In this document: piece after piece, positions 1 to 64,000 of the stretch
How positions within the stretch are numbered: position 1 is the stretch's first letter
Layout of the letters: the number at the start of each line of letters is the position of its first letter
Source of the DNA: Shewanella polaris
GTDB taxonomy: Bacteria > Pseudomonadota > Gammaproteobacteria > Enterobacterales > Shewanellaceae
Assembly: GCF_006385555.1 (NCBI RefSeq)
Contig: NZ_CP041036.1
Coordinates: 1,674,001-1,738,000 of the forward strand
DNA: 64,000 nucleotides
Direction of reading: 5' to 3'
The notes under the pieces: model-generated
The model's database searches: none
The model's input: the letters and a program-made list of their open reading frames with translations, nothing else
Told to the model about the DNA's origin: nothing
Program-made: the position numbers and the translations under genes

Positions 1-299
1 TTGATGATACTGGTGAGTGCAGATTTGAGCGCCCCATATCCCATCCAGGCTAAATAGCTACTGCCAATCAATTGCACTACCATAAAGGCAACATGCGATT
101 GTTGGATCATCACACTGATCCCCATTAAGGATAGAAAGGTGTGAACTAATATGGCGACGGCAATGCCTAAGGCACAATAAAGTGCCGTTAAGCGGGTTTG
201 TTGGGTTGCCATTCTGACAATAATGGCAAAGTCTGGTCCTGGGCTCATTAATGCCACAATATGAATAACCGCTAAACTAGCCAATAAAGTAATGTCCAT
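1..299 (-). CDS. LysE/RhtB-family amino-acid exporter, N-terminal part (cut by window edge)
   Basis: Reverse-strand reading from the ATG at 299 gives an open frame of 99 codons that runs off the left end of the window. The translation begins MDITLLASLAVIHIVALMSP and continues with GPDFAIIVRMAT, the N-terminal signature of the LysE/RhtB exporters (a MSPGP turn after the first membrane helix). Known members are inner-membrane exporters of amino acids such as homoserine, threonine or lysine. Two further hydrophobic segments follow within the visible part. The substrate cannot be told from this fragment. The next gene leftwards is outside the window. Confidence 0.8.
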   Translation of the reverse strand, partial: MDITLLASLAVIHIVALMSPGPDFAIIVRMATQQTRLTALYCALGIAVAILVHTFLSLMGISVMIQQSHVAFMVVQLIGSSYLAWMGYGALKSALTSII

Positions 300-409
300 A
301 TTGATTCCGTTTTTTTCAATTAAAGTTGGTGATACCTTGGGTATATCTATAAGCGCTAATATTAATGTAAGTTGATGATAATGGCATGTTTATGCAAGGA
401 AAAGATAAT

Positions 410-438
410 AAAAAAGCGCTAAATTAGCGCTTTTTTTA
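410..438 (-). terminator. Intrinsic terminator of the dicarboxylate symporter gene
   Basis: An AGCGCT stem with its inverted copy (about 415-420 and 426-431) is flanked by A- and T-runs, so it could work in both directions. It lies just past the stop of the reverse-strand symporter gene. Confidence 0.75.
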
Positions 439-458
439 TTATTACGTAAACTTAACCA

Positions 459-1784
459 TTATTTCTTGGCATTAAGCACTTGCTCTTCAAAGCTTTTTGC
501 TGCCTTACCTGCTTGCGAATCATTGAATATATCTTCATTAAATTCACCCTCAGATTTGGCGATGATAACAGTAGCAACAGCATCGCCAGTTACGTTTACC
601 GCAGTGCGGATCATGTCTAGCATTCTGTCGACGCCAATAATTAACGCAATACCTTCAACTGGCAAACCCACTTGATTAAGTACCATTGCCAGCATAATAA
701 GACCTACACCTGGCACACCTGCAGTACCGATAGAAGCTAGTGTGGCAGTCACCACAACTGTAGCATAATCCATGATGCTCAATTCGATACCAAATACTTG
801 GGCAATAAATACCGTTGCAACACCCTGCATAATGGCGGTGCCATCCATATTGAGTGTGGCACCAAGTGGTAAGGTGAATGACGCTATTTTGTTGTCAACG
901 CCCATTCTGTGTTCAGCAGTTTCAATGGTAACTGGCAATGTTGCATTAGAGCTTGCAGTACTAAAAGCAAATAGCTGTACGTCGCGAATTTTACGTAAAA
1001 ACATTAACGGACTGAGACCGGAGAATAATTTTAGCAGAGTAGGATAAACAACTAACCCTTGGATAAAGAGCACGATGACGACCAAGCAGAAGTATTTGAC
1101 TACGCTACCAAAGGTCTCTAATCCTAAGGTTAAGCTCAGTTTGGCCATTAATGCGAACACACCGTAAGGTGCTAATTGCATAATCAAGGTGACAACGCGC
1201 ATGATGACGTCATTTAAATCATTAAAAAAGGTCGCAACACGAGTACCTTTATCACCGATGTGTGAGATAGCAAAGCCAAAAATAACTGCAAAGATGATGA
1301 TCTGCAGCATATTTCCTTCACTCATCGCTTGCATTGGGTTTGTCGGTACAATATTAATAATGACCTCAGACAAACTAGGCGCATCTTTGACCGTAAATTC
1401 TAATGCGTTACCCGCAAGGCTGGCATTACCAGGGTGAATAAGCACTGCGGCTAAAATAGCGATAGTAAGAGCGATTGCTGTGGTGAATAAATAGAAAGCA
1501 ATTGTCTTACCGCCTAAACGTCCTAATTTAGATGGATCGCTTAATGAGCTTGTACCACACACAAGTGAAATAAAGACCAGTGGAACGACAAGCATTTTTA
1601 AGCTTGATATGAAGATTGTGCCGATAACATGTAAAAAACCATCGGTAATGTATTCTTTAATAAATAGACTGTCAGGAAACACGTTCCTTAAAAGAAGGCC
1701 TAAAATAATACCTGAAGCCATGCCTATTAAAATCTTGCTCGTGAGTCCGAGCTTACGTTGTTTACTCACAGAGTGTTCCTTCAT
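459..1784 (-). CDS. Dicarboxylate/amino acid:cation symporter (DAACS family)
   Basis: This 441-residue protein is an inner-membrane secondary transporter of the GltP/DctA/glutamate transporter family, which takes up C4-dicarboxylates or acidic amino acids with Na+ or H+. The family marks are visible: the serine-rich hairpin FSTASSNATLPVT near residue 275, NMDGTA near residue 313 (the substrate/Na+ site), and a late VDRMLDMIRTAVNVTGD segment that holds substrate-binding Asp and Arg/Asn positions. There are about eight hydrophobic segments and a short charged C-terminus. Length is typical. It is a single gene with its own terminator, and the promoter should lie in 1785-1990. The exact substrate is unresolved. 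Confidence 0.88.
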   Translation of the reverse strand: MKEHSVSKQRKLGLTSKILIGMASGIILGLLLRNVFPDSLFIKEYITDGFLHVIGTIFISSLKMLVVPLVFISLVCGTSSLSDPSKLGRLGGKTIAFYLFTTAIALTIAILAAVLIHPGNASLAGNALEFTVKDAPSLSEVIINIVPTNPMQAMSEGNMLQIIIFAVIFGFAISHIGDKGTRVATFFNDLNDVIMRVVTLIMQLAPYGVFALMAKLSLTLGLETFGSVVKYFCLVVIVLFIQGLVVYPTLLKLFSGLSPLMFLRKIRDVQLFAFSTASSNATLPVTIETAEHRMGVDNKIASFTLPLGATLNMDGTAIMQGVATVFIAQVFGIELSIMDYATVVVTATLASIGTAGVPGVGLIMLAMVLNQVGLPVEGIALIIGVDRMLDMIRTAVNVTGDAVATVIIAKSEGEFNEDIFNDSQAGKAAKSFEEQVLNAKK

Positions 1785-1994
1785 TATTTTATTATGCTAT
1801 ATCTTTATTGTTAACGCTAAAGACTAGCAGGAATCGGTCACTTAGGAAATGATCTAAAAGTGAAAGTTTTAGCGGATAAATCGCTAAGAAAAGACTAGAG
1901 TTATGCTAAAGTTATAAGATGTTTGCGTATTGTTAAGTTGTCATTAACGATAATCATTATTCCGTTTTATTTTAATGTCACAGGGAGTCTGACA

Positions 1995-4499
1995 ATGAGG
2001 TCAGCGTTTAAGGTTTATTTCGTACTTTTGTGTTCGTTTTTTCTCGTCGCCTGTGGCGGCGGCGGCAGTATAACCGATGATGGTGCCGGAGGAGACGATA
2101 CTGATACTACTACAATTACATTAGCTATCGACAATTCTCAGGTTTCGGTTGCAGAGCCGGCAATCATTACTGCAACAGTAAAAGATTCAACGGGTGCTGC
2201 TGTCAGTACCCTTGTTACATTTACGCTCAACAATGATGATTATGGTACATTTTCACCCAGTACTGGTGAAGTCGTCACTAACTCAAGCGGTGTGGCGACT
2301 ATCCAGCTCAATACTGCAGAGATTAATACCGGAGCAACAGTGACCGCTACCACCACAACAGGTGAGAACGCGTCATTATTTGTCACAATGACAGGTGACG
2401 GTGGTGTAGCCGGAGGCGGAGCGCAAGTCTCATTGGTGTTAACCGATGCCGCTGGCAATGCTATTCAATCTATCAGTACCTTATCGCCGGGTAAATTAAC
2501 CGCGACTGTTACGGGTATTACCAAGTCCTCTATTGTGACATTTGATAGCCCTATCGGTGATTTGCCTGTTAAAACAGCAGTAACCAATGCTCAAGGCAAA
2601 GCCACCATTGATATTTATGCTGGCAGTTCGTTAGGTGCTGGTGAAGCAACAGCGACATTGTCTACCAATGAAACCGGTTCAACGATTGTTGTTGTCGGGG
2701 CAACGAATGTTGTTATGGGTAGCGGTACACCTTTTGTTGAAGGTGTGGCAGAAATTAGTACAACTGATTTATCTGCGGGCGGAACAGCAACGGTAACAGT
2801 GTCAATTCAAGATGATTTAGGTAATGCTTTTACCCAACCCGTTGATGTTAATTTCTCATCAACTTGCGCGACAAAAACTCCGGCGCAAGCTGTGATTAGT
2901 ACCCCTGTTTCATCAAGTAATGGTATTGCTACTTCAACCTACCGTGCAGAAGGTTGCGTTGGTGAAGACCAAATTAATGTGACAGCCGATGCTGGCGGTA
3001 TTAGCTTATCTGCAGTGGGTACTATCAATGTGCTCCAGGCTGATGTTGGCAGTATTGTGTTTGTATCCGCCGTTCCTGAAAATATTAGTATTTTAGGCAC
3101 TGGTGGTACTGAAGCATCAGTGGTTAAATTTAAAGTGTTGGATAAAAATAGCAATGTGGTTGCTAACCAAAATGTTAAATTTTCACTTAATACCAGTGTT
3201 GGGGGGGTTAAAATTGATCCTCTGCAAGCCACCACAGACAATGATGGCATTGTACAAACTGTCGTGACTACTGGTACCGTAGCGACGTCTTTACGTGTTA
3301 CCGCTACTGTAGATAATGGCGCAGTACCTGCTGTGTCGAGTCAATCTAATCAGTTGATTGTGTCTACGGGTATTCCAGACCAAGACAGCTTCTCATTAGC
3401 TGCGACAATTTTAAATGCCGAAGGTTGGGATGTAGATGGAACAGAAGTGACCATTACAGCTCGCATGGCGGATGCGTTCAACAACCCTGTCCCAGATGGA
3501 ACTACCGTGTCTTTTACTACCGAAGGTGGTTCTATTGAAGATGCATGTCAAACACTGGATGGAGCATGTTCTGTCACTTGGACAAGCCAGTTACCTCGAC
3601 CTGAAGGTGAAACTTTGCTTAATGGTGCCGGTCAGATGGCCTTAAATCCAAATGCAGAATTGTCGTATGATTCAACATTACAGATTTATGGTAATATTTA
3701 TGGCCAAAAATACGGTGGACGCGCCACGATTACCGCCACGGCTATTGGTGAAGAGTCATTCCCTGACCTCAATGGTAATGGTCGTTTTGATGCTTCAGAA
3801 GCAACAGAATTTCTTACTGGTACTGATGTAACGGGTCAACTATTTGATTTAAATGATGCCTTTAATGACTACAACGAAGATGGATTATTTAACCCGCAAC
3901 AAACAGGCGGTCAACTTGGTGGAACATTAGAAGAGTTGGTTGATTTTAACTCTAATGGTGTATTTGATCTCAAAGACAGTAAATACAATGGTGTGCTTTG
4001 TTCTGATCCGGTACACAGTGCTTGTGCCGATGGTGTCACTGAATCTAAGTCACTATATGTACGCCGCAGCCTAACCATGGTGATGTCTGGTAGTCAAGCT
4101 TATGCAACAGCAGCCAAAGACGTGTTTGAGTCAGTTACACCTGCTTACATCGAAGCAAATGGTTATGATTATGTATTGATAGATGACACTGATGACCTGC
4201 ATTATGGTAGTAATATGACTATAGTGGGCAAAGGTTCTGCAACGGCAACGTTTACTATTTCAGACTTGCATAATCAACAAATGCCAGCAGGTTCAGTCGT
4301 GAGATTTACGACCTCCGCAGGCTCTGTTGTGAGCGCAAGTGAATATACATGGCCAAGTACTAACTATAACGGTGGCCGTGAATTTACCACCACCATTAAA
4401 GGTGAAGATGAAGCGAATACTGGAGTATTTCTTGTTGAAGTTGAATCACCAAATGGTTTGATTACTCCAGTAGTTTCGATTGGTGTAACTATCCTATAA
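1995..4499 (+). CDS. Large Ig-like (invasin/Big_1-type) repeat lipoprotein
   Basis: I start this at the ATG at 1995, preceded by GGAG about nine bases upstream, and not at the in-frame TTG at 1923. From this start a lipoprotein signal ends in LVAC with Cys20 followed by a poly-Gly/Asp linker, so the 834-residue product should be lipidated and probably surface- or outer-membrane-anchored. The body is a series of roughly 100-residue Ig-like beta repeats typical of Big_1/invasin domains (recurring V.A.. and G.ATVTA..  patterns). Between about residues 590 and 655 lie three DxNxxGxF-type acidic loops (DLNGNGRFD, DYNEDGLFN, DFNSNGVFD) that resemble calcium-binding EF-hand or dockerin loops. A role in adhesion or surface structure is inferred; no enzymatic motif is visible. 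Confidence 0.8.
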   Translation: MRSAFKVYFVLLCSFFLVACGGGGSITDDGAGGDDTDTTTITLAIDNSQVSVAEPAIITATVKDSTGAAVSTLVTFTLNNDDYGTFSPSTGEVVTNSSGVATIQLNTAEINTGATVTATTTTGENASLFVTMTGDGGVAGGGAQVSLVLTDAAGNAIQSISTLSPGKLTATVTGITKSSIVTFDSPIGDLPVKTAVTNAQGKATIDIYAGSSLGAGEATATLSTNETGSTIVVVGATNVVMGSGTPFVEGVAEISTTDLSAGGTATVTVSIQDDLGNAFTQPVDVNFSSTCATKTPAQAVISTPVSSSNGIATSTYRAEGCVGEDQINVTADAGGISLSAVGTINVLQADVGSIVFVSAVPENISILGTGGTEASVVKFKVLDKNSNVVANQNVKFSLNTSVGGVKIDPLQATTDNDGIVQTVVTTGTVATSLRVTATVDNGAVPAVSSQSNQLIVSTGIPDQDSFSLAATILNAEGWDVDGTEVTITARMADAFNNPVPDGTTVSFTTEGGSIEDACQTLDGACSVTWTSQLPRPEGETLLNGAGQMALNPNAELSYDSTLQIYGNIYGQKYGGRATITATAIGEESFPDLNGNGRFDASEATEFLTGTDVTGQLFDLNDAFNDYNEDGLFNPQQTGGQLGGTLEELVDFNSNGVFDLKDSKYNGVLCSDPVHSACADGVTESKSLYVRRSLTMVMSGSQAYATAAKDVFESVTPAYIEANGYDYVLIDDTDDLHYGSNMTIVGKGSATATFTISDLHNQQMPAGSVVRFTTSAGSVVSASEYTWPSTNYNGGREFTTTIKGEDEANTGVFLVEVESPNGLITPVVSIGVTIL

Positions 4500-4532
4500 T
4501 CGATAGTTATTTTGATAGTTGATTCAAATTTG

Positions 4533-4562
4533 TAAAAAGGCGCATTTTGCGCTTTTTTTGTT
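4533..4562 (+). terminator. Intrinsic terminator of the Ig-repeat lipoprotein gene
   Basis: A short GC-rich hairpin built on GGCGC and GCGC is followed by TTTTTTT, about 35 bases after the stop codon. Confidence 0.75.
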
Positions 4563-4574
4563 TGTGGATTCTAA

Positions 4575-4606
4575 ACAAAAAAGCCAACTGCGGCAGCAGT
4601 TGGCTT
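4575..4606 (-). terminator. Intrinsic terminator of astB
   Basis: An 11-bp stem (AAGCCAACTGC and its inverse) with a short loop is followed, on the reverse strand, by a run of T. It sits downstream of the reverse-strand astB. Confidence 0.85.
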
Positions 4607-4654
4607 GTATAAATATTTTAACCTATCTTTCATTCTTTAATCGCATAGTTTAAA

Positions 4655-5989
4655 TTATCTCTGGAACTGATACACGCTGCCTAATTTGAGGATTTGTGTA
4701 AGTTCATCTAATGCGGTGCGTGACTCAATAACCAATTGCGGATCGGCAAGATCGCTAACGGTTAGTTGGTCGCGGTAATGTTTATCAACCCAAGTATTTA
4801 AGCTAGTAAATAAACCCTCATTCATTAATGTGTTTTGGTTGACGGCTGCAATTTCTTGTTCACTCATTGCTACGCGTAGGCGCAAACATGCTGGACCCCC
4901 CCCGTTTTGCATACTTTGTTTTACATCAAAATAACGCACTTGTTTAATCGGCGTACCTAAGGTCACTAGTTCATTTAAGTAAGCAAATACCGCTGGGTTT
5001 TCTTGGCAATTTGTTGGCGCAATAATAGCCATTTCACCATTAGGCAAAGTGATTATTTGAGTATTAAATAAGTAACTACGTACCGCATCATTAATAGACA
5101 CTTGTTCGGTTGTTACTTTCACAAAATGCATATTAGTGTTCATTTTCTGGCGAATTTCGTCAAATTTAGTCTCAGTATCTAAAAAAGCTTGTTCATGGTA
5201 GAAAAGTACATTTTGATTACCGACAGAAATCACGTCATTGTGGAATACACCTTGGTCGATTACTGCTGGATTTTGTTGCATAAACACGCAGCTTTCATCT
5301 TCAAGTTGGTGTAAGCGAGACACCGCTTGAGAAGCTTCTAATGTTTGTCGGGCGGGGTATTTAGTCGGTTTTGGCGAGTCTGGATCAGTTGCTGACTGAC
5401 CATAAACAAAAAGCTCCACTCCAGCGTGACCATATTCAGTACAGAAACGCGTATGGTTTGCGGCACCTTCATCACCAAAGCTAGTGTGTTCAGGTAAATG
5501 TTGATGATGTTTAAAATAACGATCATTGTTGAATGTTGCCTGCAAAATATTGCCAGTAGTAACAGGTTCAATGCTGCGATGTAATTTATCAACTAAATTT
5601 GCTGGCGTGAAATGTACCTTGCCATCACGAGTGTCTGCACTCGGTGATACGGTAGCGGCATTTGCTGTCCACATGCTAGAAGCACTACAGCAGGCGTTAA
5701 GTAAAGCAGGGGCTTGCTGAGCCGCTTTTTGTAAAACCTCTGAGTCTGACCCAGAAAAACCGATTCGACGCAATGTATACAGGTCTGGGCGCTCTTGCGG
5801 TGCTAATACGCCTTGTACCATACCTAGATCGGCTAATGCTTTGGCTTTTTGTAAACCTTGTTTCGCTGCCGCTTTAGGATTCGAGGTTTGGGCCGCATTA
5901 CTAAATGAGGCTACATTACCAAATGATAATCCGGCATAATTATGAGTTGGTCCTACCAAGCCATCAAAGTTGGCTTCAAAATGCTTCAT
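4655..5989 (-). CDS. astB: N-succinylarginine dihydrolase AstB
   Basis: AstB converts N2-succinylarginine to N2-succinylornithine with release of ammonia and CO2, the second step of the arginine succinyltransferase (AST) catabolic pathway in the cytoplasm. The 444 residues match the family length. Visible marks are the N-terminal [19 protein letters not shown], the [11 protein letters not shown] segment, a central [11 protein letters not shown] with a catalytic His, and [11 protein letters not shown] near the C-terminus with the nucleophilic Cys368. The guanidino-modifying alpha/beta propeller fold is expected. No other ast gene lies within the window, so this is a detached member of the pathway. 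The gene is flanked by its own terminator and by a 380-bp AT-rich gap. Confidence 0.95.
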
Positions 5990-6000
5990 TTGTGATCCTT

Positions 6001-6371
6001 GAGAATTTTTGTGAATAATTATTATTGTAGTTACACTTATTTGTGTTACTTATAAAAAAGGAACGTGATCGCTCATGTCAGTTAACGCTAATTTAACGTC
6101 AGTATACTTAAGCTATTAGGGTTAACAAGCTGTGGTTATTTTGTACAAATGTATATAAGTGACTAAAAATGCACTCAAGATGCTCGCAAGTATCATTAAG
6201 TGATAAATTACGTTCAAAAAACGCATATTATATTTTACATTTTTTTATATTTGATTAAAAAATGACTTACTAACCTATATAAAAGAGGGTTTAACTTGAA
6301 ACTATCGTCTCAACCCTCTATATATGGACCTAATTTCCTTTATTTCGAGACTTTTTGGCGCAAATAAAACT
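6001..6371. other. Intergenic region between divergent astB and topA
   Basis: This AT-rich 370-bp gap has no supported gene. It must contain the promoters of both astB (leftwards) and topA (rightwards). I could not place a promoter with confidence. Confidence 0.5.
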
Positions 6372-9008
6372 ATGGGTAAATCGCTAGTTATTGTCGAATC
6401 GCCGGCCAAAGCCAAGACAATTAATAAATATCTTGGCAAAGACTTCATTGTGAAGTCGAGTGTAGGTCACATTCGTGACTTACCAACTTCGTCTACTTCT
6501 GATGGCACCACTGCGACTAAAACCGCTGCAGAAGTAAAAAAATTATCGCCTGAAGAAAAAGCTAAATATAAGCTGATCAGAAACAAGCAAGCGCTTGTAG
6601 CGCGCATGGGTGTGAACCCAGATAAAGGCTGGGCAGCCAAGTATCAAATACTGCCTGGTAAAGAGAAAGTGGTTAAAGAATTAAAAGCGTTAGCAGAAAC
6701 TGCTGACCATATCTATCTCGCAACGGATTTGGACCGTGAAGGGGAAGCCATTGCCTGGCATTTACAGGAAATTATTGGTGGCGACGCTTCACGGTATCAA
6801 CGTGTGGTATTTAACGAAATTACCAAAACAGCAATTCAAGAAGCATTCAGCAAACCATCGGTACTTGATACTAATATGGTTAATGCTCAGCAAGCACGTC
6901 GCTTTTTAGACCGTGTTGTTGGCTTTATGGTGTCACCATTATTATGGAAAAAAGTCGCTCGTGGTTTATCGGCTGGACGTGTTCAATCGGTTGCTGTTCG
7001 CCTTGTAGTCGAACGTGAGAGTGAAATTAAAGCTTTTGTTCCAGAAGAGTTTTGGGATATCCATGCTGAATTAAATACCCCAACGGCTGCCACGTTAAAA
7101 ATGCAGGTGATGAAATTTCAATCGGCTGCATTTGAACCGATAAATGAAGCGCAAGCACAAGTGGCGGTGGATGCATTACAAAATGCTAAATTTGTCGTTA
7201 CTGCACGTGAAGATAAAGCCACGTCAAGCAAGCCATCAGCGCCTTATATTACATCTACATTGCAACAAGCGGCCAGTACACGTCTTGGTTTCGGGGTAAA
7301 GAAAACCATGATGATGGCTCAACGCTTGTACGAAGCGGGCCATATTACGTATATGCGTACTGACTCAACTAATTTGAGTAAAGAAGCGGTCGAAAACTTA
7401 CGTGAAATGATAGCTTCTGAATTTGGTGAAAAGTATTTACCGGCAGATCCTATTCGTTATGGTAGTAAACAGGGCGCTCAAGAGGCGCATGAAGCGATTA
7501 GACCGTCAAACGTTGCTGTTCAGTCAGCATCACTAACCGACATGGAAAGAGACGCTCAGCGCTTGTATGAGCTTATTTGGCGTCAGTTTGTATCTTGTCA
7601 GATGACACCTGCACAGTATGACGCAACACGTTTAACTGTGACAGCGGGTGAATATGAACTAAAAGCATCAGGTCGTACATTACGTTTTGATGGTTGGACG
7701 CGTGTTCAACCACCGATGAGTAAGAAAAACGAAGAAGATAAGACACTGCCAGTTGTTGAGAAAGGCGATAAGCTTGTTCTTGATGAATTATTATCGAAAC
7801 AGCATTTTACGAAACCGCCAGCGAGATATAGCGAAGCGTCTTTAGTGAAAGAGCTTGAAAAACGTGGTATTGGACGTCCATCAACCTATGCGACCATTAT
7901 TTCAACTATTCAAGATCGTGGTTATGTCAGAGTTGATAATCGCCGTTTCTTTGCTGAAAAAATGGGTGAGATTGTTAGCGAACGTTTAGTTGACAGTTTC
8001 AAAGACCTAATGAGTTACGACTTTACCGCCAGCATGGAGCAAACATTAGATGATGTTGCCCAAGGAAAGTTGGACTGGAAAAAAGTGTTAGATGGTTTTT
8101 ATGGTGATTTTACCAAACAACTATTGTTAGCTGAATTAGATCCAGATGAAGGCGGTATGCGCCCTAATGAGATGGTGCTAACAGACATTAAGTGTCCAAC
8201 TTGTGGCCGCCCAATGGGGATTAGAACGGGTTCAACTGGGGTATTCCTTGGTTGCTCTGGTTATGCTTTGCCACCAAAAGAACGTTGTAAAACTACGCTT
8301 AACCTAACCCCAGGTGAAGAAGCTGTTGGTGACAATGAAGACGGTGAAACTGAAGCACTACGTGCTAAACATCGTTGTCCAAAGTGCGGCACCGCAATGG
8401 ACAGTTATCTCATTGACGAGACACGTAAATTACATGTTTGTGGTAATAACCCTTCATGTGATGGCTACGAAGTAGAAGCTGGACATTTTAAGATTAAAGG
8501 TTATGAAGGACCGATTATTGAGTGCGATCGTTGCGGCAATAATATGGAACTTAAAAACGGTCGATTTGGTAAGTATTTTGGTTGTACCAATAGCGAATGT
8601 AAAAACACTCGCAAGTTGTTACGAAGTGGCGAAGCTGCGCCACCAAAAGAAGACCCTATTTTTCTACCAGAATTGAAATGTACAAAATCGGATGCCCACT
8701 TTGTGCTCCGTGATGGTGCTGCTGGAATATTTTTAGCGGCCAGTACTTTCCCTAAATCACGAGAAACTCGTGCGCCTTTAGTAGAAGAATTAGTTCAGTA
8801 TCGTGATTTGTTATGGCCTAAATATAAGTTTCTTGCTGATGCACCGGTGGAAGACGATGAAGGTAATAAAGCTCAGGTTAAATTTAGCCGTAAAACTAAA
8901 GAGCAGTATGTTGCTACTGAAGTTGACGGCAAAGCCACCGGCTGGTCTTCGAAATTTATAGGCGGTAAATGGGTAAGTGAATCAACTAAGAAAAAAGCTA
9001 AAAAATAA
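6372..9008 (+). CDS. topA: DNA topoisomerase I
   Basis: Type IA topoisomerase, which relaxes negative supercoils through a 5'-phosphotyrosine intermediate. I choose the ATG at 6372 ([19 protein letters not shown]), since this is where the family begins; an in-frame ATG at 6324 would add 16 residues with no homology. The Toprim domain shows IVESPAK and [16 protein letters not shown]. The active-site region reads ITYMRTDST with Tyr327 as the nucleophile. Three C-terminal zinc ribbons follow ([27 protein letters not shown] with their second Cys pairs) and then a basic tail ending in KKKAKK. The length of 878 residues is close to the E. coli enzyme. Confidence 0.96.
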
Positions 9009-9040
9009 TTTTTAGCTTGGTTGAAACATAAAGCTCTTCA

Positions 9041-9072
9041 TTAACGCTATCCGATTGGATAGCGTTTTTTTG
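9041..9072 (+). terminator. Intrinsic terminator of topA
   Basis: A perfect 10-bp stem (AACGCTATCC, loop GATT, GGATAGCGTT) is followed by a T-run. Confidence 0.9.
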
Positions 9073-9163
9073 TGTCTCAAATACATTCGCTGCATTTTGT
9101 AAAAATAAGGATTTTAGCAAATTCCTTTAAAGGTAAGATAAATCAGCCGACAACAGGCATACA

Positions 9164-9196
9164 CAAAAAAACACTGATGATAATCAGTGCTTTTTT
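9164..9196 (-). terminator. Terminator of ackA-pta (possibly bidirectional)
   Basis: The CACTGAT/ATCAGTG stem has A-rich sequence on the left and T-rich on the right, so it can end transcription from either side. It lies between the convergent topA and pta. Confidence 0.8.
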
Positions 9197-9246
9197 CGTG
9201 GTCAATTATACGAATTAGGATCTATTGAAGACCGATATTTCGAATA

Positions 9247-11394
9247 TTATTTTGCACTATTTTGTGCCGCTTGAATGGCGGTTAACGCAATGGTGTAGAC
9301 GATATCATCGACTAATGCACCACGAGATAAATCGTTTACCGGTTTACGCATACCTTGAAGCATGGGCCCGATACTGATTAGATCAGCACTTCGCTGTACC
9401 GCTTTGTATGTTGTATTACCCGTATTTAAATCTGGGAACACAAATACGGTCGCTTTACCTGCAACAGGGCTGTTAGGAGCTTTAGAAAGCGCCACATTTG
9501 GCATCACAGCTGCATCGTATTGCAATGGGCCATCTATGATTAAATCAGGACGCTTTTCTTTAGCAATTCGTGTGGCTTCGCGCACTTTATCAACATCTGA
9601 ACCAGTACCAGAGGTACCCGTTGAGTAACTGATCATCGCAACGCGAGGCTCGATACCAAAGGCTTTGGCTGACTCTGCTGATTGAATCGCAATATCGGCT
9701 AGCTGTTCGGGGTTTGGATCGGGGTTAATAGCACAATCACCATACACTAACACTTGATCTGGCATCAGCATGAAGAAAATCGATGATACTAAGCTTGAAC
9801 CCGGTGCTGTTTTGATCAATTGCAGTGGTGGGCGGATAGTGTGTGCTGTGGTGTGAATGGCGCCAGAAACAATACCGTCAACTTCATCTTGTGCAAGCAT
9901 CATAGTGCCAAGCACCATGTTGTCTTCTAGTTGCTCGCGGGCAACGACTTCAGTTAATCCTTTGTTGCGGCGCAATTCGACCATAGGTTCAACATATTTT
10001 TCTCGCACAGATTTAGGATCAATAATGATGATGTCTTCGCTTAAAATAACATCTTGTTGTGATGCTACGCGTAGAATTTCTTCACGATTACCAAGTAAAA
10101 CGCAACGAGCAATTCCACGTTCAGCACAAATTGCCGCCGCTTTAACTGTTCGAGGTTCTTCGCCTTCAGGAAGCACGATGGTTTTATGTGCAGCACGGGC
10201 GAGTTCTGTTAATTTATAACGGAATGCTGGTGGCGATAAACGGTGTTCACGAGGAGAGTCTTGAGTGACGCTTTCAATCCATGTTTGGTCAATATGGCTG
10301 GCAACATACTCTTGTAATCGTTCAATACGCACGGCGTCATCAACAGGTACTTCGTGATCAAAGCGTTGTATGTTGAGTGAGGTCTGCCATGTATTTGATT
10401 CAATTAAAAATACCGGTAATCCTGTTTCAAAAGCTTGTTCACACAGCTTCATAATTGCGGGTTCTGGTTCATAGCCGCCAGTCAGTAACAGGGCACCAAT
10501 TTTAATGCCGTTCATGGCGGCTAAACAGGCTGACACTATTACGTCAGAGCGGTCGCCTGAAGTCACTAACAATGAGTTGTTTTTGATATGACTAACCATA
10601 TTCGGAATACTGCGAGCACAAAAAGTCACTCGGCGCATACGGCGAGTATGCATTTCACCGGCATTGATGATTTTGGCATTTAAGTGTTTTGCTAAATCAG
10701 ATGCTCGTGGCGAAATGAGTTCTAAATTATATGGCACACTGCCTAAAATACGCAGTGGGCTCTTACCTGGCAGTTGGAACATGTCCGAGCTATCAATACT
10801 TTTGATGTTTTTGTCATCAAAAACTTCAGATAAGTCTGGTCTGGTGCGGCCTTCGCTGTCGACTGGCGCACCAATTTTATTAATTATGGCGCCAATTAAG
10901 CGCTTATTTTTGTGCCCACCCCATGAATTATAGGCAATTTCTAATCGATTCATTAAGCCATTCGGCGTATCGACTCCGGGGGTTGCGATGAAAATAATAT
11001 CGGCATCGAGAGCTTTGGCTATTTCATAGTTGATGTCATCAGCAAAAGGGTGGCTACGTGTTGGTACTAGTCCTTCAATAACGAGGATTTCGGTATTGTC
11101 GGCACAGTCTGCGGCACGCGCAATAATTTGTTCCATTAAGACATCTATTTGCTCTGAGCGGATTAACGCTTCAGCATGTACCATTGTATAAGGTTCTAGC
11201 GGATTGACCGTTGGAGAAGTACTTAAAATAGTTGTCGATCGTTCTGGACCCGTATCACCCGACCTAATTTGTGCAATCGGTTTAAAAAATTGCACTTTAA
11301 CGCCTTTACGTTCTAATGCACGAACCATCCCTAAACTCAGAGACGTTAATCCTACTCCAATACCAATTGGAATAAGCATAATATTACGAGACAT
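9247..11394 (-). CDS. pta: Phosphate acetyltransferase, long Pta with DRTGG domain
   Basis: Pta interconverts acetyl-CoA and acetyl phosphate, feeding AckA for ATP formation. The 715-residue product is the long proteobacterial form: an N-terminal P-loop-like (BioD/DRTGG) regulatory half, then the catalytic PTA_PTB domain from about residue 390 ([16 protein letters not shown], then [38 protein letters not shown] and [16 protein letters not shown]). It lies 38 bases after the stop of ackA on the same strand, so the two genes form an operon. No odd residues were seen. Confidence 0.96.
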
Positions 11395-11432
11395 GACAAC
11401 CTCTTTTGTAGGTTTTGTTCATATAAATAAAC

Positions 11433-12659
11433 TTAATTTGATAGGGCAAAGTTTGCTTCTTCAGTAACAAGCAACTTGATTGCATCTTTAGCTATGACCC
11501 ATTCTTCATTGGTTGGTATCACCATAGCGATAGGGCTATCAGCTTTGGTTATGATCCCCTGTTGACCAAAACGGGCGGCTTTATTTAAGCTCTCATCAAC
11601 TTTGAAGTTAAAGATTTCCAATAAGTGAAGCACTTTCTTGCGAATAACATCTGAGTTTTCGCCAATGCCACCAGTGAAAACAATAGCGTCTAAACGGCCT
11701 AATGGCACTGTGTATGAGGCGATATATTTGGCTAAGCGATAGCAAAAAATCTCTAATGCTAATGTGGCACCTTTGTGCCCGTATTCACAAGCTTCTTCAA
11801 TACCGCGGCAATCGTTGGTGAGTTCTGAAATACCAAGTAATCCACTTTGGTTATTCAACAGGTTATTGACTTCATCAAGAGTATAACCGAGTTGCTTAAC
11901 TAAATGGAAAACAATAGATGGATCCATATCGCCACAACGTGTGCCCATGACTAAACCTTCTAATGGGGTTAATCCCATAGATGTGTCGACACTTATTCCG
12001 TTTTTAATAGCAGTTACTGATGCACCATTACCTAAATGCGCACAAATAAGGTTAGTGTCGTTAATGTTTTTACCTAATACTTTTGCCGCTTCATGACTGA
12101 CAAAAAAGTGGCTAGTACCGTGCATACCATAACGGCGAATACTATGTTCACGGTACAATTTGTAAGGTAGGGCATAAACATAGGCTTTTTCAGGCATGGT
12201 TTGGTGAAATGCGGTATCAAATACTGCAACTTGTGGTAAATCTGGGAAAGAGGCTATCGCGGCACGGATACCAATTAAATGTGCTGGATTATGCAGAGGT
12301 GCTAGTGATGCACAATCTTCAATACCTTGAATGACTTCTGGTGTGATAATAACTGAGCGGGTAAACTTTTCTCCACCATGAACAATACGGTGGCCTATGG
12401 CTTGAATACTCTCCGCTAATTGCGGTTGTGCTGCCAAGATATCATTAACAATAAATTCTACCGCTTCGCGGTGAGATGAAAATGCACCTAGTTTGGCTTC
12501 GTGTTTGTTGCCATGAAATTTCCACTTAATGCGAGAATTATCTAAACCAAAACATTCTGCTAAACCAGAAATTTGTTCATCGCCTGATTGAGCATCAATG
12601 ATGGCAAATTTTAATGATGAACTACCGCAGTTGATTACGAGCACTAATTTGTCTGACAT
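11433..12659 (-). CDS. ackA: Acetate kinase
   Basis: AckA makes ATP and acetate from acetyl phosphate and ADP. I start it at the ATG at 12659 ([20 protein letters not shown]), which has an AAGGCG ribosome-binding site; the frame extends 14 codons further upstream without homology. Family features are the NCGSSSLKF phosphate loop, the [11 protein letters not shown] segment, [12 protein letters not shown], the [11 protein letters not shown] adenosine-site loop and [10 protein letters not shown]. The length of 408 residues is normal. It is the first gene of the ackA-pta operon, divergent from yfbV. Confidence 0.96.
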
Positions 12660-12885
12660 GTTAACGCCTTCTAAGTCGATAAAACTAAATAAATTGTACA
12701 ATTTTATTTTCTGTTAAGGTTTATGAGCATGCTTAAACATCACACTTTGTTGTTCTTATGGGGATTTGCAACTGATAAGTTAACTTAACATAGTGGCAAA
12801 TCGACCAGTGCATTTTTGGCATGACACTGTATTATATAAACGTAACACTCACGTCCTAAGCAGTAAAGGTAGCTTAATATTGAAC

Positions 12886-13323
12886 ATGAATCTGGTTAAA
12901 CTACTTGGCGATGGTCAACGTTATATGAAGACTTGGCCAATGGTTAGGCAACTAGGGTATTATTTCCCAGAGTACCGTGTTGTCAAAGCAACTCAATTAG
13001 CTATTGTTGCAATGCCAGTGTTGGCATTAGTGGTTACGGCCAGCCAGCTGTATGTTTTTGGCTGGGATTATTTACCACAAGCATTAACTATGTTGTTGTT
13101 TTTCATCAGCCTGCCATTGCAAGGCTTATTATGGCTAGGTTGGCGAGCGCGCCATCCATTACCTTTATCGTTATTTGATTGGGGCAATCAACTCAGTTCA
13201 ACATTGACTGATATGGGGACATATTGCCAACCTTTAGGCCCAAGTGCCTGTTATTTAGATATGGCCGCTATTTTGAAGCTGGCCTTTGAGCGTTTGGATC
13301 AAAGTTTTTGGGATGAATTGTAA
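12886..13323 (+). CDS. yfbV: YfbV (UPF0208/DUF412) inner-membrane protein
   Basis: A 145-residue protein with two hydrophobic segments (around residues 36-58 and 64-82), homologous to E. coli YfbV over its length (motifs GQRYMKTWP, PLQGLLWLGWRARHPLP and FERLDQSFWDEL). YfbV has been linked to limiting the spread of the Ter macrodomain in E. coli; the function here is inferred. The open frame reaches back to a GTG at 12793, but those 31 residues have no counterpart in the family, so the ATG at 12886 is preferred. A TTG two codons earlier is also possible. Its place beside ackA is the same as in enteric bacteria. Confidence 0.85.
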   Translation: MNLVKLLGDGQRYMKTWPMVRQLGYYFPEYRVVKATQLAIVAMPVLALVVTASQLYVFGWDYLPQALTMLLFFISLPLQGLLWLGWRARHPLPLSLFDWGNQLSSTLTDMGTYCQPLGPSACYLDMAAILKLAFERLDQSFWDEL

Positions 13324-13376
13324 TTCATCCTGTACATAAACGGTTACTAATTTACTTATGCTTATGTTTGTTATCA

Positions 13377-14114
13377 TTAAAATGTCGCATTAATACCTCT
13401 ATCGACAAAAACCTGCTGAATCTTCTGCATTATTTCATTACTTGGTGGTGAAATATGCGCCAAAGTATACGTTTCACCAAAGGCTTGCCATTTATGTTCA
13501 CCTAACGGGTGATATGGCAATAATTCAACTTTTTCGACATTACTCATCGGTTTGATAAAGTCTGCTAATGCGATGGCAGATTCAACATCTTCGGTAAATC
13601 CGGCGACGACGACATAACGGATCCAGGTTTTTATATTTCGTTTAGTCAGATATTGTGCAAATTGTAATGTTCTATGATTACTGACTTTAGTCAGCTCGAT
13701 GTGCTTAGCATCGTCCATTTGTTTTATATCAAGTAATACTAAGTCGGTGTTGTCGAGTAATTCATCAATCACAGGTTCATATTTGCGGACAAAACCGTTG
13801 GTGTCTAAACAGGTGTGTATGCCTTTATTTTTACAGGCTTTAAATAATTCACTCACAAATTGAGCTTGTAAAATGGCCTCGCCACCACTGGCTGTAATAC
13901 CACCGCCGCTGGCTTCTAAGAAAGGTTGATAAGTAATGACTTGACTCATTATTTCATCAACAGAAGTTTCCTTACCGCCATCAAGATCCCATGTATCACG
14001 ATTATGACAATATTGGCAGCGCATAAGGCAACCTTGCATAAAAGCGATGTAGCGAATACCTGGACCATCAACGGTGCCAAATGATTCCACTGAATGTATG
14101 CGACCTAACGTCAT
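13377..14114 (-). CDS. pflA: Pyruvate formate-lyase 1-activating enzyme
   Basis: This radical SAM enzyme installs the glycyl radical on PflB under anaerobic conditions. The CX3CX2C iron-sulfur motif is Cys29, Cys33 and Cys36 ([16 protein letters not shown]). The N-terminal substrate-recognition segment [19 protein letters not shown] and the [14 protein letters not shown] glycine-rich SAM loop are present. It follows pflB on the same strand across a 76-bp gap that contains a hairpin terminator, so part of the pflB transcripts probably stop before it. Confidence 0.95.
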
Positions 14115-14135
14115 TGTTGTTCCTTACATGTCTAT

Positions 14136-14180
14136 AAAAAAGGCCGTATCGATAATGATTAAAACATCGATACAGCCAAT
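14136..14180 (-). terminator. Hairpin with T-run between pflB and pflA
   Basis: A 12-bp stem with one mismatch (14142-14153 against 14166-14177) is followed on the reverse strand by six T. It lies after the pflB stop and before the pflA start, so it would reduce pflA expression relative to pflB. Confidence 0.75.
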
Positions 14181-14190
14181 TTAACAGATA

Positions 14191-16473
14191 CTACAGACCT
14201 TTAGTGAATGTCCGCGTAATAACGTCTTGTTGCTGCTCTGGGGTAAGCGCATTAAAGCGAACTGCATAGCCCGATACTCGGATGGTTAATTGCGGATATT
14301 TATCAGGATTAACAATTGCATCTTCTAGCATTTCACGGTTCATGACGTTAACGTTTAAGTGTTGACCACCTTCACGGTTTGGTCTACTTAAAAAGTAGCC
14401 GTCCATCAACGACGCTAAGTTAGTACGACGACCAGTGTCATCTTTACCTAATGCATTTGGCACGATAGAGAAAGTATAAGAAATACCATCTTGTGCGTGG
14501 GCAAAAGGAAGCTTAGCCACTGATGTTAATGAAGCAATAGCACCATTTTCATCACGACCATGCATTGGGTTAGCACCAGGAGCAAATGGTGCGCCTGAAC
14601 GACGACCATCAGGAGTGTTACCGGTTTTCTTACCATAAACTACATTTGAAGTGATGGTTAAGATTGACTGTGTTGGAATCGCATTACGATACATTTTCTT
14701 ATCGCGAATTTTAGCCATAAAGCGTTCAACTAAGTCGCAAGCAATGTCATCTACACGAGCATCATTGTTACCAAATTTTGGATAGTCGCCTTGGATATCA
14801 AAATCAACAGCGATGCCGTCTTCGTCCCGAATAGGTTTAACTTGAGCATACTTAATTGCTGATAATGAATCGGCAGCAATTGATAAGCCGGCAATACCAC
14901 AAGCCATTGTGCGGCGTACGTCGCGGTCATGTAATGCCATTAACGCAGACTCGTAAGAATATTTGTCATGCATAAAGTGAATCGCATTTAGTGCAGACAC
15001 ATATTGCGTGGCAAGCCAGTCCATTAATCCATCAAGACGTGACATGACATCATCAAATTCAAGAACATCGGCTGTAATTGGGTCTGCTTTTGGCGCGATT
15101 TGGGTTTTCAGTTTTTCGTCAACACCACCGTTAATGGCATATAACATGGTTTTTGCTAAGTTAGCGCGAGCACCGAAAAACTGCATGTGTTTACCCAAAA
15201 TCATTGGGCTAACACAACAAGCGATGGCGTAATCGTCAGACTCGAAGTCTGGGCGCATTAAATCATCGTTTTCGTATTGAATTGAGCTAGTGTCAATTGA
15301 CACTTTTGCACAGTAGCTTTTAAAACCTTGTGGTAATTTAGTTGACCATAATACGGTAATGTTTGGCTCTGGGCTTGGGCCCATATTGTATAAAGTATGT
15401 AAGAAACGGAAGCTAGATTTAGTCACTAGAGTGCGACCATCAAGACCCATACCCGCGATAGATTCAGTTGCCCAAATTGGGTCACCAGAGAAAAGCTCAT
15501 CGTATTCTGGTGTACGTAAGAAACGCACCATACGTAATTTCATCACGAAATGGTCAACCATTTCTTGAGCTTGTTGCTCTGTGATAGCGCCACTCTTTAA
15601 GTCACGTTCAATAAAGATATCTAAGAAAGTTGAAGTACGACCTAATGACATTGCCGCGCCATTTTGGCTTTTGACTGCAGCAAGGTAACCAAAGTAAGTC
15701 CATTGGATAGCTTCTTTAGTATTTTTTGCAGGTACAGAAATGTCGCAACCATATTTGGCCGCCATCACTTTCATTTGACCTAACGCACGATGTTGTTCAG
15801 ATATTTCTTCACGTAATTGGATCACGCTTGATAAATCTTCACCAGATTCAAACTGTGCTTGCAAAGAGCTGAATTGAGCAAACTTATCTTGCATTAGGTA
15901 GTCGATACCGTACAAAGCAATGCGGCGGTAATCGCCAATAATACGGCCACGGCCGTAAGCATCAGGTAAGCCCGTTAATATGCCAGATTTACGACAATCC
16001 ATAATTTCTGGGGTATAAACATCAAATACGCCTTGGTTGTGAGTTTTACGCAGTTCAGAATAAGTATATTTAACATCACTGTTAAGTTCACGACCATAAG
16101 CTTTGCATGAACCTTCAACCATACGAATACCACCATTAGGTAGCATGGCACGCTTTAATGGTGCATCAGTTTGTAACCCAACGATGGTTTCAAGGTCTTT
16201 ATTAATGTAACCAGCTTCATGAGAGGTAATTGTTGAAACCATTTCTGTGTCGAAATCGACAGGGGCATGAGTTTGGTTTTCTTGCTTGATGCCTTCCATG
16301 ACTTTGTCCCACAAAGCTAATGTGGCATCAGTAGCATCAGCTAAGAATGATTCATCACCCTCATATGGAGTGTAATTTTGTTGGATAAAGTCACGTACGT
16401 TAACTTCTGTTTTCCAATCGCCAGCTACGAAACCTTCCCACGCGTTGGCAAATAGTTCGGTTTTATCTGTCAT
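14191..16473 (-). CDS. pflB: Formate C-acetyltransferase (pyruvate formate-lyase)
   Basis: PflB cleaves pyruvate with CoA to acetyl-CoA and formate by glycyl-radical chemistry, the entry to the pta-ackA route encoded next door. The protein is 760 residues, the same as E. coli PflB. The adjacent active-site cysteines lie in [10 protein letters not shown] (about residues 419-420). The glycyl radical is Gly735 in [12 protein letters not shown], 25 residues from the C-terminus. The start codon is well placed, since the N-terminus [19 protein letters not shown] aligns with the family. No focA lies upstream; the next 1.17 kb is without genes. Confidence 0.97.
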
Positions 16474-16666
16474 TCACTTAACCCTCTGGTTGATTATCTA
16501 CGGGTATCATCCCTAGGTATTCGAGGTGATGCTATCCGTTGAGTATTTACATTCTGTGATCTAGGTTTATTCGCTAGACTGATCTGTTTACATCATATGC
16601 GTCATTTTGTGGTGAAGTGTTCGGTCTATTTTCTGTAATGACGCTAATCGTTTTTGCTTATTTAAA

Positions 16667-16679
16667 TTGGTAAGACCAT
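16667..16679. promoter_or_regulatory. PdhR/GntR-type operator upstream of pflB
   Basis: TTGGTAAGACCAT matches the TTGGTnnnACCAA palindrome recognised by FadR-subfamily GntR regulators such as PdhR, with one base off in the right half. It lies about 195 bp upstream of the pflB start codon. The regulator is inferred from the motif only. Confidence 0.5.
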
Positions 16680-16900
16680 TTGTCCATGTAGTGATAGTAG
16701 CATAACTTAGTGACGATATCGGCGGCTTTTGTTAATTGAATGGTAAAAGTGTTAACTGCTTAACAAATCTGTTTAGAATTAAGAGTAGCACAGGCCATTA
16801 ACATTCATTTAAAAGCATCGCAGTTTATGCGCTTGCTTTAATAATTGATGTTCAACTAAGGATTAAGGCAATGTAGTTAGCTCTTAGTTCATTCTTCTTT

Positions 16901-16928
16901 GTGACTAGTGACTAGTGACTAGTGACTA
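16901..16928 (+). repeat. Four tandem copies of heptamer GTGACTA
   Basis: Four perfect direct copies of GTGACTA in the gene-free region, followed by ATCAC, which makes the last copy part of a small palindrome. Confidence 0.9.
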
Positions 16929-17346
16929 ATCACATTGCAGCAAGCAGAATTGTTAAGGCCTAATTGAATAGGTTAGTTGACATAAATAATTCGAAAATAC
17001 AGTTACCTTAACGTGAATCGTTATCATTGTTAAGGTTATCTCGTAAGTGCAATGGTCCTTAGATTTTTGAGGTTTAGTTTTCCCATTAAATAGGTCTACA
17101 TGCCATAGGGTATTGAGTCTTTGTATATCACTAACTCATTGTTTAGATTCTTTTCGCGTTTACGACTTATCACTTTGGCAATATAACTTGCTATAACATG
17201 TCGAATCGAAAATACCTGTATTCAGATATAAAGCTTGATTACGGATATTGACGTGATGATAACTGAAATCGCTTTATTTATGAGCGGTTTAATGCGGATT
17301 AACTGTAATAGTTAGTAGAATGAAACCATCATTACAGACTGTTAAC

Positions 17347-17359
17347 TTGGTAAGACCAA
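17347..17359. promoter_or_regulatory. Second PdhR/GntR-type operator (perfect palindrome)
   Basis: TTGGTAAGACCAA is a perfect palindrome of the PdhR/LldR class and has the same core as the site at 16667. It is about 870 bp from pflB and 290 bp from the 3' end of the TonB receptor gene, so its target is unclear. Confidence 0.5.
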
Positions 17360-17591
17360 TGTACTTCATGTTTCTTGGTAAGTGATTAAATAGTGCTATG
17401 TATTATTAATAAACTGCATTTTAGACATTGATAATATCAGTATGAGTGTGAGGTTAGAGTATAAAAATCAGTATGTTTTCTACAGTTGATCAAGGATTAA
17501 AAATATAGTGGAACCAATGTTAGGGTAGATAACTCAATATTATCTAGGCTTATTTTGTTGTTTACACCACCAAAATATTAATAGCCGGAGT

Positions 17592-17619
17592 ATAAAAAGC
17601 GGCATCCGAGGATGCCGTT
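17592..17619 (-). terminator. Intrinsic terminator of the TonB-dependent receptor gene
   Basis: A 7-bp GC-rich stem (CGGCATC / GATGCCG, loop CGAG) is followed on the reverse strand by TTTTT. Confidence 0.8.
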
Positions 17620-17642
17620 GAATAAACAAATAAGTTAATCAG

Positions 17643-20510
17643 TTAGAACTTATAGGTAGCTGTTGTGTGGAAGAAACGACCGACGTTATCGTAAGCTGAA
17701 CTTGTGGTATCAGTACCTGTATAGCCGTAAGGTAAATCACGATCAAACACGTTATCAATACCAAATTTCAAGGTAATACCAGAATCGAAGTTGTATGCAA
17801 CCGCGATATCGGTAATAAAGTAATCGTCAAATTCCATGTTGCTATTAGGATTTGCATTTAATGCTAATTCCTTATCGGTATAAAGGCTTACACCCTCAAT
17901 GTAGCGTGTTCTCCAGTTAACATCCCAACTATCAATTGAATAACCTATGCTCCAGTTGGCTTGCCATTTAGCATAACCAGCAGTACCTGCCAGTTCTTCA
18001 AATGTATCAGGCTCGTCTTGGAATGAGAAATCTTTGCGTTTTAATAGGCGAGTTGCAATAAGGTTAGTGCGTACATCACCATTAAAGGCTTCAAACACGT
18101 AGCCAATATCAAAGTCAATACCAGCAGCTTCTAGTGATGCAATGTTTAACGAGAATTGTCTAATTTGAGTAATTTCGTGGGTAGTTGCATCACGTGTAAT
18201 CAAACTACAATATTCGTTATTCACACCAGATGGCGAATCAACACAACGGTCGATAATATCTTGAGCACCAACTGCACTGATAGCGTTTTCTATTTCAATA
18301 TTCCAATAATCAGTGGTGATTGATAATCCATCGATATAATCAGGTTGATAAACAATCCCTAAAGTATAACTTTTTGATTCTTCAGCCTTTAGTTCACGAT
18401 TACCGCCACTTAATCCTTCAAGAGTTTTGTCGTCATAGTCAGCATCAAACCCCGCTGGAATACCTAAGGCCGCACAGTTAGTTTGGCGTAAGGTAGGGTC
18501 TGCAAGATCATTTAAGTTTGTAGCACGGCAAGAATCATTAACAGAAAAGAAAGTTTGGCTAGCTGCGCCATAAAGCTCGCTAATGTTTGGCGCACGAATT
18601 GCTTCTGAATAAGTGGTACGAACTCGGAGTTGATCATCAACCTCCCAGCTTAGCCCAGCTTTCCAAGTTGTTGCATTACCAATAGTACTGTAATCAGCAA
18701 AGCGAATTGCAAGGTCTAAGTCTAGTTGACGCACCATAGGTAAATCTGCGAGTAAAGGTAATGTGATTTCAGCAAACACTTCGCTGACATCAAAATCGCC
18801 TTTGTCTTCACCTAATGCATTGAAAAAAGTGCCCTCTGCATTGTCTGGTTCAAAAATTTCACTTTCTTCTTTACGGTATTCAACACCCGTAGAGAAACCA
18901 ACATAACCAGCAGGCAATTCAAACAAACCAGAGTTAGTCATGGTTCCGCCTAACACGGTTTGTTTGATAACTGAGGTACCTGTTGACGTTGTATTAATGT
19001 AATCGATTGCATCTTGACTTGGGGCACCAAAACCAAAAATGTTTACTGGAACACAACCTGCGTCTCTAGCATCTTGGTCACGACATACCGCAACACCGTC
19101 TTCTAATACTGAATCAAGGGCGTTAGTGTAATTGTCATACACTAGGTTATTTTTGTTAACACGTTCCAAATCTGTTTGGCCATAAATGGCATAGGCGTCG
19201 TAATCCCAATCTTGAAATACTACACCTTCAAGACCTAACACATAGCGTTGGGTTTCGCGGGTGTCATCTTCAATTCGCGCACCCAAGTCAGTCATAAAGC
19301 GGCGAATGTTGAGAGAGTCTAATGGTGCAGAATTACCATCGCTATCTTTGTTTGCTTTCATTAATGCAACAAGTTCAGGATTGATAAAAGCGTTATCAAT
19401 TTTGATATCGTTAACTGGATTACCAAAGAAGAAAGCGGGTTGGCCTTCATTAGTAGACTGACTGTTAACGTATTTAGCTTCAAAATAGACGTTGTGGTCA
19501 TCGTTAAGTTGATAATTTGTTTTAAAGTTAAGATTGTAACGTTCAAATTCTGGCTGTAATTCAACAAATTGGTTTAAGTTAGTTAAGTCACAATCCGCAC
19601 AGCGAATACCATCAACATTTTGACCAGAGTAAACGTCTCTTAATGAACCGTCTGGATTAAAGCTTTTCCAACCGCCTAAATTAAAAGTACCAGCATTACT
19701 AATCGTGTAGTGACCCGCATTAGGTGTCCAAATCTTGTCAGGATCAGAAGGATCATTGTTATCGGTAGTACGACTTGAATTCGCAAGGCTCGTAAAAGCA
19801 GTTGAAGTCTGGTCGCGATCAAATGCTTTTAATTGCTCTTGAGCACTGTATTCAACCGCAAAGGCAACATTACCATCACCCTGGGCGAAATCAGTACCAT
19901 AAGACAAAGAAAAACGATCTTTATTGTGGTCACTGTCATCTGCCCAACCCTTGGTTGCAGAGACATCTAAACCGTTAATATCTTTCTTTAATATAAAGTT
20001 AACTACACCGGTTACCGCATCGGCACCGTAAATGGCTGATGCACCACCAGTAATGACTTCCACTCTATCAATCCACACACTTGGAATGGTATTGACGTCG
20101 ACTGAAGAAGTACCTGCTGAGCTTGATACATGACGCTTGCCATTAACAAGTACGAGTGTTCTATCAGAACCCATGCTTCTTAAATCGAGTAAATTAAGAC
20201 CCGAAGTACCAATAAAGCGGCCTGAGTTAGCTAATGAATAGGTATTACCTAGTGCTGGTAATTGGTTTAGCGCTTCACCAATGTTAGTTACACCCGTTGA
20301 TAATAACTCATCGCCAGTAATTACAGTTACTGGTGTTGGTGCCACGGCACCTTCACGAATAATTCGTGAACCAGTTACTGAAATACGTTCTACAGGTGAC
20401 GCGACTGTCGCTTCTTCAGCAAACGTATTTAATGATGTCGCAGCAGAAAGAGCCACGCCACTGATTAGCGCAACGCGGATCGCATTGGCCAATTTTGAAT
20501 TAACTTGCAT
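17643..20510 (-). CDS. TonB-dependent outer-membrane receptor
   Basis: A 955-residue outer-membrane active transporter energised by TonB-ExbBD. A Sec signal peptide covers about residues 1-31 (ends near NTFAEE). Next come a TonB-box-like VERISVTGSRI, the plug domain (GEALNQLPALG, LDLRSMGSDRTLVLVNGKR, VEVITGGASAIYGADAVTGVVNF) and a long beta-barrel ending in aromatic ATYKF, the usual outer-membrane insertion signal. The sequence is of the large receptor subgroup common in Shewanella and Colwellia, often used for oligosaccharides or peptides; the ligand cannot be inferred. It has a single-gene layout with its own terminator. Confidence 0.92.
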   Translation of the reverse strand: MQVNSKLANAIRVALISGVALSAATSLNTFAEEATVASPVERISVTGSRIIREGAVAPTPVTVITGDELLSTGVTNIGEALNQLPALGNTYSLANSGRFIGTSGLNLLDLRSMGSDRTLVLVNGKRHVSSSAGTSSVDVNTIPSVWIDRVEVITGGASAIYGADAVTGVVNFILKKDINGLDVSATKGWADDSDHNKDRFSLSYGTDFAQGDGNVAFAVEYSAQEQLKAFDRDQTSTAFTSLANSSRTTDNNDPSDPDKIWTPNAGHYTISNAGTFNLGGWKSFNPDGSLRDVYSGQNVDGIRCADCDLTNLNQFVELQPEFERYNLNFKTNYQLNDDHNVYFEAKYVNSQSTNEGQPAFFFGNPVNDIKIDNAFINPELVALMKANKDSDGNSAPLDSLNIRRFMTDLGARIEDDTRETQRYVLGLEGVVFQDWDYDAYAIYGQTDLERVNKNNLVYDNYTNALDSVLEDGVAVCRDQDARDAGCVPVNIFGFGAPSQDAIDYINTTSTGTSVIKQTVLGGTMTNSGLFELPAGYVGFSTGVEYRKEESEIFEPDNAEGTFFNALGEDKGDFDVSEVFAEITLPLLADLPMVRQLDLDLAIRFADYSTIGNATTWKAGLSWEVDDQLRVRTTYSEAIRAPNISELYGAASQTFFSVNDSCRATNLNDLADPTLRQTNCAALGIPAGFDADYDDKTLEGLSGGNRELKAEESKSYTLGIVYQPDYIDGLSITTDYWNIEIENAISAVGAQDIIDRCVDSPSGVNNEYCSLITRDATTHEITQIRQFSLNIASLEAAGIDFDIGYVFEAFNGDVRTNLIATRLLKRKDFSFQDEPDTFEELAGTAGYAKWQANWSIGYSIDSWDVNWRTRYIEGVSLYTDKELALNANPNSNMEFDDYFITDIAVAYNFDSGITLKFGIDNVFDRDLPYGYTGTDTTSSAYDNVGRFFHTTATYKF

Positions 20511-21160
20511 TTATCACTCCCAGAAATGTTTTTTATTATGTGGTAATTGTTGAGATTATTTTGAATGTAAACATAAAATAAAATTACACCAACACGGGTA
20601 TAACCATTACTGGAATGAAATACAATACCTAAAAATCAATGGCTTAGCTAATTGAGCGTTAACTTCTTAAGCTACTTTCATTAACATTTATTAGACATTT
20701 CGATGACCAAAGCTTTAAATTGTAAAGTAATAAGTTTACTTAACTTTAAGGTGTTAGTTATTTGTTAGATTGCTGTGTTTTTTTGAGGTTATGGAGAGTG
20801 TTTGAATTTGTTAGTGTTAATTAATTGTGTTGTGATGGTTGTCATTATTAATGATGAAATTAATTAATGATGAGTATTTCGATGGGTTTTATCATATAAA
20901 TCTAACTTAAAGAGTATATTTTCGATAACTTGATTATGAATTGATATATCTAATTTTAAATGAGTTTTTTTGTTATGAATAATAATTCATTCGGTATTTA
21001 TGCATGTTTTTGAATAATTATTCTGTAAAGGGGTAGCGGAAAGATAGTTTTAATTGTATTTAAATCAACCTCAAAGTTGATAACATTGTCAATATTATAA
21101 CAAGGAAATTTTTTATTAAGAAAGGTAGTATAACAATAAAGATTAACATGTTGGTGATCA
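20511..21160. other. AT-rich intergenic region upstream of the TonB receptor gene
   Basis: No supported gene. The part nearest 20511 must hold the receptor gene promoter. The rest is very AT-rich with repeated TTAAT/ATTAA runs around 20815-20870. A 62-codon reverse frame at its right end overlaps the cysK terminator and is rejected. Confidence 0.5.
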
Positions 21161-21190
21161 AAAAATGCCAGCAAATCTGCTGGCATTTTT
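21161..21190 (-). terminator. Intrinsic terminator of cysK
   Basis: A 13-bp perfect stem (AAAAATGCCAGCA and its inverse) with a four-base loop, T-rich on both strands. It lies about 40 bases past the cysK stop. Confidence 0.9.
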
Positions 21191-21230
21191 ATTTATGACA
21201 ATAATGATTCATGTAGAGTCACTTACATCA

Positions 21231-22196
21231 TTATTGCACGTTTTCGCTATCACCAAATTCACCTGCAAATAATGCAGTTGATAAATAACGTTCAGCAGCC
21301 GATGGTAAGATAACCACAATTGTCTTACCGGCAAACTCAGGTAATGCAGCAATTCGATTAGCAGCTACAACCGCAGCACCAGAAGAAATACCCACTAAGA
21401 TACCTTCTTCTTTCATTAAGCGGCGAGCCATTTCGATAGAGTCTTCATTCGATACAGCTTCAACGCGGTCAATAATTGATAAGTCCAAGTTGCCTGGAAT
21501 AAAACCAGCACCAATACCTTGGATTTTATGTGGACCAGGTTGAATTGGTTGGCCTGCAAGAGCCTGTGCAATAACGGGTGAGTCAACAGGTTCAACCGCG
21601 ACAGAGGTAATGGTTTTGCCCTGTGCTTTTAAATAACGGCTTACACCTGTTAATGTGCCACCAGTGCCCACACCTGCAACAAATACATCAACTTGACCAT
21701 CGGTATCATTCCAAATTTCTGGACCAGTGGTTTGTTCGTGAATTTCTGGATTGGCTGGGTTATCGAATTGGCCAAGGATCAGGTATTTTTCTGGCGCTGA
21801 CTGACGGATCTCTTCAGCTTTATCAATGGCACCTTTCATGCCTTTAGCGCCTTCAGTCAATACTACATTTGCACCGAGTGCTTTTAGCAGCTTACGACGC
21901 TCTAAGCTCATGGTGTTTGGCATTGTTAAGGTTAGTTTGTACCCACGAGCAGCAGCAACATAAGCAAGTGCGATACCGGTATTGCCTGACGTTGGTTCAA
22001 TTAGTTCAATATCTTTAGTTAATGTGCCTTTTTTCTCGGCATCCCAAATCATATTGGCGCCAATACGACATTTCACGCTAAAACTTGGGTTACGTGATTC
22101 CACTTTTGCTAATACTTTGCCATTACTGACACGGTTTAAACGAACGAGTGGTGTATTGCCTATAGTGTATGAATTATCTTCGAAAATTTTGCTCAT
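21231..22196 (-). CDS. cysK: Cysteine synthase A
   Basis: A PLP enzyme that makes cysteine from O-acetylserine and sulfide. The 321-residue protein shows the PLP lysine Lys42 in [11 protein letters not shown], the substrate loop [12 protein letters not shown], the phosphate-binding [16 protein letters not shown] and the late GISSGAA. These are the CysK marks; CysM would differ in the substrate loops. It is monocistronic with a strong terminator, and cysZ lies about 4 kb away. CysB control is likely for the family but no site was located. Confidence 0.95.
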
Positions 22197-22581
22197 GGAT
22201 TATTTGCTCCTATGGTTGCATTGCCTAATCATAATCTGCTCAGCAGGATTTAGAAGTGAAAGTTTGTTCTTCTTTATGCTTTTTAGTTATAAATGACTTG
22301 ATATTTATTCTAAAACTGTCAAAGATGTCGCTATATTAGTCTTTTGTGGTAAAAGGTCATCTTTCAATGGTCTGACCATCAAGTAAATTTAATTTAGTAT
22401 GACGAGAATAAATCATAAAATACTAGAATAGGCTTAATCAGCGAGATGTTCTAATTTGTGCCATCCATATTTATGAGCAAGGTTGTCGATAAGCGATGTT
22501 AAAACCTTCTTTCATGTATGTCGAAATATATGGCGCTCAATGAGCTTTAGCTAACTCATTCACTAAAAATGGTAGAGTAAA
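22197..22581. other. Intergenic region between divergent cysK and the KAS III gene
   Basis: A gap of 385 bp without a supported gene. It holds the promoters of both divergent genes. I saw no riboswitch-like or strongly palindromic structure. Confidence 0.5.
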
Positions 22582-23703
22582 ATGAATAAAGTTGTGATTT
22601 CAGGCAGTGGTTTATATACACCACCTTACAGCGTTTCTAACGACGAATTAGTTAACAGTTATAATAGCTATGTTGATCAGTTTAATCTGGAGCATGCTAA
22701 CGACATTGAGACGGGTAGCACACAAGCTTTAGCGTATTCTTCAAGTGAGTTTATCGAGAAAGCCTCTGGAATAAAAAGTCGTTATGTTATGGTCAAAGAC
22801 GGTATTCTTGATACTAATATCATGATGCCATTAATTGCAGATAAGCCTTCTGAAGTATTATCTATGCAAGCTGAAATGGGGATTGCTGCAGCAAATCAAG
22901 CGTTACAACAAGCAAACTTAACGAGTGAAGACATCGACTTAGTGATTGTTGCCTGTGCTTACACTCAACGAGCCTATCCTGCAATTGCGATTGAAATTCA
23001 ACAAGCCATGGGAACCAAAGGGTTTGCCTATGACATGTTAGTGGCTTGTTCATCAGCGACTTTTGCTATTGTGAATGCTGTTAATGCCATACGCGGTGGA
23101 ACAGCTAACCGGGTTTTGGTCATCAATCCTGAATTAACGTCACCACAAATCAATTTCCGCGATCGTGATAGTCACTTTATTTTCGGTGATGTTGCCACTG
23201 CGGTTGTGGTTGAACGTGAAGAGTTATCTACATCAACGCATGCCTTTAATGTATTGTCTACACGTTGTTTTACCGATTACTCCAGTAATATCCGCAGTAA
23301 TTTTGGTTTTGTTAATCGTTGCGACCCTGAAAATGCCACGACGGCGGATAAATTATTCCACCAACAAGGCCGTAAAGTGTTTAAAGAACTATTACCGATG
23401 ATATATCACCATTTAGATACGCAATTCACCCAAGAACAAATAAAACCAGAAGAGTTTAAGCGCTTATGGCTTCACCAAGCCAACATAAACATGAATTTAT
23501 TTGTCGTTAAGAAACTGCTTGGTGATAATGTTGAGCCAACTAAAGCACCTATTGTATTGGATGAGTATGCCAATACTGCGTCGGCCGGATCTATCATTGC
23601 GTTTCATAAATTTAACCAAGATTTTAAAACCGGTGATTTAGGTTTATTGTGTTCATTTGGTGCAGGCTATTCTATTGGCAGTATTGTGCTTGAGAAATGT
23701 TAG
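22582..23703 (+). CDS. Beta-ketoacyl-ACP synthase III family protein (FabH-like)
   Basis: A 373-residue thiolase-fold condensing enzyme. The Cys-His-Asn triad of KAS III enzymes is intact: Cys156 in LVACSSATFA, His298 in WLHQAN and Asn331 in YANTASAG. It is longer than housekeeping FabH (about 320 residues) because of an insertion around residues 35-95. This fits the COG0332 paralogues that accept medium or long acyl chains more than the primer enzyme FabH, but the substrate is an inference. It is monocistronic; a hairpin terminator lies about 95 bases downstream. Confidence 0.82.
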   Translation: MNKVVISGSGLYTPPYSVSNDELVNSYNSYVDQFNLEHANDIETGSTQALAYSSSEFIEKASGIKSRYVMVKDGILDTNIMMPLIADKPSEVLSMQAEMGIAAANQALQQANLTSEDIDLVIVACAYTQRAYPAIAIEIQQAMGTKGFAYDMLVACSSATFAIVNAVNAIRGGTANRVLVINPELTSPQINFRDRDSHFIFGDVATAVVVEREELSTSTHAFNVLSTRCFTDYSSNIRSNFGFVNRCDPENATTADKLFHQQGRKVFKELLPMIYHHLDTQFTQEQIKPEEFKRLWLHQANINMNLFVVKKLLGDNVEPTKAPIVLDEYANTASAGSIIAFHKFNQDFKTGDLGLLCSFGAGYSIGSIVLEKC

Positions 23704-23796
23704 TCGCTTCGAGTTATGGCTATAATTAAAGTCGAATGTATTTAATCAGTTGCGATTATGAATCTATTACAGCGTAATCTGCTAACGTAAAAAAAA

Positions 23797-23845
23797 TAAT
23801 AACAATTCCGTTGATGTTTATATATCAACGGCATTGTTATTTCTA
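23797..23845. terminator. Bidirectional hairpin terminator between convergent genes
   Basis: An 18-bp inverted repeat with mismatches (23797-23814 against 23824-23841) has an A-run on its left, so it works best for reverse-strand transcripts. It lies between the convergent KAS III and DUF5916 genes. Confidence 0.75.
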
Positions 23846-23961
23846 CTACTGTATCTACAACGACACCCAATACAGATCCTAAAGCGTTAGTTGTATAAAC
23901 AATTCATTATAAATATCATCAATTACACAACACTAAAGACTTCGTTTTGAGTGTGTATTAC

Positions 23962-26364
23962 TTAAAGTAGCCAAGCGTAGCTGAGTTTCATAAAGTAAGT
24001 TTTTTCGTTTTGGGTTAATGAATCAATGTCATCATTGGCAATAAACGCATCCGAATAACCAAGATAAAAAACGCTTTGTGGGTTAAGTTTGTATCCATAG
24101 AGTAGTTCATTACCTATATCTTGATAAAGTTTGTCTGGCTGTTGATATTTGTATAAATCAGGGTCTCTTTCAATACGAGTGTAAACACTACTTAGGCGAA
24201 TAAAACTGTTTAAGCTGAGCTGCCAATTTAAGCGCATATCACTAAGGTTAGCCGTAAATAAGCGACCATCATCAACATCTAATGTTTGGTATCGATGAGA
24301 AATGTCCAGTACTAATGACTCAGTCAATTTCCATTCAATACCAGGGTTTAACATAGTGGTAGTGGCAGGGCGGTCATTGGCAAAATCAATATCATCGCCA
24401 TAGCTGCTATCCAGTTCAAGCTTGAGAGAGCCAATGGGCGTGAAGCTGGTGTAAAACCACCCTAATGTTTGGTTAAATATACTGGTGTTATCATCAATAT
24501 CAATGATACTTGGGTTATGGCGTCTGCCCACTCTTTCTCGTTGGACAATCCCCGCGCCGATAAAACTTTGCAGGCCTCCGTCAAACTCAATATACATTTC
24601 AGTTTCTTGTTCAAGCCGTTCATTGTTTTGGTTATGAGTAATGTCCCAATCGCCACCTAAGTCAATTTTATTGAAAAAGTTATTTTCTGGGTACCAAATA
24701 TAGCCGCCGCCAGCTACAAATTTGTTGATATCGACTTTATCGATAAAGCCCAAGTCAGCCCTAAAGTCGCTACCGATAGATTCGTAATTTGTTGAGGCGT
24801 ACCAATTACGGCGTTCATGTTTATAAGATAGATTGAACATTCCACCGCTAAACTCACCGTCTTTATTCGTGCGAAGTACGCGCTCATTAATGGCACAATC
24901 TCCTATATAACAAACATCAATGTCGTTGCTGCAATCGTCTCGTCCACAAAATTGATTGAATAAATCATCAGGGTAGGCAGTTTGTGAATGAGCATATTGT
25001 GCCGTAAAGGTATCGTGTTTAGTCGGTTGGTATTTTATGTCGGCACTGGCAAGATAATTATGATATTCATCAGCTTGCTTTAAGGTCACTAAACCACCAA
25101 TTGAAAATTGCTTACTTGGGTCAAAACGGTATCGAGTGGCTACGTTGTGGCTCTGCTCGTCAATAACAGCAATGTCGGAGCTTAAATTGCCGGGAACTAA
25201 AAACTGGCTTTGAGTGTCATTGGCGGCGAGAATCGCAAACGTATGATCGTCGGTTTTGCTGGTGAGTTTTAATCCATAATCTGGCGATCCAATATTACGG
25301 GTATGTAGTAAGTCTAGTTGAGTATCGAAATAGTCTTTGTTATCTAAGAAAAAGGCCCGTTTTTCAGGAAAAAATAATGCAAAAGTATTGTTAACATCCA
25401 ATTGACCTGCATCTGCTTCTACTTGAGAAAAGTCTGGATTAATTGTGGCGTTAAGTAAGGTTGTAGGGGTAATCCCCCAGCGTAAATCGAGTCCTACTTC
25501 TACGTTGTTTTCATCACTCCATGGCTGAGTCGGTGCAACATCACGTTGACTACTTTGATCTGCCACTAATGACGGTGTGAGTTGTAAATCTTTACCTTGC
25601 GTTGCTCCTGCTAAGCCCGATGCTGTACCTAATTGACACAACTGACATGACACGTTGCGATCTATTTGGTGAGTTGATATGCGATGGGTTTCGTTACGAG
25701 GATAAAAGCGAATTAATTCGATACCCCATGTTTGCAAAGGATTGCGATCATCAAAGTTAAATAAACGCAGCGGTAGTTGTATTTCAACCTGATAGCCTTG
25801 ATCTGTTAGCTTGCCTTTACTGTACCAAATACCATCCCAAGCATCACTTTCTTGGCCTGTAAGCTCATTTTCTATTGAGTCACTTTGTACCCCATAAGGG
25901 TTAATAAAAAACTGATAAGCCAAGCGAGCATTGTTAAAAGTATCAAGTTTAATGCCCACCATGTCATCTCCCCAAGATTTATCTCTGTCTCTTAGGTTGA
26001 CGCGAATTTTATCCGGTGAAGGGTCATGGGCGATAAACGCGAAATATAAGCTGGTTTTTGACGCATACACTTTGGCATAAGTGGTCACTGGCGCGGCGAT
26101 ATTTTCACCTGGAGACGTTTCATATTTCAACATCACCTGTGCGGCCTGTTGCCATGCTGGTTCGTTAAATTCACCGTCTACTTCAATATCTTCATTAATG
26201 GTGGGAATATCTAAATGAAATTGTTGGCTAGATCCTGCGAAAACAGACAGTGACACAATGCTTGAGATTAAGCAGAATACTCGCGCGAGGAGAAAAAATT
26301 TTTTCACAGACACTCTATTATATTTGGTTGTTATTTTGTTTATTGTCGCAAAAAAACGGTTCAA
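23962..26364 (-). CDS. CBM9-like / DUF5916 outer-membrane protein
   Basis: An 800-residue exported protein. A signal peptide lies within the first ~43 residues (ends near SVFAGSS). Residues about 50-230 resemble the carbohydrate-binding family 9-like fold (INEDIEVDGEFNEPAWQQA, AYQFFINPYGVQSDS). The remainder is the DUF5916 region (NPDFSQVEADAGQLDVNNTFALFFPEKRAFFLDN), rich in alternating hydrophobic residues and ending in an aromatic strand, which suggests a beta-barrel. Such proteins are common in marine Gammaproteobacteria and Bacteroidetes, and their substrate is unknown. A CQLC pair near residue 240 is notable. Confidence 0.82.
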   Translation of the reverse strand: MNRFFATINKITTKYNRVSVKKFFLLARVFCLISSIVSLSVFAGSSQQFHLDIPTINEDIEVDGEFNEPAWQQAAQVMLKYETSPGENIAAPVTTYAKVYASKTSLYFAFIAHDPSPDKIRVNLRDRDKSWGDDMVGIKLDTFNNARLAYQFFINPYGVQSDSIENELTGQESDAWDGIWYSKGKLTDQGYQVEIQLPLRLFNFDDRNPLQTWGIELIRFYPRNETHRISTHQIDRNVSCQLCQLGTASGLAGATQGKDLQLTPSLVADQSSQRDVAPTQPWSDENNVEVGLDLRWGITPTTLLNATINPDFSQVEADAGQLDVNNTFALFFPEKRAFFLDNKDYFDTQLDLLHTRNIGSPDYGLKLTSKTDDHTFAILAANDTQSQFLVPGNLSSDIAVIDEQSHNVATRYRFDPSKQFSIGGLVTLKQADEYHNYLASADIKYQPTKHDTFTAQYAHSQTAYPDDLFNQFCGRDDCSNDIDVCYIGDCAINERVLRTNKDGEFSGGMFNLSYKHERRNWYASTNYESIGSDFRADLGFIDKVDINKFVAGGGYIWYPENNFFNKIDLGGDWDITHNQNNERLEQETEMYIEFDGGLQSFIGAGIVQRERVGRRHNPSIIDIDDNTSIFNQTLGWFYTSFTPIGSLKLELDSSYGDDIDFANDRPATTTMLNPGIEWKLTESLVLDISHRYQTLDVDDGRLFTANLSDMRLNWQLSLNSFIRLSSVYTRIERDPDLYKYQQPDKLYQDIGNELLYGYKLNPQSVFYLGYSDAFIANDDIDSLTQNEKTYFMKLSYAWLL

Positions 26365-26424
26365 AGATAGGTCTGATTTGTGCTGTGAATGTATCTAAAT
26401 TGTTACAGAATGTTGAGTGAGTAT

Positions 26425-26456
26425 AAAAAAGCCCAATACACTGATCGGGCTTTTTT
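26425..26456 (-). terminator. Intrinsic terminator of cysZ
   Basis: A GCCC/GGGC hairpin with A-run and T-run on its two sides, just past the cysZ stop. Confidence 0.75.
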
Positions 26457-26477
26457 GATAATGGCGAACCTAAATAA

Positions 26478-27251
26478 TTAATCAGGTGCAATCATTGGGT
26501 TTTTGTAGGCTTCACGGTATTTATCAACCCACATCGAGGTTGCCCCGCAAATCGCTACTGGCATAACGATAAAGTTAACGATGGGGATCATTGAAAACAA
26601 TGTCACGGCCGCACCAAAACTGTAACTCGACCCTTTGGTGTTTTTAAGGGCAAATTTCATATCATCAAAGCTGACTTTATGGTTATCAAATGGATAATCA
26701 CAATATTGAATCGCCATCATCCATGCGGTAAATAAAAACCATAAAATAGGTGCAGCTGTTTGACCTATCACCGGAACCCAAAACAACACCAAAAATATCA
26801 ATGCTCTAGGTAAGTAGTATTTCAGTTTTGTCCATTCACGACCTAATACACGAGGCAAATCTTTGACCATATCCATAGACGTGCCAGTATTTAAGTTTTT
26901 CCCCGTTAAATATTGCTCAACTTTTTCGGCTAACAAACCATTAAAGGGTGCTGCCAACCAGTTCATTACCGAGCTGAATATAAATGACATCACCACTAGC
27001 ATGGTTAACACCGCTAATGGCCATAATAAAAAATGTAACCAACTTAAGTAGTTGGGTAGTTGGCCATTCATCCAATCGAAGAGTTCTGTCAGTTGACCCA
27101 ACGCTAAATACATTGCGCCGGCAAACAGCACTAAATTGATCATTAAAGGGATAAACACAAATGAACGTAAACCCGGTTTTTTAATTAATTGAAAGCCTTG
27201 AAGAAAATAATTTACACCGCTTTTTTTAACGGTCTGAGAGTTGTTTACCAT
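26478..27251 (-). CDS. cysZ: Sulfate transporter CysZ
   Basis: A 257-residue inner-membrane protein of the CysZ/EI24 family, which brings sulfate in for cysteine synthesis. Family marks are the N-terminal GVNYFLQGFQLIKKPGLRSFVFIPLMINL, the central FNGLLAEKVEQYL and a C-terminal FGAAVTLFSMIPIVNFIVMPVAICGATSMW. There are about five hydrophobic segments. It is divergent from smc, an arrangement I recall from other gammaproteobacteria that keep smc here. Confidence 0.9.
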   Translation of the reverse strand: MVNNSQTVKKSGVNYFLQGFQLIKKPGLRSFVFIPLMINLVLFAGAMYLALGQLTELFDWMNGQLPNYLSWLHFLLWPLAVLTMLVVMSFIFSSVMNWLAAPFNGLLAEKVEQYLTGKNLNTGTSMDMVKDLPRVLGREWTKLKYYLPRALIFLVLFWVPVIGQTAAPILWFLFTAWMMAIQYCDYPFDNHKVSFDDMKFALKNTKGSSYSFGAAVTLFSMIPIVNFIVMPVAICGATSMWVDKYREAYKNPMIAPD

Positions 27252-27411
27252 ATAACCCGCCTACTTTGTGACTCATAGCTTCGATTTTGACTAGCCAAAG
27301 ACAATAAAACAAGTGATAAACTGTATCAACAGGATAAAAATCGTTACAAAATGCAGCTCAATTGATAAAGTGAGCTGCTTTTTCCTTTTAATGCGTACCT
27401 GAACTGGCAAC

Positions 27412-30400
27412 ATGAGATTAAAACAAATAAAACTTGCTGGATTTAAGTCGTTTGTAGACCCAACTAAAATCCCATTTGATAATGCTTTATCAGCGATTAT
27501 CGGCCCTAATGGCTGCGGAAAATCCAATGTGATTGATGCCGTGCGTTGGGTGCTGGGTGAAAGTTCAGCAAAGAATTTGCGTGGCAATTCGATGACCGAT
27601 GTTATTTTTAACGGTTCATCGGCGCGTAAACCCATTTCTGTTGCAGGTGTTGAACTCGTATTCGAAAATACCCAAGGCAGGCTTGCTGGTCAATATGCCA
27701 GTTATCAAGAGATTTCAGTTAAACGCCAAGTTAACCGAGAAAGTGAATCAACTTATTTTTTAAACGGCCAAAAATGCCGTCGTAAAGATATTACCGACTT
27801 ATTCATGGGAACAGGCCTTGGTCCTCGTAGCTATGCCATTATTGAACAGGGCACTATTTCACGTTTAATCGAGTCTAAACCCCAAGACTTACGGGTGTTT
27901 ATTGAAGAGGCTGCCGGCATATCGCGCTATAAAGAGCGCCGCCGTGAAACTGAGAATCGAATCCGTCATACCCGTGAAAATCTTGAGCGTTTAAATGATA
28001 TTAGGGTCGAATTAGGCGCACAACTTGATAAATTATCCCAACAAGCTAAAGCGGCTTTACAGTATCGCGAATTAAAAAGTAGTGAACGTCTGTTACATAG
28101 CCAGTTGCTAGTGATGCGTTATCAAGAGTTGCTAAGTCAAACCGACAAGCTCGATATTGAAGCCGTGGCATTAGAGACTCAAGCACAACAACTGCAAACC
28201 ACATCGCTTCATGCCGATACCAGTGTGACTCAGCTTAAACAACAACTTGCCGAGTTAAGTGATGCTGAACACAAACTAGTTGAGCAGTATTATTTAACCG
28301 GTAATAACATTACCAAGTTAGAGCAACAACTTCAGCACCAACAGCAACAAGACTCGCAGTTACAACAACAAATAAATGTGATTCAACAACAGTTGAGTGC
28401 TGCAGAGCAGACTATTGCCAGCTTAACCCAAACCTATCAAACATTGGTCGCTCAAGCGGATGTTCTCAATCCTGAATGCGAACAAGCTGAAGAGGCTTTA
28501 GCATTGATTGATGAGCAGTTGAGTGTGATCGAAGACGCTTGCGACGATCAACAATGGCAATTAACTCAATATGCAGAAACACTAGCGGCAAATAAAATGC
28601 AATTGGCTTTGTCGCAATCGAGCTTAAGTCATCAACAACAAAGTTTGCAGCAAGATGAACGTCAAAAACAACAGGTGACTCAAGACCTAGCGGCGCTAGA
28701 TCAGCAAGATAATCAAACTCAGCTGTCTGATGCTCAAACACAACTGATTGACATAGATAAGCAACTAACCAGCACGAAACAGCAACAGCAGCAACAAGAA
28801 CAACTGTTGGAGAATGCGCAACGAGTTGTTGAACAATGCCGTGAAGACTATCAAACTATTAAGCAAACCCTAACTCATCGCCATTCACGCTTACAGTTGA
28901 TAGATGAATTACTTGCAGGTCATATTCAGTCCGAAGGGCAACAGTTATGGCAAGTGGTTGAGGTTAAGCCGGGTTGGGAGAAAGCTGTTGATATGGTGCT
29001 ACACGGGCTAAGTCAATTGCCGGTATTAACCGCTGATATTATTCCCGTTGAACAAACCAACATAGGCTTTATACCTCAATCACAACAAGTTAATCATATT
29101 GCCCTGAGTACTAAGGTTAATCTTGCTCCATGGCTTAAGTCAGTGGTGTGGGCTGAAAGCTTAGATCAGGCAAAGCAGCAACTACCACAGCTAAATAACG
29201 ATCAATACATTGCAACCCAAGAAGGGTACTTAGTGGGTCATGGTTTTGTGTTAAATCACACCCAGGCAGGCCAATCTGCCATTGTACTTAGTCAAGAGCG
29301 TATTGAGTTAACCACTCAATTGAGTGAACTTGAACGTAAACTGATTGTGGCGCAACAGCAATTAACCGATGCTACTCAACAAGCTGCATCGCACCAATTA
29401 GCATTAGGTCAATTTCAACAAGCGTGTCATCAATTGCAAATAAGCCAAACTAAATCGCAATCTGAAGTGGCTAGTCTGTCCCAGCAAAATGCTGATAAAC
29501 GACAAAAACAACAACGGTGTAATGATACGCTATCCAAGCTTGAACAGGCTTATAGCCATAAGAAAATGCAGATAGAGGCATACGAGTCGCAGGTAATGAC
29601 TCAAGAAGAGACACTGTCTACCGCTATTAATCAACATGAAGTCGCGCAACATGCTTGGCAAAATAGCCAAGCTAAACTTCGCGAAACCAAGACCAAACGC
29701 TCTGAAGCAGCCGTGACGTTAACTCAGCAAAACGCGCGGTTGCAGCAACACGCTACTCAACAAGCATTAAGTCAGCAACAATTACAGCAGCAAACTGAAA
29801 AACAGATTGAATTATCAAGCCAGTACGCTAAGTTACAACAACAATTGCAAGATAATCAACAACAACGTGGTGAGCAACAGTTAGCCCAATTATCAGCGCA
29901 GCTAACCCATGCACTTGAGCTACAGCAAGCCTTACAACAGCAATTGCAACAAAATAGAGGTCAACAAGCTGAGTTGCAAACCAGTTTAGACAGTTCAGTA
30001 TTGATGCAAAAACAACAGCTTGTGGTGTTACAGGACTTGACTCAAACGATAAGCACGTTAAAGTTACGTCGTGAGGGCTTAAAAGGGCAGGCGAATGCGC
30101 AGTTGCAATTGTTGCAAGAGCAGCAAATTCAGTTGCAACACGTGATAGCAGACATACCTGCGCAAGCTTCGGTAAGCGAATGGTCGCAACAGCTTGATAA
30201 AGTAAAACAAAAAATTGTACGTTTGGGGGCTATTAACCTTGCCGCTATTGAAGAGTTTGAATCGCAACGAGAACGAAAAGCCTATTTAGACAGCCAAGAT
30301 GACGACTTAAATAAAGGGTTAGCAATTTTAGAAGACGCTATCCGTAAGATAGATAAAGAAACACGCAGCCGTTTTAAGGCCACATTTGAAACGGTAAATC

Positions 30401-30840
30401 ACGATTTAGGATTGCTATTTCCTAAAGTCTTTGGTGGCGGTAAGGCTTATTTGGCGTTAACCGATGATGATCTGCTCGAAACGGGTGTTACCATCATGGC
30501 GCAGCCACCAGGTAAAAAGAATAGCAGCATACATTTACTTAGTGGTGGAGAAAAAGCGTTAACCGCTTTATCATTGGTTTTTGCTATTTTTAGACTCAAT
30601 CCAGCACCTTTTTGTATGCTAGATGAAGTAGATGCACCTTTGGATGACGCCAATGTTGAGCGTTTTTGTCGTTTATTAAAAGAAATGTCACAAAGTGTGC
30701 AATTTATTTATATTAGTCATAATAAAATTACCATGGAAATGGCAGATCAACTTATTGGCGTTACTATGTATGAACCGGGCGTTTCAAGAATAGTGGCAGT
30801 GGATATTGAAGCTGCTGTTGCTATGGTTGACGCGGTATAA
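27412..30840 (+). CDS. smc: Chromosome segregation protein SMC
   Basis: A 1142-residue ABC-type ATPase that folds on itself through long antiparallel coiled coils and compacts and segregates DNA with ScpA/ScpB. Walker A is IIGPNGCGKSN near residue 35, the hinge spans about 500-640, and the signature LLSGGEKALTALSLVFAIF lies near 1043 with Walker B CMLDEVDAPLDDANVERF after it. The coiled coil is very rich in Gln. Gammaproteobacteria have either SMC or MukBEF, and this strain has SMC. Together with zipA and ligA it forms a conserved group. Confidence 0.95.
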   Translation: MRLKQIKLAGFKSFVDPTKIPFDNALSAIIGPNGCGKSNVIDAVRWVLGESSAKNLRGNSMTDVIFNGSSARKPISVAGVELVFENTQGRLAGQYASYQEISVKRQVNRESESTYFLNGQKCRRKDITDLFMGTGLGPRSYAIIEQGTISRLIESKPQDLRVFIEEAAGISRYKERRRETENRIRHTRENLERLNDIRVELGAQLDKLSQQAKAALQYRELKSSERLLHSQLLVMRYQELLSQTDKLDIEAVALETQAQQLQTTSLHADTSVTQLKQQLAELSDAEHKLVEQYYLTGNNITKLEQQLQHQQQQDSQLQQQINVIQQQLSAAEQTIASLTQTYQTLVAQADVLNPECEQAEEALALIDEQLSVIEDACDDQQWQLTQYAETLAANKMQLALSQSSLSHQQQSLQQDERQKQQVTQDLAALDQQDNQTQLSDAQTQLIDIDKQLTSTKQQQQQQEQLLENAQRVVEQCREDYQTIKQTLTHRHSRLQLIDELLAGHIQSEGQQLWQVVEVKPGWEKAVDMVLHGLSQLPVLTADIIPVEQTNIGFIPQSQQVNHIALSTKVNLAPWLKSVVWAESLDQAKQQLPQLNNDQYIATQEGYLVGHGFVLNHTQAGQSAIVLSQERIELTTQLSELERKLIVAQQQLTDATQQAASHQLALGQFQQACHQLQISQTKSQSEVASLSQQNADKRQKQQRCNDTLSKLEQAYSHKKMQIEAYESQVMTQEETLSTAINQHEVAQHAWQNSQAKLRETKTKRSEAAVTLTQQNARLQQHATQQALSQQQLQQQTEKQIELSSQYAKLQQQLQDNQQQRGEQQLAQLSAQLTHALELQQALQQQLQQNRGQQAELQTSLDSSVLMQKQQLVVLQDLTQTISTLKLRREGLKGQANAQLQLLQEQQIQLQHVIADIPAQASVSEWSQQLDKVKQKIVRLGAINLAAIEEFESQRERKAYLDSQDDDLNKGLAILEDAIRKIDKETRSRFKATFETVNHDLGLLFPKVFGGGKAYLALTDDDLLETGVTIMAQPPGKKNSSIHLLSGGEKALTALSLVFAIFRLNPAPFCMLDEVDAPLDDANVERFCRLLKEMSQSVQFIYISHNKITMEMADQLIGVTMYEPGVSRIVAVDIEAAVAMVDAV

Positions 30841-30861
30841 ATTAGGAAAACAGGGAATCTA

Positions 30862-31902
30862 ATGAAAGATCTACAACTGGTGTTGTTCGTATTAGGCGCA
30901 ATTGCAATTATTGCGGTGTTAGTGCACGGTTTTTGGTCGATTCGTAAACAACAACCTAAATCAACTAAGCAGAGTCCGATGGCCGGATTTTACAAAGACC
31001 AAGCTCAACGTCGAGACTCAGAAGGTTTTGACGCAGATGGTATTGGTGCAGTACGAGTACGTAAAGCTGGTGATGTTGACGAACCTGCGATCAAATCCAC
31101 CTTAAAAAACCATGATACATCAGAATCGGCTCCAACAACTCATGTTGAACCTACTTTATCTCATACTTCATCAAAAGACTCATTGACTAAACCGGGAGCG
31201 ACTCAGCCAACTAAAACGACGCAACCGACTCAACAAACATTATTTATTGAAGACGAAGAAGATATTCAAGCTCCAACACCTAGCAATCATTCTCATGCGT
31301 CTATGAACACTCCAAAAAAAATCGTTAATGCTTCAACCACTCGCGGTCCGTTAACCAGTTACTCTGGTGTTACAGCAAGCGCTTATTCTGCGGTATCTTC
31401 GCCAAAGAATGAACCACAAAAAACGGTTACTATGGAATCGGCTAAGCCAGCTGAAACCGCAGAGCCGGAAGTGTCAATTGAAAATGAACCCGTTGAACCA
31501 ACAGATGTCTTGGTGCTTCATGTAGTCGCTAAAGCTGGTGAACAAGTTCAAGGTGCAGAACTATTGCCAAGTTTATTGTCTCTTCACTTTAAGTTTGGAG
31601 ATATGGATATTTTCCATCGTCACATTGACAATGCCGGTACTGGCAAGGTGTTATTTTCGGTTGCTAACATGCTTAAGCCTGGTGTGTTTGATCCCGATAA
31701 TATGGAACAGTTTGAGACTCAAGGTGTGGTGTTGTTTATGACACTACCTTGTTATGGTGATCCGTTAATGAATTTCACTATTATGCTTAACTCAGCATAT
31801 CAAATAGCAGAGGATCTTGGTGCTGAATTATTAGACGGACAACGTCAACCTTGGTCCGAAGAAATTAAAAAAGACTATCTACGACGACTGAATGCAGCGT
31901 AG
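30862..31902 (+). CDS. zipA: Cell division protein ZipA
   Basis: A bitopic inner-membrane protein that tethers FtsZ at the septum. One N-terminal membrane helix (about residues 4-26, QLVLFVLGAIAIIAVLVHGF) is followed by a basic stretch. A Pro/Thr/Ser-rich linker extends to about 205, and the globular FtsZ-binding domain begins at VLVLHVVAKAGEQVQGAEL. The length of 346 residues is typical. It starts 21 bases after the smc stop with a GGGAA-type ribosome-binding site, so it is co-transcribed. Confidence 0.93.
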   Translation: MKDLQLVLFVLGAIAIIAVLVHGFWSIRKQQPKSTKQSPMAGFYKDQAQRRDSEGFDADGIGAVRVRKAGDVDEPAIKSTLKNHDTSESAPTTHVEPTLSHTSSKDSLTKPGATQPTKTTQPTQQTLFIEDEEDIQAPTPSNHSHASMNTPKKIVNASTTRGPLTSYSGVTASAYSAVSSPKNEPQKTVTMESAKPAETAEPEVSIENEPVEPTDVLVLHVVAKAGEQVQGAELLPSLLSLHFKFGDMDIFHRHIDNAGTGKVLFSVANMLKPGVFDPDNMEQFETQGVVLFMTLPCYGDPLMNFTIMLNSAYQIAEDLGAELLDGQRQPWSEEIKKDYLRRLNAA

Positions 31903-34014
<2,112 letters not shown>

Positions 34015-34065
34015 AATTGATATTTATGTTTTATTTATACTTGTAGCCGCCGATAAGAGTATTTT

Positions 34066-34581
34066 GTGAACTTTAGTAATATTACTTGGCTTGATGATCA
34101 CGGTCATATAAAGCCCCCATTATTTTTGTATTTAATGCTGGTTTTTTTAGCTCGTGGATGGTGTATTTTTATTGCATCCTTAACCCAGTTTAACGACCGT
34201 GCCGGTTTAGTGCGATTATTTTATCCTGAAAAAGGCGATTTTATATTGGCCTTGGTCGCTGGTGTCGGTGCTTTGTTGATTTATGGACTTATTATTGCCG
34301 AGCGTAAACGTAGTTGGCCAATATTCATACCTCTGTTTAAGCGTAGTCGCTGGTTTTTATGGATATTACTCATTATTGATGGGTTATTTTTATTCCAACG
34401 GATGATGCACGATGATTTTCTGTTTAAAGTAGGCTATTCGATTGATGCATTGTTTCTTTTTTGGTCAATTATTTATGTGTTCAAATCGAAGCGGTTATAT
34501 TATTACTTTGCTGACTGGACGGGGAATGATCCTGCTGAACAAGTTGAAATGCCTCCTAACAATGATGATTGTCTCAAGTAA
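34066..34581 (+). CDS. DUF2919 family inner-membrane protein (YfeZ-like)
   Basis: A 171-residue membrane protein with four hydrophobic segments. The N-terminal LDDHGHIKPPLFLYLMLVFLARGWCIFIASLT with its KPP motif is typical of DUF2919. It starts with GTG, supported by an AAGAG element six bases upstream. No function is known for the family. It lies 51 bases after ligA on the same strand. Confidence 0.8.
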   Translation: MNFSNITWLDDHGHIKPPLFLYLMLVFLARGWCIFIASLTQFNDRAGLVRLFYPEKGDFILALVAGVGALLIYGLIIAERKRSWPIFIPLFKRSRWFLWILLIIDGLFLFQRMMHDDFLFKVGYSIDALFLFWSIIYVFKSKRLYYYFADWTGNDPAEQVEMPPNNDDCLK

Positions 34582-34747
34582 GGTACTAAATAATATACGT
34601 CTTGGTATAAATGCACTATATTTACCCAACAATAAAAAATGAAAATGTAAGACATTCATAAACATCGCGCTATAGACTTAGATTTTTGTGCAAGAATGGC
34701 ATTACCATCTCAGCCATAGCACGACTAATGTGAAAAGGGACAATACT

Positions 34748-35947
34748 TTGGCTAAAGCAGAATTAACAAAAATACCTGTTTCGCAAATGGTTATCGGGTT
34801 AACCGTTAAGCTGCCTTTGTCATGGACAAAACATCCTTTTTTTCGCAGTAAAGTTAAACTTGAAAAACAAGTTCAAATCGAGATGATTAAAGGTCTTGAT
34901 GTGTCATTTGTTTACTTAATTAGTGGCCATGATTTATTGCCAAAAATTGATGACCATATTGAAACTGAACAAACTGAAGACGTCGTTAAGCAAGAAGTTG
35001 ACTCTCGTACATTAGCCAAAAAAAGTATGCGAGTGAGTCAACAACGTTTTGTTAAATCAGTTAACGATAGCCGAACAGTATTTGGCAAAGTCGTCAGTGA
35101 TCCTGAAGGCGCCTATCGCGAAGCTGCCACCTTAGTTGAAGATTTAGTGGATAGTTTATATGAAAGTGAAACCCCTCATTTGACTTTAGTGGGTAGTGGC
35201 GAGACTGATGTGAGTGTGACTCAGCATGGTATTTCAGTAGCAGTACTTGGTATGATGATAGCCCACACATTATCACTTTCCAAAAAAGAGGTTCGTGATA
35301 TTGCATTAGGCAGTTTGTTTCATGATATTGGTAAGCTCAAGGTGCCAGAGGCTATCAGACGTAAGCGGGGTGAGTTAACCGACCACGAGAACAACTTTTT
35401 AAAAATGCACCCTAATTTTGGCTATGACATGCTTAACCGAACAGGGCTATTTCCTGAAGCCATGTTAGATATTGTATTACATCACCATGAGTTTATTGAT
35501 GGTAGTGGTTTTCCTGATCATTTGAGCGAAGCCAAAATTCTACTCACTACCCAGATTGTGTCATTAGCTAATGACTACGAAACCTTATTACAACAATACC
35601 AGACCCCACAAATTGCATTAGGCATTCTGTTTAAAAATCATAGCAGTAAACACAGTGATAAATTAATTTCGGTACTGGTCAAAATATTAGGTATTTACCC
35701 ACCCGGTGCTATTGTGCGTTTAACCGATGGCAATATTGCCAAAGTCATGATGACCACTGTTGATGTTAAGCAGCCCCATGTTTGGTCTTGTCATGTTAGT
35801 GGTGCAGAGCCTAGTTTTCGTTTTTTAATTAATGAAGATGTCCAAGTTGAAGAAGTTGTGAAGTTAGATGAATTAACTGAAGGCGCCATAAAAACATTAC
35901 AGGCCAATAGTCCTATCAGCTTTTATTTCAATAACTTTAATCATTAA
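34748..35947 (+). CDS. HD-GYP domain protein with N-terminal DUF3391
   Basis: Likely a cyclic-di-GMP phosphodiesterase. The first ~120 residues fit DUF3391 (LTKIPVSQMVIGLTVKLP). The HD-GYP domain follows with the metal-binding HDIGK, the RRKRGELTDHENNFLKMHP segment and the HHHEFIDGSGFPDHL motif. The hallmark GYP is GFP here, and the usual ADVYDALTS helix reads ANDYETLLQ, so activity may be altered. I prefer the TTG start at 34748, which has AAAAGGGA seven bases upstream; the frame reaches a GTG at 34688 with no ribosome-binding site. Confidence 0.82.
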   Translation: MAKAELTKIPVSQMVIGLTVKLPLSWTKHPFFRSKVKLEKQVQIEMIKGLDVSFVYLISGHDLLPKIDDHIETEQTEDVVKQEVDSRTLAKKSMRVSQQRFVKSVNDSRTVFGKVVSDPEGAYREAATLVEDLVDSLYESETPHLTLVGSGETDVSVTQHGISVAVLGMMIAHTLSLSKKEVRDIALGSLFHDIGKLKVPEAIRRKRGELTDHENNFLKMHPNFGYDMLNRTGLFPEAMLDIVLHHHEFIDGSGFPDHLSEAKILLTTQIVSLANDYETLLQQYQTPQIALGILFKNHSSKHSDKLISVLVKILGIYPPGAIVRLTDGNIAKVMMTTVDVKQPHVWSCHVSGAEPSFRFLINEDVQVEEVVKLDELTEGAIKTLQANSPISFYFNNFNH

Positions 35948-35974
35948 TACTTAACTTTGCCACATTGAGAATAC

Positions 35975-36781
35975 ATGAACACAATTACCCTTATAGGATG
36001 CGGTTGGTTTGGTTTTCCGCTAGCCAAACAGTTAGTTAAACAAGGATTTCAGGTTAAAGCGTCAAAACGTCATCCTGATGATTTAACCCCATTACAGCAA
36101 GCGGGTATTGAGGCTTATCAATTAGATTTGGCCAATGTGACTATTAAAGCAAAAAATTCAGCGTTATTCGATGCCGATGCCATCGTGATAAATATACCGC
36201 CAGGACTAAAGCGTGGTCAAACTGACTATCTTGATTATCTAATTCAGTTGAAAAGTTTGATGGGTGATCGCCAATATCAAAAAGTGATTTTCATCAGCAC
36301 TACAGGTGTTTATCCGTCATTAGACCAAACTGTCACCGAACAAAATGCCGTGGCGTTCAATGAAACCAGTGAAACATTATTGCAAGCTGAGGCTATATTT
36401 TCTGCTATGGAAAATAGTTGTATTGTACGATTTTCGGGTTTAATTGGTCCTAAGCGTCATCCCGGACGTTTTTTTGCTGGAAAAACGGATGTTAGTGGTG
36501 CCAATGTTGCGGTTAATCTGGTGCATTTAGATGACTGTGTTGCAGCCGTTAGCTTAATCCTTTCTCGAACGGATACTTTACCCATTTATAATCTTGCCGC
36601 TAATGAACATCCTACTCGAGATGTATTTTATACCGCGGCCACTCAGCATCTTGAGTTAATTGCGCCACAGTTTAATCAACTGCAACAACCAAGCAAAATT
36701 ATCGACGGTCAGTTAATCAGCCAACAGTTAGGATTTCAATATAGGTTTGATAGTCCATTCAAAATGCTTGATGCTTGCTAA
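35975..36781 (+). CDS. YeeZ-like NAD(P)-dependent epimerase/SDR-family protein
   Basis: A 268-residue Rossmann protein. GCGWFGFPLAKQL at residues 9-21 is the nucleotide-binding glycine motif. VIFISTTGVYP carries the SDR Ser/Thr site, and YNLAANEHPTR is typical of the extended SDR/YeeZ group. The active-site Tyr of classical epimerases is not evident, so catalysis is uncertain. It follows the HD-GYP gene by 27 bases and precedes the S4 gene, so co-transcription is likely. Confidence 0.8.
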   Translation: MNTITLIGCGWFGFPLAKQLVKQGFQVKASKRHPDDLTPLQQAGIEAYQLDLANVTIKAKNSALFDADAIVINIPPGLKRGQTDYLDYLIQLKSLMGDRQYQKVIFISTTGVYPSLDQTVTEQNAVAFNETSETLLQAEAIFSAMENSCIVRFSGLIGPKRHPGRFFAGKTDVSGANVAVNLVHLDDCVAAVSLILSRTDTLPIYNLAANEHPTRDVFYTAATQHLELIAPQFNQLQQPSKIIDGQLISQQLGFQYRFDSPFKMLDAC

Positions 36782-36831
36782 ACTGGCATAGGCTATAATA
36801 ACCGACATATTTTGATTAAAAGGCAATTATT

Positions 36832-37065
36832 GTGACGACTGAAACTCAAGCGTTTGCATTACTTCAAGGTGATGAATTCGTAGAACTGTACAAAGTATTA
36901 AAAGTACAAGGTTTAGTGAACGGCGGTGGCGAAGCAAAGCATGTTATCACCGAAGGTCAAGTTACCGTTAATGGTGAAGTTGATACTCGTAAACGTAAAA
37001 AGTGTGTTGTTGGCGATCTTATTTCGTTCAATGGCGCAAACATTGAAATTGTTCCTGCTCAGTAA
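36832..37065 (+). CDS. S4-domain RNA-binding protein, YbcJ-like
   Basis: A 77-residue protein that is little more than an S4 RNA-binding fold: FVELYKVLKVQGLVNGGGEAKHVI, GQVTVNGEVDTRKRKK, VVGDLISFNGANIEIV. E. coli YbcJ is the same size and pattern and is thought to act on structured RNA, perhaps in ribosome-related functions. It starts with GTG, supported by AAAAGG about eight bases upstream. It is 11 bases from rraB and probably in one transcript with it. Confidence 0.87.
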   Translation: MTTETQAFALLQGDEFVELYKVLKVQGLVNGGGEAKHVITEGQVTVNGEVDTRKRKKCVVGDLISFNGANIEIVPAQ

Positions 37066-37076
37066 AGGATTTATAA

Positions 37077-37469
37077 ATGCAATTCCCAGATGATGACAAT
37101 GGCCAAATGTTGGCTGCAATGGCTGAAGCCGGTATTGATTTAACGCAATCACTTGAAGTCGATTTCTTTTTAGTGTTTGATGACCAACGTGATGCTGAGT
37201 CTGCATTAGAAGCATTGAGTCAAACAGACATTCAAGGTGAGCTTGAGCTTAACTTTGAAGAAGAAAGTACTAAGTGGGAAGTGATTGTTTGTCTCCAGAT
37301 GGTGCCTGAATATGCAGCCCTTGTTGCCAAAGAAATAGAATTGAATACTTTTGCCAAAGAGTTTGACGGTATTTCTGACGGTTGGGGCGTGATGCAAAAT
37401 CAAGCCGATGATGGTGAGTTTGCAGATGAAGATGATGATCATGAATGCACCGAGCATTGTCATCACTAA
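37077..37469 (+). CDS. rraB: Ribonuclease E inhibitor RraB
   Basis: A 130-residue acidic protein of the RraB (DUF1260) family, which in E. coli binds RNase E and remodels degradosome activity. The ferredoxin-like core is visible in LEVDFFLVFDDQRDAESAL and WEVIVCLQMVPEYAALVAKE, with the family motif FDGISDGWGVM. The tail is Asp/Glu-rich and ends in ECTEHCHH, a possible metal-binding end. Pairing with an S4 RNA-binding gene just upstream fits an RNA-related operon. Confidence 0.85.
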   Translation: MQFPDDDNGQMLAAMAEAGIDLTQSLEVDFFLVFDDQRDAESALEALSQTDIQGELELNFEEESTKWEVIVCLQMVPEYAALVAKEIELNTFAKEFDGISDGWGVMQNQADDGEFADEDDDHECTEHCHH

Positions 37470-37485
37470 AATCATATTTGCATAA

Positions 37486-37526
37486 TAAAGGCCGTTGATG
37501 CTCTGCATTAACGGCCTTTATTTTTT
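37486..37526 (+). terminator. Intrinsic terminator of rraB
   Basis: A 16-bp stem starting TAAAGGCCGTT and closing with AACGGCCTTTA encloses a very small loop and is followed by TTTTTT. Confidence 0.92.
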
Positions 37527-37556
37527 GAGATATGTACAATAAAAACTATCGCAGTA

Positions 37557-37763
37557 TTAATCGCTTTCTTTTATCTCATTAATGACTTCTTTGGTTTCAT
37601 GACCAATGGCTTTAACGGTATCGCGCGTCCCGTGACCGATTGCAGTAGTTACTTTTTTTGTAGTGTGACCGATATCTTTGCCAGTCTGTTTTAATTCAGC
37701 GCAAGCTGATAAGGACAGAATAATACTAATCGACGCCAGTATTTCGATGACTTTTTTACACAT
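37557..37763 (-). CDS. Small lipoprotein of unknown function
   Basis: A 68-residue product. A lipoprotein signal ends in LSLSAC with Cys21, so the mature peptide is about 48 residues and lipid-anchored. The mature part has a repeating pattern (IGHTTKKVTTA, IGHGTRDTVKA, IGHETKEVINE) that would make an amphipathic helix with an 11-residue period. Such entericidin-like or helical micro-lipoproteins are common; I do not recognise a named family. It lies on the opposite strand to its neighbours, after the rraB terminator. Confidence 0.7.
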   Translation of the reverse strand: MCKKVIEILASISIILSLSACAELKQTGKDIGHTTKKVTTAIGHGTRDTVKAIGHETKEVINEIKESD

Positions 37764-37860
37764 TGTAGTAGCCTTATCAATAATCTAATATGAGATGTAT
37801 CATCAGCTTAACGTCGTTGCTATTTCAGCATAACGGGTTTGATGGTTAACGGGTGAAATC

Positions 37861-38064
37861 ATGGCGTTAAATGCAACATTAATTGGCCAAATTATTTTCG
37901 TTTTAACCTTAGTCGTGGTGTACTTTACTTTAAAGTTTGCCAAGGGAAAAACCACTAATTTACCCTTGGTTGGTTTTTACGCTATTGTGTTAAACCTCAT
38001 TTTTGCCCCTGCTGGGTGGATATATTGCTGGTATTGGTCAACCAAACCGTTGTTACCCAAATAA
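37861..38064 (+). CDS. Small two-helix membrane protein
   Basis: A 67-residue protein with two hydrophobic segments (about residues 7-25 and 36-58), separated by a basic FAKGKTTN loop and ending in KPLLPK. The order and size suggest a conserved small inner-membrane protein of unknown function. Coding is supported by a clean ATG frame and a realistic membrane topology, but no family is recognised. Confidence 0.6.
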   Translation: MALNATLIGQIIFVLTLVVVYFTLKFAKGKTTNLPLVGFYAIVLNLIFAPAGWIYCWYWSTKPLLPK

Positions 38065-38146
38065 AATATCATTCAAAAAAAATCACTAACTTCAATTCGG
38101 ATTAATAAGCCATTCCCTCGATTTGAGGTTAACTAGCCATGGAATA

Positions 38147-38824
38147 TTAACCTCGGTTGATAGTAATGTCAGAGACATACCCATGTTCAGTAGCGATTAA
38201 AGCTTGTTTAAGCATTAAGGCGGCTTCTTTTGCCGTCATAAAGTTTGATGTATCAATGTCTTTACCACTGGTTTGCCAAAAGTCTGTCGCCATTCCTCCT
38301 GGGTATACAGCAATCAACTTCATTGGGCAGCCTTTCAGTTCAAGTCTTAGAGATTCAACCAAGCCCTTAACAGCCCATTTAACCGCGCAATAAGTCGACT
38401 CATTAGCTTTGCCTGCTTGCGCTGCGGTTGACATCACCACGACCACATTGACCTTATGGTCACGATAACGACTAACAAGCTCACGCAACACCAGAATGCT
38501 TGAAGTAAGATTATTGTCGATCAACTGATTAATAGCCTGCGGAGTTTGCTGTTCTATTGGGCCAAAATAACCACTGCCAGCACAATGAATGACACTACTT
38601 GGCGGCGTTGATAAACGCGAAAATAACTGACTGACATCTTCAGTCACACATAAATCTGCTGTGTGAGTATGGACGTTGTTTTGCTGTGAAGGGGTTAGCT
38701 GAGCCATAACATCAGCTAATTTTTGCTCACTGCGACCAGTGATCAGCAGTGGACGGTTTTCTGCAGCGTACAATTGGGTCAGTGCAGCACCTAGGCCGCT
38801 ACTCGCGCCAGTAATCACCATCAT
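38147..38824 (-). CDS. Short-chain dehydrogenase/reductase
   Basis: A classical SDR of 225 residues. It shows TGASSGLGAAL at the N-terminus (cofactor loop), an IHCAGSG (NAG-like) motif, a catalytic Ser in VVVMSTAAQ, and the YCAVK Tyr-Lys pair followed by PGGMATDF. I start it at the ATG at 38824, which has AAAAGG upstream; the frame reaches a TTG at 38842. The substrate is unknown. It is alone on the reverse strand. Confidence 0.85.
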   Translation of the reverse strand: MMVITGASSGLGAALTQLYAAENRPLLITGRSEQKLADVMAQLTPSQQNNVHTHTADLCVTEDVSQLFSRLSTPPSSVIHCAGSGYFGPIEQQTPQAINQLIDNNLTSSILVLRELVSRYRDHKVNVVVVMSTAAQAGKANESTYCAVKWAVKGLVESLRLELKGCPMKLIAVYPGGMATDFWQTSGKDIDTSNFMTAKEAALMLKQALIATEHGYVSDITINRG

Positions 38825-39101
38825 AATAAAACCTTTTGCCAAATTTCCATTGAGTTAGCTACTATATCAATGACTCAATGAGCAGCAAAGTGATAGTGAG
38901 GTGTAAATACCAATCGATGTTCAGATAGATACCCGAACAATAGACTTTTTGGTAACTGCTTATTAGCGCAAGTTGTGGTTAATTAAGCTAATTGGAATAA
39001 ATTACCGATAACATTTTGTATTCTGACGTTAAAGAATGTCTAATAACGCCTTGCCTAATGTCTTACTGACTTCACGTTTATTGTTATATACGAGAGCCTC
39101 C

Positions 39102-39863
39102 ATGTTTGAACTCACGCTCCAACTCGCTGTTGTGTTATTTGCTGTTGCCTTGATTGCTGGTTTTATTGACTCAATAGCAGGCGGGGGCGGTTTACTGACC
39201 ATTCCGGCATTAATGTGGGCGGGCTTACCTCCTGCTGCGGCATTAGGAACTAATAAGTTACAAGCGTGTGGTGGTAGTTTCTTTGCCAGTTTATATTTTG
39301 TGCGTAATGGCTTAGTTGATTTACGCAGTATAAAATTATCCTTGTTATGTGCATTTATTGGCGCGGCAATTGGTACCATATTGGTGCAAATGATAGATGC
39401 TAAATTACTAGAAGTGGTTTTGCCATTTTTGATTTTAGCCATAGGTTGTTACTTTCTGTTTTCTAAAAAAATCAGTGAACTCGATCGCCAACAAGTGCTC
39501 ACCCCAAGCGTATTTGCCTTTACCGCAGCATTAGGTGTTGGTTTGTATGATGGTTTTTTCGGTCCTGGCACTGGCAGCTTTTTCGCGCTAGCGTTTGTAT
39601 CTCTGGCTGGCTTTGGCTTAGCTAAGGCGACAGCACATGCTAAGTTATTAAACTTTGCGACGAATATAGCCTCATTAATTTTCTTTTTAATTGGTGGTCA
39701 AGTGGTGGTGGTATTAGGTTTGATTATGCTGGTGGGGCAATCGATTGGGGCGACGTTAGGCTCACGCTTAGTGGTTACTAAAGGGGTTAAAATTATTAAA
39801 CCGTTAGTAGTGGTTATGTCATTGGGTATGAGCGGTAAATTATTGTGGTCGCAGTATATGTAA
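39102..39863 (+). CDS. TSUP (TauE/SafE) family membrane transporter
   Basis: A 253-residue inner-membrane protein with about seven hydrophobic segments. AGFIDSIAGGGGLLTIPAL and ALGTNKLQACGGS are the first-repeat signatures of the TauE/SafE family, and GFFGPGTGSFFALAFV with AHAKLLNFATNIASL forms the second repeat. Known members export sulfite or sulfoacetate or move organosulfur compounds; the substrate here is unknown. The ATG at 39102 is chosen because GAGAG lies just upstream. An earlier ATG at 39036 would add a non-family tail. Confidence 0.87.
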   Translation: MFELTLQLAVVLFAVALIAGFIDSIAGGGGLLTIPALMWAGLPPAAALGTNKLQACGGSFFASLYFVRNGLVDLRSIKLSLLCAFIGAAIGTILVQMIDAKLLEVVLPFLILAIGCYFLFSKKISELDRQQVLTPSVFAFTAALGVGLYDGFFGPGTGSFFALAFVSLAGFGLAKATAHAKLLNFATNIASLIFFLIGGQVVVVLGLIMLVGQSIGATLGSRLVVTKGVKIIKPLVVVMSLGMSGKLLWSQYM

Positions 39864-39936
39864 TCGTAAAAGTGATAATTTAATTTTAGAAACACCATTA
39901 TTGTGTTTTTTGATTTTTCTCATTCAAAGGGATGTT

Positions 39937-41316
39937 ATGCGCATTATTCACACATCAGATTGGCATCTTGGCCAATATTTTTATGGTAAAAGCCGCGCAG
40001 CTGAGCACCAAGCTTTTATGGCATGGTTACTTGAGCAAATAACGCTCCATCAAGTTGATGCCCTTATTGTCGCGGGTGATATTTTCGATACGGGTACGCC
40101 ACCAAGTTACGCCCGTGCGTTATATAATCAATTTATTGTTCAAATTCAGCAAACTGGCTGCCAACTCATCATATTAGGTGGCAATCATGATTCAGTCTCG
40201 ACGCTAAACGAATCGAGGCACTTATTAGCCTGTCTTAACACCACTGTTATTCCAGGGGCATTCGATAATGTTAATGAGCATGTTATGCCGTTACTCAATC
40301 GCCAAGGTGAGGTTGGGGCGATATTGTGTGGTTTACCTTTTCTTCGTCCTCGCGATGTCGTCCTCAGTGAGTCGGGCGAATCGTCTGTTGATAAACAACG
40401 TAAACTTGGTGATGCCATTAGCGAGTTATATCAGCGCTGTTTTGAGCAAGCGGAGCAACTCAATAGTACATTTTCAACGCCAGTGCCCATTATAGCAACA
40501 GGTCATTTAACCACAGTGGGTGCCAGTACATCAGAGTCAGTGCGTGATATCTATATTGGCAGTTTAGATGCTTTTAATGCAGCCCATTTCCCTGCGGCAA
40601 ATTACATAGCATTAGGGCATATTCATCGGCCACAAGTGGTGGCAAAATCTGAACATATCCGTTACAGCGGCTCGCCAATTGCGCTTAGCTTTGATGAGTT
40701 GTCAACTCATAACGAAGCTAATAAATCAGTGTTCTTAGTTGAGTTTGCTGATACAAAGCTTAGCCAAGTGACGCCATTAATGGTGCCAATGTTTCAGCCT
40801 ATGCAAGTTGTAAAAGGTGACCTAGACAGTATCGAGCAACAATTGAAGGCATTTGCTCCACAAACAGAAACGACCTCAATGACCTGGTTAAGCATTGAAG
40901 TGTCTCAACAAGATTATTTATCTGATTTGCAATCGCGCATTGCCGATATGACCCAAGATAAAGCGGTTGAAGTATTGCAATTAAAACGAGCCCGCAGTCA
41001 GCGGCAACAGCACATTAAACAGCTCGATAATGAAACCTTATCTGAACTCAGCGTCAATGATGTATTTGCTCGTCGTTTAGCCCAAGAGCAATTTGATACC
41101 GAGGCACAACAAGCGCAGTTAACTCGCATTAAACAATGCTTTAGCCAAGTAGTTTCCGATGTTGAGGCTGAGCGACATACCCAAGAAACTGCCGCTAGCC
41201 ATGTGCTGCAAGAAACCATGACCCATAACGCCGACGAGGAAGATCTCATCGCAATGAGTACTGAAACCAGCACTGAAGTAATAACAGACGATATGGCGGA
41301 AGGTGAGCAATCATGA
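39937..41316 (+). CDS. sbcD: Exonuclease subunit SbcD
   Basis: The Mre11-like nuclease of the SbcCD complex, which opens DNA hairpins and blocked ends. The phosphoesterase motifs are all visible: [28 protein letters not shown] and ALGHIHRPQ. The ATG at 39937 has AAAGGGA upstream; an in-frame TTG at 39901 is rejected. The length of 459 residues is longer than E. coli SbcD (about 400) because of an acidic, Thr/Glu-rich C-terminal tail. The stop overlaps the sbcC start (ATGA), a sign of coupled translation. Confidence 0.95.
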
Positions 41317-44300
41317 AAATATTAAGCCTTCGTTTTAAAAACATTAACTCGCTTAAAAATGAATGGAAAATTGATTTTACTCAATCTCCTTTTGCCGAAA
41401 ATGGTTTATTTGCTATAACTGGCCCAACAGGATCTGGCAAAACAACCATTCTGGATGCGATTTGTTTAGCGCTTTATCACCGCACCCCGCGATTAAGTAA
41501 TATCTCTAAAACCACCAATGAATTAATGACCCGTGGCACCGCAGAATGTTTAGCCGAAGTTGAATTTGAAGTTAAAGGTGTTGCCTATCGCGCATTTTGG
41601 AGTCAGCGCCGCTCGCGTGATAAAGCCGACGGCAATTTACAAGATGCGCAAGTAGAGTTAGCCATACTCAGTGATGGCAAAATTCTTGCTAGCCAAATCA
41701 AGCGTAAAACAGAATTAATTGAACAAATCACTGGGCTTGATTTTGCCCGTTTCACCAAGTCGATGATGTTGTCCCAAGGACAATTTGCGGCCTTTTTAAA
41801 TGCCGATGCCAATGATAGAGCAGAATTATTAGAAGAGCTCACAGGCACTGAAATTTATGGGTTAATTTCAGCGAAAGTACACCAAAACTTTAGTGATGCT
41901 AAAACCAATTTGAAGGTGTTAGAGGCAAAGCTTGGTAGCGTTGAATTACTCGATCAACAACAACTAGTGGCACAACAACAACAGATTGAACAACTTAATC
42001 AAGCAATAGTGCACCAACAGCAACAATTGTCTGAGTTAAGCCAATTTATTGCGTGGGCAGACAATATCCAACAAGCCCAACAGTTGTTAACTAAAGCTAA
42101 TGATGAACAGCAACAGGCGTTATCTCGTCAGCAGCAACACCGTGATGCATTAATTCAACTTGAACACAGTGAACCCGCACAGCAAATATTGCCTTTATTT
42201 GAACAACAACAAAAAGTGCAGCAAAAAGTTCAAATATTAACAACGCAAATTGATCAGTTAAGTCAACAAACCGGCCAAGCTGAAGTCGAGTTGCAAAACC
42301 ATAAACACAAGCAAAGCCAAAGTCAGCTACAGGTTGAACAAGTCAGCCAAGCTCATAAAACCCTGCTGAGTTTAATTGACCAACAAGTGCAGCCATTAGA
42401 TCAACAAATAAACCAGTTGAATTATCAGTTGTCTCAAGTCAAATTAACCCAGCAGCAAACCGAACAGCAGCAACAACAGGCTGCAGAAAAACAGCAACAG
42501 TTATTGACCCAGCAACAGAGCCTGACATTGGCTAAACAACAGATCCAGCAGCAGCTAGAAAGTTTACCACAAGGTCAAGAAGTGGCTAAAAAGTTTGCCG
42601 CTTGGCAAACCCAATACAATCAGGCAATTCAATTAAATCAGCAGATCAGCCAAACCCATAGTCAAATCGCACTTCAGCAAGACAGCATTAAGCAAACTCA
42701 AAGCAGATTAACAGATGTTGTTCCTCAGGTAACTCAAGGACAAGTGGCACTGACTCAAGCGACAGTGAAGTTATCCGATAGCCAACAAGTATTAAGGGAA
42801 TTATTGGCTGGCCAAGAAGAGTCGCAACTGAATAGTGATTATCAACAGTTGCTTGACCAACAAGCTGGGCGTTATCAATTAAGCCAACTGTTTAGTCAGT
42901 TTGCTCGCCAACAACAGCAATGCCAACAGTTAACCACTGAGTCGGGGCAATTTAAGATTGAATTACAGGCACTGGCAGAGTCACTTAGTGTAGTGAGAAC
43001 CCAATGGAGTGAAAAAAATCAGCAGGTTAAAGATGTACAAACCATTCTGCAACAAGAGCAACACATTGCCAATTTAACCTTAGAACGCGCCAAACTCAAA
43101 GCCGGTGAACCTTGTGCTTTGTGTGGCTCCACCGAGCATCCATTAGTTGAGCGTTATGAAGCGCTGAATGTGTCAGCTACTGAACAACGAGCACAGCAAT
43201 TACAAGCCGAACTTGATGCGATTAAACAGCAAGGTGAGCAGCTTAAAAATCAGCAAACAGCATTGCAAGTGAACTATGACAATTCGCTTAAGCAACTGAG
43301 CCAAGTTCAAATCGATTTGCATGACACACAACAACAATGGCAGCAGCAGACTCAGTTGTTGTCTGTCACCCTGAGATTAGACCTAGCGCAACAAGATGCC
43401 TTAAACACATTTATGGCTCAGGCAGAATCCAAACAGCAACAATTAGCCACGACCATAAGCCTGCTTAACCAATGTCAAAAAAACGTGCATCAGCATCAAC
43501 AGTCGTTTGCGCAAGCTGAGCAGACTCTCGCCAAACACGTAAATCAACAAGGTTTATTGCAGCAACAGCTTGATAATTTGCAACAAGGATTACTCAATTA
43601 TCAACAACAAATTGACACCGTTAGTGGGCAGCAAACTCAATTAATCACCGCACTTGAAACACAAATTACTGCCACCGGACTAACGCCACCATCAATTGAG
43701 CAAGCCATAGTGTGGCTAAATGAATTACAGCAACAACTTGAACAGTGGAGTCAGGCGCAGCAGCAAGCTACCGATAATCAACAGCAATTGAGTATTACAG
43801 CCGAAAAATTGGCGACAAACCAGTTACAAGTTGCTGCGTTTAGTGCTCAACTAACTTCGGTTAGCGAGCAAGTTGATAAAGCCAATACGCAGCTAAGAGC
43901 TGTGCAACAACAACGCCAAGCATTGTTTGCCGATAAAGTGATTGAAGATGAAAAACAGCTCAGCCAAGATCAATTGGAACAGGCTCAACAAGCTTTTGAT
44001 GTCATTCAACAGCAGTTACAAGCGGCAGACAAACAACTGGCCAGTTTGCAAGTACAACAACAATCGTTGATGACGCAAGCGAGTGAAGCCAGTCAAGAAT
44101 GTCAGCAACTGCAAAGTCAGTGGCAAACAGCGTTGCAAGCCAGTCCATTTGCCGATCAACAAGCGTTTGAACAAGCGATATTAACACCACAAGAAAGACA
44201 GGCATTGCAGCAACTTAAACTGCAACTTGATAACGACATTGTTAAAGCTAACACCATAACGGAGCAAGCCTTAATGCGACAAACCGAGCTTATGCAGCTT

Positions 44301-45011
44301 GGGGAGCAACAAGGATACAATGCTGCTCAACATGCTGAGATTGCGCAGCAACATCAAACTATAGAAACCAAACTCCAACAAGACAAGCAAACTGTTTGGC
44401 GTATAAGCCTTGAGTTAGAACAAGATGCCACCAAACGAGTCGGGCAGCAGCAATTGTTAGCCGAACAGGCGCGAATGCAGCAAGATTACGATGACTTAGC
44501 TTATTTACATTCGTTAATAGGTTCACAAAAAGGTGATAAGTTCCGTAAATTTGCCCAAGGCCTCACTTTAGATCATTTAGTGGCATTGGCGAACAGGCAA
44601 CTTGAACGTTTACAGGGGCGCTATTTATTGGAGCGCAAAGAGTCAGATGCATTAGAATTACAAGTGCTTGATACTTGGCAAGGTGATGCAGTGAGAGACA
44701 CTCGAACCTTGTCTGGTGGAGAAAGCTTTCTTGTTAGTTTAGCGCTTGCCTTGGCGTTATCAGACCTTGTTAGTCATAAAACGAGCATTGACTCACTGTT
44801 TTTAGATGAAGGCTTTGGTACTTTAGACAGCCAAACGCTAGATACCGCTTTAGATGCATTAGATAACTTAAATGCATCAGGTAAAATGATCGGTGTGATT
44901 AGCCACGTTGAAGCGATGAAAGAGCGGATCAACGTGCAAGTGAAAGTGAATAAAATGAATGGGCTGGGCATTAGCAAATTACAAAATGAATTTGCTGTCA
45001 ACGGAAGTTGA
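41313..45011 (+). CDS. sbcC: Exonuclease subunit SbcC
   Basis: The Rad50-like ATPase partner of SbcD, 1232 residues. Walker A is GPTGSGKTT near residue 34. A very Gln-rich coiled coil extends on both sides of the zinc hook CALC (about residue 600, [14 protein letters not shown]). The ABC signature [19 protein letters not shown] lies near 1133, followed by Walker [12 protein letters not shown]. The poly-Gln-rich arms resemble those of the smc product in this window and are a compositional trait of this genome. Confidence 0.96.
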
Positions 45012-45312
45012 TTTACCGCTAACTCCCGTGATTACTGTAATCGAGTACAAATTAATTATGAATTAAATGACATTTTATATTTGTATTATGATTATTTTTT
45101 GATATAAAAGAGCGTTGATATGCAATTTGACTGCAAAAGTCGGTGTTTTAAGCTTTTTAGCCAGACGTAAAAAGTCAAATATTGGGTCATATGGATGATA
45201 AAAAGCCATGAAGGCATAGCGTTAACTGACTTTATCCTCAATATCGCAATAACAATTTGCAGTAAAAGAAAAACAATAAATATAAGCGTCATCTTTTAGG
45301 GTGGATTAGACA
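45012..45312. other. Gap between sbcC and the M23 peptidase gene
   Basis: Three hundred bases without a supported gene. A 66-codon reverse frame here has no protein-like features. The promoter of the peptidase gene should lie near its right end. Confidence 0.45.
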
Positions 45313-46605
45313 TTGCTAATAAGTAAGATTATGGGCTTCCAAAGGCCTGATGTAAGTTCGTTGAACTTGCCAAACTTGCACAAGAAAATATTGCTAGCAA
45401 GTGTGTTTGTTGTCGGGGCTGCATTATTATGGCCAACACAACAAGAGTTTTCATCACAACGTATTCCAGTGGCAATCGATATCGATTCTTTATTGCCACA
45501 TATTGCTCAACAAGATCAATCACCTGTAATTGTTTATCAAGCTAAACCGATTTTAAATCACGTGATCGAAAGCGGAGATACCTTAAGTAAAATCTTCGAA
45601 TTAGCGGGAATAGACCAACGCACTATGTATAAAGTACTTGAAGCCGATTTAGAGGTTCTGGCTTTAGATACATTATTGCCGGGCAACCGTATCCAATTTT
45701 GGGGCAATGCTAACGGTGAGTTAGAAAAGTTAGAACTGTATTTTAATCCTGCACATCAAGTGGTTTTTACCCGTTTTCAAGATGGTAGCTATGAAGTAAA
45801 AGACATTAATATTGATGGTGTTTGGCAAAATCGCATTGTCGGTGGCGAAATCAACGGTTCTTTTTATGTCTCAGCTAAAAATGCTGGCTTAAGCGCCGCT
45901 GAAATTCAAAAAGTTGAATCAGTATTAAAGACTAAATTAAACTTTTCTCGTGAGTTACGTGCCGGTGATACTTTCTCTGTATTAGTCAATGATCAGTTTG
46001 TTGAAGGAGAACCATCAGGGATCACCTCAATAGAAGGTATTCGTATTAATACTGGGCGTCGCGACATTACAGCGTTTCAAAATACTGATGGCAACTATTA
46101 CGACATGAATGGCCAGAGTTTAACTCCGGCTTTTCAACGTATTCCCTTAAAAAGACAGTATCGTTTAAGCTCTCGTTTTAATCCTAATCGTAAACACCCA
46201 ATCACGGGGCGTGTTCGTCCTCATAATGGTACTGACTTTGCTGTTCCAGTAGGAACTCAAGTGGTCGCGCCTGGTGATGGTGTCGTGACACTGGTGAAGA
46301 AGCATGCTTTTGCGGGTAACTATATTGTCATTGAGCATGATAATAAGGTACGTACTCGTTACCTGCATTTGTCAAAATTTTTGGTTAAACGTGGTCAACG
46401 GGTAAAACGAGGTCAGTTGATTGGATTATCGGGTAATACTGGAGCTTCAACGGGTCCTCACTTACATTATGAATATATTGTTAATGGCCATCCAGTTGAT
46501 GCGATGAAAGCCAAAATTGCAGAAGCTAAAGTATTACCACAAAAACAACTACAAGCCTTTCAAACTTTGGTACGTAGCCGTAGCATGATGATGGACTTAG
46601 GCTAA
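45313..46605 (+). CDS. M23 murein endopeptidase, MepM/YebA-like
   Basis: A 430-residue periplasmic peptidoglycan hydrolase anchored by one N-terminal membrane helix (about residues 26-41). A LysM/OapA-like domain follows near residue 80 (VIESGDTLSKIFELAGI). The LytM catalytic domain starts around 290, with HNGTDFAVPVGT (zinc ligands His and Asp) and the later GPHLHYEY. These residues are intact, so an active D,D-endopeptidase is expected. The frame opens with TTG at 45313, which has AGGGTGG upstream; the ATG at 45331 is an alternative start. A strong terminator follows. Confidence 0.9.
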   Translation: MLISKIMGFQRPDVSSLNLPNLHKKILLASVFVVGAALLWPTQQEFSSQRIPVAIDIDSLLPHIAQQDQSPVIVYQAKPILNHVIESGDTLSKIFELAGIDQRTMYKVLEADLEVLALDTLLPGNRIQFWGNANGELEKLELYFNPAHQVVFTRFQDGSYEVKDINIDGVWQNRIVGGEINGSFYVSAKNAGLSAAEIQKVESVLKTKLNFSRELRAGDTFSVLVNDQFVEGEPSGITSIEGIRINTGRRDITAFQNTDGNYYDMNGQSLTPAFQRIPLKRQYRLSSRFNPNRKHPITGRVRPHNGTDFAVPVGTQVVAPGDGVVTLVKKHAFAGNYIVIEHDNKVRTRYLHLSKFLVKRGQRVKRGQLIGLSGNTGASTGPHLHYEYIVNGHPVDAMKAKIAEAKVLPQKQLQAFQTLVRSRSMMMDLG

Positions 46606-46647
46606 TTAACAGAGACTTCTTACAGAGGTATCGTTGTGATGAATATT

Positions 46648-46677
46648 AAATGCAGCCAATTGGCTGCATTTTTTTAT
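46648..46677 (+). terminator. Intrinsic terminator of the M23 peptidase gene
   Basis: A perfect palindrome from AAATGCAGCC to GGCTGCATTT is followed by a T-run. It marks the last backbone feature before the RHS island. Confidence 0.9.
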
Positions 46678-46728
46678 GGGTATTTGATAGCTGAACCATG
46701 GTTCATACTTATGGCCAGCGACCACTAC

Positions 46729-46923
46729 ATCTGACTTTCAACGCGATACGACCTCTGGCGAGGCCGACTTTGGGGGGCATGACTATCGAACCCGATGTGA
46801 CTTTAGCTCTGAAGACACGCCAAATGAGCCTATTTGGCGGTTGAGTTCGTTGTCTATAACCAGCGAAATAGTTAGCCTAATGATTTTTACTATAGGAGGT
46901 ATCATCATTATCTTTTTGTCTTT
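46729..46923 (+). pseudogene. Decayed remnant of a cassette-3-type RHS tip plus its small membrane gene
   Basis: Bases 46729-46846 align by eye with 52495-52618 (inside the C-terminal tip of the third mini-RHS copy), and 46850-46923 align with about 52796-52876 (inside its small downstream membrane gene). The stretch between is deleted, and small indels break the frames. Shared strings include CCAAATGAGCCTATTT and AACCAGCGAAATAGTTAGCC. It has no start codon and cannot encode either protein. It shows that an older cassette of the same type once stood to the left of the present array. Confidence 0.8.
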
Positions 46924-47307
46924 ATGAACGACAAGCTTATTGCAAAGGATGGTACTGGAAATACAAACACGGCCGCACTTTCAGCGCCAACGGCCAGCAT
47001 GACCTGTAACCCAAGTTCATGCCAAACCACTAAGACGGGGTCTGGTACTGCATCAATCACCCTAACCTTAAGCAAAAGTTGTCCTAAGGGGTGCGAAACC
47101 GAATGGTATTACACAGGCCATTCGATTTTCAACAATACGGGTGGGGTTAGCCCAAAAACGTTCAGTTACTACTGTCGTAATGTAAGTGAAAGTAAAACGG
47201 GTACCGTTGGGGCAATCATCACAGATAATTCGACGGGACTAACGACGAAGGTGTCTAAATCACTCACAATAACGTGCAAAGTATCAGGCGGTGGTATCGA
47301 GCTATGA
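46924..47307 (+). CDS. Unknown protein or C-terminal fragment, translationally coupled to mini-RHS copy 1
   Basis: An open frame of 127 codons with balanced composition, four Cys pairs and a beta-rich pattern (SMTCNPSSCQTTKTGSG, SKSCPKGCETEWYYTGHS, TITCKVSGGGIEL), like one or two Ig-type domains. The ATG at 46924 sits exactly at the end of the decayed remnant and has no ribosome-binding site nearby. It is therefore probably the 3' part of a larger gene. The stop overlaps the next ATG (ATGA), so the two genes are coupled. Only its last ~58 bases reappear ahead of RHS copies 2 and 3. Confidence 0.5.
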   Translation: MNDKLIAKDGTGNTNTAALSAPTASMTCNPSSCQTTKTGSGTASITLTLSKSCPKGCETEWYYTGHSIFNNTGGVSPKTFSYYCRNVSESKTGTVGAIITDNSTGLTTKVSKSLTITCKVSGGGIEL

Positions 47308-48149
47308 AAAATCTATTACAAATTTTAGCGATGTTGATATTATTTCCCAGTAGCATTGCGGTTGCGGGAGTGACATTTGTACACAGCGATTTATTAGGCT
47401 CACCGGTTGCAGAAACCAATAGTGCAGGACAAATCGTTACGCTTTCACATTACAAAGCCTTTGGTGAAGAAATCGAACAGAAGCGTGATGACGTAGGTTA
47501 TACCGGTCATAAATATGATGCTGATTTGGGCCTGAGTTATATGCAGGCACGATACTATGATCCAGTCATAGGTCGTTTTTATTCGAATGATCCTATCGGA
47601 TATCGTGATGTACATAGCTTTAATAGATATGCGTATGCGAATAATAATCCATATAAATATACAGATCCTACAGGTATGAGTTCGTATAACCCTCAAGGCA
47701 TGGTTCAAAATGTTCAAGGTTTACGTGAAAGCATACCTAAAAGTGGAATAGTCGATGCAACAACGGTTAAAGTTGGTATGGGGGCGGGCTTACAAGTGAA
47801 AACTCAAAATGTTCCTGGAGTTGGTTCATTTGACGCTGGTGGCTCTGTTGCGGTATCAAGCGTGATGACTACTGATAAAGCAGCTCAAGGTATTGAGTTT
47901 AGTGCTGATGCAGGTTTAAATGCTAGTGACTCTACAGGCTCAATGACTGGTAAAGTGCAACTTGGTAAGGCTGAAGCACTGGTTCAACCTCAAAATGGTA
48001 CAATGACCACCAAAACAGAAGGTGCGAAAGCCACAGGCACACTAAATGCTGGTAATACTTCTGTTGATAATAGCGGAAAGGTGAAAGTTGGTGGACATAT
48101 TGGCTTAATAAAGGTCGAAGTAGAAGTTGATACTAGCAAGCTTAATTAA
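47304..48149 (+). CDS. Mini-RHS protein, copy 1 (signal peptide, last RHS core, variable tip)
   Basis: A 281-residue product. Residues 1-22 form a Sec signal peptide (MKNLLQILAMLILFPSS, then IAVAG). Next is a single RHS-associated core (VHSDLLGSPVAETNSAGQ, HKYDADLGLSYMQARYYDP, GRFYSNDPIGY), then FNRYAYANNNPYKYTDPTG. The last ~145 residues are a Gly/Thr/Val-rich tip with no recognised fold. Full RHS proteins are about ten times longer with many YD repeats; here only the hyperconserved end is kept. This copy retains an intact ATG, unlike copies 2 and 3. Two small membrane genes follow. A toxin role for the tip is inferred from family context only. Confidence 0.75.
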   Translation: MKNLLQILAMLILFPSSIAVAGVTFVHSDLLGSPVAETNSAGQIVTLSHYKAFGEEIEQKRDDVGYTGHKYDADLGLSYMQARYYDPVIGRFYSNDPIGYRDVHSFNRYAYANNNPYKYTDPTGMSSYNPQGMVQNVQGLRESIPKSGIVDATTVKVGMGAGLQVKTQNVPGVGSFDAGGSVAVSSVMTTDKAAQGIEFSADAGLNASDSTGSMTGKVQLGKAEALVQPQNGTMTTKTEGAKATGTLNAGNTSVDNSGKVKVGGHIGLIKVEVEVDTSKLN

Positions 48150-48162
48150 AGGGGTAGTTATT

Positions 48163-48456
48163 TTGACGATATGGAAAAATTTGATACTTACTTGGGTGTT
48201 AGTTTTAGGAGCAATTATTTTGTATTCTATTGCTGTTACTGGTGGAGTAAATGCAAATGATAACTCTAGATATCTTGGTATTTTCTTTTGGGTTATTACA
48301 ATACTAGTTAGTATTTATCCGCTAGGTTATTTAATATATAAAAGACAAGAATATGATACATTCGAAACTATTAAGTTTTTTATTATTGCTTTGCTTTGCC
48401 CTTTTATAGGTAGTATTTATTTGTTTTTTAAAAACAATAAGAATAGAAGTAAATGA
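48163..48456 (+). CDS. Small membrane protein after mini-RHS copy 1 (possible immunity partner)
   Basis: A 97-residue protein with three hydrophobic segments, ending in a basic FFKNNKNRSK tail. I start it at the TTG at 48163, since AAAGGGG lies eight bases upstream and immediately follows the RHS stop; the frame extends to 48127 inside the RHS gene. No family is recognised. The position directly behind an RHS tip is where immunity genes lie in polymorphic toxin loci, and a membrane immunity protein would suit a membrane-acting tip. This role is an inference. Confidence 0.6.
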   Translation: MTIWKNLILTWVLVLGAIILYSIAVTGGVNANDNSRYLGIFFWVITILVSIYPLGYLIYKRQEYDTFETIKFFIIALLCPFIGSIYLFFKNNKNRSK

Positions 48457-48710
48457 ATTTTTATGAATCGGATATAGCGTTTTTCCTGTTTTTTCTTTTT
48501 GGGATAAATGCTTTAGTTAGAGGAAGTATTTCATTCCAATTCGAAGCAGGAAAAAAAGGTGTCAATACACTTTTGACAGAGAAGCCCTCATATAAAAGAG
48601 GGCATAACATTACTGGTTGGAAGGCTCGTAGTATTGGTCTCATATCTCTTATTTTAAGTGCGATAATTCATTTTTTTATGAAAAGTGGAGAAGTGATATT
48701 TTCATTGTAA
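48453..48710 (+). CDS. Second small membrane protein of cassette 1
   Basis: An 85-residue protein. Its ATG overlaps the stop of the preceding gene (ATGA), so it is translated with it. Hydrophobic segments lie at about residues 8-24 and 62-76, with a basic segment (KPSYKRGHNITGWKARS) between. No family is recognised. It could be a second component of the putative immunity function or a passenger gene. Confidence 0.55.
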   Translation: MNFYESDIAFFLFFLFGINALVRGSISFQFEAGKKGVNTLLTEKPSYKRGHNITGWKARSIGLISLILSAIIHFFMKSGEVIFSL

Positions 48711-48787
48711 ACTTTATAGTTAAAGCTCTCATAAACGGGAATTTATTATAATATGACAACCTTAATTCATAATTAGGAAGGAAACAT

Positions 48788-49285
48788 ATGGCAAACATAC
48801 TTTTAAGGCTATTGGGAGTTATTATGCTGTTAGCATCATATTCATCCAATGCTTCATTGGTTATTACAGCCTCACAAATTAATGAAATTAACGATAAACT
48901 TGCAAAAGCAGCCAGTAATTGTGATTTTAAAGCATCAACAAAATTTTACTTTAAAAATACTAAATTTTTTAACTACTCATTAATTAGTGGAGTAGAGTCG
49001 GTAGAAGAACAAAATTTTGATGAAGCGATTACATCAATTAAAGATGCAATGGCCGCTTGCCCTCTCAAGTTAGATAGAGAAGAACCTATTGTTGAAGATA
49101 TTAAGGTTGACGATTCTGGGCAATCAGCCGAATTTATATTTGAGTCCTTACATTATTTAAGGGCAAAAGATGGAACTATGTATCAAAGTCATGCTAAGGG
49201 GAAAACGATATTTGGCGTTATTGACGGACGTATTGTTATTTTAGAATCGCATTACAAAGGCTTGTCGTTTGAAGTGGTAGAGTAA
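48788..49285 (+). CDS. Exported protein of unknown function, end of cassette 1
   Basis: A 165-residue protein with a clear signal peptide (about residues 1-22, ending SYSSNAS) and an excellent ribosome-binding site AGGAAGG before the ATG. The mature part alternates helix and strand and ends in KGKTIFGVIDGRIVILESHYKGLSFEV, a pattern seen in NTF2-like or DUF4440-type folds, but that likeness is weak. It is the last gene before the cassette terminator. Confidence 0.6.
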   Translation: MANILLRLLGVIMLLASYSSNASLVITASQINEINDKLAKAASNCDFKASTKFYFKNTKFFNYSLISGVESVEEQNFDEAITSIKDAMAACPLKLDREEPIVEDIKVDDSGQSAEFIFESLHYLRAKDGTMYQSHAKGKTIFGVIDGRIVILESHYKGLSFEVVE

Positions 49286-49312
49286 GAAAAATAATTAATA
49301 CTTTTGATTCCT

Positions 49313-49351
49313 AAGCCCCTTATGAGGAGATCTCATAAGGGGCTTTATTTT
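49313..49351 (+). terminator. Terminator closing cassette 1
   Basis: A perfect 14-bp stem AAGCCCCTTATGAG with a five-base loop is followed by a T-rich stretch. It runs straight into the 31-bp cassette-end repeat. Confidence 0.92.
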
Positions 49352-49371
49352 TGGCTGCTTTTGAAGCCAAA
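49341..49371 (+). repeat. 31-bp cassette-end repeat, copy i
   Basis: The 31-bp sequence beginning GGCTTTATTTTTGGC and ending GAAGCCAAA recurs at 51710-51740 and 52957-52987, each time at the end of an RHS cassette. It contains a small hairpin (TTGGCT...AGCCAA). Confidence 0.9.
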
Positions 49372-49405
49372 GGGATTGATGGTTTCTTGCGCAACAATAA
49401 AAGTA

Positions 49406-49493
49406 AAATAAAAGTGGACTGCCACAATAAATCGTGTGATTTAACATCTTCTACTAAACTCAAAAAAGTTTTAAATGTAGGAGTTTGTTATGC
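49406..49493 (+). repeat. 88-bp leader repeat, copy A
   Basis: This begins AAATAAAAGTGGACTGCCAC and ends GTTATGC. It is an imperfect copy of the leader of the transposase gene at 53394 and is directly followed by copy B in tandem. It carries the transposase ribosome-binding site and start codon but no transposase body. Confidence 0.9.
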
Positions 49494-49581
49494 AAATAAA
49501 AGTGGACAGCCACAATAAATCGCGTGATTTAACATCTTCTACTAAACTCAAAAAAGTTTTAAATGTAGGAGTTTGTTATGC
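49494..49581 (+). repeat. 88-bp leader repeat, copy B (left end of cassette 2)
   Basis: In tandem with copy A, from which it differs by eye at two positions. It holds a small hairpin (GTGG-ACAG-CCAC) near its left end. It starts the 432-bp block shared with cassette 3 and is followed by a nine-codon frame (MPEEYGHSF) that replaces the transposase. Confidence 0.9.
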
Positions 49582-49649
49582 CAGAAGAATATGGCCACTC
49601 ATTCTAATTACCGTATCTAAATCACTCACAATAACGTGCAAAGTATCAG

Positions 49650-50582
49650 GTGGTGGTATCGAGCTATGAAATTCTAATACAAATTTTAGTGATGTTGATA
49701 TTATTTACCAGTAGCATTGCGGTTGCGGGAGTGACATTTGTACACAGCGATTTATTAGGCTCACCGGTTGCAGAAACCAATAGTGCAGGACAAATCGTTA
49801 CGCTTTCACATTACAAAGCCTTTGGTGAAGAAATCGAACAGAAGCGTGATGACGTAGGTTATACCGGTCATAAATATGATGCTGATTTGGGCCTGAGTTA
49901 TATGCAGGCACGATACTATGATCCAGTTATCGGGCGGTTTTATTCGAATGATCCTGTTGGATACGCAGGTAACCCACACAGCTTTAATCGATACGCATAC
50001 GCAAATAATAACCCGTATAAATATACTGATCCCAACGGAGAGTTTCCGGTATTGGGGTTTATTGCTGGTGTAGCATTAGAAGTGACAAGACAAGCCTTAA
50101 CTGGTGAAATAAAGGATACTAGTTTTTCAGGGATTGCAAAAAATGTGGGTAAAGCTCTAGTTTCTGGTGCAGCAGGGGCTACAGGTGCAGGATTGGCCTC
50201 AAAAGCAGCATCGTTGAGTTTAGCGGGAAGGACGGCTGTGAATACTGCTGGAGGTGCTGCTATAGGAGCAAGTTCAACAGTAGCCAATAATGCGATTGAT
50301 GGCAAAAATCTGACTGATAATGTAGGGACAGGTGCATTAATAGGCTCTGCGGCAGGAGCTGCTGGTTCATTAGTGGGAGATGGTATAGATGCAGCGAAGA
50401 CAATGGTAAATCAAAAAGCATTTAATAAACTGTCAGTGTCTGACCAAAATTTAATACAACATGTAAAACAAGCTACAGGTACTTCATCGTCCAATACCGT
50501 AGGTGTTGCAGATGCAGTTGGCAATGCAGTTGCTAATTCTAATGGAGTAGCTGACTCTTGTGGGGTACAAAAAGAATGTTAA
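49650..50582 (+). CDS. Mini-RHS protein, copy 2, with damaged start
   Basis: The RHS core is nearly identical at DNA level to copy 1 up to the YYDP codons, then diverges. The tip is an Ala/Gly-rich, glycine-zipper-like segment (GAAGATGAGLASKAASL, GALIGSAAGAAGSLVGDG) ending in a Cys-containing tail (VADSCGVQKEC). Compared with copy 1 there is a 1-nt deletion just after the original ATG, which now reads into TAA after three codons. The frame is open only from GTG 49650 or ATG 49692, which lack good ribosome-binding sites and the basic start of the signal peptide. Expression is therefore doubtful. Confidence 0.65.
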   Translation: MVVSSYEILIQILVMLILFTSSIAVAGVTFVHSDLLGSPVAETNSAGQIVTLSHYKAFGEEIEQKRDDVGYTGHKYDADLGLSYMQARYYDPVIGRFYSNDPVGYAGNPHSFNRYAYANNNPYKYTDPNGEFPVLGFIAGVALEVTRQALTGEIKDTSFSGIAKNVGKALVSGAAGATGAGLASKAASLSLAGRTAVNTAGGAAIGASSTVANNAIDGKNLTDNVGTGALIGSAAGAAGSLVGDGIDAAKTMVNQKAFNKLSVSDQNLIQHVKQATGTSSSNTVGVADAVGNAVANSNGVADSCGVQKEC

Positions 50583-50824
50583 AAAAAGAGAAGAGTCAAG
50601 GACGATTTTATTTGTATCTGTCTGCTTCTTTGGATGGTTTGGGAATTATTCTATTAGGTATCGTACTTGAGATATTGCTTCGGTTGGGTATTTACTTTGA
50701 CTTATTAAAGCCCGGATTGGAGTGGTTTGTGTTTATGTCCTTGTTATGCTTCGGTGGCGCTTGGGCTTTAATTAAACTTTTACTGCTCTGGATAAAAATC
50801 CGAAAATATGACACACAATCCTAA
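50576..50824 (+). CDS. Small membrane protein after mini-RHS copy 2 (possible immunity partner)
   Basis: An 82-residue protein starting at the ATG at 50576, overlapping the RHS stop by seven bases. It has a basic N-terminus (MLKKEKSQGRFYLY) and two hydrophobic segments (about residues 17-38 and 50-71), then a basic tail. It is not similar in sequence to the small proteins of cassettes 1 and 3, as expected if each tip has its own partner. The function is inferred from position. Confidence 0.6.
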   Translation: MLKKEKSQGRFYLYLSASLDGLGIILLGIVLEILLRLGIYFDLLKPGLEWFVFMSLLCFGGAWALIKLLLLWIKIRKYDTQS

Positions 50825-50838
50825 GCATTTTTGAATCC

Positions 50839-50880
50839 AAAGCCTCGCACTCGCTGACTTAGCTGAGGGGCTTTGTTTTA
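50839..50880 (+). terminator. Hairpin terminator after cassette-2 partner gene
   Basis: An AAAGCCTC...GAGGGGCTTT stem is followed by TGTTTTA. The left half (CCAAAGCCTCGCACTCG) recurs at 51657-51673 in the next terminator. Confidence 0.7.
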
Positions 50881-51062
50881 TCTGGCTTGGGAGTTTGAGT
50901 TTTTTTCAAGGAAGAGGGGCCAGCTTTGAATCCAACCTAATTGATTTAGGGGGTAATGGCAGAGACAATTAAATAATTGTCTCTAACGCTTAATTAATTT
51001 TTGTAAAAATGACAGTGTGTTAACTTTCTCAAGCATTTCCACTTTTAAGAGGTAAAATTTAA

Positions 51063-51641
51063 GTGCAAGAAGAGAAAGTCACATGGCTACAGTTGCTACT
51101 AGGCACATTGTTATTGTCTATTGCGTTAATAATAAACTATGTAACACCAGCGTTTTCGTTATTCGATGGAAAAATTGATGAACGAGCAATGGCTCACGCG
51201 ATTGGGTTTGCGTCAATGACTGTTTTTGGGTTTGGTTGGTTAAATCTAAAAAGGAACCAAGCTTTGGTCATAATAAGTATTTCCTTTATAGGTGGACTGG
51301 CTATTGCCAAGTTCTATTCACCTAGTTTGGCTAAATTGTTAATAACATTAACTATTTTTAGTATTGTTAACCTGTTTTCGCCATTTTTCTTTAACTATCT
51401 GAAAGATAAATTTAAATATGTATCATTGGCGTTTGTATTTATAGCGGTTGTTTTTACTTCATTCTACTGGGAAATTCATGTTCAACCGAACTTAGGCGGA
51501 TATCCAGACCTTCTGCCAAGGTATTATGTCCAATTTCAGCTTGCAATGGATTTAGTAGGAATAATACTAGGATTGGTATTAATCATACGCTCAAATCGAC
51601 AGTTCTTTTTAAAATGCCATAATGAAGCAAAAGCGCCATAA
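51063..51641 (+). CDS. Multi-pass membrane protein of unknown function
   Basis: A 192-residue protein with about six hydrophobic segments that starts with GTG, with AAGAGG eleven bases upstream. It has no recognisable family. It sits inside cassette 2 between two terminators and may be a passenger or a second partner of the copy 2 tip. The C-terminus is short and basic (IIRSNRQFFLKCHNEAKAP). Confidence 0.6.
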   Translation: MQEEKVTWLQLLLGTLLLSIALIINYVTPAFSLFDGKIDERAMAHAIGFASMTVFGFGWLNLKRNQALVIISISFIGGLAIAKFYSPSLAKLLITLTIFSIVNLFSPFFFNYLKDKFKYVSLAFVFIAVVFTSFYWEIHVQPNLGGYPDLLPRYYVQFQLAMDLVGIILGLVLIIRSNRQFFLKCHNEAKAP

Positions 51642-51658
51642 CAACCGCAATTGAATCC

Positions 51659-51690
51659 AAAGCCTCGCACTCGCGGGGCTTTTTTTTGTT
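51659..51690 (+). terminator. Terminator at the end of cassette 2
   Basis: An AAAGCCTCGCACTCGCGGGGCTTT hairpin is followed by TTTTT. The 31-bp cassette-end repeat follows at 51710. Confidence 0.85.
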
Positions 51691-51709
51691 TTCAAGTCTA
51701 CTAGCAAAT

Positions 51710-51740
51710 GGCTTTATTTTTGGCTGCTTTTGAAGCCAAA
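51710..51740 (+). repeat. 31-bp cassette-end repeat, copy ii
   Basis: Same 31 bases as at 49341 and 52957. It lies 25 bases before the next 88-bp leader repeat. Confidence 0.9.
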
Positions 51741-51765
51741 GGGAAAACCTTTTTATGGTAAATAT

Positions 51766-51853
51766 AAATAAAAGTGGACAGCCACAATAAATCGCGTGAT
51801 TTAACATCTTCTACTAAACTCAAAAAAGTTTTAAATGTAGGAGTTTGTTATGC
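51766..51853 (+). repeat. 88-bp leader repeat, copy C (left end of cassette 3)
   Basis: Nearly identical to copy B and again followed by the nine-codon MPEAYGHSF-type frame instead of transposase. Confidence 0.9.
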
Positions 51854-51921
51854 CAGAAGCATATGGCCACTCATTCTAATTACCGTATCTAAATCACTCA
51901 CAATAACGTGCAAAGTATCAG

Positions 51922-52728
51922 GTGGTGGTATCGAGCTATGAAATTCTAATACAAATTTTAGTGATGTTGATATTATTTACCAGTAGCATTGCGGTTGCGG
52001 GAGTGACATTTGTACACAGCGACTTATTAGGCTCACCGGTTGCAGAAACCAATAGTGCAGGACAAATCGTTACGCTTTCACATTACAAAGGCTTTGGTGA
52101 AGAAATCGAATAGAAGCGTGATGACGTAGGTTATACCGGTCATAAATATGATGCTGATTTGGGCCTGAGTTATATGCAGGCACGATACTATGATCCACTT
52201 ATAGGCCGTTTTTATTCGAATGATCCGATTGGGTTTAAAAATGTTCACAACTTTAATCGTTATGCTTATGCTAACAATAATCCGTATAAGTACATAGATC
52301 CTGATGGGAAAGATACGCTAGCTATTGGAGTTGATGTTGAGGCTATTTTACCTATTGGAGGAGGCGGGCAAGCGGGAGGATTTATAAATTATGATAAAGG
52401 TGTGATAACTATTGGGACTTTTACCGAAACTAAAGTATCTGCTGGAGAGGACATTGGTGTAAGTGTATCTATCCAAGGTTCAGGTGGTGGTTTATCTGAC
52501 TTTCAAGGCGATGCAGTAACTGCCGAGGCTGACTTTGGGGTCATCACTATCGAACCTGGTGCGACTTTAGACTCTGAAGGCATGCCAAATGAGCCTATTT
52601 TTGGGGTTGAGTTTGGTCTAGGCTTACCAGCAGGAGGTTCTGGTAACCATCTTACTACAACAATCGAAGACAGCATTAGTATAGATATTTCGCCTGTAAT
52701 AAAGGCTGTGGAGGAATGGATTGAATGA
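51922..52728 (+). pseudogene. Mini-RHS copy 3, broken by an in-frame TAG
   Basis: The DNA matches copy 2 over 432 bp (51766-52197) with about four differences seen by eye. One changes CAG to TAG at 52111, cutting the core after GFGEEIE. The original ATG is also lost by the same 1-nt deletion as in copy 2. Downstream, the frame is open from 52114 to 52728 and keeps YMQARYYDPLIGRFYSNDPIGF followed by a Gly-rich tip (IGGGGQAGGFINYDKG ... EDSISIDISPVIKAVEEW). A product could arise only by read-through or internal initiation near the ATG at 52159. Confidence 0.8.
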
Positions 52729-52921
52729 ATTTAATTATCTAAGCAAATTTAAGTGGTTTACTTTATTTGTTTGCATTTTGCTTATGACCTTAGTTTTGTC
52801 ATCTATAACCAGCGAAATAGTTAGCCTAGTGATCTTTACTATAGGAGGTATCATCATTATCTTTTTGTCTTTTTATGCTGACAATAATAGATGGGAATGG
52901 CCTCCTCGGTGGAAGAAGTAA
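52721..52921 (+). CDS. Small membrane protein after mini-RHS copy 3 (possible immunity partner)
   Basis: A 66-residue protein with two hydrophobic segments (about 10-28 and 33-50) and a Trp/Arg-rich end (NNRWEWPPRWKK). It starts with TTG at 52721, strongly supported by GGAGG six bases upstream, and overlaps the RHS stop. A decayed copy of this gene lies at 46850-46923. No family is recognised, and its role is inferred from its place behind the tip. Confidence 0.65.
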   Translation: MNEFNYLSKFKWFTLFVCILLMTLVLSSITSEIVSLVIFTIGGIIIIFLSFYADNNRWEWPPRWKK

Positions 52922-52942
52922 ACAGGCTGTAAATTTTTACCT

Positions 52943-52966
52943 AAAGCCCCTCGCGGGGCTTTATTT
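52943..52966 (+). terminator. Terminator closing cassette 3
   Basis: An AAAGCCCC-TCGC-GGGGCTTT hairpin followed by a T-rich run, merging into the 31-bp end repeat. Confidence 0.88.
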
Positions 52967-52987
52967 TTGGCTGCTTTTGAAGCCAAA
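52957..52987 (+). repeat. 31-bp cassette-end repeat, copy iii
   Basis: The third copy of the 31-bp end sequence; the array stops here. Confidence 0.9.
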
Positions 52988-53056
52988 AAATAGATTCAAT
53001 GAGAACGCTTAAGCCGTCAGTGTTATCGTTAAGATTTCGCTCATCCGGAACCCTGC

Positions 53057-53240
53057 TGGTAAATATTCAGCGGAAACCTGGTAAATTTGTTTCGGGATCG
53101 TGGTAAGGCTTTGTCGGAATAATGGTAACGTTGGTGCGGAATATACAATTGTATATTCCGCTAAAACTAACCACTGCTCCATGACTTTTTTACCAACATA
53201 GTCAAAATAAATTTACCACTCGTGCGCAAGAAGTTTACCA
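53057..53240. mobile_element. Symmetric array of eight TGGTAA-type boxes, likely joined ends of an IS21-like element
   Basis: TGGTAA occurs at 53057, 53079, 53101 and 53123 (exact 22-bp period). Its inverse TTACCA (first copy TAACCA) occurs at 53168, 53190, 53213 and 53235. The two halves mirror each other about position 53148, the centre of a perfect 26-bp palindrome (53136-53161) whose middle reads ACA-AT-TGT. IS21-family ends have TGT/ACA tips and several internal binding repeats, so this looks like two such ends abutted, with no transposase gene left. That assignment is an inference. Confidence 0.6.
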
Positions 53241-53311
53241 AACAACATTTTGTGCATGAGTTATTTTCGTATGATCAAATCAAGCTTTACAGATTTAAAT
53301 CACAATGAATT

Positions 53312-53397
53312 ATAAAAGTGGACAGCCACAATAAATCGCGTGATTTAGCATCTTCTACTAAACTCAAAAAAGTTTTAAATGTAGGAGTTTGTTATGC
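53312..53397 (+). repeat. 88-bp leader repeat, copy D, in front of an actual transposase gene
   Basis: The only copy still joined to the transposase frame. It contains the GTGG-ACAG-CCAC hairpin at the left and TAGGAG before the ATG. Confidence 0.88.
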
Positions 53398-54194
53398 CAC
53401 GTCCTCGTAGAACCCAGATTAGTGTCGAAGACACGCCATTTTATCACTGTTGTAGCCGTGTAGTACGGCGTGCTTACCTTTGTGGCGATGATAAAATTTC
53501 TGGTCGGAACTACAATCATCGCCGTGGTTGGGTCGAATCTCTATTACTTGAATTAGTTGAAGCCCATGAAGTGCTCAGGTTGAAACATTCTATTGCGACT
53601 TATCGCAGTCGTTTATGTGATATTTCTTGGTTCATGCGCTGTTTAAATGAGCCAATAGCAAGACAAGCAAATCAAGAAGATAACTGTACGGGGCGCTTCT
53701 GGGAGGGTAGATTTAAATCTCAAGCGCTACTTGATGAAGCCGCAGTACTTGCTTGTATGGCTTATGTTGACCTCAACCCTATCAGAGCCAAGATGGTAGA
53801 GAGTCCGGAGCAATCAGACCATACCAGCATTCAACTGCGTATTAAGGCGGCATTAAAAGGCGAGCAGCCCAAAAGTCTACTGACTTTCATTGGTAATGAG
53901 CGAAACAACCAACCTAAAGGAATTGCGTTTTCGCTGCAAGATTATCTTGAATTGGTTGATGATACAGGGCGTATTATTCGTAACGATAAGCGTGGCGCTA
54001 TCAGTGCCAATAGCACTAAGTTACTCGCAAGATTAAATATCCCCCAAGATAACTGGCTTAAACTCACCACTGAATTTGGCAAGCTATTTCACGGCCCAGT
54101 GGGCACACTTCAAGAGCTGACTCACTATTGTGAACATTTAGAGAAACGCCGACGACACTTCGCGAGTTGTTGTCAGCATTTAAAAGCGGGTTAA
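53394..54194 (+). CDS. RAYT/IS200-like (Y1) transposase with an internal deletion
   Basis: A 266-residue protein of the REP-associated tyrosine transposase group. The N-terminus MPRPRRTQISVEDTPFYHCC and the central WFMRCLNEPIARQANQED, CTGRFWEGRFKSQALLDE and CMAYVDLNPIRAKM are typical. CMAYVDLNP probably carries the catalytic Tyr. Between GWVESLLLELV (about residue 55) and EAHEVLRLKHS the usual segment with the HUH motif (a SNHxH-type pair) is missing, with no frame change. The family is normally about 320 residues, so the product is probably inactive on its own. Its leader is the 88-bp repeat found across the RHS array. Confidence 0.8.
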   Translation: MPRPRRTQISVEDTPFYHCCSRVVRRAYLCGDDKISGRNYNHRRGWVESLLLELVEAHEVLRLKHSIATYRSRLCDISWFMRCLNEPIARQANQEDNCTGRFWEGRFKSQALLDEAAVLACMAYVDLNPIRAKMVESPEQSDHTSIQLRIKAALKGEQPKSLLTFIGNERNNQPKGIAFSLQDYLELVDDTGRIIRNDKRGAISANSTKLLARLNIPQDNWLKLTTEFGKLFHGPVGTLQELTHYCEHLEKRRRHFASCCQHLKAG

Positions 54195-54547
54195 CTTAAA
54201 TCATATCGAATCTATAACCGCTTAAGGCTCCAAATTATATGGGTTAGGATACTACTGCCTGAAATCTCTATTTTTCACTGATATTTACTTATTTCGTTAC
54301 TCATCATTCATTTAAATCACGGTTAATCGGTCATTTCGCTTTTAAGTTACTTCTCTTGTTTGATCGCCAATCAAAATGGCACTATGTTATTGTTTTAATA
54401 TGGCTGTCCATATTTGTCGATTAACAAACGTTATAGTTTGTATTTATTAAATGACTTTTTATCATCGTTTTAAATGGGGGTCTTTAAATATTCTGTTTAT
54501 GTATGTTGATTGGTGATTATTTCAATCAACAAGTAATTAAGCGATTA
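54195..54547. other. Gap downstream of the transposase, with right-end hairpin
   Basis: No supported gene. At 54397-54414 a perfect 7-bp stem AATATGG-CTGT-CCATATT mirrors the left-end GTGG-ACAG-CCAC hairpin (loops complementary), as expected for the two subterminal hairpins of an IS200/RAYT-type element. Confidence 0.55.
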
Positions 54548-54775
54548 CTACTTGCTATAGCCAGAGCACTTTTTAAAGGCGATATTTAATTCATCTAGGG
54601 TAGTATCTATATCAACCTCATTGCTTTTTTTAGTCTCAATACACATACCACACTGTGAACTAATACTTCTAGGAACGGGTATGATTAAGCACTTAAGATT
54701 CATTTGACGAATAGCTTTGTGAGCTAAAATGACCGCCCTTGTATTATTGAAGAGGTATAAAATATTATTATCCAT
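54548..54775 (-). CDS. DUF3343 protein, putative Se/S carrier
   Basis: A 75-residue protein of the DUF3343 family ([18 protein letters not shown], then [16 protein letters not shown]). The CG motif in SSQCGMC is the presumed persulfide or selenide carrier site; an extra Cys lies two residues on. In other genomes such proteins occur with YedF and the cysteine desulfurase-like enzyme found here, and they have been linked to selenium trafficking. The start overlaps the end of the aminotransferase gene by eight bases, so the genes are translationally coupled. Confidence 0.82.
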
Positions 54776-55886
54776 GGCTAACGCATCTTTTTATAGCGTT
54801 GTACAAATAGTCTACATCTTCATCACTATGGTACGGTGACAGCGCAATACGTATCAATCCTTCTGGAAAACTATTTAAATATGAGTGAGCAACCGGAGCA
54901 CAGTGTAGACCGACTCTAGTTTGGATCCCAAAATCTTTGTATAACGTAAACGCTAATTCAGAAACACTGTGATCCTTGGATTTAAACGAAAACAATTCAC
55001 CTTGGTTATTTCTATCCGTAGAGACATACAGTTTTATGATATCAATAGCGGCTAGTTTGTTTAACAGTGTATTAAAAGCATCTTGAGAATGGAGTGATTG
55101 TGGCCTATTTTTGAGTGCGGCATGTAACCCATAAATACCCGCAATGTTGGGGGTTCCTGCTTCAAATAAGTCTGGATAATCCTCTGGCATACTTAAAAAT
55201 TCCGAATGACTTCCCGTTCCACCATGTAATAAAGGTTCAATGGTATATTTCGGTGATGTATAAAGCGCTCCGGTGCCTGTTGGGCCTAACAGCGATTTAT
55301 GACCCGTAATCGCTAAAAAGTCGATATCCCAATCTTCAACATTTATAGCAATATGTCCTGCAGATTGTGCAGCATCTAACAGTATGGGAACATCTTCGAG
55401 AATATGTTTTAAGGCTTTAATCGGCTGTATAACACCATTTACATTACTCATATGGGAAATGATGACGAGATCACACTTATTAATATTCACTTTATCAATA
55501 TCGATAGTGCCATCTTTTCTTGCTGGTAGAAATTCAACCTCTATTCCCATTTTTTCTTTTAAATAATGTAAAGGCCTCATGACAGCATTATGTTCTAAAG
55601 GTGATACCAATACGCGTTTATGTTTATAGTTAAAATTCTTAATAACTGAATTTAAAGCAAATGTTGCATTTGGGGTAAAAGACAATCTTTCTGGGTTAGG
55701 GATTGATAGCGTACCAGCCAGTAAATCTCTGCACTCTTCTACTTCAGATGACACCTTAAAAGCTTTTTCATAGAAAGATCGACCATAGGGCGCCCCATCG
55801 ACATCTAAATATTGAGCTATAGCTTGAGACACCTGTGGCGGTTTTGGAAAAGAGGTTGCACCGTTATCAAAATATAAATTCATCAT
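54768..55886 (-). CDS. Class V aminotransferase / cysteine desulfurase-like protein (EF2568 type)
   Basis: A 372-residue PLP enzyme. It shows [15 protein letters not shown] at the N-terminus, NATFALN and [13 protein letters not shown], the PLP aspartate in [10 protein letters not shown], and the PLP lysine in [21 protein letters not shown]. The late GLHCAPVAH contains the likely catalytic Cys. This matches the EF2568 subgroup of cysteine desulfurases that co-occur with YedF and DUF3343 in selenium loci. It starts at ATG 55886, overlapping the YedF stop by one base (TAATG). A sulfur or selenium donor role is inferred. Confidence 0.86.
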
Positions 55887-56245
55887 TAAGGATTAATAAT
55901 TTTATCTGAACGGTTTAAGGTTTCTACAATGGTATACATGTTAGAAATTGTGCCAGCACCAATCTTATCTTTTATATTATAAAAATCAGCACATGTTCCA
56001 CATAACAAAATATTAACCCCTTTAGCTTCTAAGGCGTTAAGAGACTCTAAAACTGCAGAATCGTTGGTGCATAATAGAACACCAGAGTTATATAAGATAA
56101 TGGTGGAAGGTAATGGGTCTAATTGAATAAGAGAGTTAATAAATGACTGCATTAGAATATCACCTAAGTCGTCATCACCAGCGCCCATTTTACTTGAGCT
56201 GATGTTAATAACACTTCTTACTAATTTATCTTTATTCTGTTTCAT
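55886..56245 (-). CDS. YedF-like DsrE-family protein (C-terminal domain only)
   Basis: A 119-residue protein with the DsrE-like half of selenium-metabolism YedF ([65 protein letters not shown]). The CGTC motif and the upstream LLC Cys are the expected reactive positions. Full YedF has an extra N-terminal TusA/SirA-like domain of about 75 residues, which is absent. It is the first gene of a tightly overlapping three-gene operon. Confidence 0.82.
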
Positions 56246-56690
56246 TTTGACTCCAATTGTCTAATGAGTTTGGATCATTATATATTTTTATTTGATCATC
56301 ATATATGTCTATTGTCACAAGTACGACACAGACAATACAATTGGGTTTTTCCCTGCTAACTCAATTAAATGTATTAATTTACAATTGGTTATGCTTTATT
56401 TGCGAAAGGATTTTATATTGTTCAAAACGTATATAATGATTGGCTTTGCTCATTTTTTATTAGACGCAAAAATTGAGTTTATTACCACGTACTCTAGAAT
56501 TATTTGCTATGTCATCGAGTTCATTTGTAGTTGGTAATAAGCACCAATAGAGCCATGGTGTAGATTACACTTAATCAATAATCAATAGAGTAGACTTAAC
56601 ATAATTCCATTTTTCGGATAAATTATAACCTTGATTGTTTTGTCTTTTTTAATAAAAAGACATGCATAGCGATAAACTTGAGAGTTTTCA
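56246..56690. other. Intergenic region between the Se/S operon and the GNAT gene
   Basis: An AT-rich gap of 445 bp holding both divergent promoters. An 81-codon forward frame at 56292 shows no protein-like features and lacks a ribosome-binding site, so it is not called. Confidence 0.5.
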
Positions 56691-57107
56691 ATGAACATCG
56701 ACATTATTTACCATGAAGATAACGAGACAGTGGCTTTGCTCACTGCTGGTTTACGTCAATTTAACGTTGAACATTTAGGTGATGAAACCACTGAGCCTCT
56801 CACCATCGTTGCGCGTAATGATGAGGGTGAAATCATCGGAGGTGTAGCAGGTCGTACCATTTATAATAACTTTCTTATCAATGTGGTTTGGGTAGATGAT
56901 TTATATAGGGGTAAGGGATTAGGTCAAGAATTAATGAAAATTGCCGAAGTCGTAGCGATTAAGCGCGGTTGCCTGATTGCGCAACTTGATACGTTAGATT
57001 TTCAAGCGCCGCGTTTTTACCAAAAGCTAGGGTTTAACATCATAGGTACAGTACCTAAGTTTGCCGGTAGCCCAGCAAGATATTTTATGATGAAACAGTA
57101 TTTATGA
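56691..57107 (+). CDS. GNAT-family N-acetyltransferase
   Basis: A 138-residue acetyltransferase. The acetyl-CoA motif A is VWVDDLYRGKGLGQELMKIAE, and DFQAPRFYQKLGFNIIGTV is motif B. The ribosome-binding site is weak (TTGAGAGT). The last 48 bases are repeated at 58610-58657. If the DNA between the repeats were removed, the frame would end a few residues later (QYFLSKTLV), so the present C-terminus may be a product of the insertion. Confidence 0.85.
   Translation: MNIDIIYHEDNETVALLTAGLRQFNVEHLGDETTEPLTIVARNDEGEIIGGVAGRTIYNNFLINVVWVDDLYRGKGLGQELMKIAEVVAIKRGCLIAQLDTLDFQAPRFYQKLGFNIIGTVPKFAGSPARYFMMKQYL
57056..57103 (+). repeat. 48-bp direct repeat, left copy (3' end of the GNAT gene)
   Basis: Perfect 48-bp match to 58610-58657. 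Together they bracket the acyltransferase-like gene and a RAYT fragment. Confidence 0.92.
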
Positions 57108-57306
57108 TAAAACATCATTATTCCACATATGTTCAGGAGTAAAGTTAGTTAATGGTGTAACAATTTCAAACGTTGTATACTCACCATTTACATGAACAAT
57201 AAACAAATTTTCGATACTTTGTGATTTTTCTACTTATGTTTACAGTTAAGAGAATAATTTTTAAAGGCGATTATTACAGGCTCGTGAATATAAAGAGAAA
57301 TATATT

Positions 57307-58404
57307 ATGAATCGTATTATCGGGTTAGATCTCGCTAGAGGTATTGCGATTTTTTTTGCGATGACATCACATACATTTTCAGCATTACATTATAATGCAG
57401 GATTGTCTATGAATCTTGTATTCAGAACTTCTACCCCACTATTTATTGTTGTTTTTGGATTTTTTTTGCATCGAATATATTTACGAAAAATGAATGAGTC
57501 TGGATTTGCATTTATTAAAATAAAACTTTGGACAAGGGCGGTTCAATGTTATGTTTTATATGCGTTAAGTTGCATTTTATTAGGTCTGTCTATGCAATAT
57601 AGTATTGCTTATACATTAAGAATGATGATTTTTTTAGGCGGTACACCTTTTACTGATATTTTAAAATATTACACTTTAATTTTAATTTCTGCACCGTATT
57701 TATTACTGTTTATTTCTCGATATGGTTTAAAATACGCGATTGGTTTAAGTTTTATTCCTCATATACTTAGCTTTTTTTCACTATTAAAACCCATTACCTT
57801 TATACCTTTTGGCCACTACTTATCTGCTATGACTTATGGTGGAGGTGAAATCGTTGCTGGTCCCTCAGTTTTACATTCTTTTGTTTTTATTTTATTAGGA
57901 TTTTATCTTTCAGTTGTATTGCAAAATGAAGGTTCACGTTCAAGTATTATTAAACATGATAAAAACCGTCATATTTTAATGGCTTGCGTTGTATTGTTGT
58001 CATCTTTGTTTGCACTTTATGCAACTGGTAATATGACTATTGATGATTTGTCGGGGATGTCATTACGTAATAGCAATGCCTACCCATATTTTTTATTTGG
58101 TTGTTTGTCTTCTATTTTATTTATTGAATTTTCTCTTTTAACTGCTCACTATGTGAAGCAGATTTATTTAAGTCCATTACTTTTGTTTGGTTCGTCATCG
58201 TTAATACTTTTTAGTTTTGGAAATTGTATATTATACTCGATTTATGATGAGTATCAGTTTACATTTTTGTTATATTTATTGATTTTATTTTTCTTTTACT
58301 TTATTTGTCGTATTAATTTTTCACTAAAAAAAGTACCATCAAAGCGTTTTCAATTTATCCTAAAATATATAAGTGTTGGGTATGTTAAATTATTAATTAA
58401 GTGA
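57307..58404 (+). CDS. Acyltransferase-3/OpgC-like multi-pass membrane protein
   Basis: A 365-residue protein with about ten hydrophobic segments. The N-terminus RIIGLDLARGIAIFFAMTSHT is the opening of acyltransferase-3, OpgC and related membrane acetyltransferases, with the conserved Arg and His. The gene is clearly more AT-rich than its neighbours and is bracketed by direct repeats, so it is an import. Possible roles are O-acetylation of surface sugars or osmoregulated glucan modification; the substrate is unknown. AAAGAG lies upstream of the ATG. Confidence 0.7.
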   Translation: MNRIIGLDLARGIAIFFAMTSHTFSALHYNAGLSMNLVFRTSTPLFIVVFGFFLHRIYLRKMNESGFAFIKIKLWTRAVQCYVLYALSCILLGLSMQYSIAYTLRMMIFLGGTPFTDILKYYTLILISAPYLLLFISRYGLKYAIGLSFIPHILSFFSLLKPITFIPFGHYLSAMTYGGGEIVAGPSVLHSFVFILLGFYLSVVLQNEGSRSSIIKHDKNRHILMACVVLLSSLFALYATGNMTIDDLSGMSLRNSNAYPYFLFGCLSSILFIEFSLLTAHYVKQIYLSPLLLFGSSSLILFSFGNCILYSIYDEYQFTFLLYLLILFFFYFICRINFSLKKVPSKRFQFILKYISVGYVKLLIK

Positions 58405-58555
58405 TATTGCATATTGAACTAATGTTGTCATTAAAATTATAATGCATATGCATTAATTAATGTATATGTCTCAATTATACGGATATCTATTTTTATCGAC
58501 TAAATATTAACAGCTAAACTACGATTTATTTACTCTTTGGAAATGATATTTTAAG

Positions 58556-58612
58556 ATGACGATGCCTAGAAAAGCCATTGTTCGTTTAGAGGACACGGCT
58601 TATTATCATTAA
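58556..58612 (+). pseudogene. 5' fragment of a RAYT transposase gene
   Basis: The first codons encode MTMPRKAIVRLEDTAYYH and then TAA. This matches the MPRxRxxxxxEDTxxYH start of RAYT proteins, such as the one at 53394. The rest is missing: it is cut at the point where the right copy of the 48-bp repeat begins. Confidence 0.8.
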
Positions 58613-58657
58613 GTTTGCCGGTAGCCCAGCAAGATATTTTATGATGAAACAGTATTT
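58610..58657 (+). repeat. 48-bp direct repeat, right copy
   Basis: The second copy of the GNAT 3' end, followed by sequence that probably was the original GNAT end and the upstream region of the VOC gene. Confidence 0.92.
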
Positions 58658-58694
58658 TTTATCAAAAACGTTGGTCTGATATCAGGGGCATGAT

Positions 58695-59072
58695 ATGAAT
58701 CTCAATCAAGTGACATTGCCTGTGTCGAATATGAATAAGGCCGTTAGCTTTTATCAAATTTTAGGCTTTACCTTAATCGTGGATACGCCGCATTACGCTC
58801 GTTTTGAATGCCCAATGGGTGAGAGCTCTTTTTCGCTGTCATTAGAGTCTGAGCCTATGACTCATGGCGCGGTGATTTACTTTGAACATCCTAAACTTGA
58901 TGAGTGGGTGAATGAATTACTAGAGAAAGACATCGTATTTAGCCAAATGCCGACAGATGAAACTTATTTATGGCGTGAAGCGGTGTTATTCGATCCCAGC
59001 GGCAATAAGCTCAAACTGTATTGGGCGGGTGATAACCGTTTAAATCCACCTTGGCGGGTTCAAACTGTATAA
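58695..59072 (+). CDS. VOC (glyoxalase/bleomycin-resistance) family protein
   Basis: A 125-residue protein with two beta-alpha-beta-beta-beta repeats: NQVTLPVSNMNKAVSFYQILGFTLIVDTP and VIYFEHPKLDEWVNELLEKDIVFS, ending EAVLFDPSGNKLKLYWAGDN. The end pattern (FDPSGN..KLY) is the usual C-terminal VOC motif with a metal-binding Glu/Tyr region. The specific reaction is unknown. AGGGG lies eight bases before the ATG. The gene converges on the YgjP-like gene with stops one base apart. Confidence 0.87.
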   Translation: MNLNQVTLPVSNMNKAVSFYQILGFTLIVDTPHYARFECPMGESSFSLSLESEPMTHGAVIYFEHPKLDEWVNELLEKDIVFSQMPTDETYLWREAVLFDPSGNKLKLYWAGDNRLNPPWRVQTV

Positions 59073-59073
59073 T

Positions 59074-59718
59074 TTATTTCGCGTAGGGCGATTGGCCGAC
59101 TTCTTCTGCAACTAACCAAACTCGCATATCAAATTCTAACTGGTGGTAATCTGCCAGCATAAAAGTGCACAGTTGATAAAATGGTTTGTTGTGATCTTTT
59201 TCGCGCAGGTGAGCCAGTTCGTGTACTACCACCATTTGCAGGAGTTCAAATGGGATGTGCTTTAAGCGAGATGAAATCCTAATTTCATTTTTAGCTTTGA
59301 CTTTATTACCTTGACGTCGATTAACATAAGAATGTAAACCTAAGGCATGATGGCTTAAGTTAATTTTGTCATCAAAAATCACTTTGGCTAATGGGTCTGA
59401 TTGACGCATATAGGTGTTTTTTAATTCAATGGCCATATCGTATAAGGCTTTGTCGGTACGAATGTCGTGCATTTTTGGGTAACGGGTTAAAAAGTGGGCG
59501 CCTAATGTTTTGGTATCCACTAATTGGCTAATTTTATCTACAATATCTGGCTGATAACCACTCAAATAACGTAACGCGCTTTGTTCACTCTGCCTTTTTT
59601 TGATGTCGGCACTGGTGATTAACTGACTTATGTCGGTTTTGGGTTTTAATGCTTGGCTTGCCGACTTAATCGGCATTTTAGGAGGTGCTTTAGGAGCTTT
59701 TGCTTTAGTGTCTGACAT
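59074..59718 (-). CDS. YgjP-like (DUF45) zinc metallopeptidase
   Basis: A 214-residue cytoplasmic protein. The zinc motif is VVHELAHLREKDHNKPFYQL, with HExxH followed by the third ligand region DHNKPF, typical of YgjP/DUF45 peptidases. The N-terminal ~35 residues are Lys/Pro-rich (KAKAPKAPPKMPIKSASQ) and probably disordered. The substrate is not known. A long hairpin lies just upstream (59736-59775). Confidence 0.85.
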   Translation of the reverse strand: MSDTKAKAPKAPPKMPIKSASQALKPKTDISQLITSADIKKRQSEQSALRYLSGYQPDIVDKISQLVDTKTLGAHFLTRYPKMHDIRTDKALYDMAIELKNTYMRQSDPLAKVIFDDKINLSHHALGLHSYVNRRQGNKVKAKNEIRISSRLKHIPFELLQMVVVHELAHLREKDHNKPFYQLCTFMLADYHQLEFDMRVWLVAEEVGQSPYAK

Positions 59719-59735
59719 AGATTAACTGATTTATG

Positions 59736-59775
59736 TTGGCATTACCGATGTCTGTATGGATATCGGTAATGCCAA
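59736..59775. repeat. 14-bp inverted repeat between DUF3010 and YgjP-like genes
   Basis: TTGGCATTACCGAT and its inverse are separated by 12 bases. No T-run follows on either strand, so it may be an RNA stem or an operator instead of a terminator. Confidence 0.75.
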
Positions 59776-59797
59776 TAAGAACATTGGCAGCAGTAAG

Positions 59798-60235
59798 TTA
59801 CACTTTACCGAAGATGAGTCTATTATGCTGAACATAAGCAACGTCAAAAGCATTAAGTTGGACGCGTTTTAGATCCAATGAATCAAAGTCAACTTGTGGC
59901 GGGTTACGTTTTAATTGCTCTTTGATTATCACAGGAGAAATAAGTGATACAGGAATATCACTTAATTGAATTGCTGCTTCAAGTTTAAAGCTGGTAGCAC
60001 TGCCAGCAAATTTACCTTTTTGTTCACGTTCAATAATCGCAATTTCATCGACCTTATAATCGGTCATGAGTTTTTGAAACGCAAAGTTGAATTCGCGAAT
60101 TGATTCAGTCGTTGCCGATTGTGAAATACTGAATGACACTTTACGACATGCTGGTACATTAAATGTTTCACCTTCATAGGTCAGTAAACAAATAATGGCT
60201 TCGCCGCCTTTTAATTCAACACCACAAATTTTCAT
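59798..60235 (-). CDS. DUF3010 family protein
   Basis: A 145-residue protein. The ATG at 60235 has a textbook TAAGGA seven bases upstream and gives MKICGVELKGGEAIICLL, the DUF3010 N-terminus. The frame extends eight codons further without homology. The fold begins like an RNase H/actin-type strand pair (GVELKGGEAIICLLTYEG). No function is known for the family. Confidence 0.82.
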   Translation of the reverse strand: MKICGVELKGGEAIICLLTYEGETFNVPACRKVSFSISQSATTESIREFNFAFQKLMTDYKVDEIAIIEREQKGKFAGSATSFKLEAAIQLSDIPVSLISPVIIKEQLKRNPPQVDFDSLDLKRVQLNAFDVAYVQHNRLIFGKV

Positions 60236-60355
60236 GTTAATCCTTACTGGTTTATTCATTCGAGAGTGCCATTGGCATGCTCGTTATCGTTCATTTGTTG
60301 TAAGGTAATGGATTACCCTACATTCATTATTTGGCTATAGCTGTTTGAGTGCGAG

Positions 60356-61711
60356 TTAATCTTCTACTGTGCTGTCGTCTTCAATAATTTGAATCGGTTT
60401 GACTTTACGACGTACTGGCGCGTCGCCGACATCAACGCCAGTAATAAAGCGTTTATCACTCTTTGGTGCAGCTTTAGGTTTTTTAGGCGCACTAACTCTT
60501 TTGCTGATGACAGCAGCTTTTGCACTTGTACCCGCTTTGCTTGCTTGAGGCTTATCTTTTAGACCGCTAAATTTAGCTCTTAAGCCCTCAATAACAGTAG
60601 GCTCAAAGTTTTTACGTAAAAATAATTGTACTTTTTTAAAGCTGTCCCAATCTTTAGGGCCTACAAATGATACCGCGTCGCCTTTAGCGCCTGCGCGACC
60701 TGTACGGCCTATACGGTGTACATATTCTTCGGCAAACTTTGGCATATCAAAGTTAATCACTAACGATACGTTAACTAAATCGAGGCCGCGTGATGCCACA
60801 TCTGTCGTCACAAGTATCTGTGATTGGCCTCGAGCAAATTGGTCCATAATCTGGTTACGGGCCGATTGCTTTAAGTCGCCACTGAGTGCTGAGGTGACAA
60901 AACCTTCTGCGGCCAATAATGTCGCAATTCGGTCTGTGTCAGAGCGAGTGGCAGTAAACACAATGACTTGCTTATGTTGTTCTTGCGTTAAAATGTGTTT
61001 TAGCAAGGCTTGTTTATGGTCTAAATGATCAACCAAAATAATCCGTTGCTCAATGTCTTTATGCTCGGTGTAAGATTCGCCTATAGACACATGATTGGGC
61101 GTTTTGAGCAAGGTTGTTGCAATGTCGCCAATGCTGTCATGATCTAATGTGGCCGAAAACATCAATGTTTGACGACGTTTATGATCCGCCGCATCGTTAA
61201 TGGCTTTTAATTGTGGTGCAAAGCCTAAATCGAGCATGCGGTCAGCTTCGTCAAGAACCAATAACTCTAAGCCGTTTAAATATAAATGACGTTGTTGTAA
61301 GTGATCTGCAATACGTCCTGGGGTGGCGACAATAAAGTGTGGATCTCTAGACAAGGCTTTAGCTTGGTCGTTAAAGTTCTCACCGCCGAGTACGCTGATG
61401 GCTTTATATTGGGTATTGGCGACTAATAAACGTAATTGGCCATAAACTTGCTGGGCTAATTCACGAGTCGGTAATAATATAAGTACCCGAGGATCTTTTT
61501 TAGACAATGCTCTGGTGGATATTACCCGTTGCATAGCAGGCAATAAAAACGCTAAGGTTTTACCCGAGCCCGTTTTAGAGGATGCCATTAAGTCTTTACC
61601 TGATAAGGCAATGGGCAGTGCTTGCGCTTGAACATCGGTAGGCGTAGTAATGCCAAGGTGCTTTAAACTGTCAAGCAGGCGCTTGTCCAACGAAAAATCG
61701 GTAAATTGCAA
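60356..61711 (-). CDS. DEAD-box ATP-dependent RNA helicase
   Basis: A 451-residue helicase. It shows motif Q (FSLDKRLLDSLKHLGITTPTDVQ), motif I SSKTGSGKT, Ia PTRELAQQ, motif II DEAD, motif III SAT, and motifs V and VI (TTDVASRGLD, HRIGRTGRAG). A basic C-terminal tail of about 80 residues (KAAVISKRVSAPKKPKAAPK) probably binds RNA. The type resembles RhlE/SrmB helicases that act in ribosome assembly or mRNA decay, but a specific subfamily cannot be fixed by eye. Confidence 0.93.
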   Translation of the reverse strand: MQFTDFSLDKRLLDSLKHLGITTPTDVQAQALPIALSGKDLMASSKTGSGKTLAFLLPAMQRVISTRALSKKDPRVLILLPTRELAQQVYGQLRLLVANTQYKAISVLGGENFNDQAKALSRDPHFIVATPGRIADHLQQRHLYLNGLELLVLDEADRMLDLGFAPQLKAINDAADHKRRQTLMFSATLDHDSIGDIATTLLKTPNHVSIGESYTEHKDIEQRIILVDHLDHKQALLKHILTQEQHKQVIVFTATRSDTDRIATLLAAEGFVTSALSGDLKQSARNQIMDQFARGQSQILVTTDVASRGLDLVNVSLVINFDMPKFAEEYVHRIGRTGRAGAKGDAVSFVGPKDWDSFKKVQLFLRKNFEPTVIEGLRAKFSGLKDKPQASKAGTSAKAAVISKRVSAPKKPKAAPKSDKRFITGVDVGDAPVRRKVKPIQIIEDDSTVED

Positions 61712-61897
61712 AGGTAAATCCCCTAAAAAATGCTAGCCAAGGATTATAACGGTTTCACCTTGCTATAGCCAACAAGAGTCGCTTTAGTTATGCTATTTTT
61801 TAGCTTTACATTTTTGCGCTTACTTGGCATCACTAGTTGTTTACTGAGCCAAATATTATTGTAAAGAGTTAATGTATCGAGCATGAAAGGAATAAAG

Positions 61898-62842
61898 ATG
61901 ACAAAGCTCACCGTGGGATTAGCGCTAGGCAGTGGAGCGGCGAAAGGTTGGGCCCACATTGGGGTGTTAAATGGTTTAGCAAAATTAGATATTTATCCTG
62001 ACAAAATTGCCGGTTGTTCAGTTGGGGCGTTAGTGGGGGCAGCTTATTCCAATAATCATTTGGCTGAGCTTGAAACCTGGGTGAGTGGCTTTTCAAGCTG
62101 GGATGTGCTCGGGTTAATGGATTTAGGGTGGCGTAAAGGCGGTTTAATCAGTGGCGAAAAAGTATTTGATGTGTTGGCTAATCGCATTGGTGATCTTAAC
62201 ATTGAACAACTGAAGCGTCCCTTTGCCGCAGTGGCAACAGATTTATATTCTGGTCAAGAAATTTGGTTTAAAGAAGGTGACTTACGCCATGCGGTTCGAG
62301 CCTCGTGTTCAATGCCGGGTTTTTTGCCGCCTGTTCAGCAAGGAAACCGCTGGGTAGTTGATGGTGCCGTAGTTAACCCTGTGCCAGTGTCATTAGCGCG
62401 TTCTATGGGAGTCGATATCGTTATTGCGGTGGATTTAAACGGTCATCGTCGTGGGCAAATGCATTTAATTCCAGAGCAAGTAAAAAGCCGAAAAGCGACT
62501 AAGTCTGAGCCTATCGATGAAAAGCGCGAGCTTGAATCTGGCTTTATGGATTTATGGGGTAAAGGCAAAGATTACATGAATGGCTTATCTGATAAGTTTG
62601 CTCTTGGCAGTTCAAAATCCCATCCAGGTATGTTGGCTGTTATGTCGCAATCAATGGATATTTTAGAGCAACGCCATAAACGCTCACGTTTAATGGGCGA
62701 GCCACCTGATATTTGTATTGTTCCTGATGTCGGTGATATTGGCACTATGGAGTTTCATCGTGCCAAAGAAGCCATTATAGCTGGCGAACAAGCTGTAATG
62801 GATATTCAACATTTACTTAAAGCGACATTAAATAACAAATAG
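61898..62842 (+). CDS. rssA: Patatin-like phospholipase RssA-type
   Basis: A 314-residue patatin-family hydrolase. The Ser-Asp dyad is visible in GCSVGALVGAAYS (nucleophile elbow GxSxG) and DGAVVNPVPVS, and the oxyanion loop is GLALGSGAAKGWAHIGVL. It matches E. coli RssA in size and layout. I start at the ATG at 61898, with AAAGGA six bases upstream; an ATG at 61883 is in frame. It is divergent from the helicase gene. The lipid substrate is unknown. Confidence 0.8.
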   Translation: MTKLTVGLALGSGAAKGWAHIGVLNGLAKLDIYPDKIAGCSVGALVGAAYSNNHLAELETWVSGFSSWDVLGLMDLGWRKGGLISGEKVFDVLANRIGDLNIEQLKRPFAAVATDLYSGQEIWFKEGDLRHAVRASCSMPGFLPPVQQGNRWVVDGAVVNPVPVSLARSMGVDIVIAVDLNGHRRGQMHLIPEQVKSRKATKSEPIDEKRELESGFMDLWGKGKDYMNGLSDKFALGSSKSHPGMLAVMSQSMDILEQRHKRSRLMGEPPDICIVPDVGDIGTMEFHRAKEAIIAGEQAVMDIQHLLKATLNNK

Positions 62843-63389
62843 CGGTCTCCAATTCTGGTAGTGCTTGCATGTCTATGCGTGGCACTGCCTCTTGGTGTAA
62901 ATGCTGCTTTATTAATGTATTAGGCCTTTTATACATAAAGTCTATTATTTAATGTACATCATTGTCCTAGATTATTAATATCTTGCGTCTTACTGTCGGG
63001 CAACTTATCTATCTTTTCTCTATAGGCATGTCGGTTCCGAGAATTGCATTGATTATGACTTTCCTAGTTAACTTCTTTTTTCTTCTTAACCTTTGCGTCT
63101 ATCGATAAAACCGCTATTAGTAATCAATTAGTTAGTCGATATCAATGGGTCATTATCCATTAATAGTGATTAATATGGTCTTAGGCTAACACACTAGGGA
63201 CGTTTGGACATGACAGGCTTTATAGCTAAAGACATCCTATTTCGTTAAACAATTTTAAATTTTTCTGTGGTATTTGTTCTCTGTAAATCCCTACATTATT
63301 TATGGCTAACAGCAAGGTATTTTTCACTATAAGTACTGCCGACAATTATGATCTGGATCAAAGTAACGCTCAGGATTAGCGTGTCTAAT
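62843..63389. other. Intergenic region upstream of nrdD
   Basis: About 550 bases without a supported gene before the NrdR boxes. I saw no further recognisable structure. Confidence 0.5.
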
Positions 63390-63405
63390 ACCCTCTATCT
63401 TGTGT
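63390..63405. promoter_or_regulatory. NrdR box 1 upstream of nrdD
   Basis: ACCCTCTATCTTGTGT fits the ACACWATATWTWGTGT-type NrdR box imperfectly. It lies 31 bp from a better second box, the spacing expected for NrdR operator pairs. Confidence 0.6.
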
Positions 63406-63420
63406 TTATGTTGAATTTAA

Positions 63421-63436
63421 GCGCTATATGTAGTGC
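63421..63436. promoter_or_regulatory. NrdR box 2 upstream of nrdD
   Basis: GCGCTATATGTAGTGC is a near-consensus NrdR box. Binding of NrdR-ATP/dATP here should repress nrdD transcription. Confidence 0.7.
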
Positions 63437-63452
63437 TTTCGAGGGTGGCCGT

Positions 63453-64000
63453 ATGCTAGTTGTAGTGAAAAGAGATGGATGTCGTACTGCATTTGATGGA
63501 TGTCGTATTAAAGAAGCTGTGGTGGCCGCTATGGACTCTGCGGGTCAAGCCGATGACCAATATGCATTGCAGTTAGCACAAACGGTTGAACAGCAAATGG
63601 CTGCGAAAACTGAAGTGGATATTCTCGAACTACAAGAAGCCGTTGAAAATTTACTGATGTCGGGGCCTTTTAAATCGGTAGCACGTCATTACATAGAATA
63701 CCGTCATGACAGAGACAAACACCGTGAAGCACAAAGTAAATTAAATTGTGCGATTCGAGGCTTAGTTGAGCAATCAGACAACTCAATTTTAAATGAAAAT
63801 GCCAATAAAGACGCCAAAGTTATTCCAACTCAACGTGATCTTCTCGCTGGTATTGTTGCTAAGCATTATGCTAAAACTCATTTGTTACCTAAAGATGTTG
63901 TCGAAGCACATGAAAAGGGTGAAATTCATTATCACGACTTAGATTACGCACCGTTTTTCCCAATGTTTAACTGCATGTTAATCGATTTGGCTGGCATGTT
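63453..64000 (+). CDS. nrdD: Anaerobic ribonucleoside-triphosphate reductase NrdD, N-terminal part (cut by window edge)
   Basis: The class III reductase that makes deoxynucleotides without oxygen through a glycyl radical. The visible 182 codons start MLVVVKRDGCRTAFDGCRIK, the ATP-cone regulatory domain (about 1-95). They continue with YIEYRHDRDKHREAQ, LLNENANKDAKVIPTQRD and IHYHDLDYAPFFPMFNCMLID, all family marks. GAGGGTGG before the ATG supports the start. The catalytic part and the glycyl-radical end lie beyond the window. Two NrdR boxes precede it. Confidence 0.95.
   Translation, partial: MLVVVKRDGCRTAFDGCRIKEAVVAAMDSAGQADDQYALQLAQTVEQQMAAKTEVDILELQEAVENLLMSGPFKSVARHYIEYRHDRDKHREAQSKLNCAIRGLVEQSDNSILNENANKDAKVIPTQRDLLAGIVAKHYAKTHLLPKDVVEAHEKGEIHYHDLDYAPFFPMFNCMLIDLAGM

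Follow-up and report, generated by a model that had tools for sequence, protein, structure and literature searches.

A tandem array of short RHS genes in Shewanella polaris probably represents decaying secreted toxin-immunity cassettes with tips exchanged within the core

The window analysed here, a 64,000-nucleotide stretch of the Shewanella polaris genome, contains a tandem array of three mini-RHS genes spanning positions 47304-52728. Each gene has one RHS core and a distinct tip (Table 1). Reading the sequence, we conclude that the array most likely consists of decaying secreted toxin-immunity cassettes, and that their tips are likely exchanged at a 27-nucleotide string inside the core.

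Results

All three genes begin with a common 300-nucleotide 5' unit, in which copies 2 and 3 match copy 1 at 95% and 94% identity, respectively. The RHS-associated core (TIGR03696, curated cut-off 32.5 bits) scores 83.2 bits in copy 1, 81.2 bits in copy 2 and 61.0 bits in the portion of copy 3 downstream of its stop. Three short copies with one core each and different tips had been predicted from the sequence, and these values bear that out. The whole genome has no RHS cores beyond these three, and the Pfam family for the YD-repeat shell (RHS_repeat) matches none of the copies. Neither plasmids nor phages, searched with copy 1 as query, had a place covering 80% of it, and promoter-like sites are not enriched (21, against a mean of 24.8 in shuffled sequence). 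A deleted remnant ahead of copy 1, which we call copy 0, had escaped the original prediction, and so had the 127-residue ORF behind it, which occupies the place of the 3' end of a long RHS partner gene in relatives.

The copies differ in how they start. Copy 1 has an ATG and a hydrophobic N-terminus, called signal-peptide-like from hydropathy alone, and so is not an orphan rhs-CT gene in the sense of one with neither start nor export signal. In copies 2 and 3 the codon corresponding to the copy-1 ATG is no longer in frame, owing to a length difference of one nucleotide that both have. The loss of start that had been proposed for them is thus true of that ATG, but in-frame GTG and ATG codons persist in both; their loss of expression is therefore something we infer. 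Both copies are probably silent.

Table 1. Features of the mini-RHS array and its surroundings (window positions)
Feature	Position	Strand	Remarks
Copy 0, deleted remnant: copy-3-like tip and membrane partner	46729-46923	+	81-94% identity in pieces to 52494-52872
127-residue ORF	46924-47307	+	Ends CKVSGGGIEL; overlaps copy-1 start; putative 3' remnant of a long RHS partner gene
Copy 1 mini-RHS	47304-48149	+	Hydrophobic signal-peptide-like start; core 47367-47675; tip 1
Frozen 27-nt string TATATGCAGGCACGATACTATGATCCA in copy 1	47538-47564	+	Codons for YMQARYYDP
Partner 1a, small membrane protein	48127-48456	+	By hydropathy; weak similarity (z 3.6-4.8) to proteins behind tip-1 relatives of loci L147 and L148
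Partner 1b, small membrane protein	48453-48710	+	Similar to 87-residue protein behind L147 tip-1 relative: score 70, z 10.2, 0/300 shuffles
165-residue protein, hydrophobic start	48788-49285	+	No family
Terminator, then 31-bp repeat	49313-49371	+	Repeat 49341-49371
Two tandem 88-bp transposase leaders	49408-49583	+	Ahead of copy 2
Last 59 nt of putative long-gene remnant	49613-49671	+	Ahead of copy 2; 97% to 47251-47309
Copy 2 mini-RHS, tip 2	49669-50582 (start approximate)	+	Original start out of frame; frozen string 49899-49925
Partner 2a, two hydrophobic segments	50558-50824	+	Similar to 81-residue protein behind L147 tip-2 relative: score 98, z 10.3, 0/300 shuffles
192-residue protein, five hydrophobic segments	51063-51641	+	No family over cut-off
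Terminator and 31-bp repeat	51659-51740	+	Terminator 51659-51682; repeat 51710-51740
88-bp transposase leader	51768-51855	+	Ahead of copy 3
Copy 3 mini-RHS, tip 3	51941-52728 (start approximate)	+	Start out of frame; in-frame TAG; frozen string 52171-52197
Partner 3, 66 residues, two hydrophobic segments	52721-52921	+	By hydropathy
Terminator and 31-bp repeat	52942-52987	+	Repeat 52957-52987
REP-associated transposase, 88-bp leader and gene	53312-54194	+	Gene 53394-54194; about 55 internal codons missing

The string within the core is frozen at the nucleotide level in a wide range of related genera of marine bacteria. It is exact over 27 nucleotides in 93 of 134 cores and over 26 nucleotides in 98 of them, after setting aside 11 of the 145 cores, which lack the protein motif, and the contig-repeating loci L049, L051, L052, L054, L074 and L118. 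Codon diversity is 0.10 in the string against 0.38 outside it for two-fold codons, and 0.31 against 0.67 for the others; elsewhere in the core, codons whose amino acid is just as conserved mostly show synonymous variation. Two codons slightly downstream of the string, AAT GAT, are nearly invariant too.

The string also marks a boundary. Between paralogous copies in seven genomes (pairs with at least 80% upstream identity, window copy 3 excluded), mean identity is 96% in the string and 79% in the following 15 nucleotides. It is lower after the string than in it in every one of the seven, and no such drop is seen at a control point 45 nucleotides upstream. Some of the high identity within the string is to be expected, since it is frozen everywhere, and in two of the seven genomes identity falls already inside it (98-99% before, 91% in the string). 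In 24 unique orphans, counted with L147 and the window additionally left out, a conserved non-coding motif stands immediately ahead of the string. Examined for attC-like folding, eight of 22 such sites fold better with their own arm than with a shuffled one at z < -1.5 (mean z -1.19), with no hairpin common to all. The window copies have core sequence ahead of the string, not this non-coding arm. Whole cassettes had been predicted to be added and replaced; the exchanged unit looks instead like a tip with its partner, with its 5' edge at the string.

How would such exchange occur? New tips of RHS and polymorphic toxins are usually ascribed to homologous recombination, and this process in its plain form, with the string as nothing more than the longest segment of homology in common, kept uniform by recurrent gene conversion, has only slightly less than an even chance of being the whole explanation. 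Consistent with it, copies of the RHS-linked recombinase at 55% identity or above are absent from the window's genome, which gives just two matches at 32%, and a study in Salmonella documents that main and orphan rhs genes fuse by homologous recombination (PMC3967940). Three observations speak against it: the synonymous variation of equally protein-conserved codons outside the string, the drop in identity right after it in all seven genomes, and the motif ahead of it in the 24 orphans.

The second candidate is an enzyme. A XerC-like recombinase subfamily (L050 type) sits in RHS arrays of other genomes in our survey of 36, most of which were chosen from those with RHS arrays. Its L050 member reaches 85.3 bits where the cut-off for integron integrases is 265, and is thus not of the IntI type. 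We propose, tentatively and at rather less than even odds, that in Alteromonadales-type marine bacteria this recombinase moves RHS toxin tips by site-specific joining, tip-immunity cassettes, opening with the non-coding arm plus TATATGCAGGCACGATACTATGATCCA and in many cases closed by a 31-bp element, being joined to the resident string. As the joining would take place at a coding string in the resident RHS gene, a protein-coding motif would double as an attachment site. Among the open-access papers listed, judged by title and opening abstract lines, none dealt with RHS and a tyrosine recombinase. Another tyrosine recombinase, beside an RHS gene on a P. mesophila plasmid, was rejected as a member of the L050 subfamily (24% identity).

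Different small membrane genes were predicted behind each copy, and this proved correct: the genes differ between copies, and all six tested encode hydrophobic 19-residue segments (4, 2, 1, 2, 5 and 2). In other genera, proteins related to tips 1 and 2 are still accompanied by similar membrane partners. For tip 3 the link is by position only; its relative at locus L149 is followed by a 54-residue hydrophobic protein whose similarity to partner 3 is not significant. A variable tip with a specific partner gene, the arrangement of Rhs polymorphic toxins, is therefore present. In the partner-similarity test, one unrelated pair gave z 5.2, above the values for partner 1a.

The tips themselves match no family above cut-off in Pfam or NCBIfam. 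The predicted fold of tip 1 has low confidence (mean pLDDT 54.7). That of tip 3 reaches pLDDT 83.1, and its top PDB match is R. equi VapB (E 1.3e-3, TM 0.45/0.55), with no PDB match at E <= 0.001.

Among the best 80 of 402 relatives, those closest to the window genes are free-standing mini-RHS genes. The same set of 80 reveals a split form of RHS: of 64 related short genes with a full core, 25 combine a hydrophobic start with a separate YD-repeat gene upstream. A tree of the relatives, built on 106 columns, is poorly resolved. On plasmid pAMDE1 of Alteromonas mediterranea, an annotated 'RHS repeat protein' overlaps an 'RHS repeat-associated core' gene by 4 nucleotides; the next genes are a polymorphic toxin type 10 gene that starts at the frozen string and an Imm27 gene. 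By the 25 split cases, the short architecture is not simply a truncation of one full-length RHS gene, an outcome that would have spoken against the original prediction. We found no paper on split RHS in the open-access literature.

Window-type free-standing short genes are present in another genome, and four of seven given to Pfam carry toxin domains over cut-off (M91, M23, Tox-HNH-EHHH or PT-HINT). The idea of exchangeable tips in a minimal secretion-type RHS gains from these genes and from the partner linkage of tips 1 and 2; its secretion part is judged by hydropathy.

No long YD-repeat gene lies directly upstream in the window, where a putative remnant, the 127-residue ORF, is the most that could be left of one. 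Its position and Gly-rich end resemble the long genes of relatives; it has no significant similarity to the available long genes. It does resemble the stretch ahead of an L062 copy starting at 4373 (62% over 29 residues, E 3.7e-5). A search with a long gene as query drew a blank in both the window's genome and the MAG P03SST1bin.20; three other genomes gave one match apiece.

Could these simply be ordinary orphan rhs-CT modules? The tips and immunity genes would then have been displaced by recombination with a full-length rhs gene that has since disappeared. The conserved core, the variable tip, the partner gene directly behind and the tandem displaced modules are all as in the rhs-CT/rhsI orphans of Enterobacteriaceae, where such modules are well known (PMC3150448, PMC3967940). 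The genome retains no full-length RHS gene, and the original start is gone in copies 2 and 3. We nevertheless regard this origin as unlikely. Published orphans are described as usually without a translation start and located behind a main rhs gene (PMC3967940), whereas copy 1 has both a start codon and a signal-peptide-like N-terminus and there is no main rhs gene in locus or genome. Moreover, the same architecture occurs in relatives as the second gene of a two-gene RHS or free-standing.

Each cassette of the array ends in the same way. A 31-bp repeat is found exactly at 49341, 51710 and 52957, where chance would give none. It overlaps the terminator ends at 49313-49345 and 52942-52963, and at 51710 it begins 28 nucleotides past the terminator at 51659-51682. 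The terminator and common repeat claimed for all three copies are indeed there. The search of related genomes that had been suggested found the element at RHS cassette 3' ends in several genera; for one match from the genome-wide searches, that of genome G226, the 13 kb inspected contained no RHS core.

Other identities for the 31-bp repeat were rejected. It is not a general genome repeat (3 copies genome-wide, all in this array) or a phage site (no exact match to its 24-nucleotide core in viral contigs; five phage records at E 0.2-0.8 only), and Rfam assigns it to no known RNA family at E values up to 0.1. It has no match in E. coli at E 0.01.

The 88-bp repeat has a different nature, being the leader sequence that precedes a REP-type transposase gene. 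It occurs at 49408, 49496, 51768 and 53312, and the fourth occurrence continues into the transposase gene. A fifth copy, 91% alike, at genome position 403522 likewise precedes a REP-type transposase gene. We therefore reject the repeat as an RHS cassette end; it does precede copies 2 and 3, as predicted, but is not part of RHS. The transposase gene in the window scores 33.4 bits with NF047646, below the cut-off of 80, and lacks the HUH-type stretch that the 403522 copy has.

A REP-type transposase follows within 3 kb of the last core on the same strand in 12 of 78 RHS loci, and on the opposite strand in 2; the upstream control stretch gives 0 and 1. We use this figure, and not the p value from the 36-genome counts, because some of those genomes were chosen for carrying a transposase at the locus. 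None of the listed open-access papers, going by title and opening abstract lines, dealt with RHS and a REP transposase. That transposase copies duplicated one RHS fragment whose tips decayed and have no function is very improbable: the leader and the transposases behind RHS loci fit such an origin, but in other genera the relatives of tips 1 and 2 come with matching partner genes, a pattern that decay would not preserve, and the 31-bp element lies outside the transposase (13 transposase matches in the genome against 3 elements).

Discussion

We favour an array of decaying secreted toxin-immunity cassettes with tip exchange at the core string. In relatives, RHS is often encoded by a long YD-repeat gene next to a short one with hydrophobic start, core and tip; of this pair, the window keeps the short gene. 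Copies 2 and 3 would be duplications of a 5' unit that already held the transposase leader, and would then have acquired different tips. A new unit of core end, tip, partner and 31-bp element would recombine at the string and replace or displace the resident tip, either by homologous recombination or through a dedicated tyrosine recombinase absent from this genome. Copy 1 may be exported by Sec, with a tip that acts on a membrane or across one, and the membrane partners may confer immunity.

Copies 2 and 3 had been seen as a silent reservoir. A reservoir needs a live receiver; since the genome contains neither a further RHS core nor a long partner gene, only copy 1 could take that part. Decay fits equally well.

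Several known systems invite comparison. Tyrosine recombinases swap integron cassettes, and alternative 3' coding ends in the R64 pilV shufflon, at a short site. The RHS-linked recombinase differs from these in being XerC-like, its role is predicted, and the window's genome has none. In the H-rpt elements of E. coli Rhs loci, a transposase-type gene recurs behind RHS tips; here, by contrast, that gene is REP-associated. WapA is one long chain, whereas the window type retains core and tip only. WapA-type secreted RHS proteins of Gram-positives are described as exported polymorphic toxins with RHS kinship (PMC12704120). In the Tc toxin pair TcB-TcC, the RHS shell is described as built from two polypeptides, with the toxin on the C-terminal one (PMC8765631). 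The split RHS relatives likewise divide the shell in two and carry the tip on the C-terminal polypeptide. Unlike TcB-TcC, they are split just ahead of the final core segment, and their short protein begins with a secretion-type start of its own.

A split RHS of the secretion type would be a further means of delivery, one that need not rely on type VI secretion. The free-standing mini-RHS genes would illustrate how small a portion of the protein suffices to carry a tip. If the site-specific reading is true, the fixed core string, the 3' element and the linked recombinase would together make up a dedicated, testable tip-exchange reaction.

Three tandem short RHS genes

The genome bearing the window (4.65 Mb, one contig) carries three successive short RHS genes, and no RHS-associated core was found elsewhere in it. 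The original prediction of a lost start in copies 2 and 3 is borne out: a length difference common to both puts the ATG used by copy 1 out of frame in them. Over 300 nt at the 5' side, the 88-bp repeat included, these two copies are 99% identical. Two further elements of the array (Table) are a protein without known family or tip-linked relative, and an exact 24-nt repeat, TTGAATCCAAAGCCTCGCACTCGC.

Features of the mini-RHS array (window positions)
Feature	Position	Strand	Description
127-aa ORF	46924-47307	+	placed where long-gene 3' end sits in relatives; similar end
Copy 1 mini-RHS	47304-48149	+	ATG, hydrophobic signal-peptide-like start, one core, 157-residue tip
Partner 1a	48127-48456	+	
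Partner 1b	48453-48710	+	
165-aa protein	48788-49285		hydrophobic start; between partner 1b and 31-bp repeat
Copy 2 mini-RHS	about 49669-50582	+	copy-1-type start thrown out of frame
Partner 2a	50558-50824	+	
TTGAATCCAAAGCCTCGCACTCGC, first copy	50831-50854		
TTGAATCCAAAGCCTCGCACTCGC, second copy	51651-51674		overlaps terminator 51659-51682
Copy 3 mini-RHS	about 51941-52728	+	copy-1-type start out of frame; in-frame TAG
Partner 3	52721-52921	+	

A frozen string within the core

The codons for YMQARYYDP, a 27-nt string inside the RHS core, are spelled exactly TATATGCAGGCACGATACTATGATCC in 98 of 134 cores when 26 nt are compared and in 93 over all 27; the 98 comprise single-chain (22/33), short (40/60), orphan (20/23) and partial (16/18) cores. 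For two-fold codons, mean codon diversity falls from 0.38 outside the string to 0.10 inside (p 0.001); for the remaining codons, from 0.67 to 0.31 (p 0.004). As the rows are related, these p values serve as a guide only. Almost as invariant is the codon pair AAT GAT slightly further along. The string is where orphan tips start, and 24 unique orphans have a non-coding motif in common before it, TGGnTCGTAnTnnnnAnTAATn. Of 22 orphan sites, 8 fold distinctly better than versions whose arm was shuffled. A 49-nt version of the site matches 16 plasmid records, all from Alteromonas, Pseudoalteromonas or Paraglaciecola.

In seven genomes picked for several copies (125 pairs, one from the window), paralogue identity averages 91-95% before the string, 96% within it, 79% in the next 15 nt and 87% in the following 18. 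Identity is lower after the string than within it in all seven, and in two it drops already inside; a control point 45 nt upstream shows no drop (92 to 94%). Among the window copies, identity falls after about 47565.

Tips, partners and free-standing relatives

Tips 1, 2 and 3 have matches in 3, 2 and 3, respectively, of 394 genomes of the order (the window's genome counted), and protein searches with tips 1 and 3 gave three tip-1 relatives and one tip-3 relative, on differing RHS cores. At one locus (L147) the tip-2 relative is followed by an 81-aa protein resembling partner 2a (score 98, z 10.3, 0 of 300 shuffles) and the tip-1 relative by an 87-aa protein resembling partner 1b (score 70, z 10.2, 0 of 300 shuffles). 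Because that test also gave z 5.2 for an unrelated protein pair, we rely on partner similarity for 2a and 1b only. Relatives of tips 1 and 2 in other genera keep similar small membrane partners; partner 1a is weaker against the counterparts of tip-1 relatives (z 3.6-4.8), and partner 3 is not significantly similar, by shuffling, to the counterpart behind the tip-3 relative.

In a poorly resolved core tree of 106 columns, the window copies cluster with short genes of the MAG P03SST1bin.20 (nine rows, SH-aLRT 94, not starred). On four contigs this MAG carries seven open-tip short genes with their own leaders, mostly with a gene behind, and an eighth with almost no tip. Peptidase_M91, Peptidase_M23, Tox-HNH-EHHH or PT-HINT is over cut-off in four of the seven, the PT-HINT gene also having a sub-threshold Ntox24 match; no toxin family was found in the other three. 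The four domains support a predicted toxin function for the tip of the window-type short gene.

Short genes often follow a separate long gene. Non-repeated contigs hold 64 full-core short genes. In 25 of these the N-terminus is hydrophobic and a distinct YD-repeat gene stands upstream, its stop anywhere from 80 nt inside to 141 nt ahead of the short-gene start (20 nt or less away in 17); the upstream frame spans at least 1,200 codons in 20 cases and is a shorter piece in the remainder. A further 20, the window's three among them, have the hydrophobic start without the upstream gene. Many long genes end in a YLGKxLVAE-type segment, then an Ig-like stretch and Gly-rich tail, and the short gene restarts at an HTDxLGSP segment; at other split loci the long gene stops at once and an FN3-like stretch belongs to the short gene (Ig-like and FN3-like judged by eye). 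A single-chain relative is uninterrupted through the split point. The public record of Alteromonas mediterranea plasmid pAMDE1 lists 'RHS repeat protein' and 'RHS repeat-associated core' genes overlapping by 4 nt.

Three other genomes each gave one match to a long-gene query; the window's genome and P03SST1bin.20 gave none. For the latter this weighs little, since the MAG (2.4 Mb) may be incomplete. The 127-aa ORF has no significant similarity to any long gene compared, its sole resemblance being to a stretch before a copy at locus L062 (62% over 29 aa). Tandem runs of small proteins (about 105-125 aa, hydrophobic starts), possibly immunity-like repeats, flank split loci L046 (G003) and L053 (G046).

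Repeats around the cassettes

Outside the window, the 31-bp repeat was found behind RHS cores in G032, G027, G266 and two plasmids. At three mismatches or fewer, 60 genomes hold five sites: three in the window array, and those of G032 and G027, which follow an RHS core by 1,348 and 1,190 nt. Its 24-nt core, at one mismatch or fewer, has five sites in 394 genomes: three in the window, one in G266 (3.8 kb after an RHS core, same strand) and one in G226, with no RHS core within the 13 kb examined. Three records matched in 7.3 billion bases of plasmids. Those of Alteromonas stellipolaris (E 2e-6) and Paraglaciecola mesophila (E 8e-6) place the repeat directly behind a partner gene, at 1,013 and 924 nt downstream of an RHS core; the third (E 0.6) looks like chance. 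The P. mesophila plasmid has a second, weaker copy, also behind an RHS gene and partner. RHS-centred loci that bear the repeat have 18 sites, of which 15 follow a core by no more than 1.7 kb. Across 15 aligned sites, conservation ends sharply on both sides, and by eye the element prolongs the terminator T run at most of them. On the P. mesophila plasmid (L207; NZ_CP047657, 8000-20000), the RHS gene, partner and weaker element are followed by IS66 genes and, further along, by an unrelated tyrosine recombinase and then a toxin-antitoxin pair of the HipA type.

The 88-bp repeat, once read as a cassette start, has to be reassigned. Besides four window copies there is a fifth, 91% alike, at genome position 403522; the copy at 53312 continues into a REP-associated tyrosine transposase gene (family match below curated cut-off), and that at 403522 precedes a gene of the same kind. 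Relative to the latter, some 55 codons are missing from the window gene, among them what we take to be an HUH-type stretch. There are 13 matches to this subfamily in the window's genome. The loci surveyed for it were 78, made up of the window and 77 of 78 relative loci (from the best 80 of 402 relatives). In the 3 kb that follow the last core, a REP-type transposase gene is present on the same strand in 12 of these and on the other in 2, versus 0 and 1 in an upstream control (4-7 kb before the first core). We take the gene to accompany RHS loci rather than to belong to a cassette. At L161 (G266:C1:874000-886000, reverse strand), an array of an RHS tip and toxin fragments lies between two nearly identical transposase genes in the same direction (314 of 327 residues). 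Shewanella sp. DT_112 (G027) has 64 subfamily matches, and large mini-RHS cassette arrays over several short contigs (L043, L078).

How units might be exchanged

One array (L050) encodes a XerC-like protein, which scores 293.7 bits against PRK01287 (cut-off 371). Among 36 genomes picked mostly for RHS arrays, five hold copies sharing at least 55% identity with it, nine in all: eight are inside RHS arrays, and one is on a contig of 9.4 kb that has no RHS. A dedicated system in which this recombinase would join tip-immunity cassettes at the frozen string is a reading we entertain but lean against. Between recombinase and orphan tip there are sometimes toxin-antitoxin-like genes (Fic; DUF4258 with HTH), and an IstB and rve-type transposase gene sometimes precedes it; with such neighbours the recombinase could belong, as a passenger, to some other mobile element. 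The window's genome holds no such recombinase at 55% identity or more, and its only two matches (32%) are taken for XerC and XerD. At L199 (G016:C60), IstA/IstB-like genes precede a copy and two genes follow it, one of them having an SMC/AAA-type match; no RHS is nearby.

The loss of identity already inside the string in two of seven genomes lowers our confidence in the site-specific reading and in the array reading alike. From the sequences compared, we nevertheless think it fairly probable that the window holds a decaying array of a short, secretion-type RHS gene. The minimal secreted form first proposed is retained in this short type, given its free-standing relatives; the exchangeable unit is now read not as a whole cassette but as tip and partner, which would swap at the frozen string by homologous or site-specific recombination.
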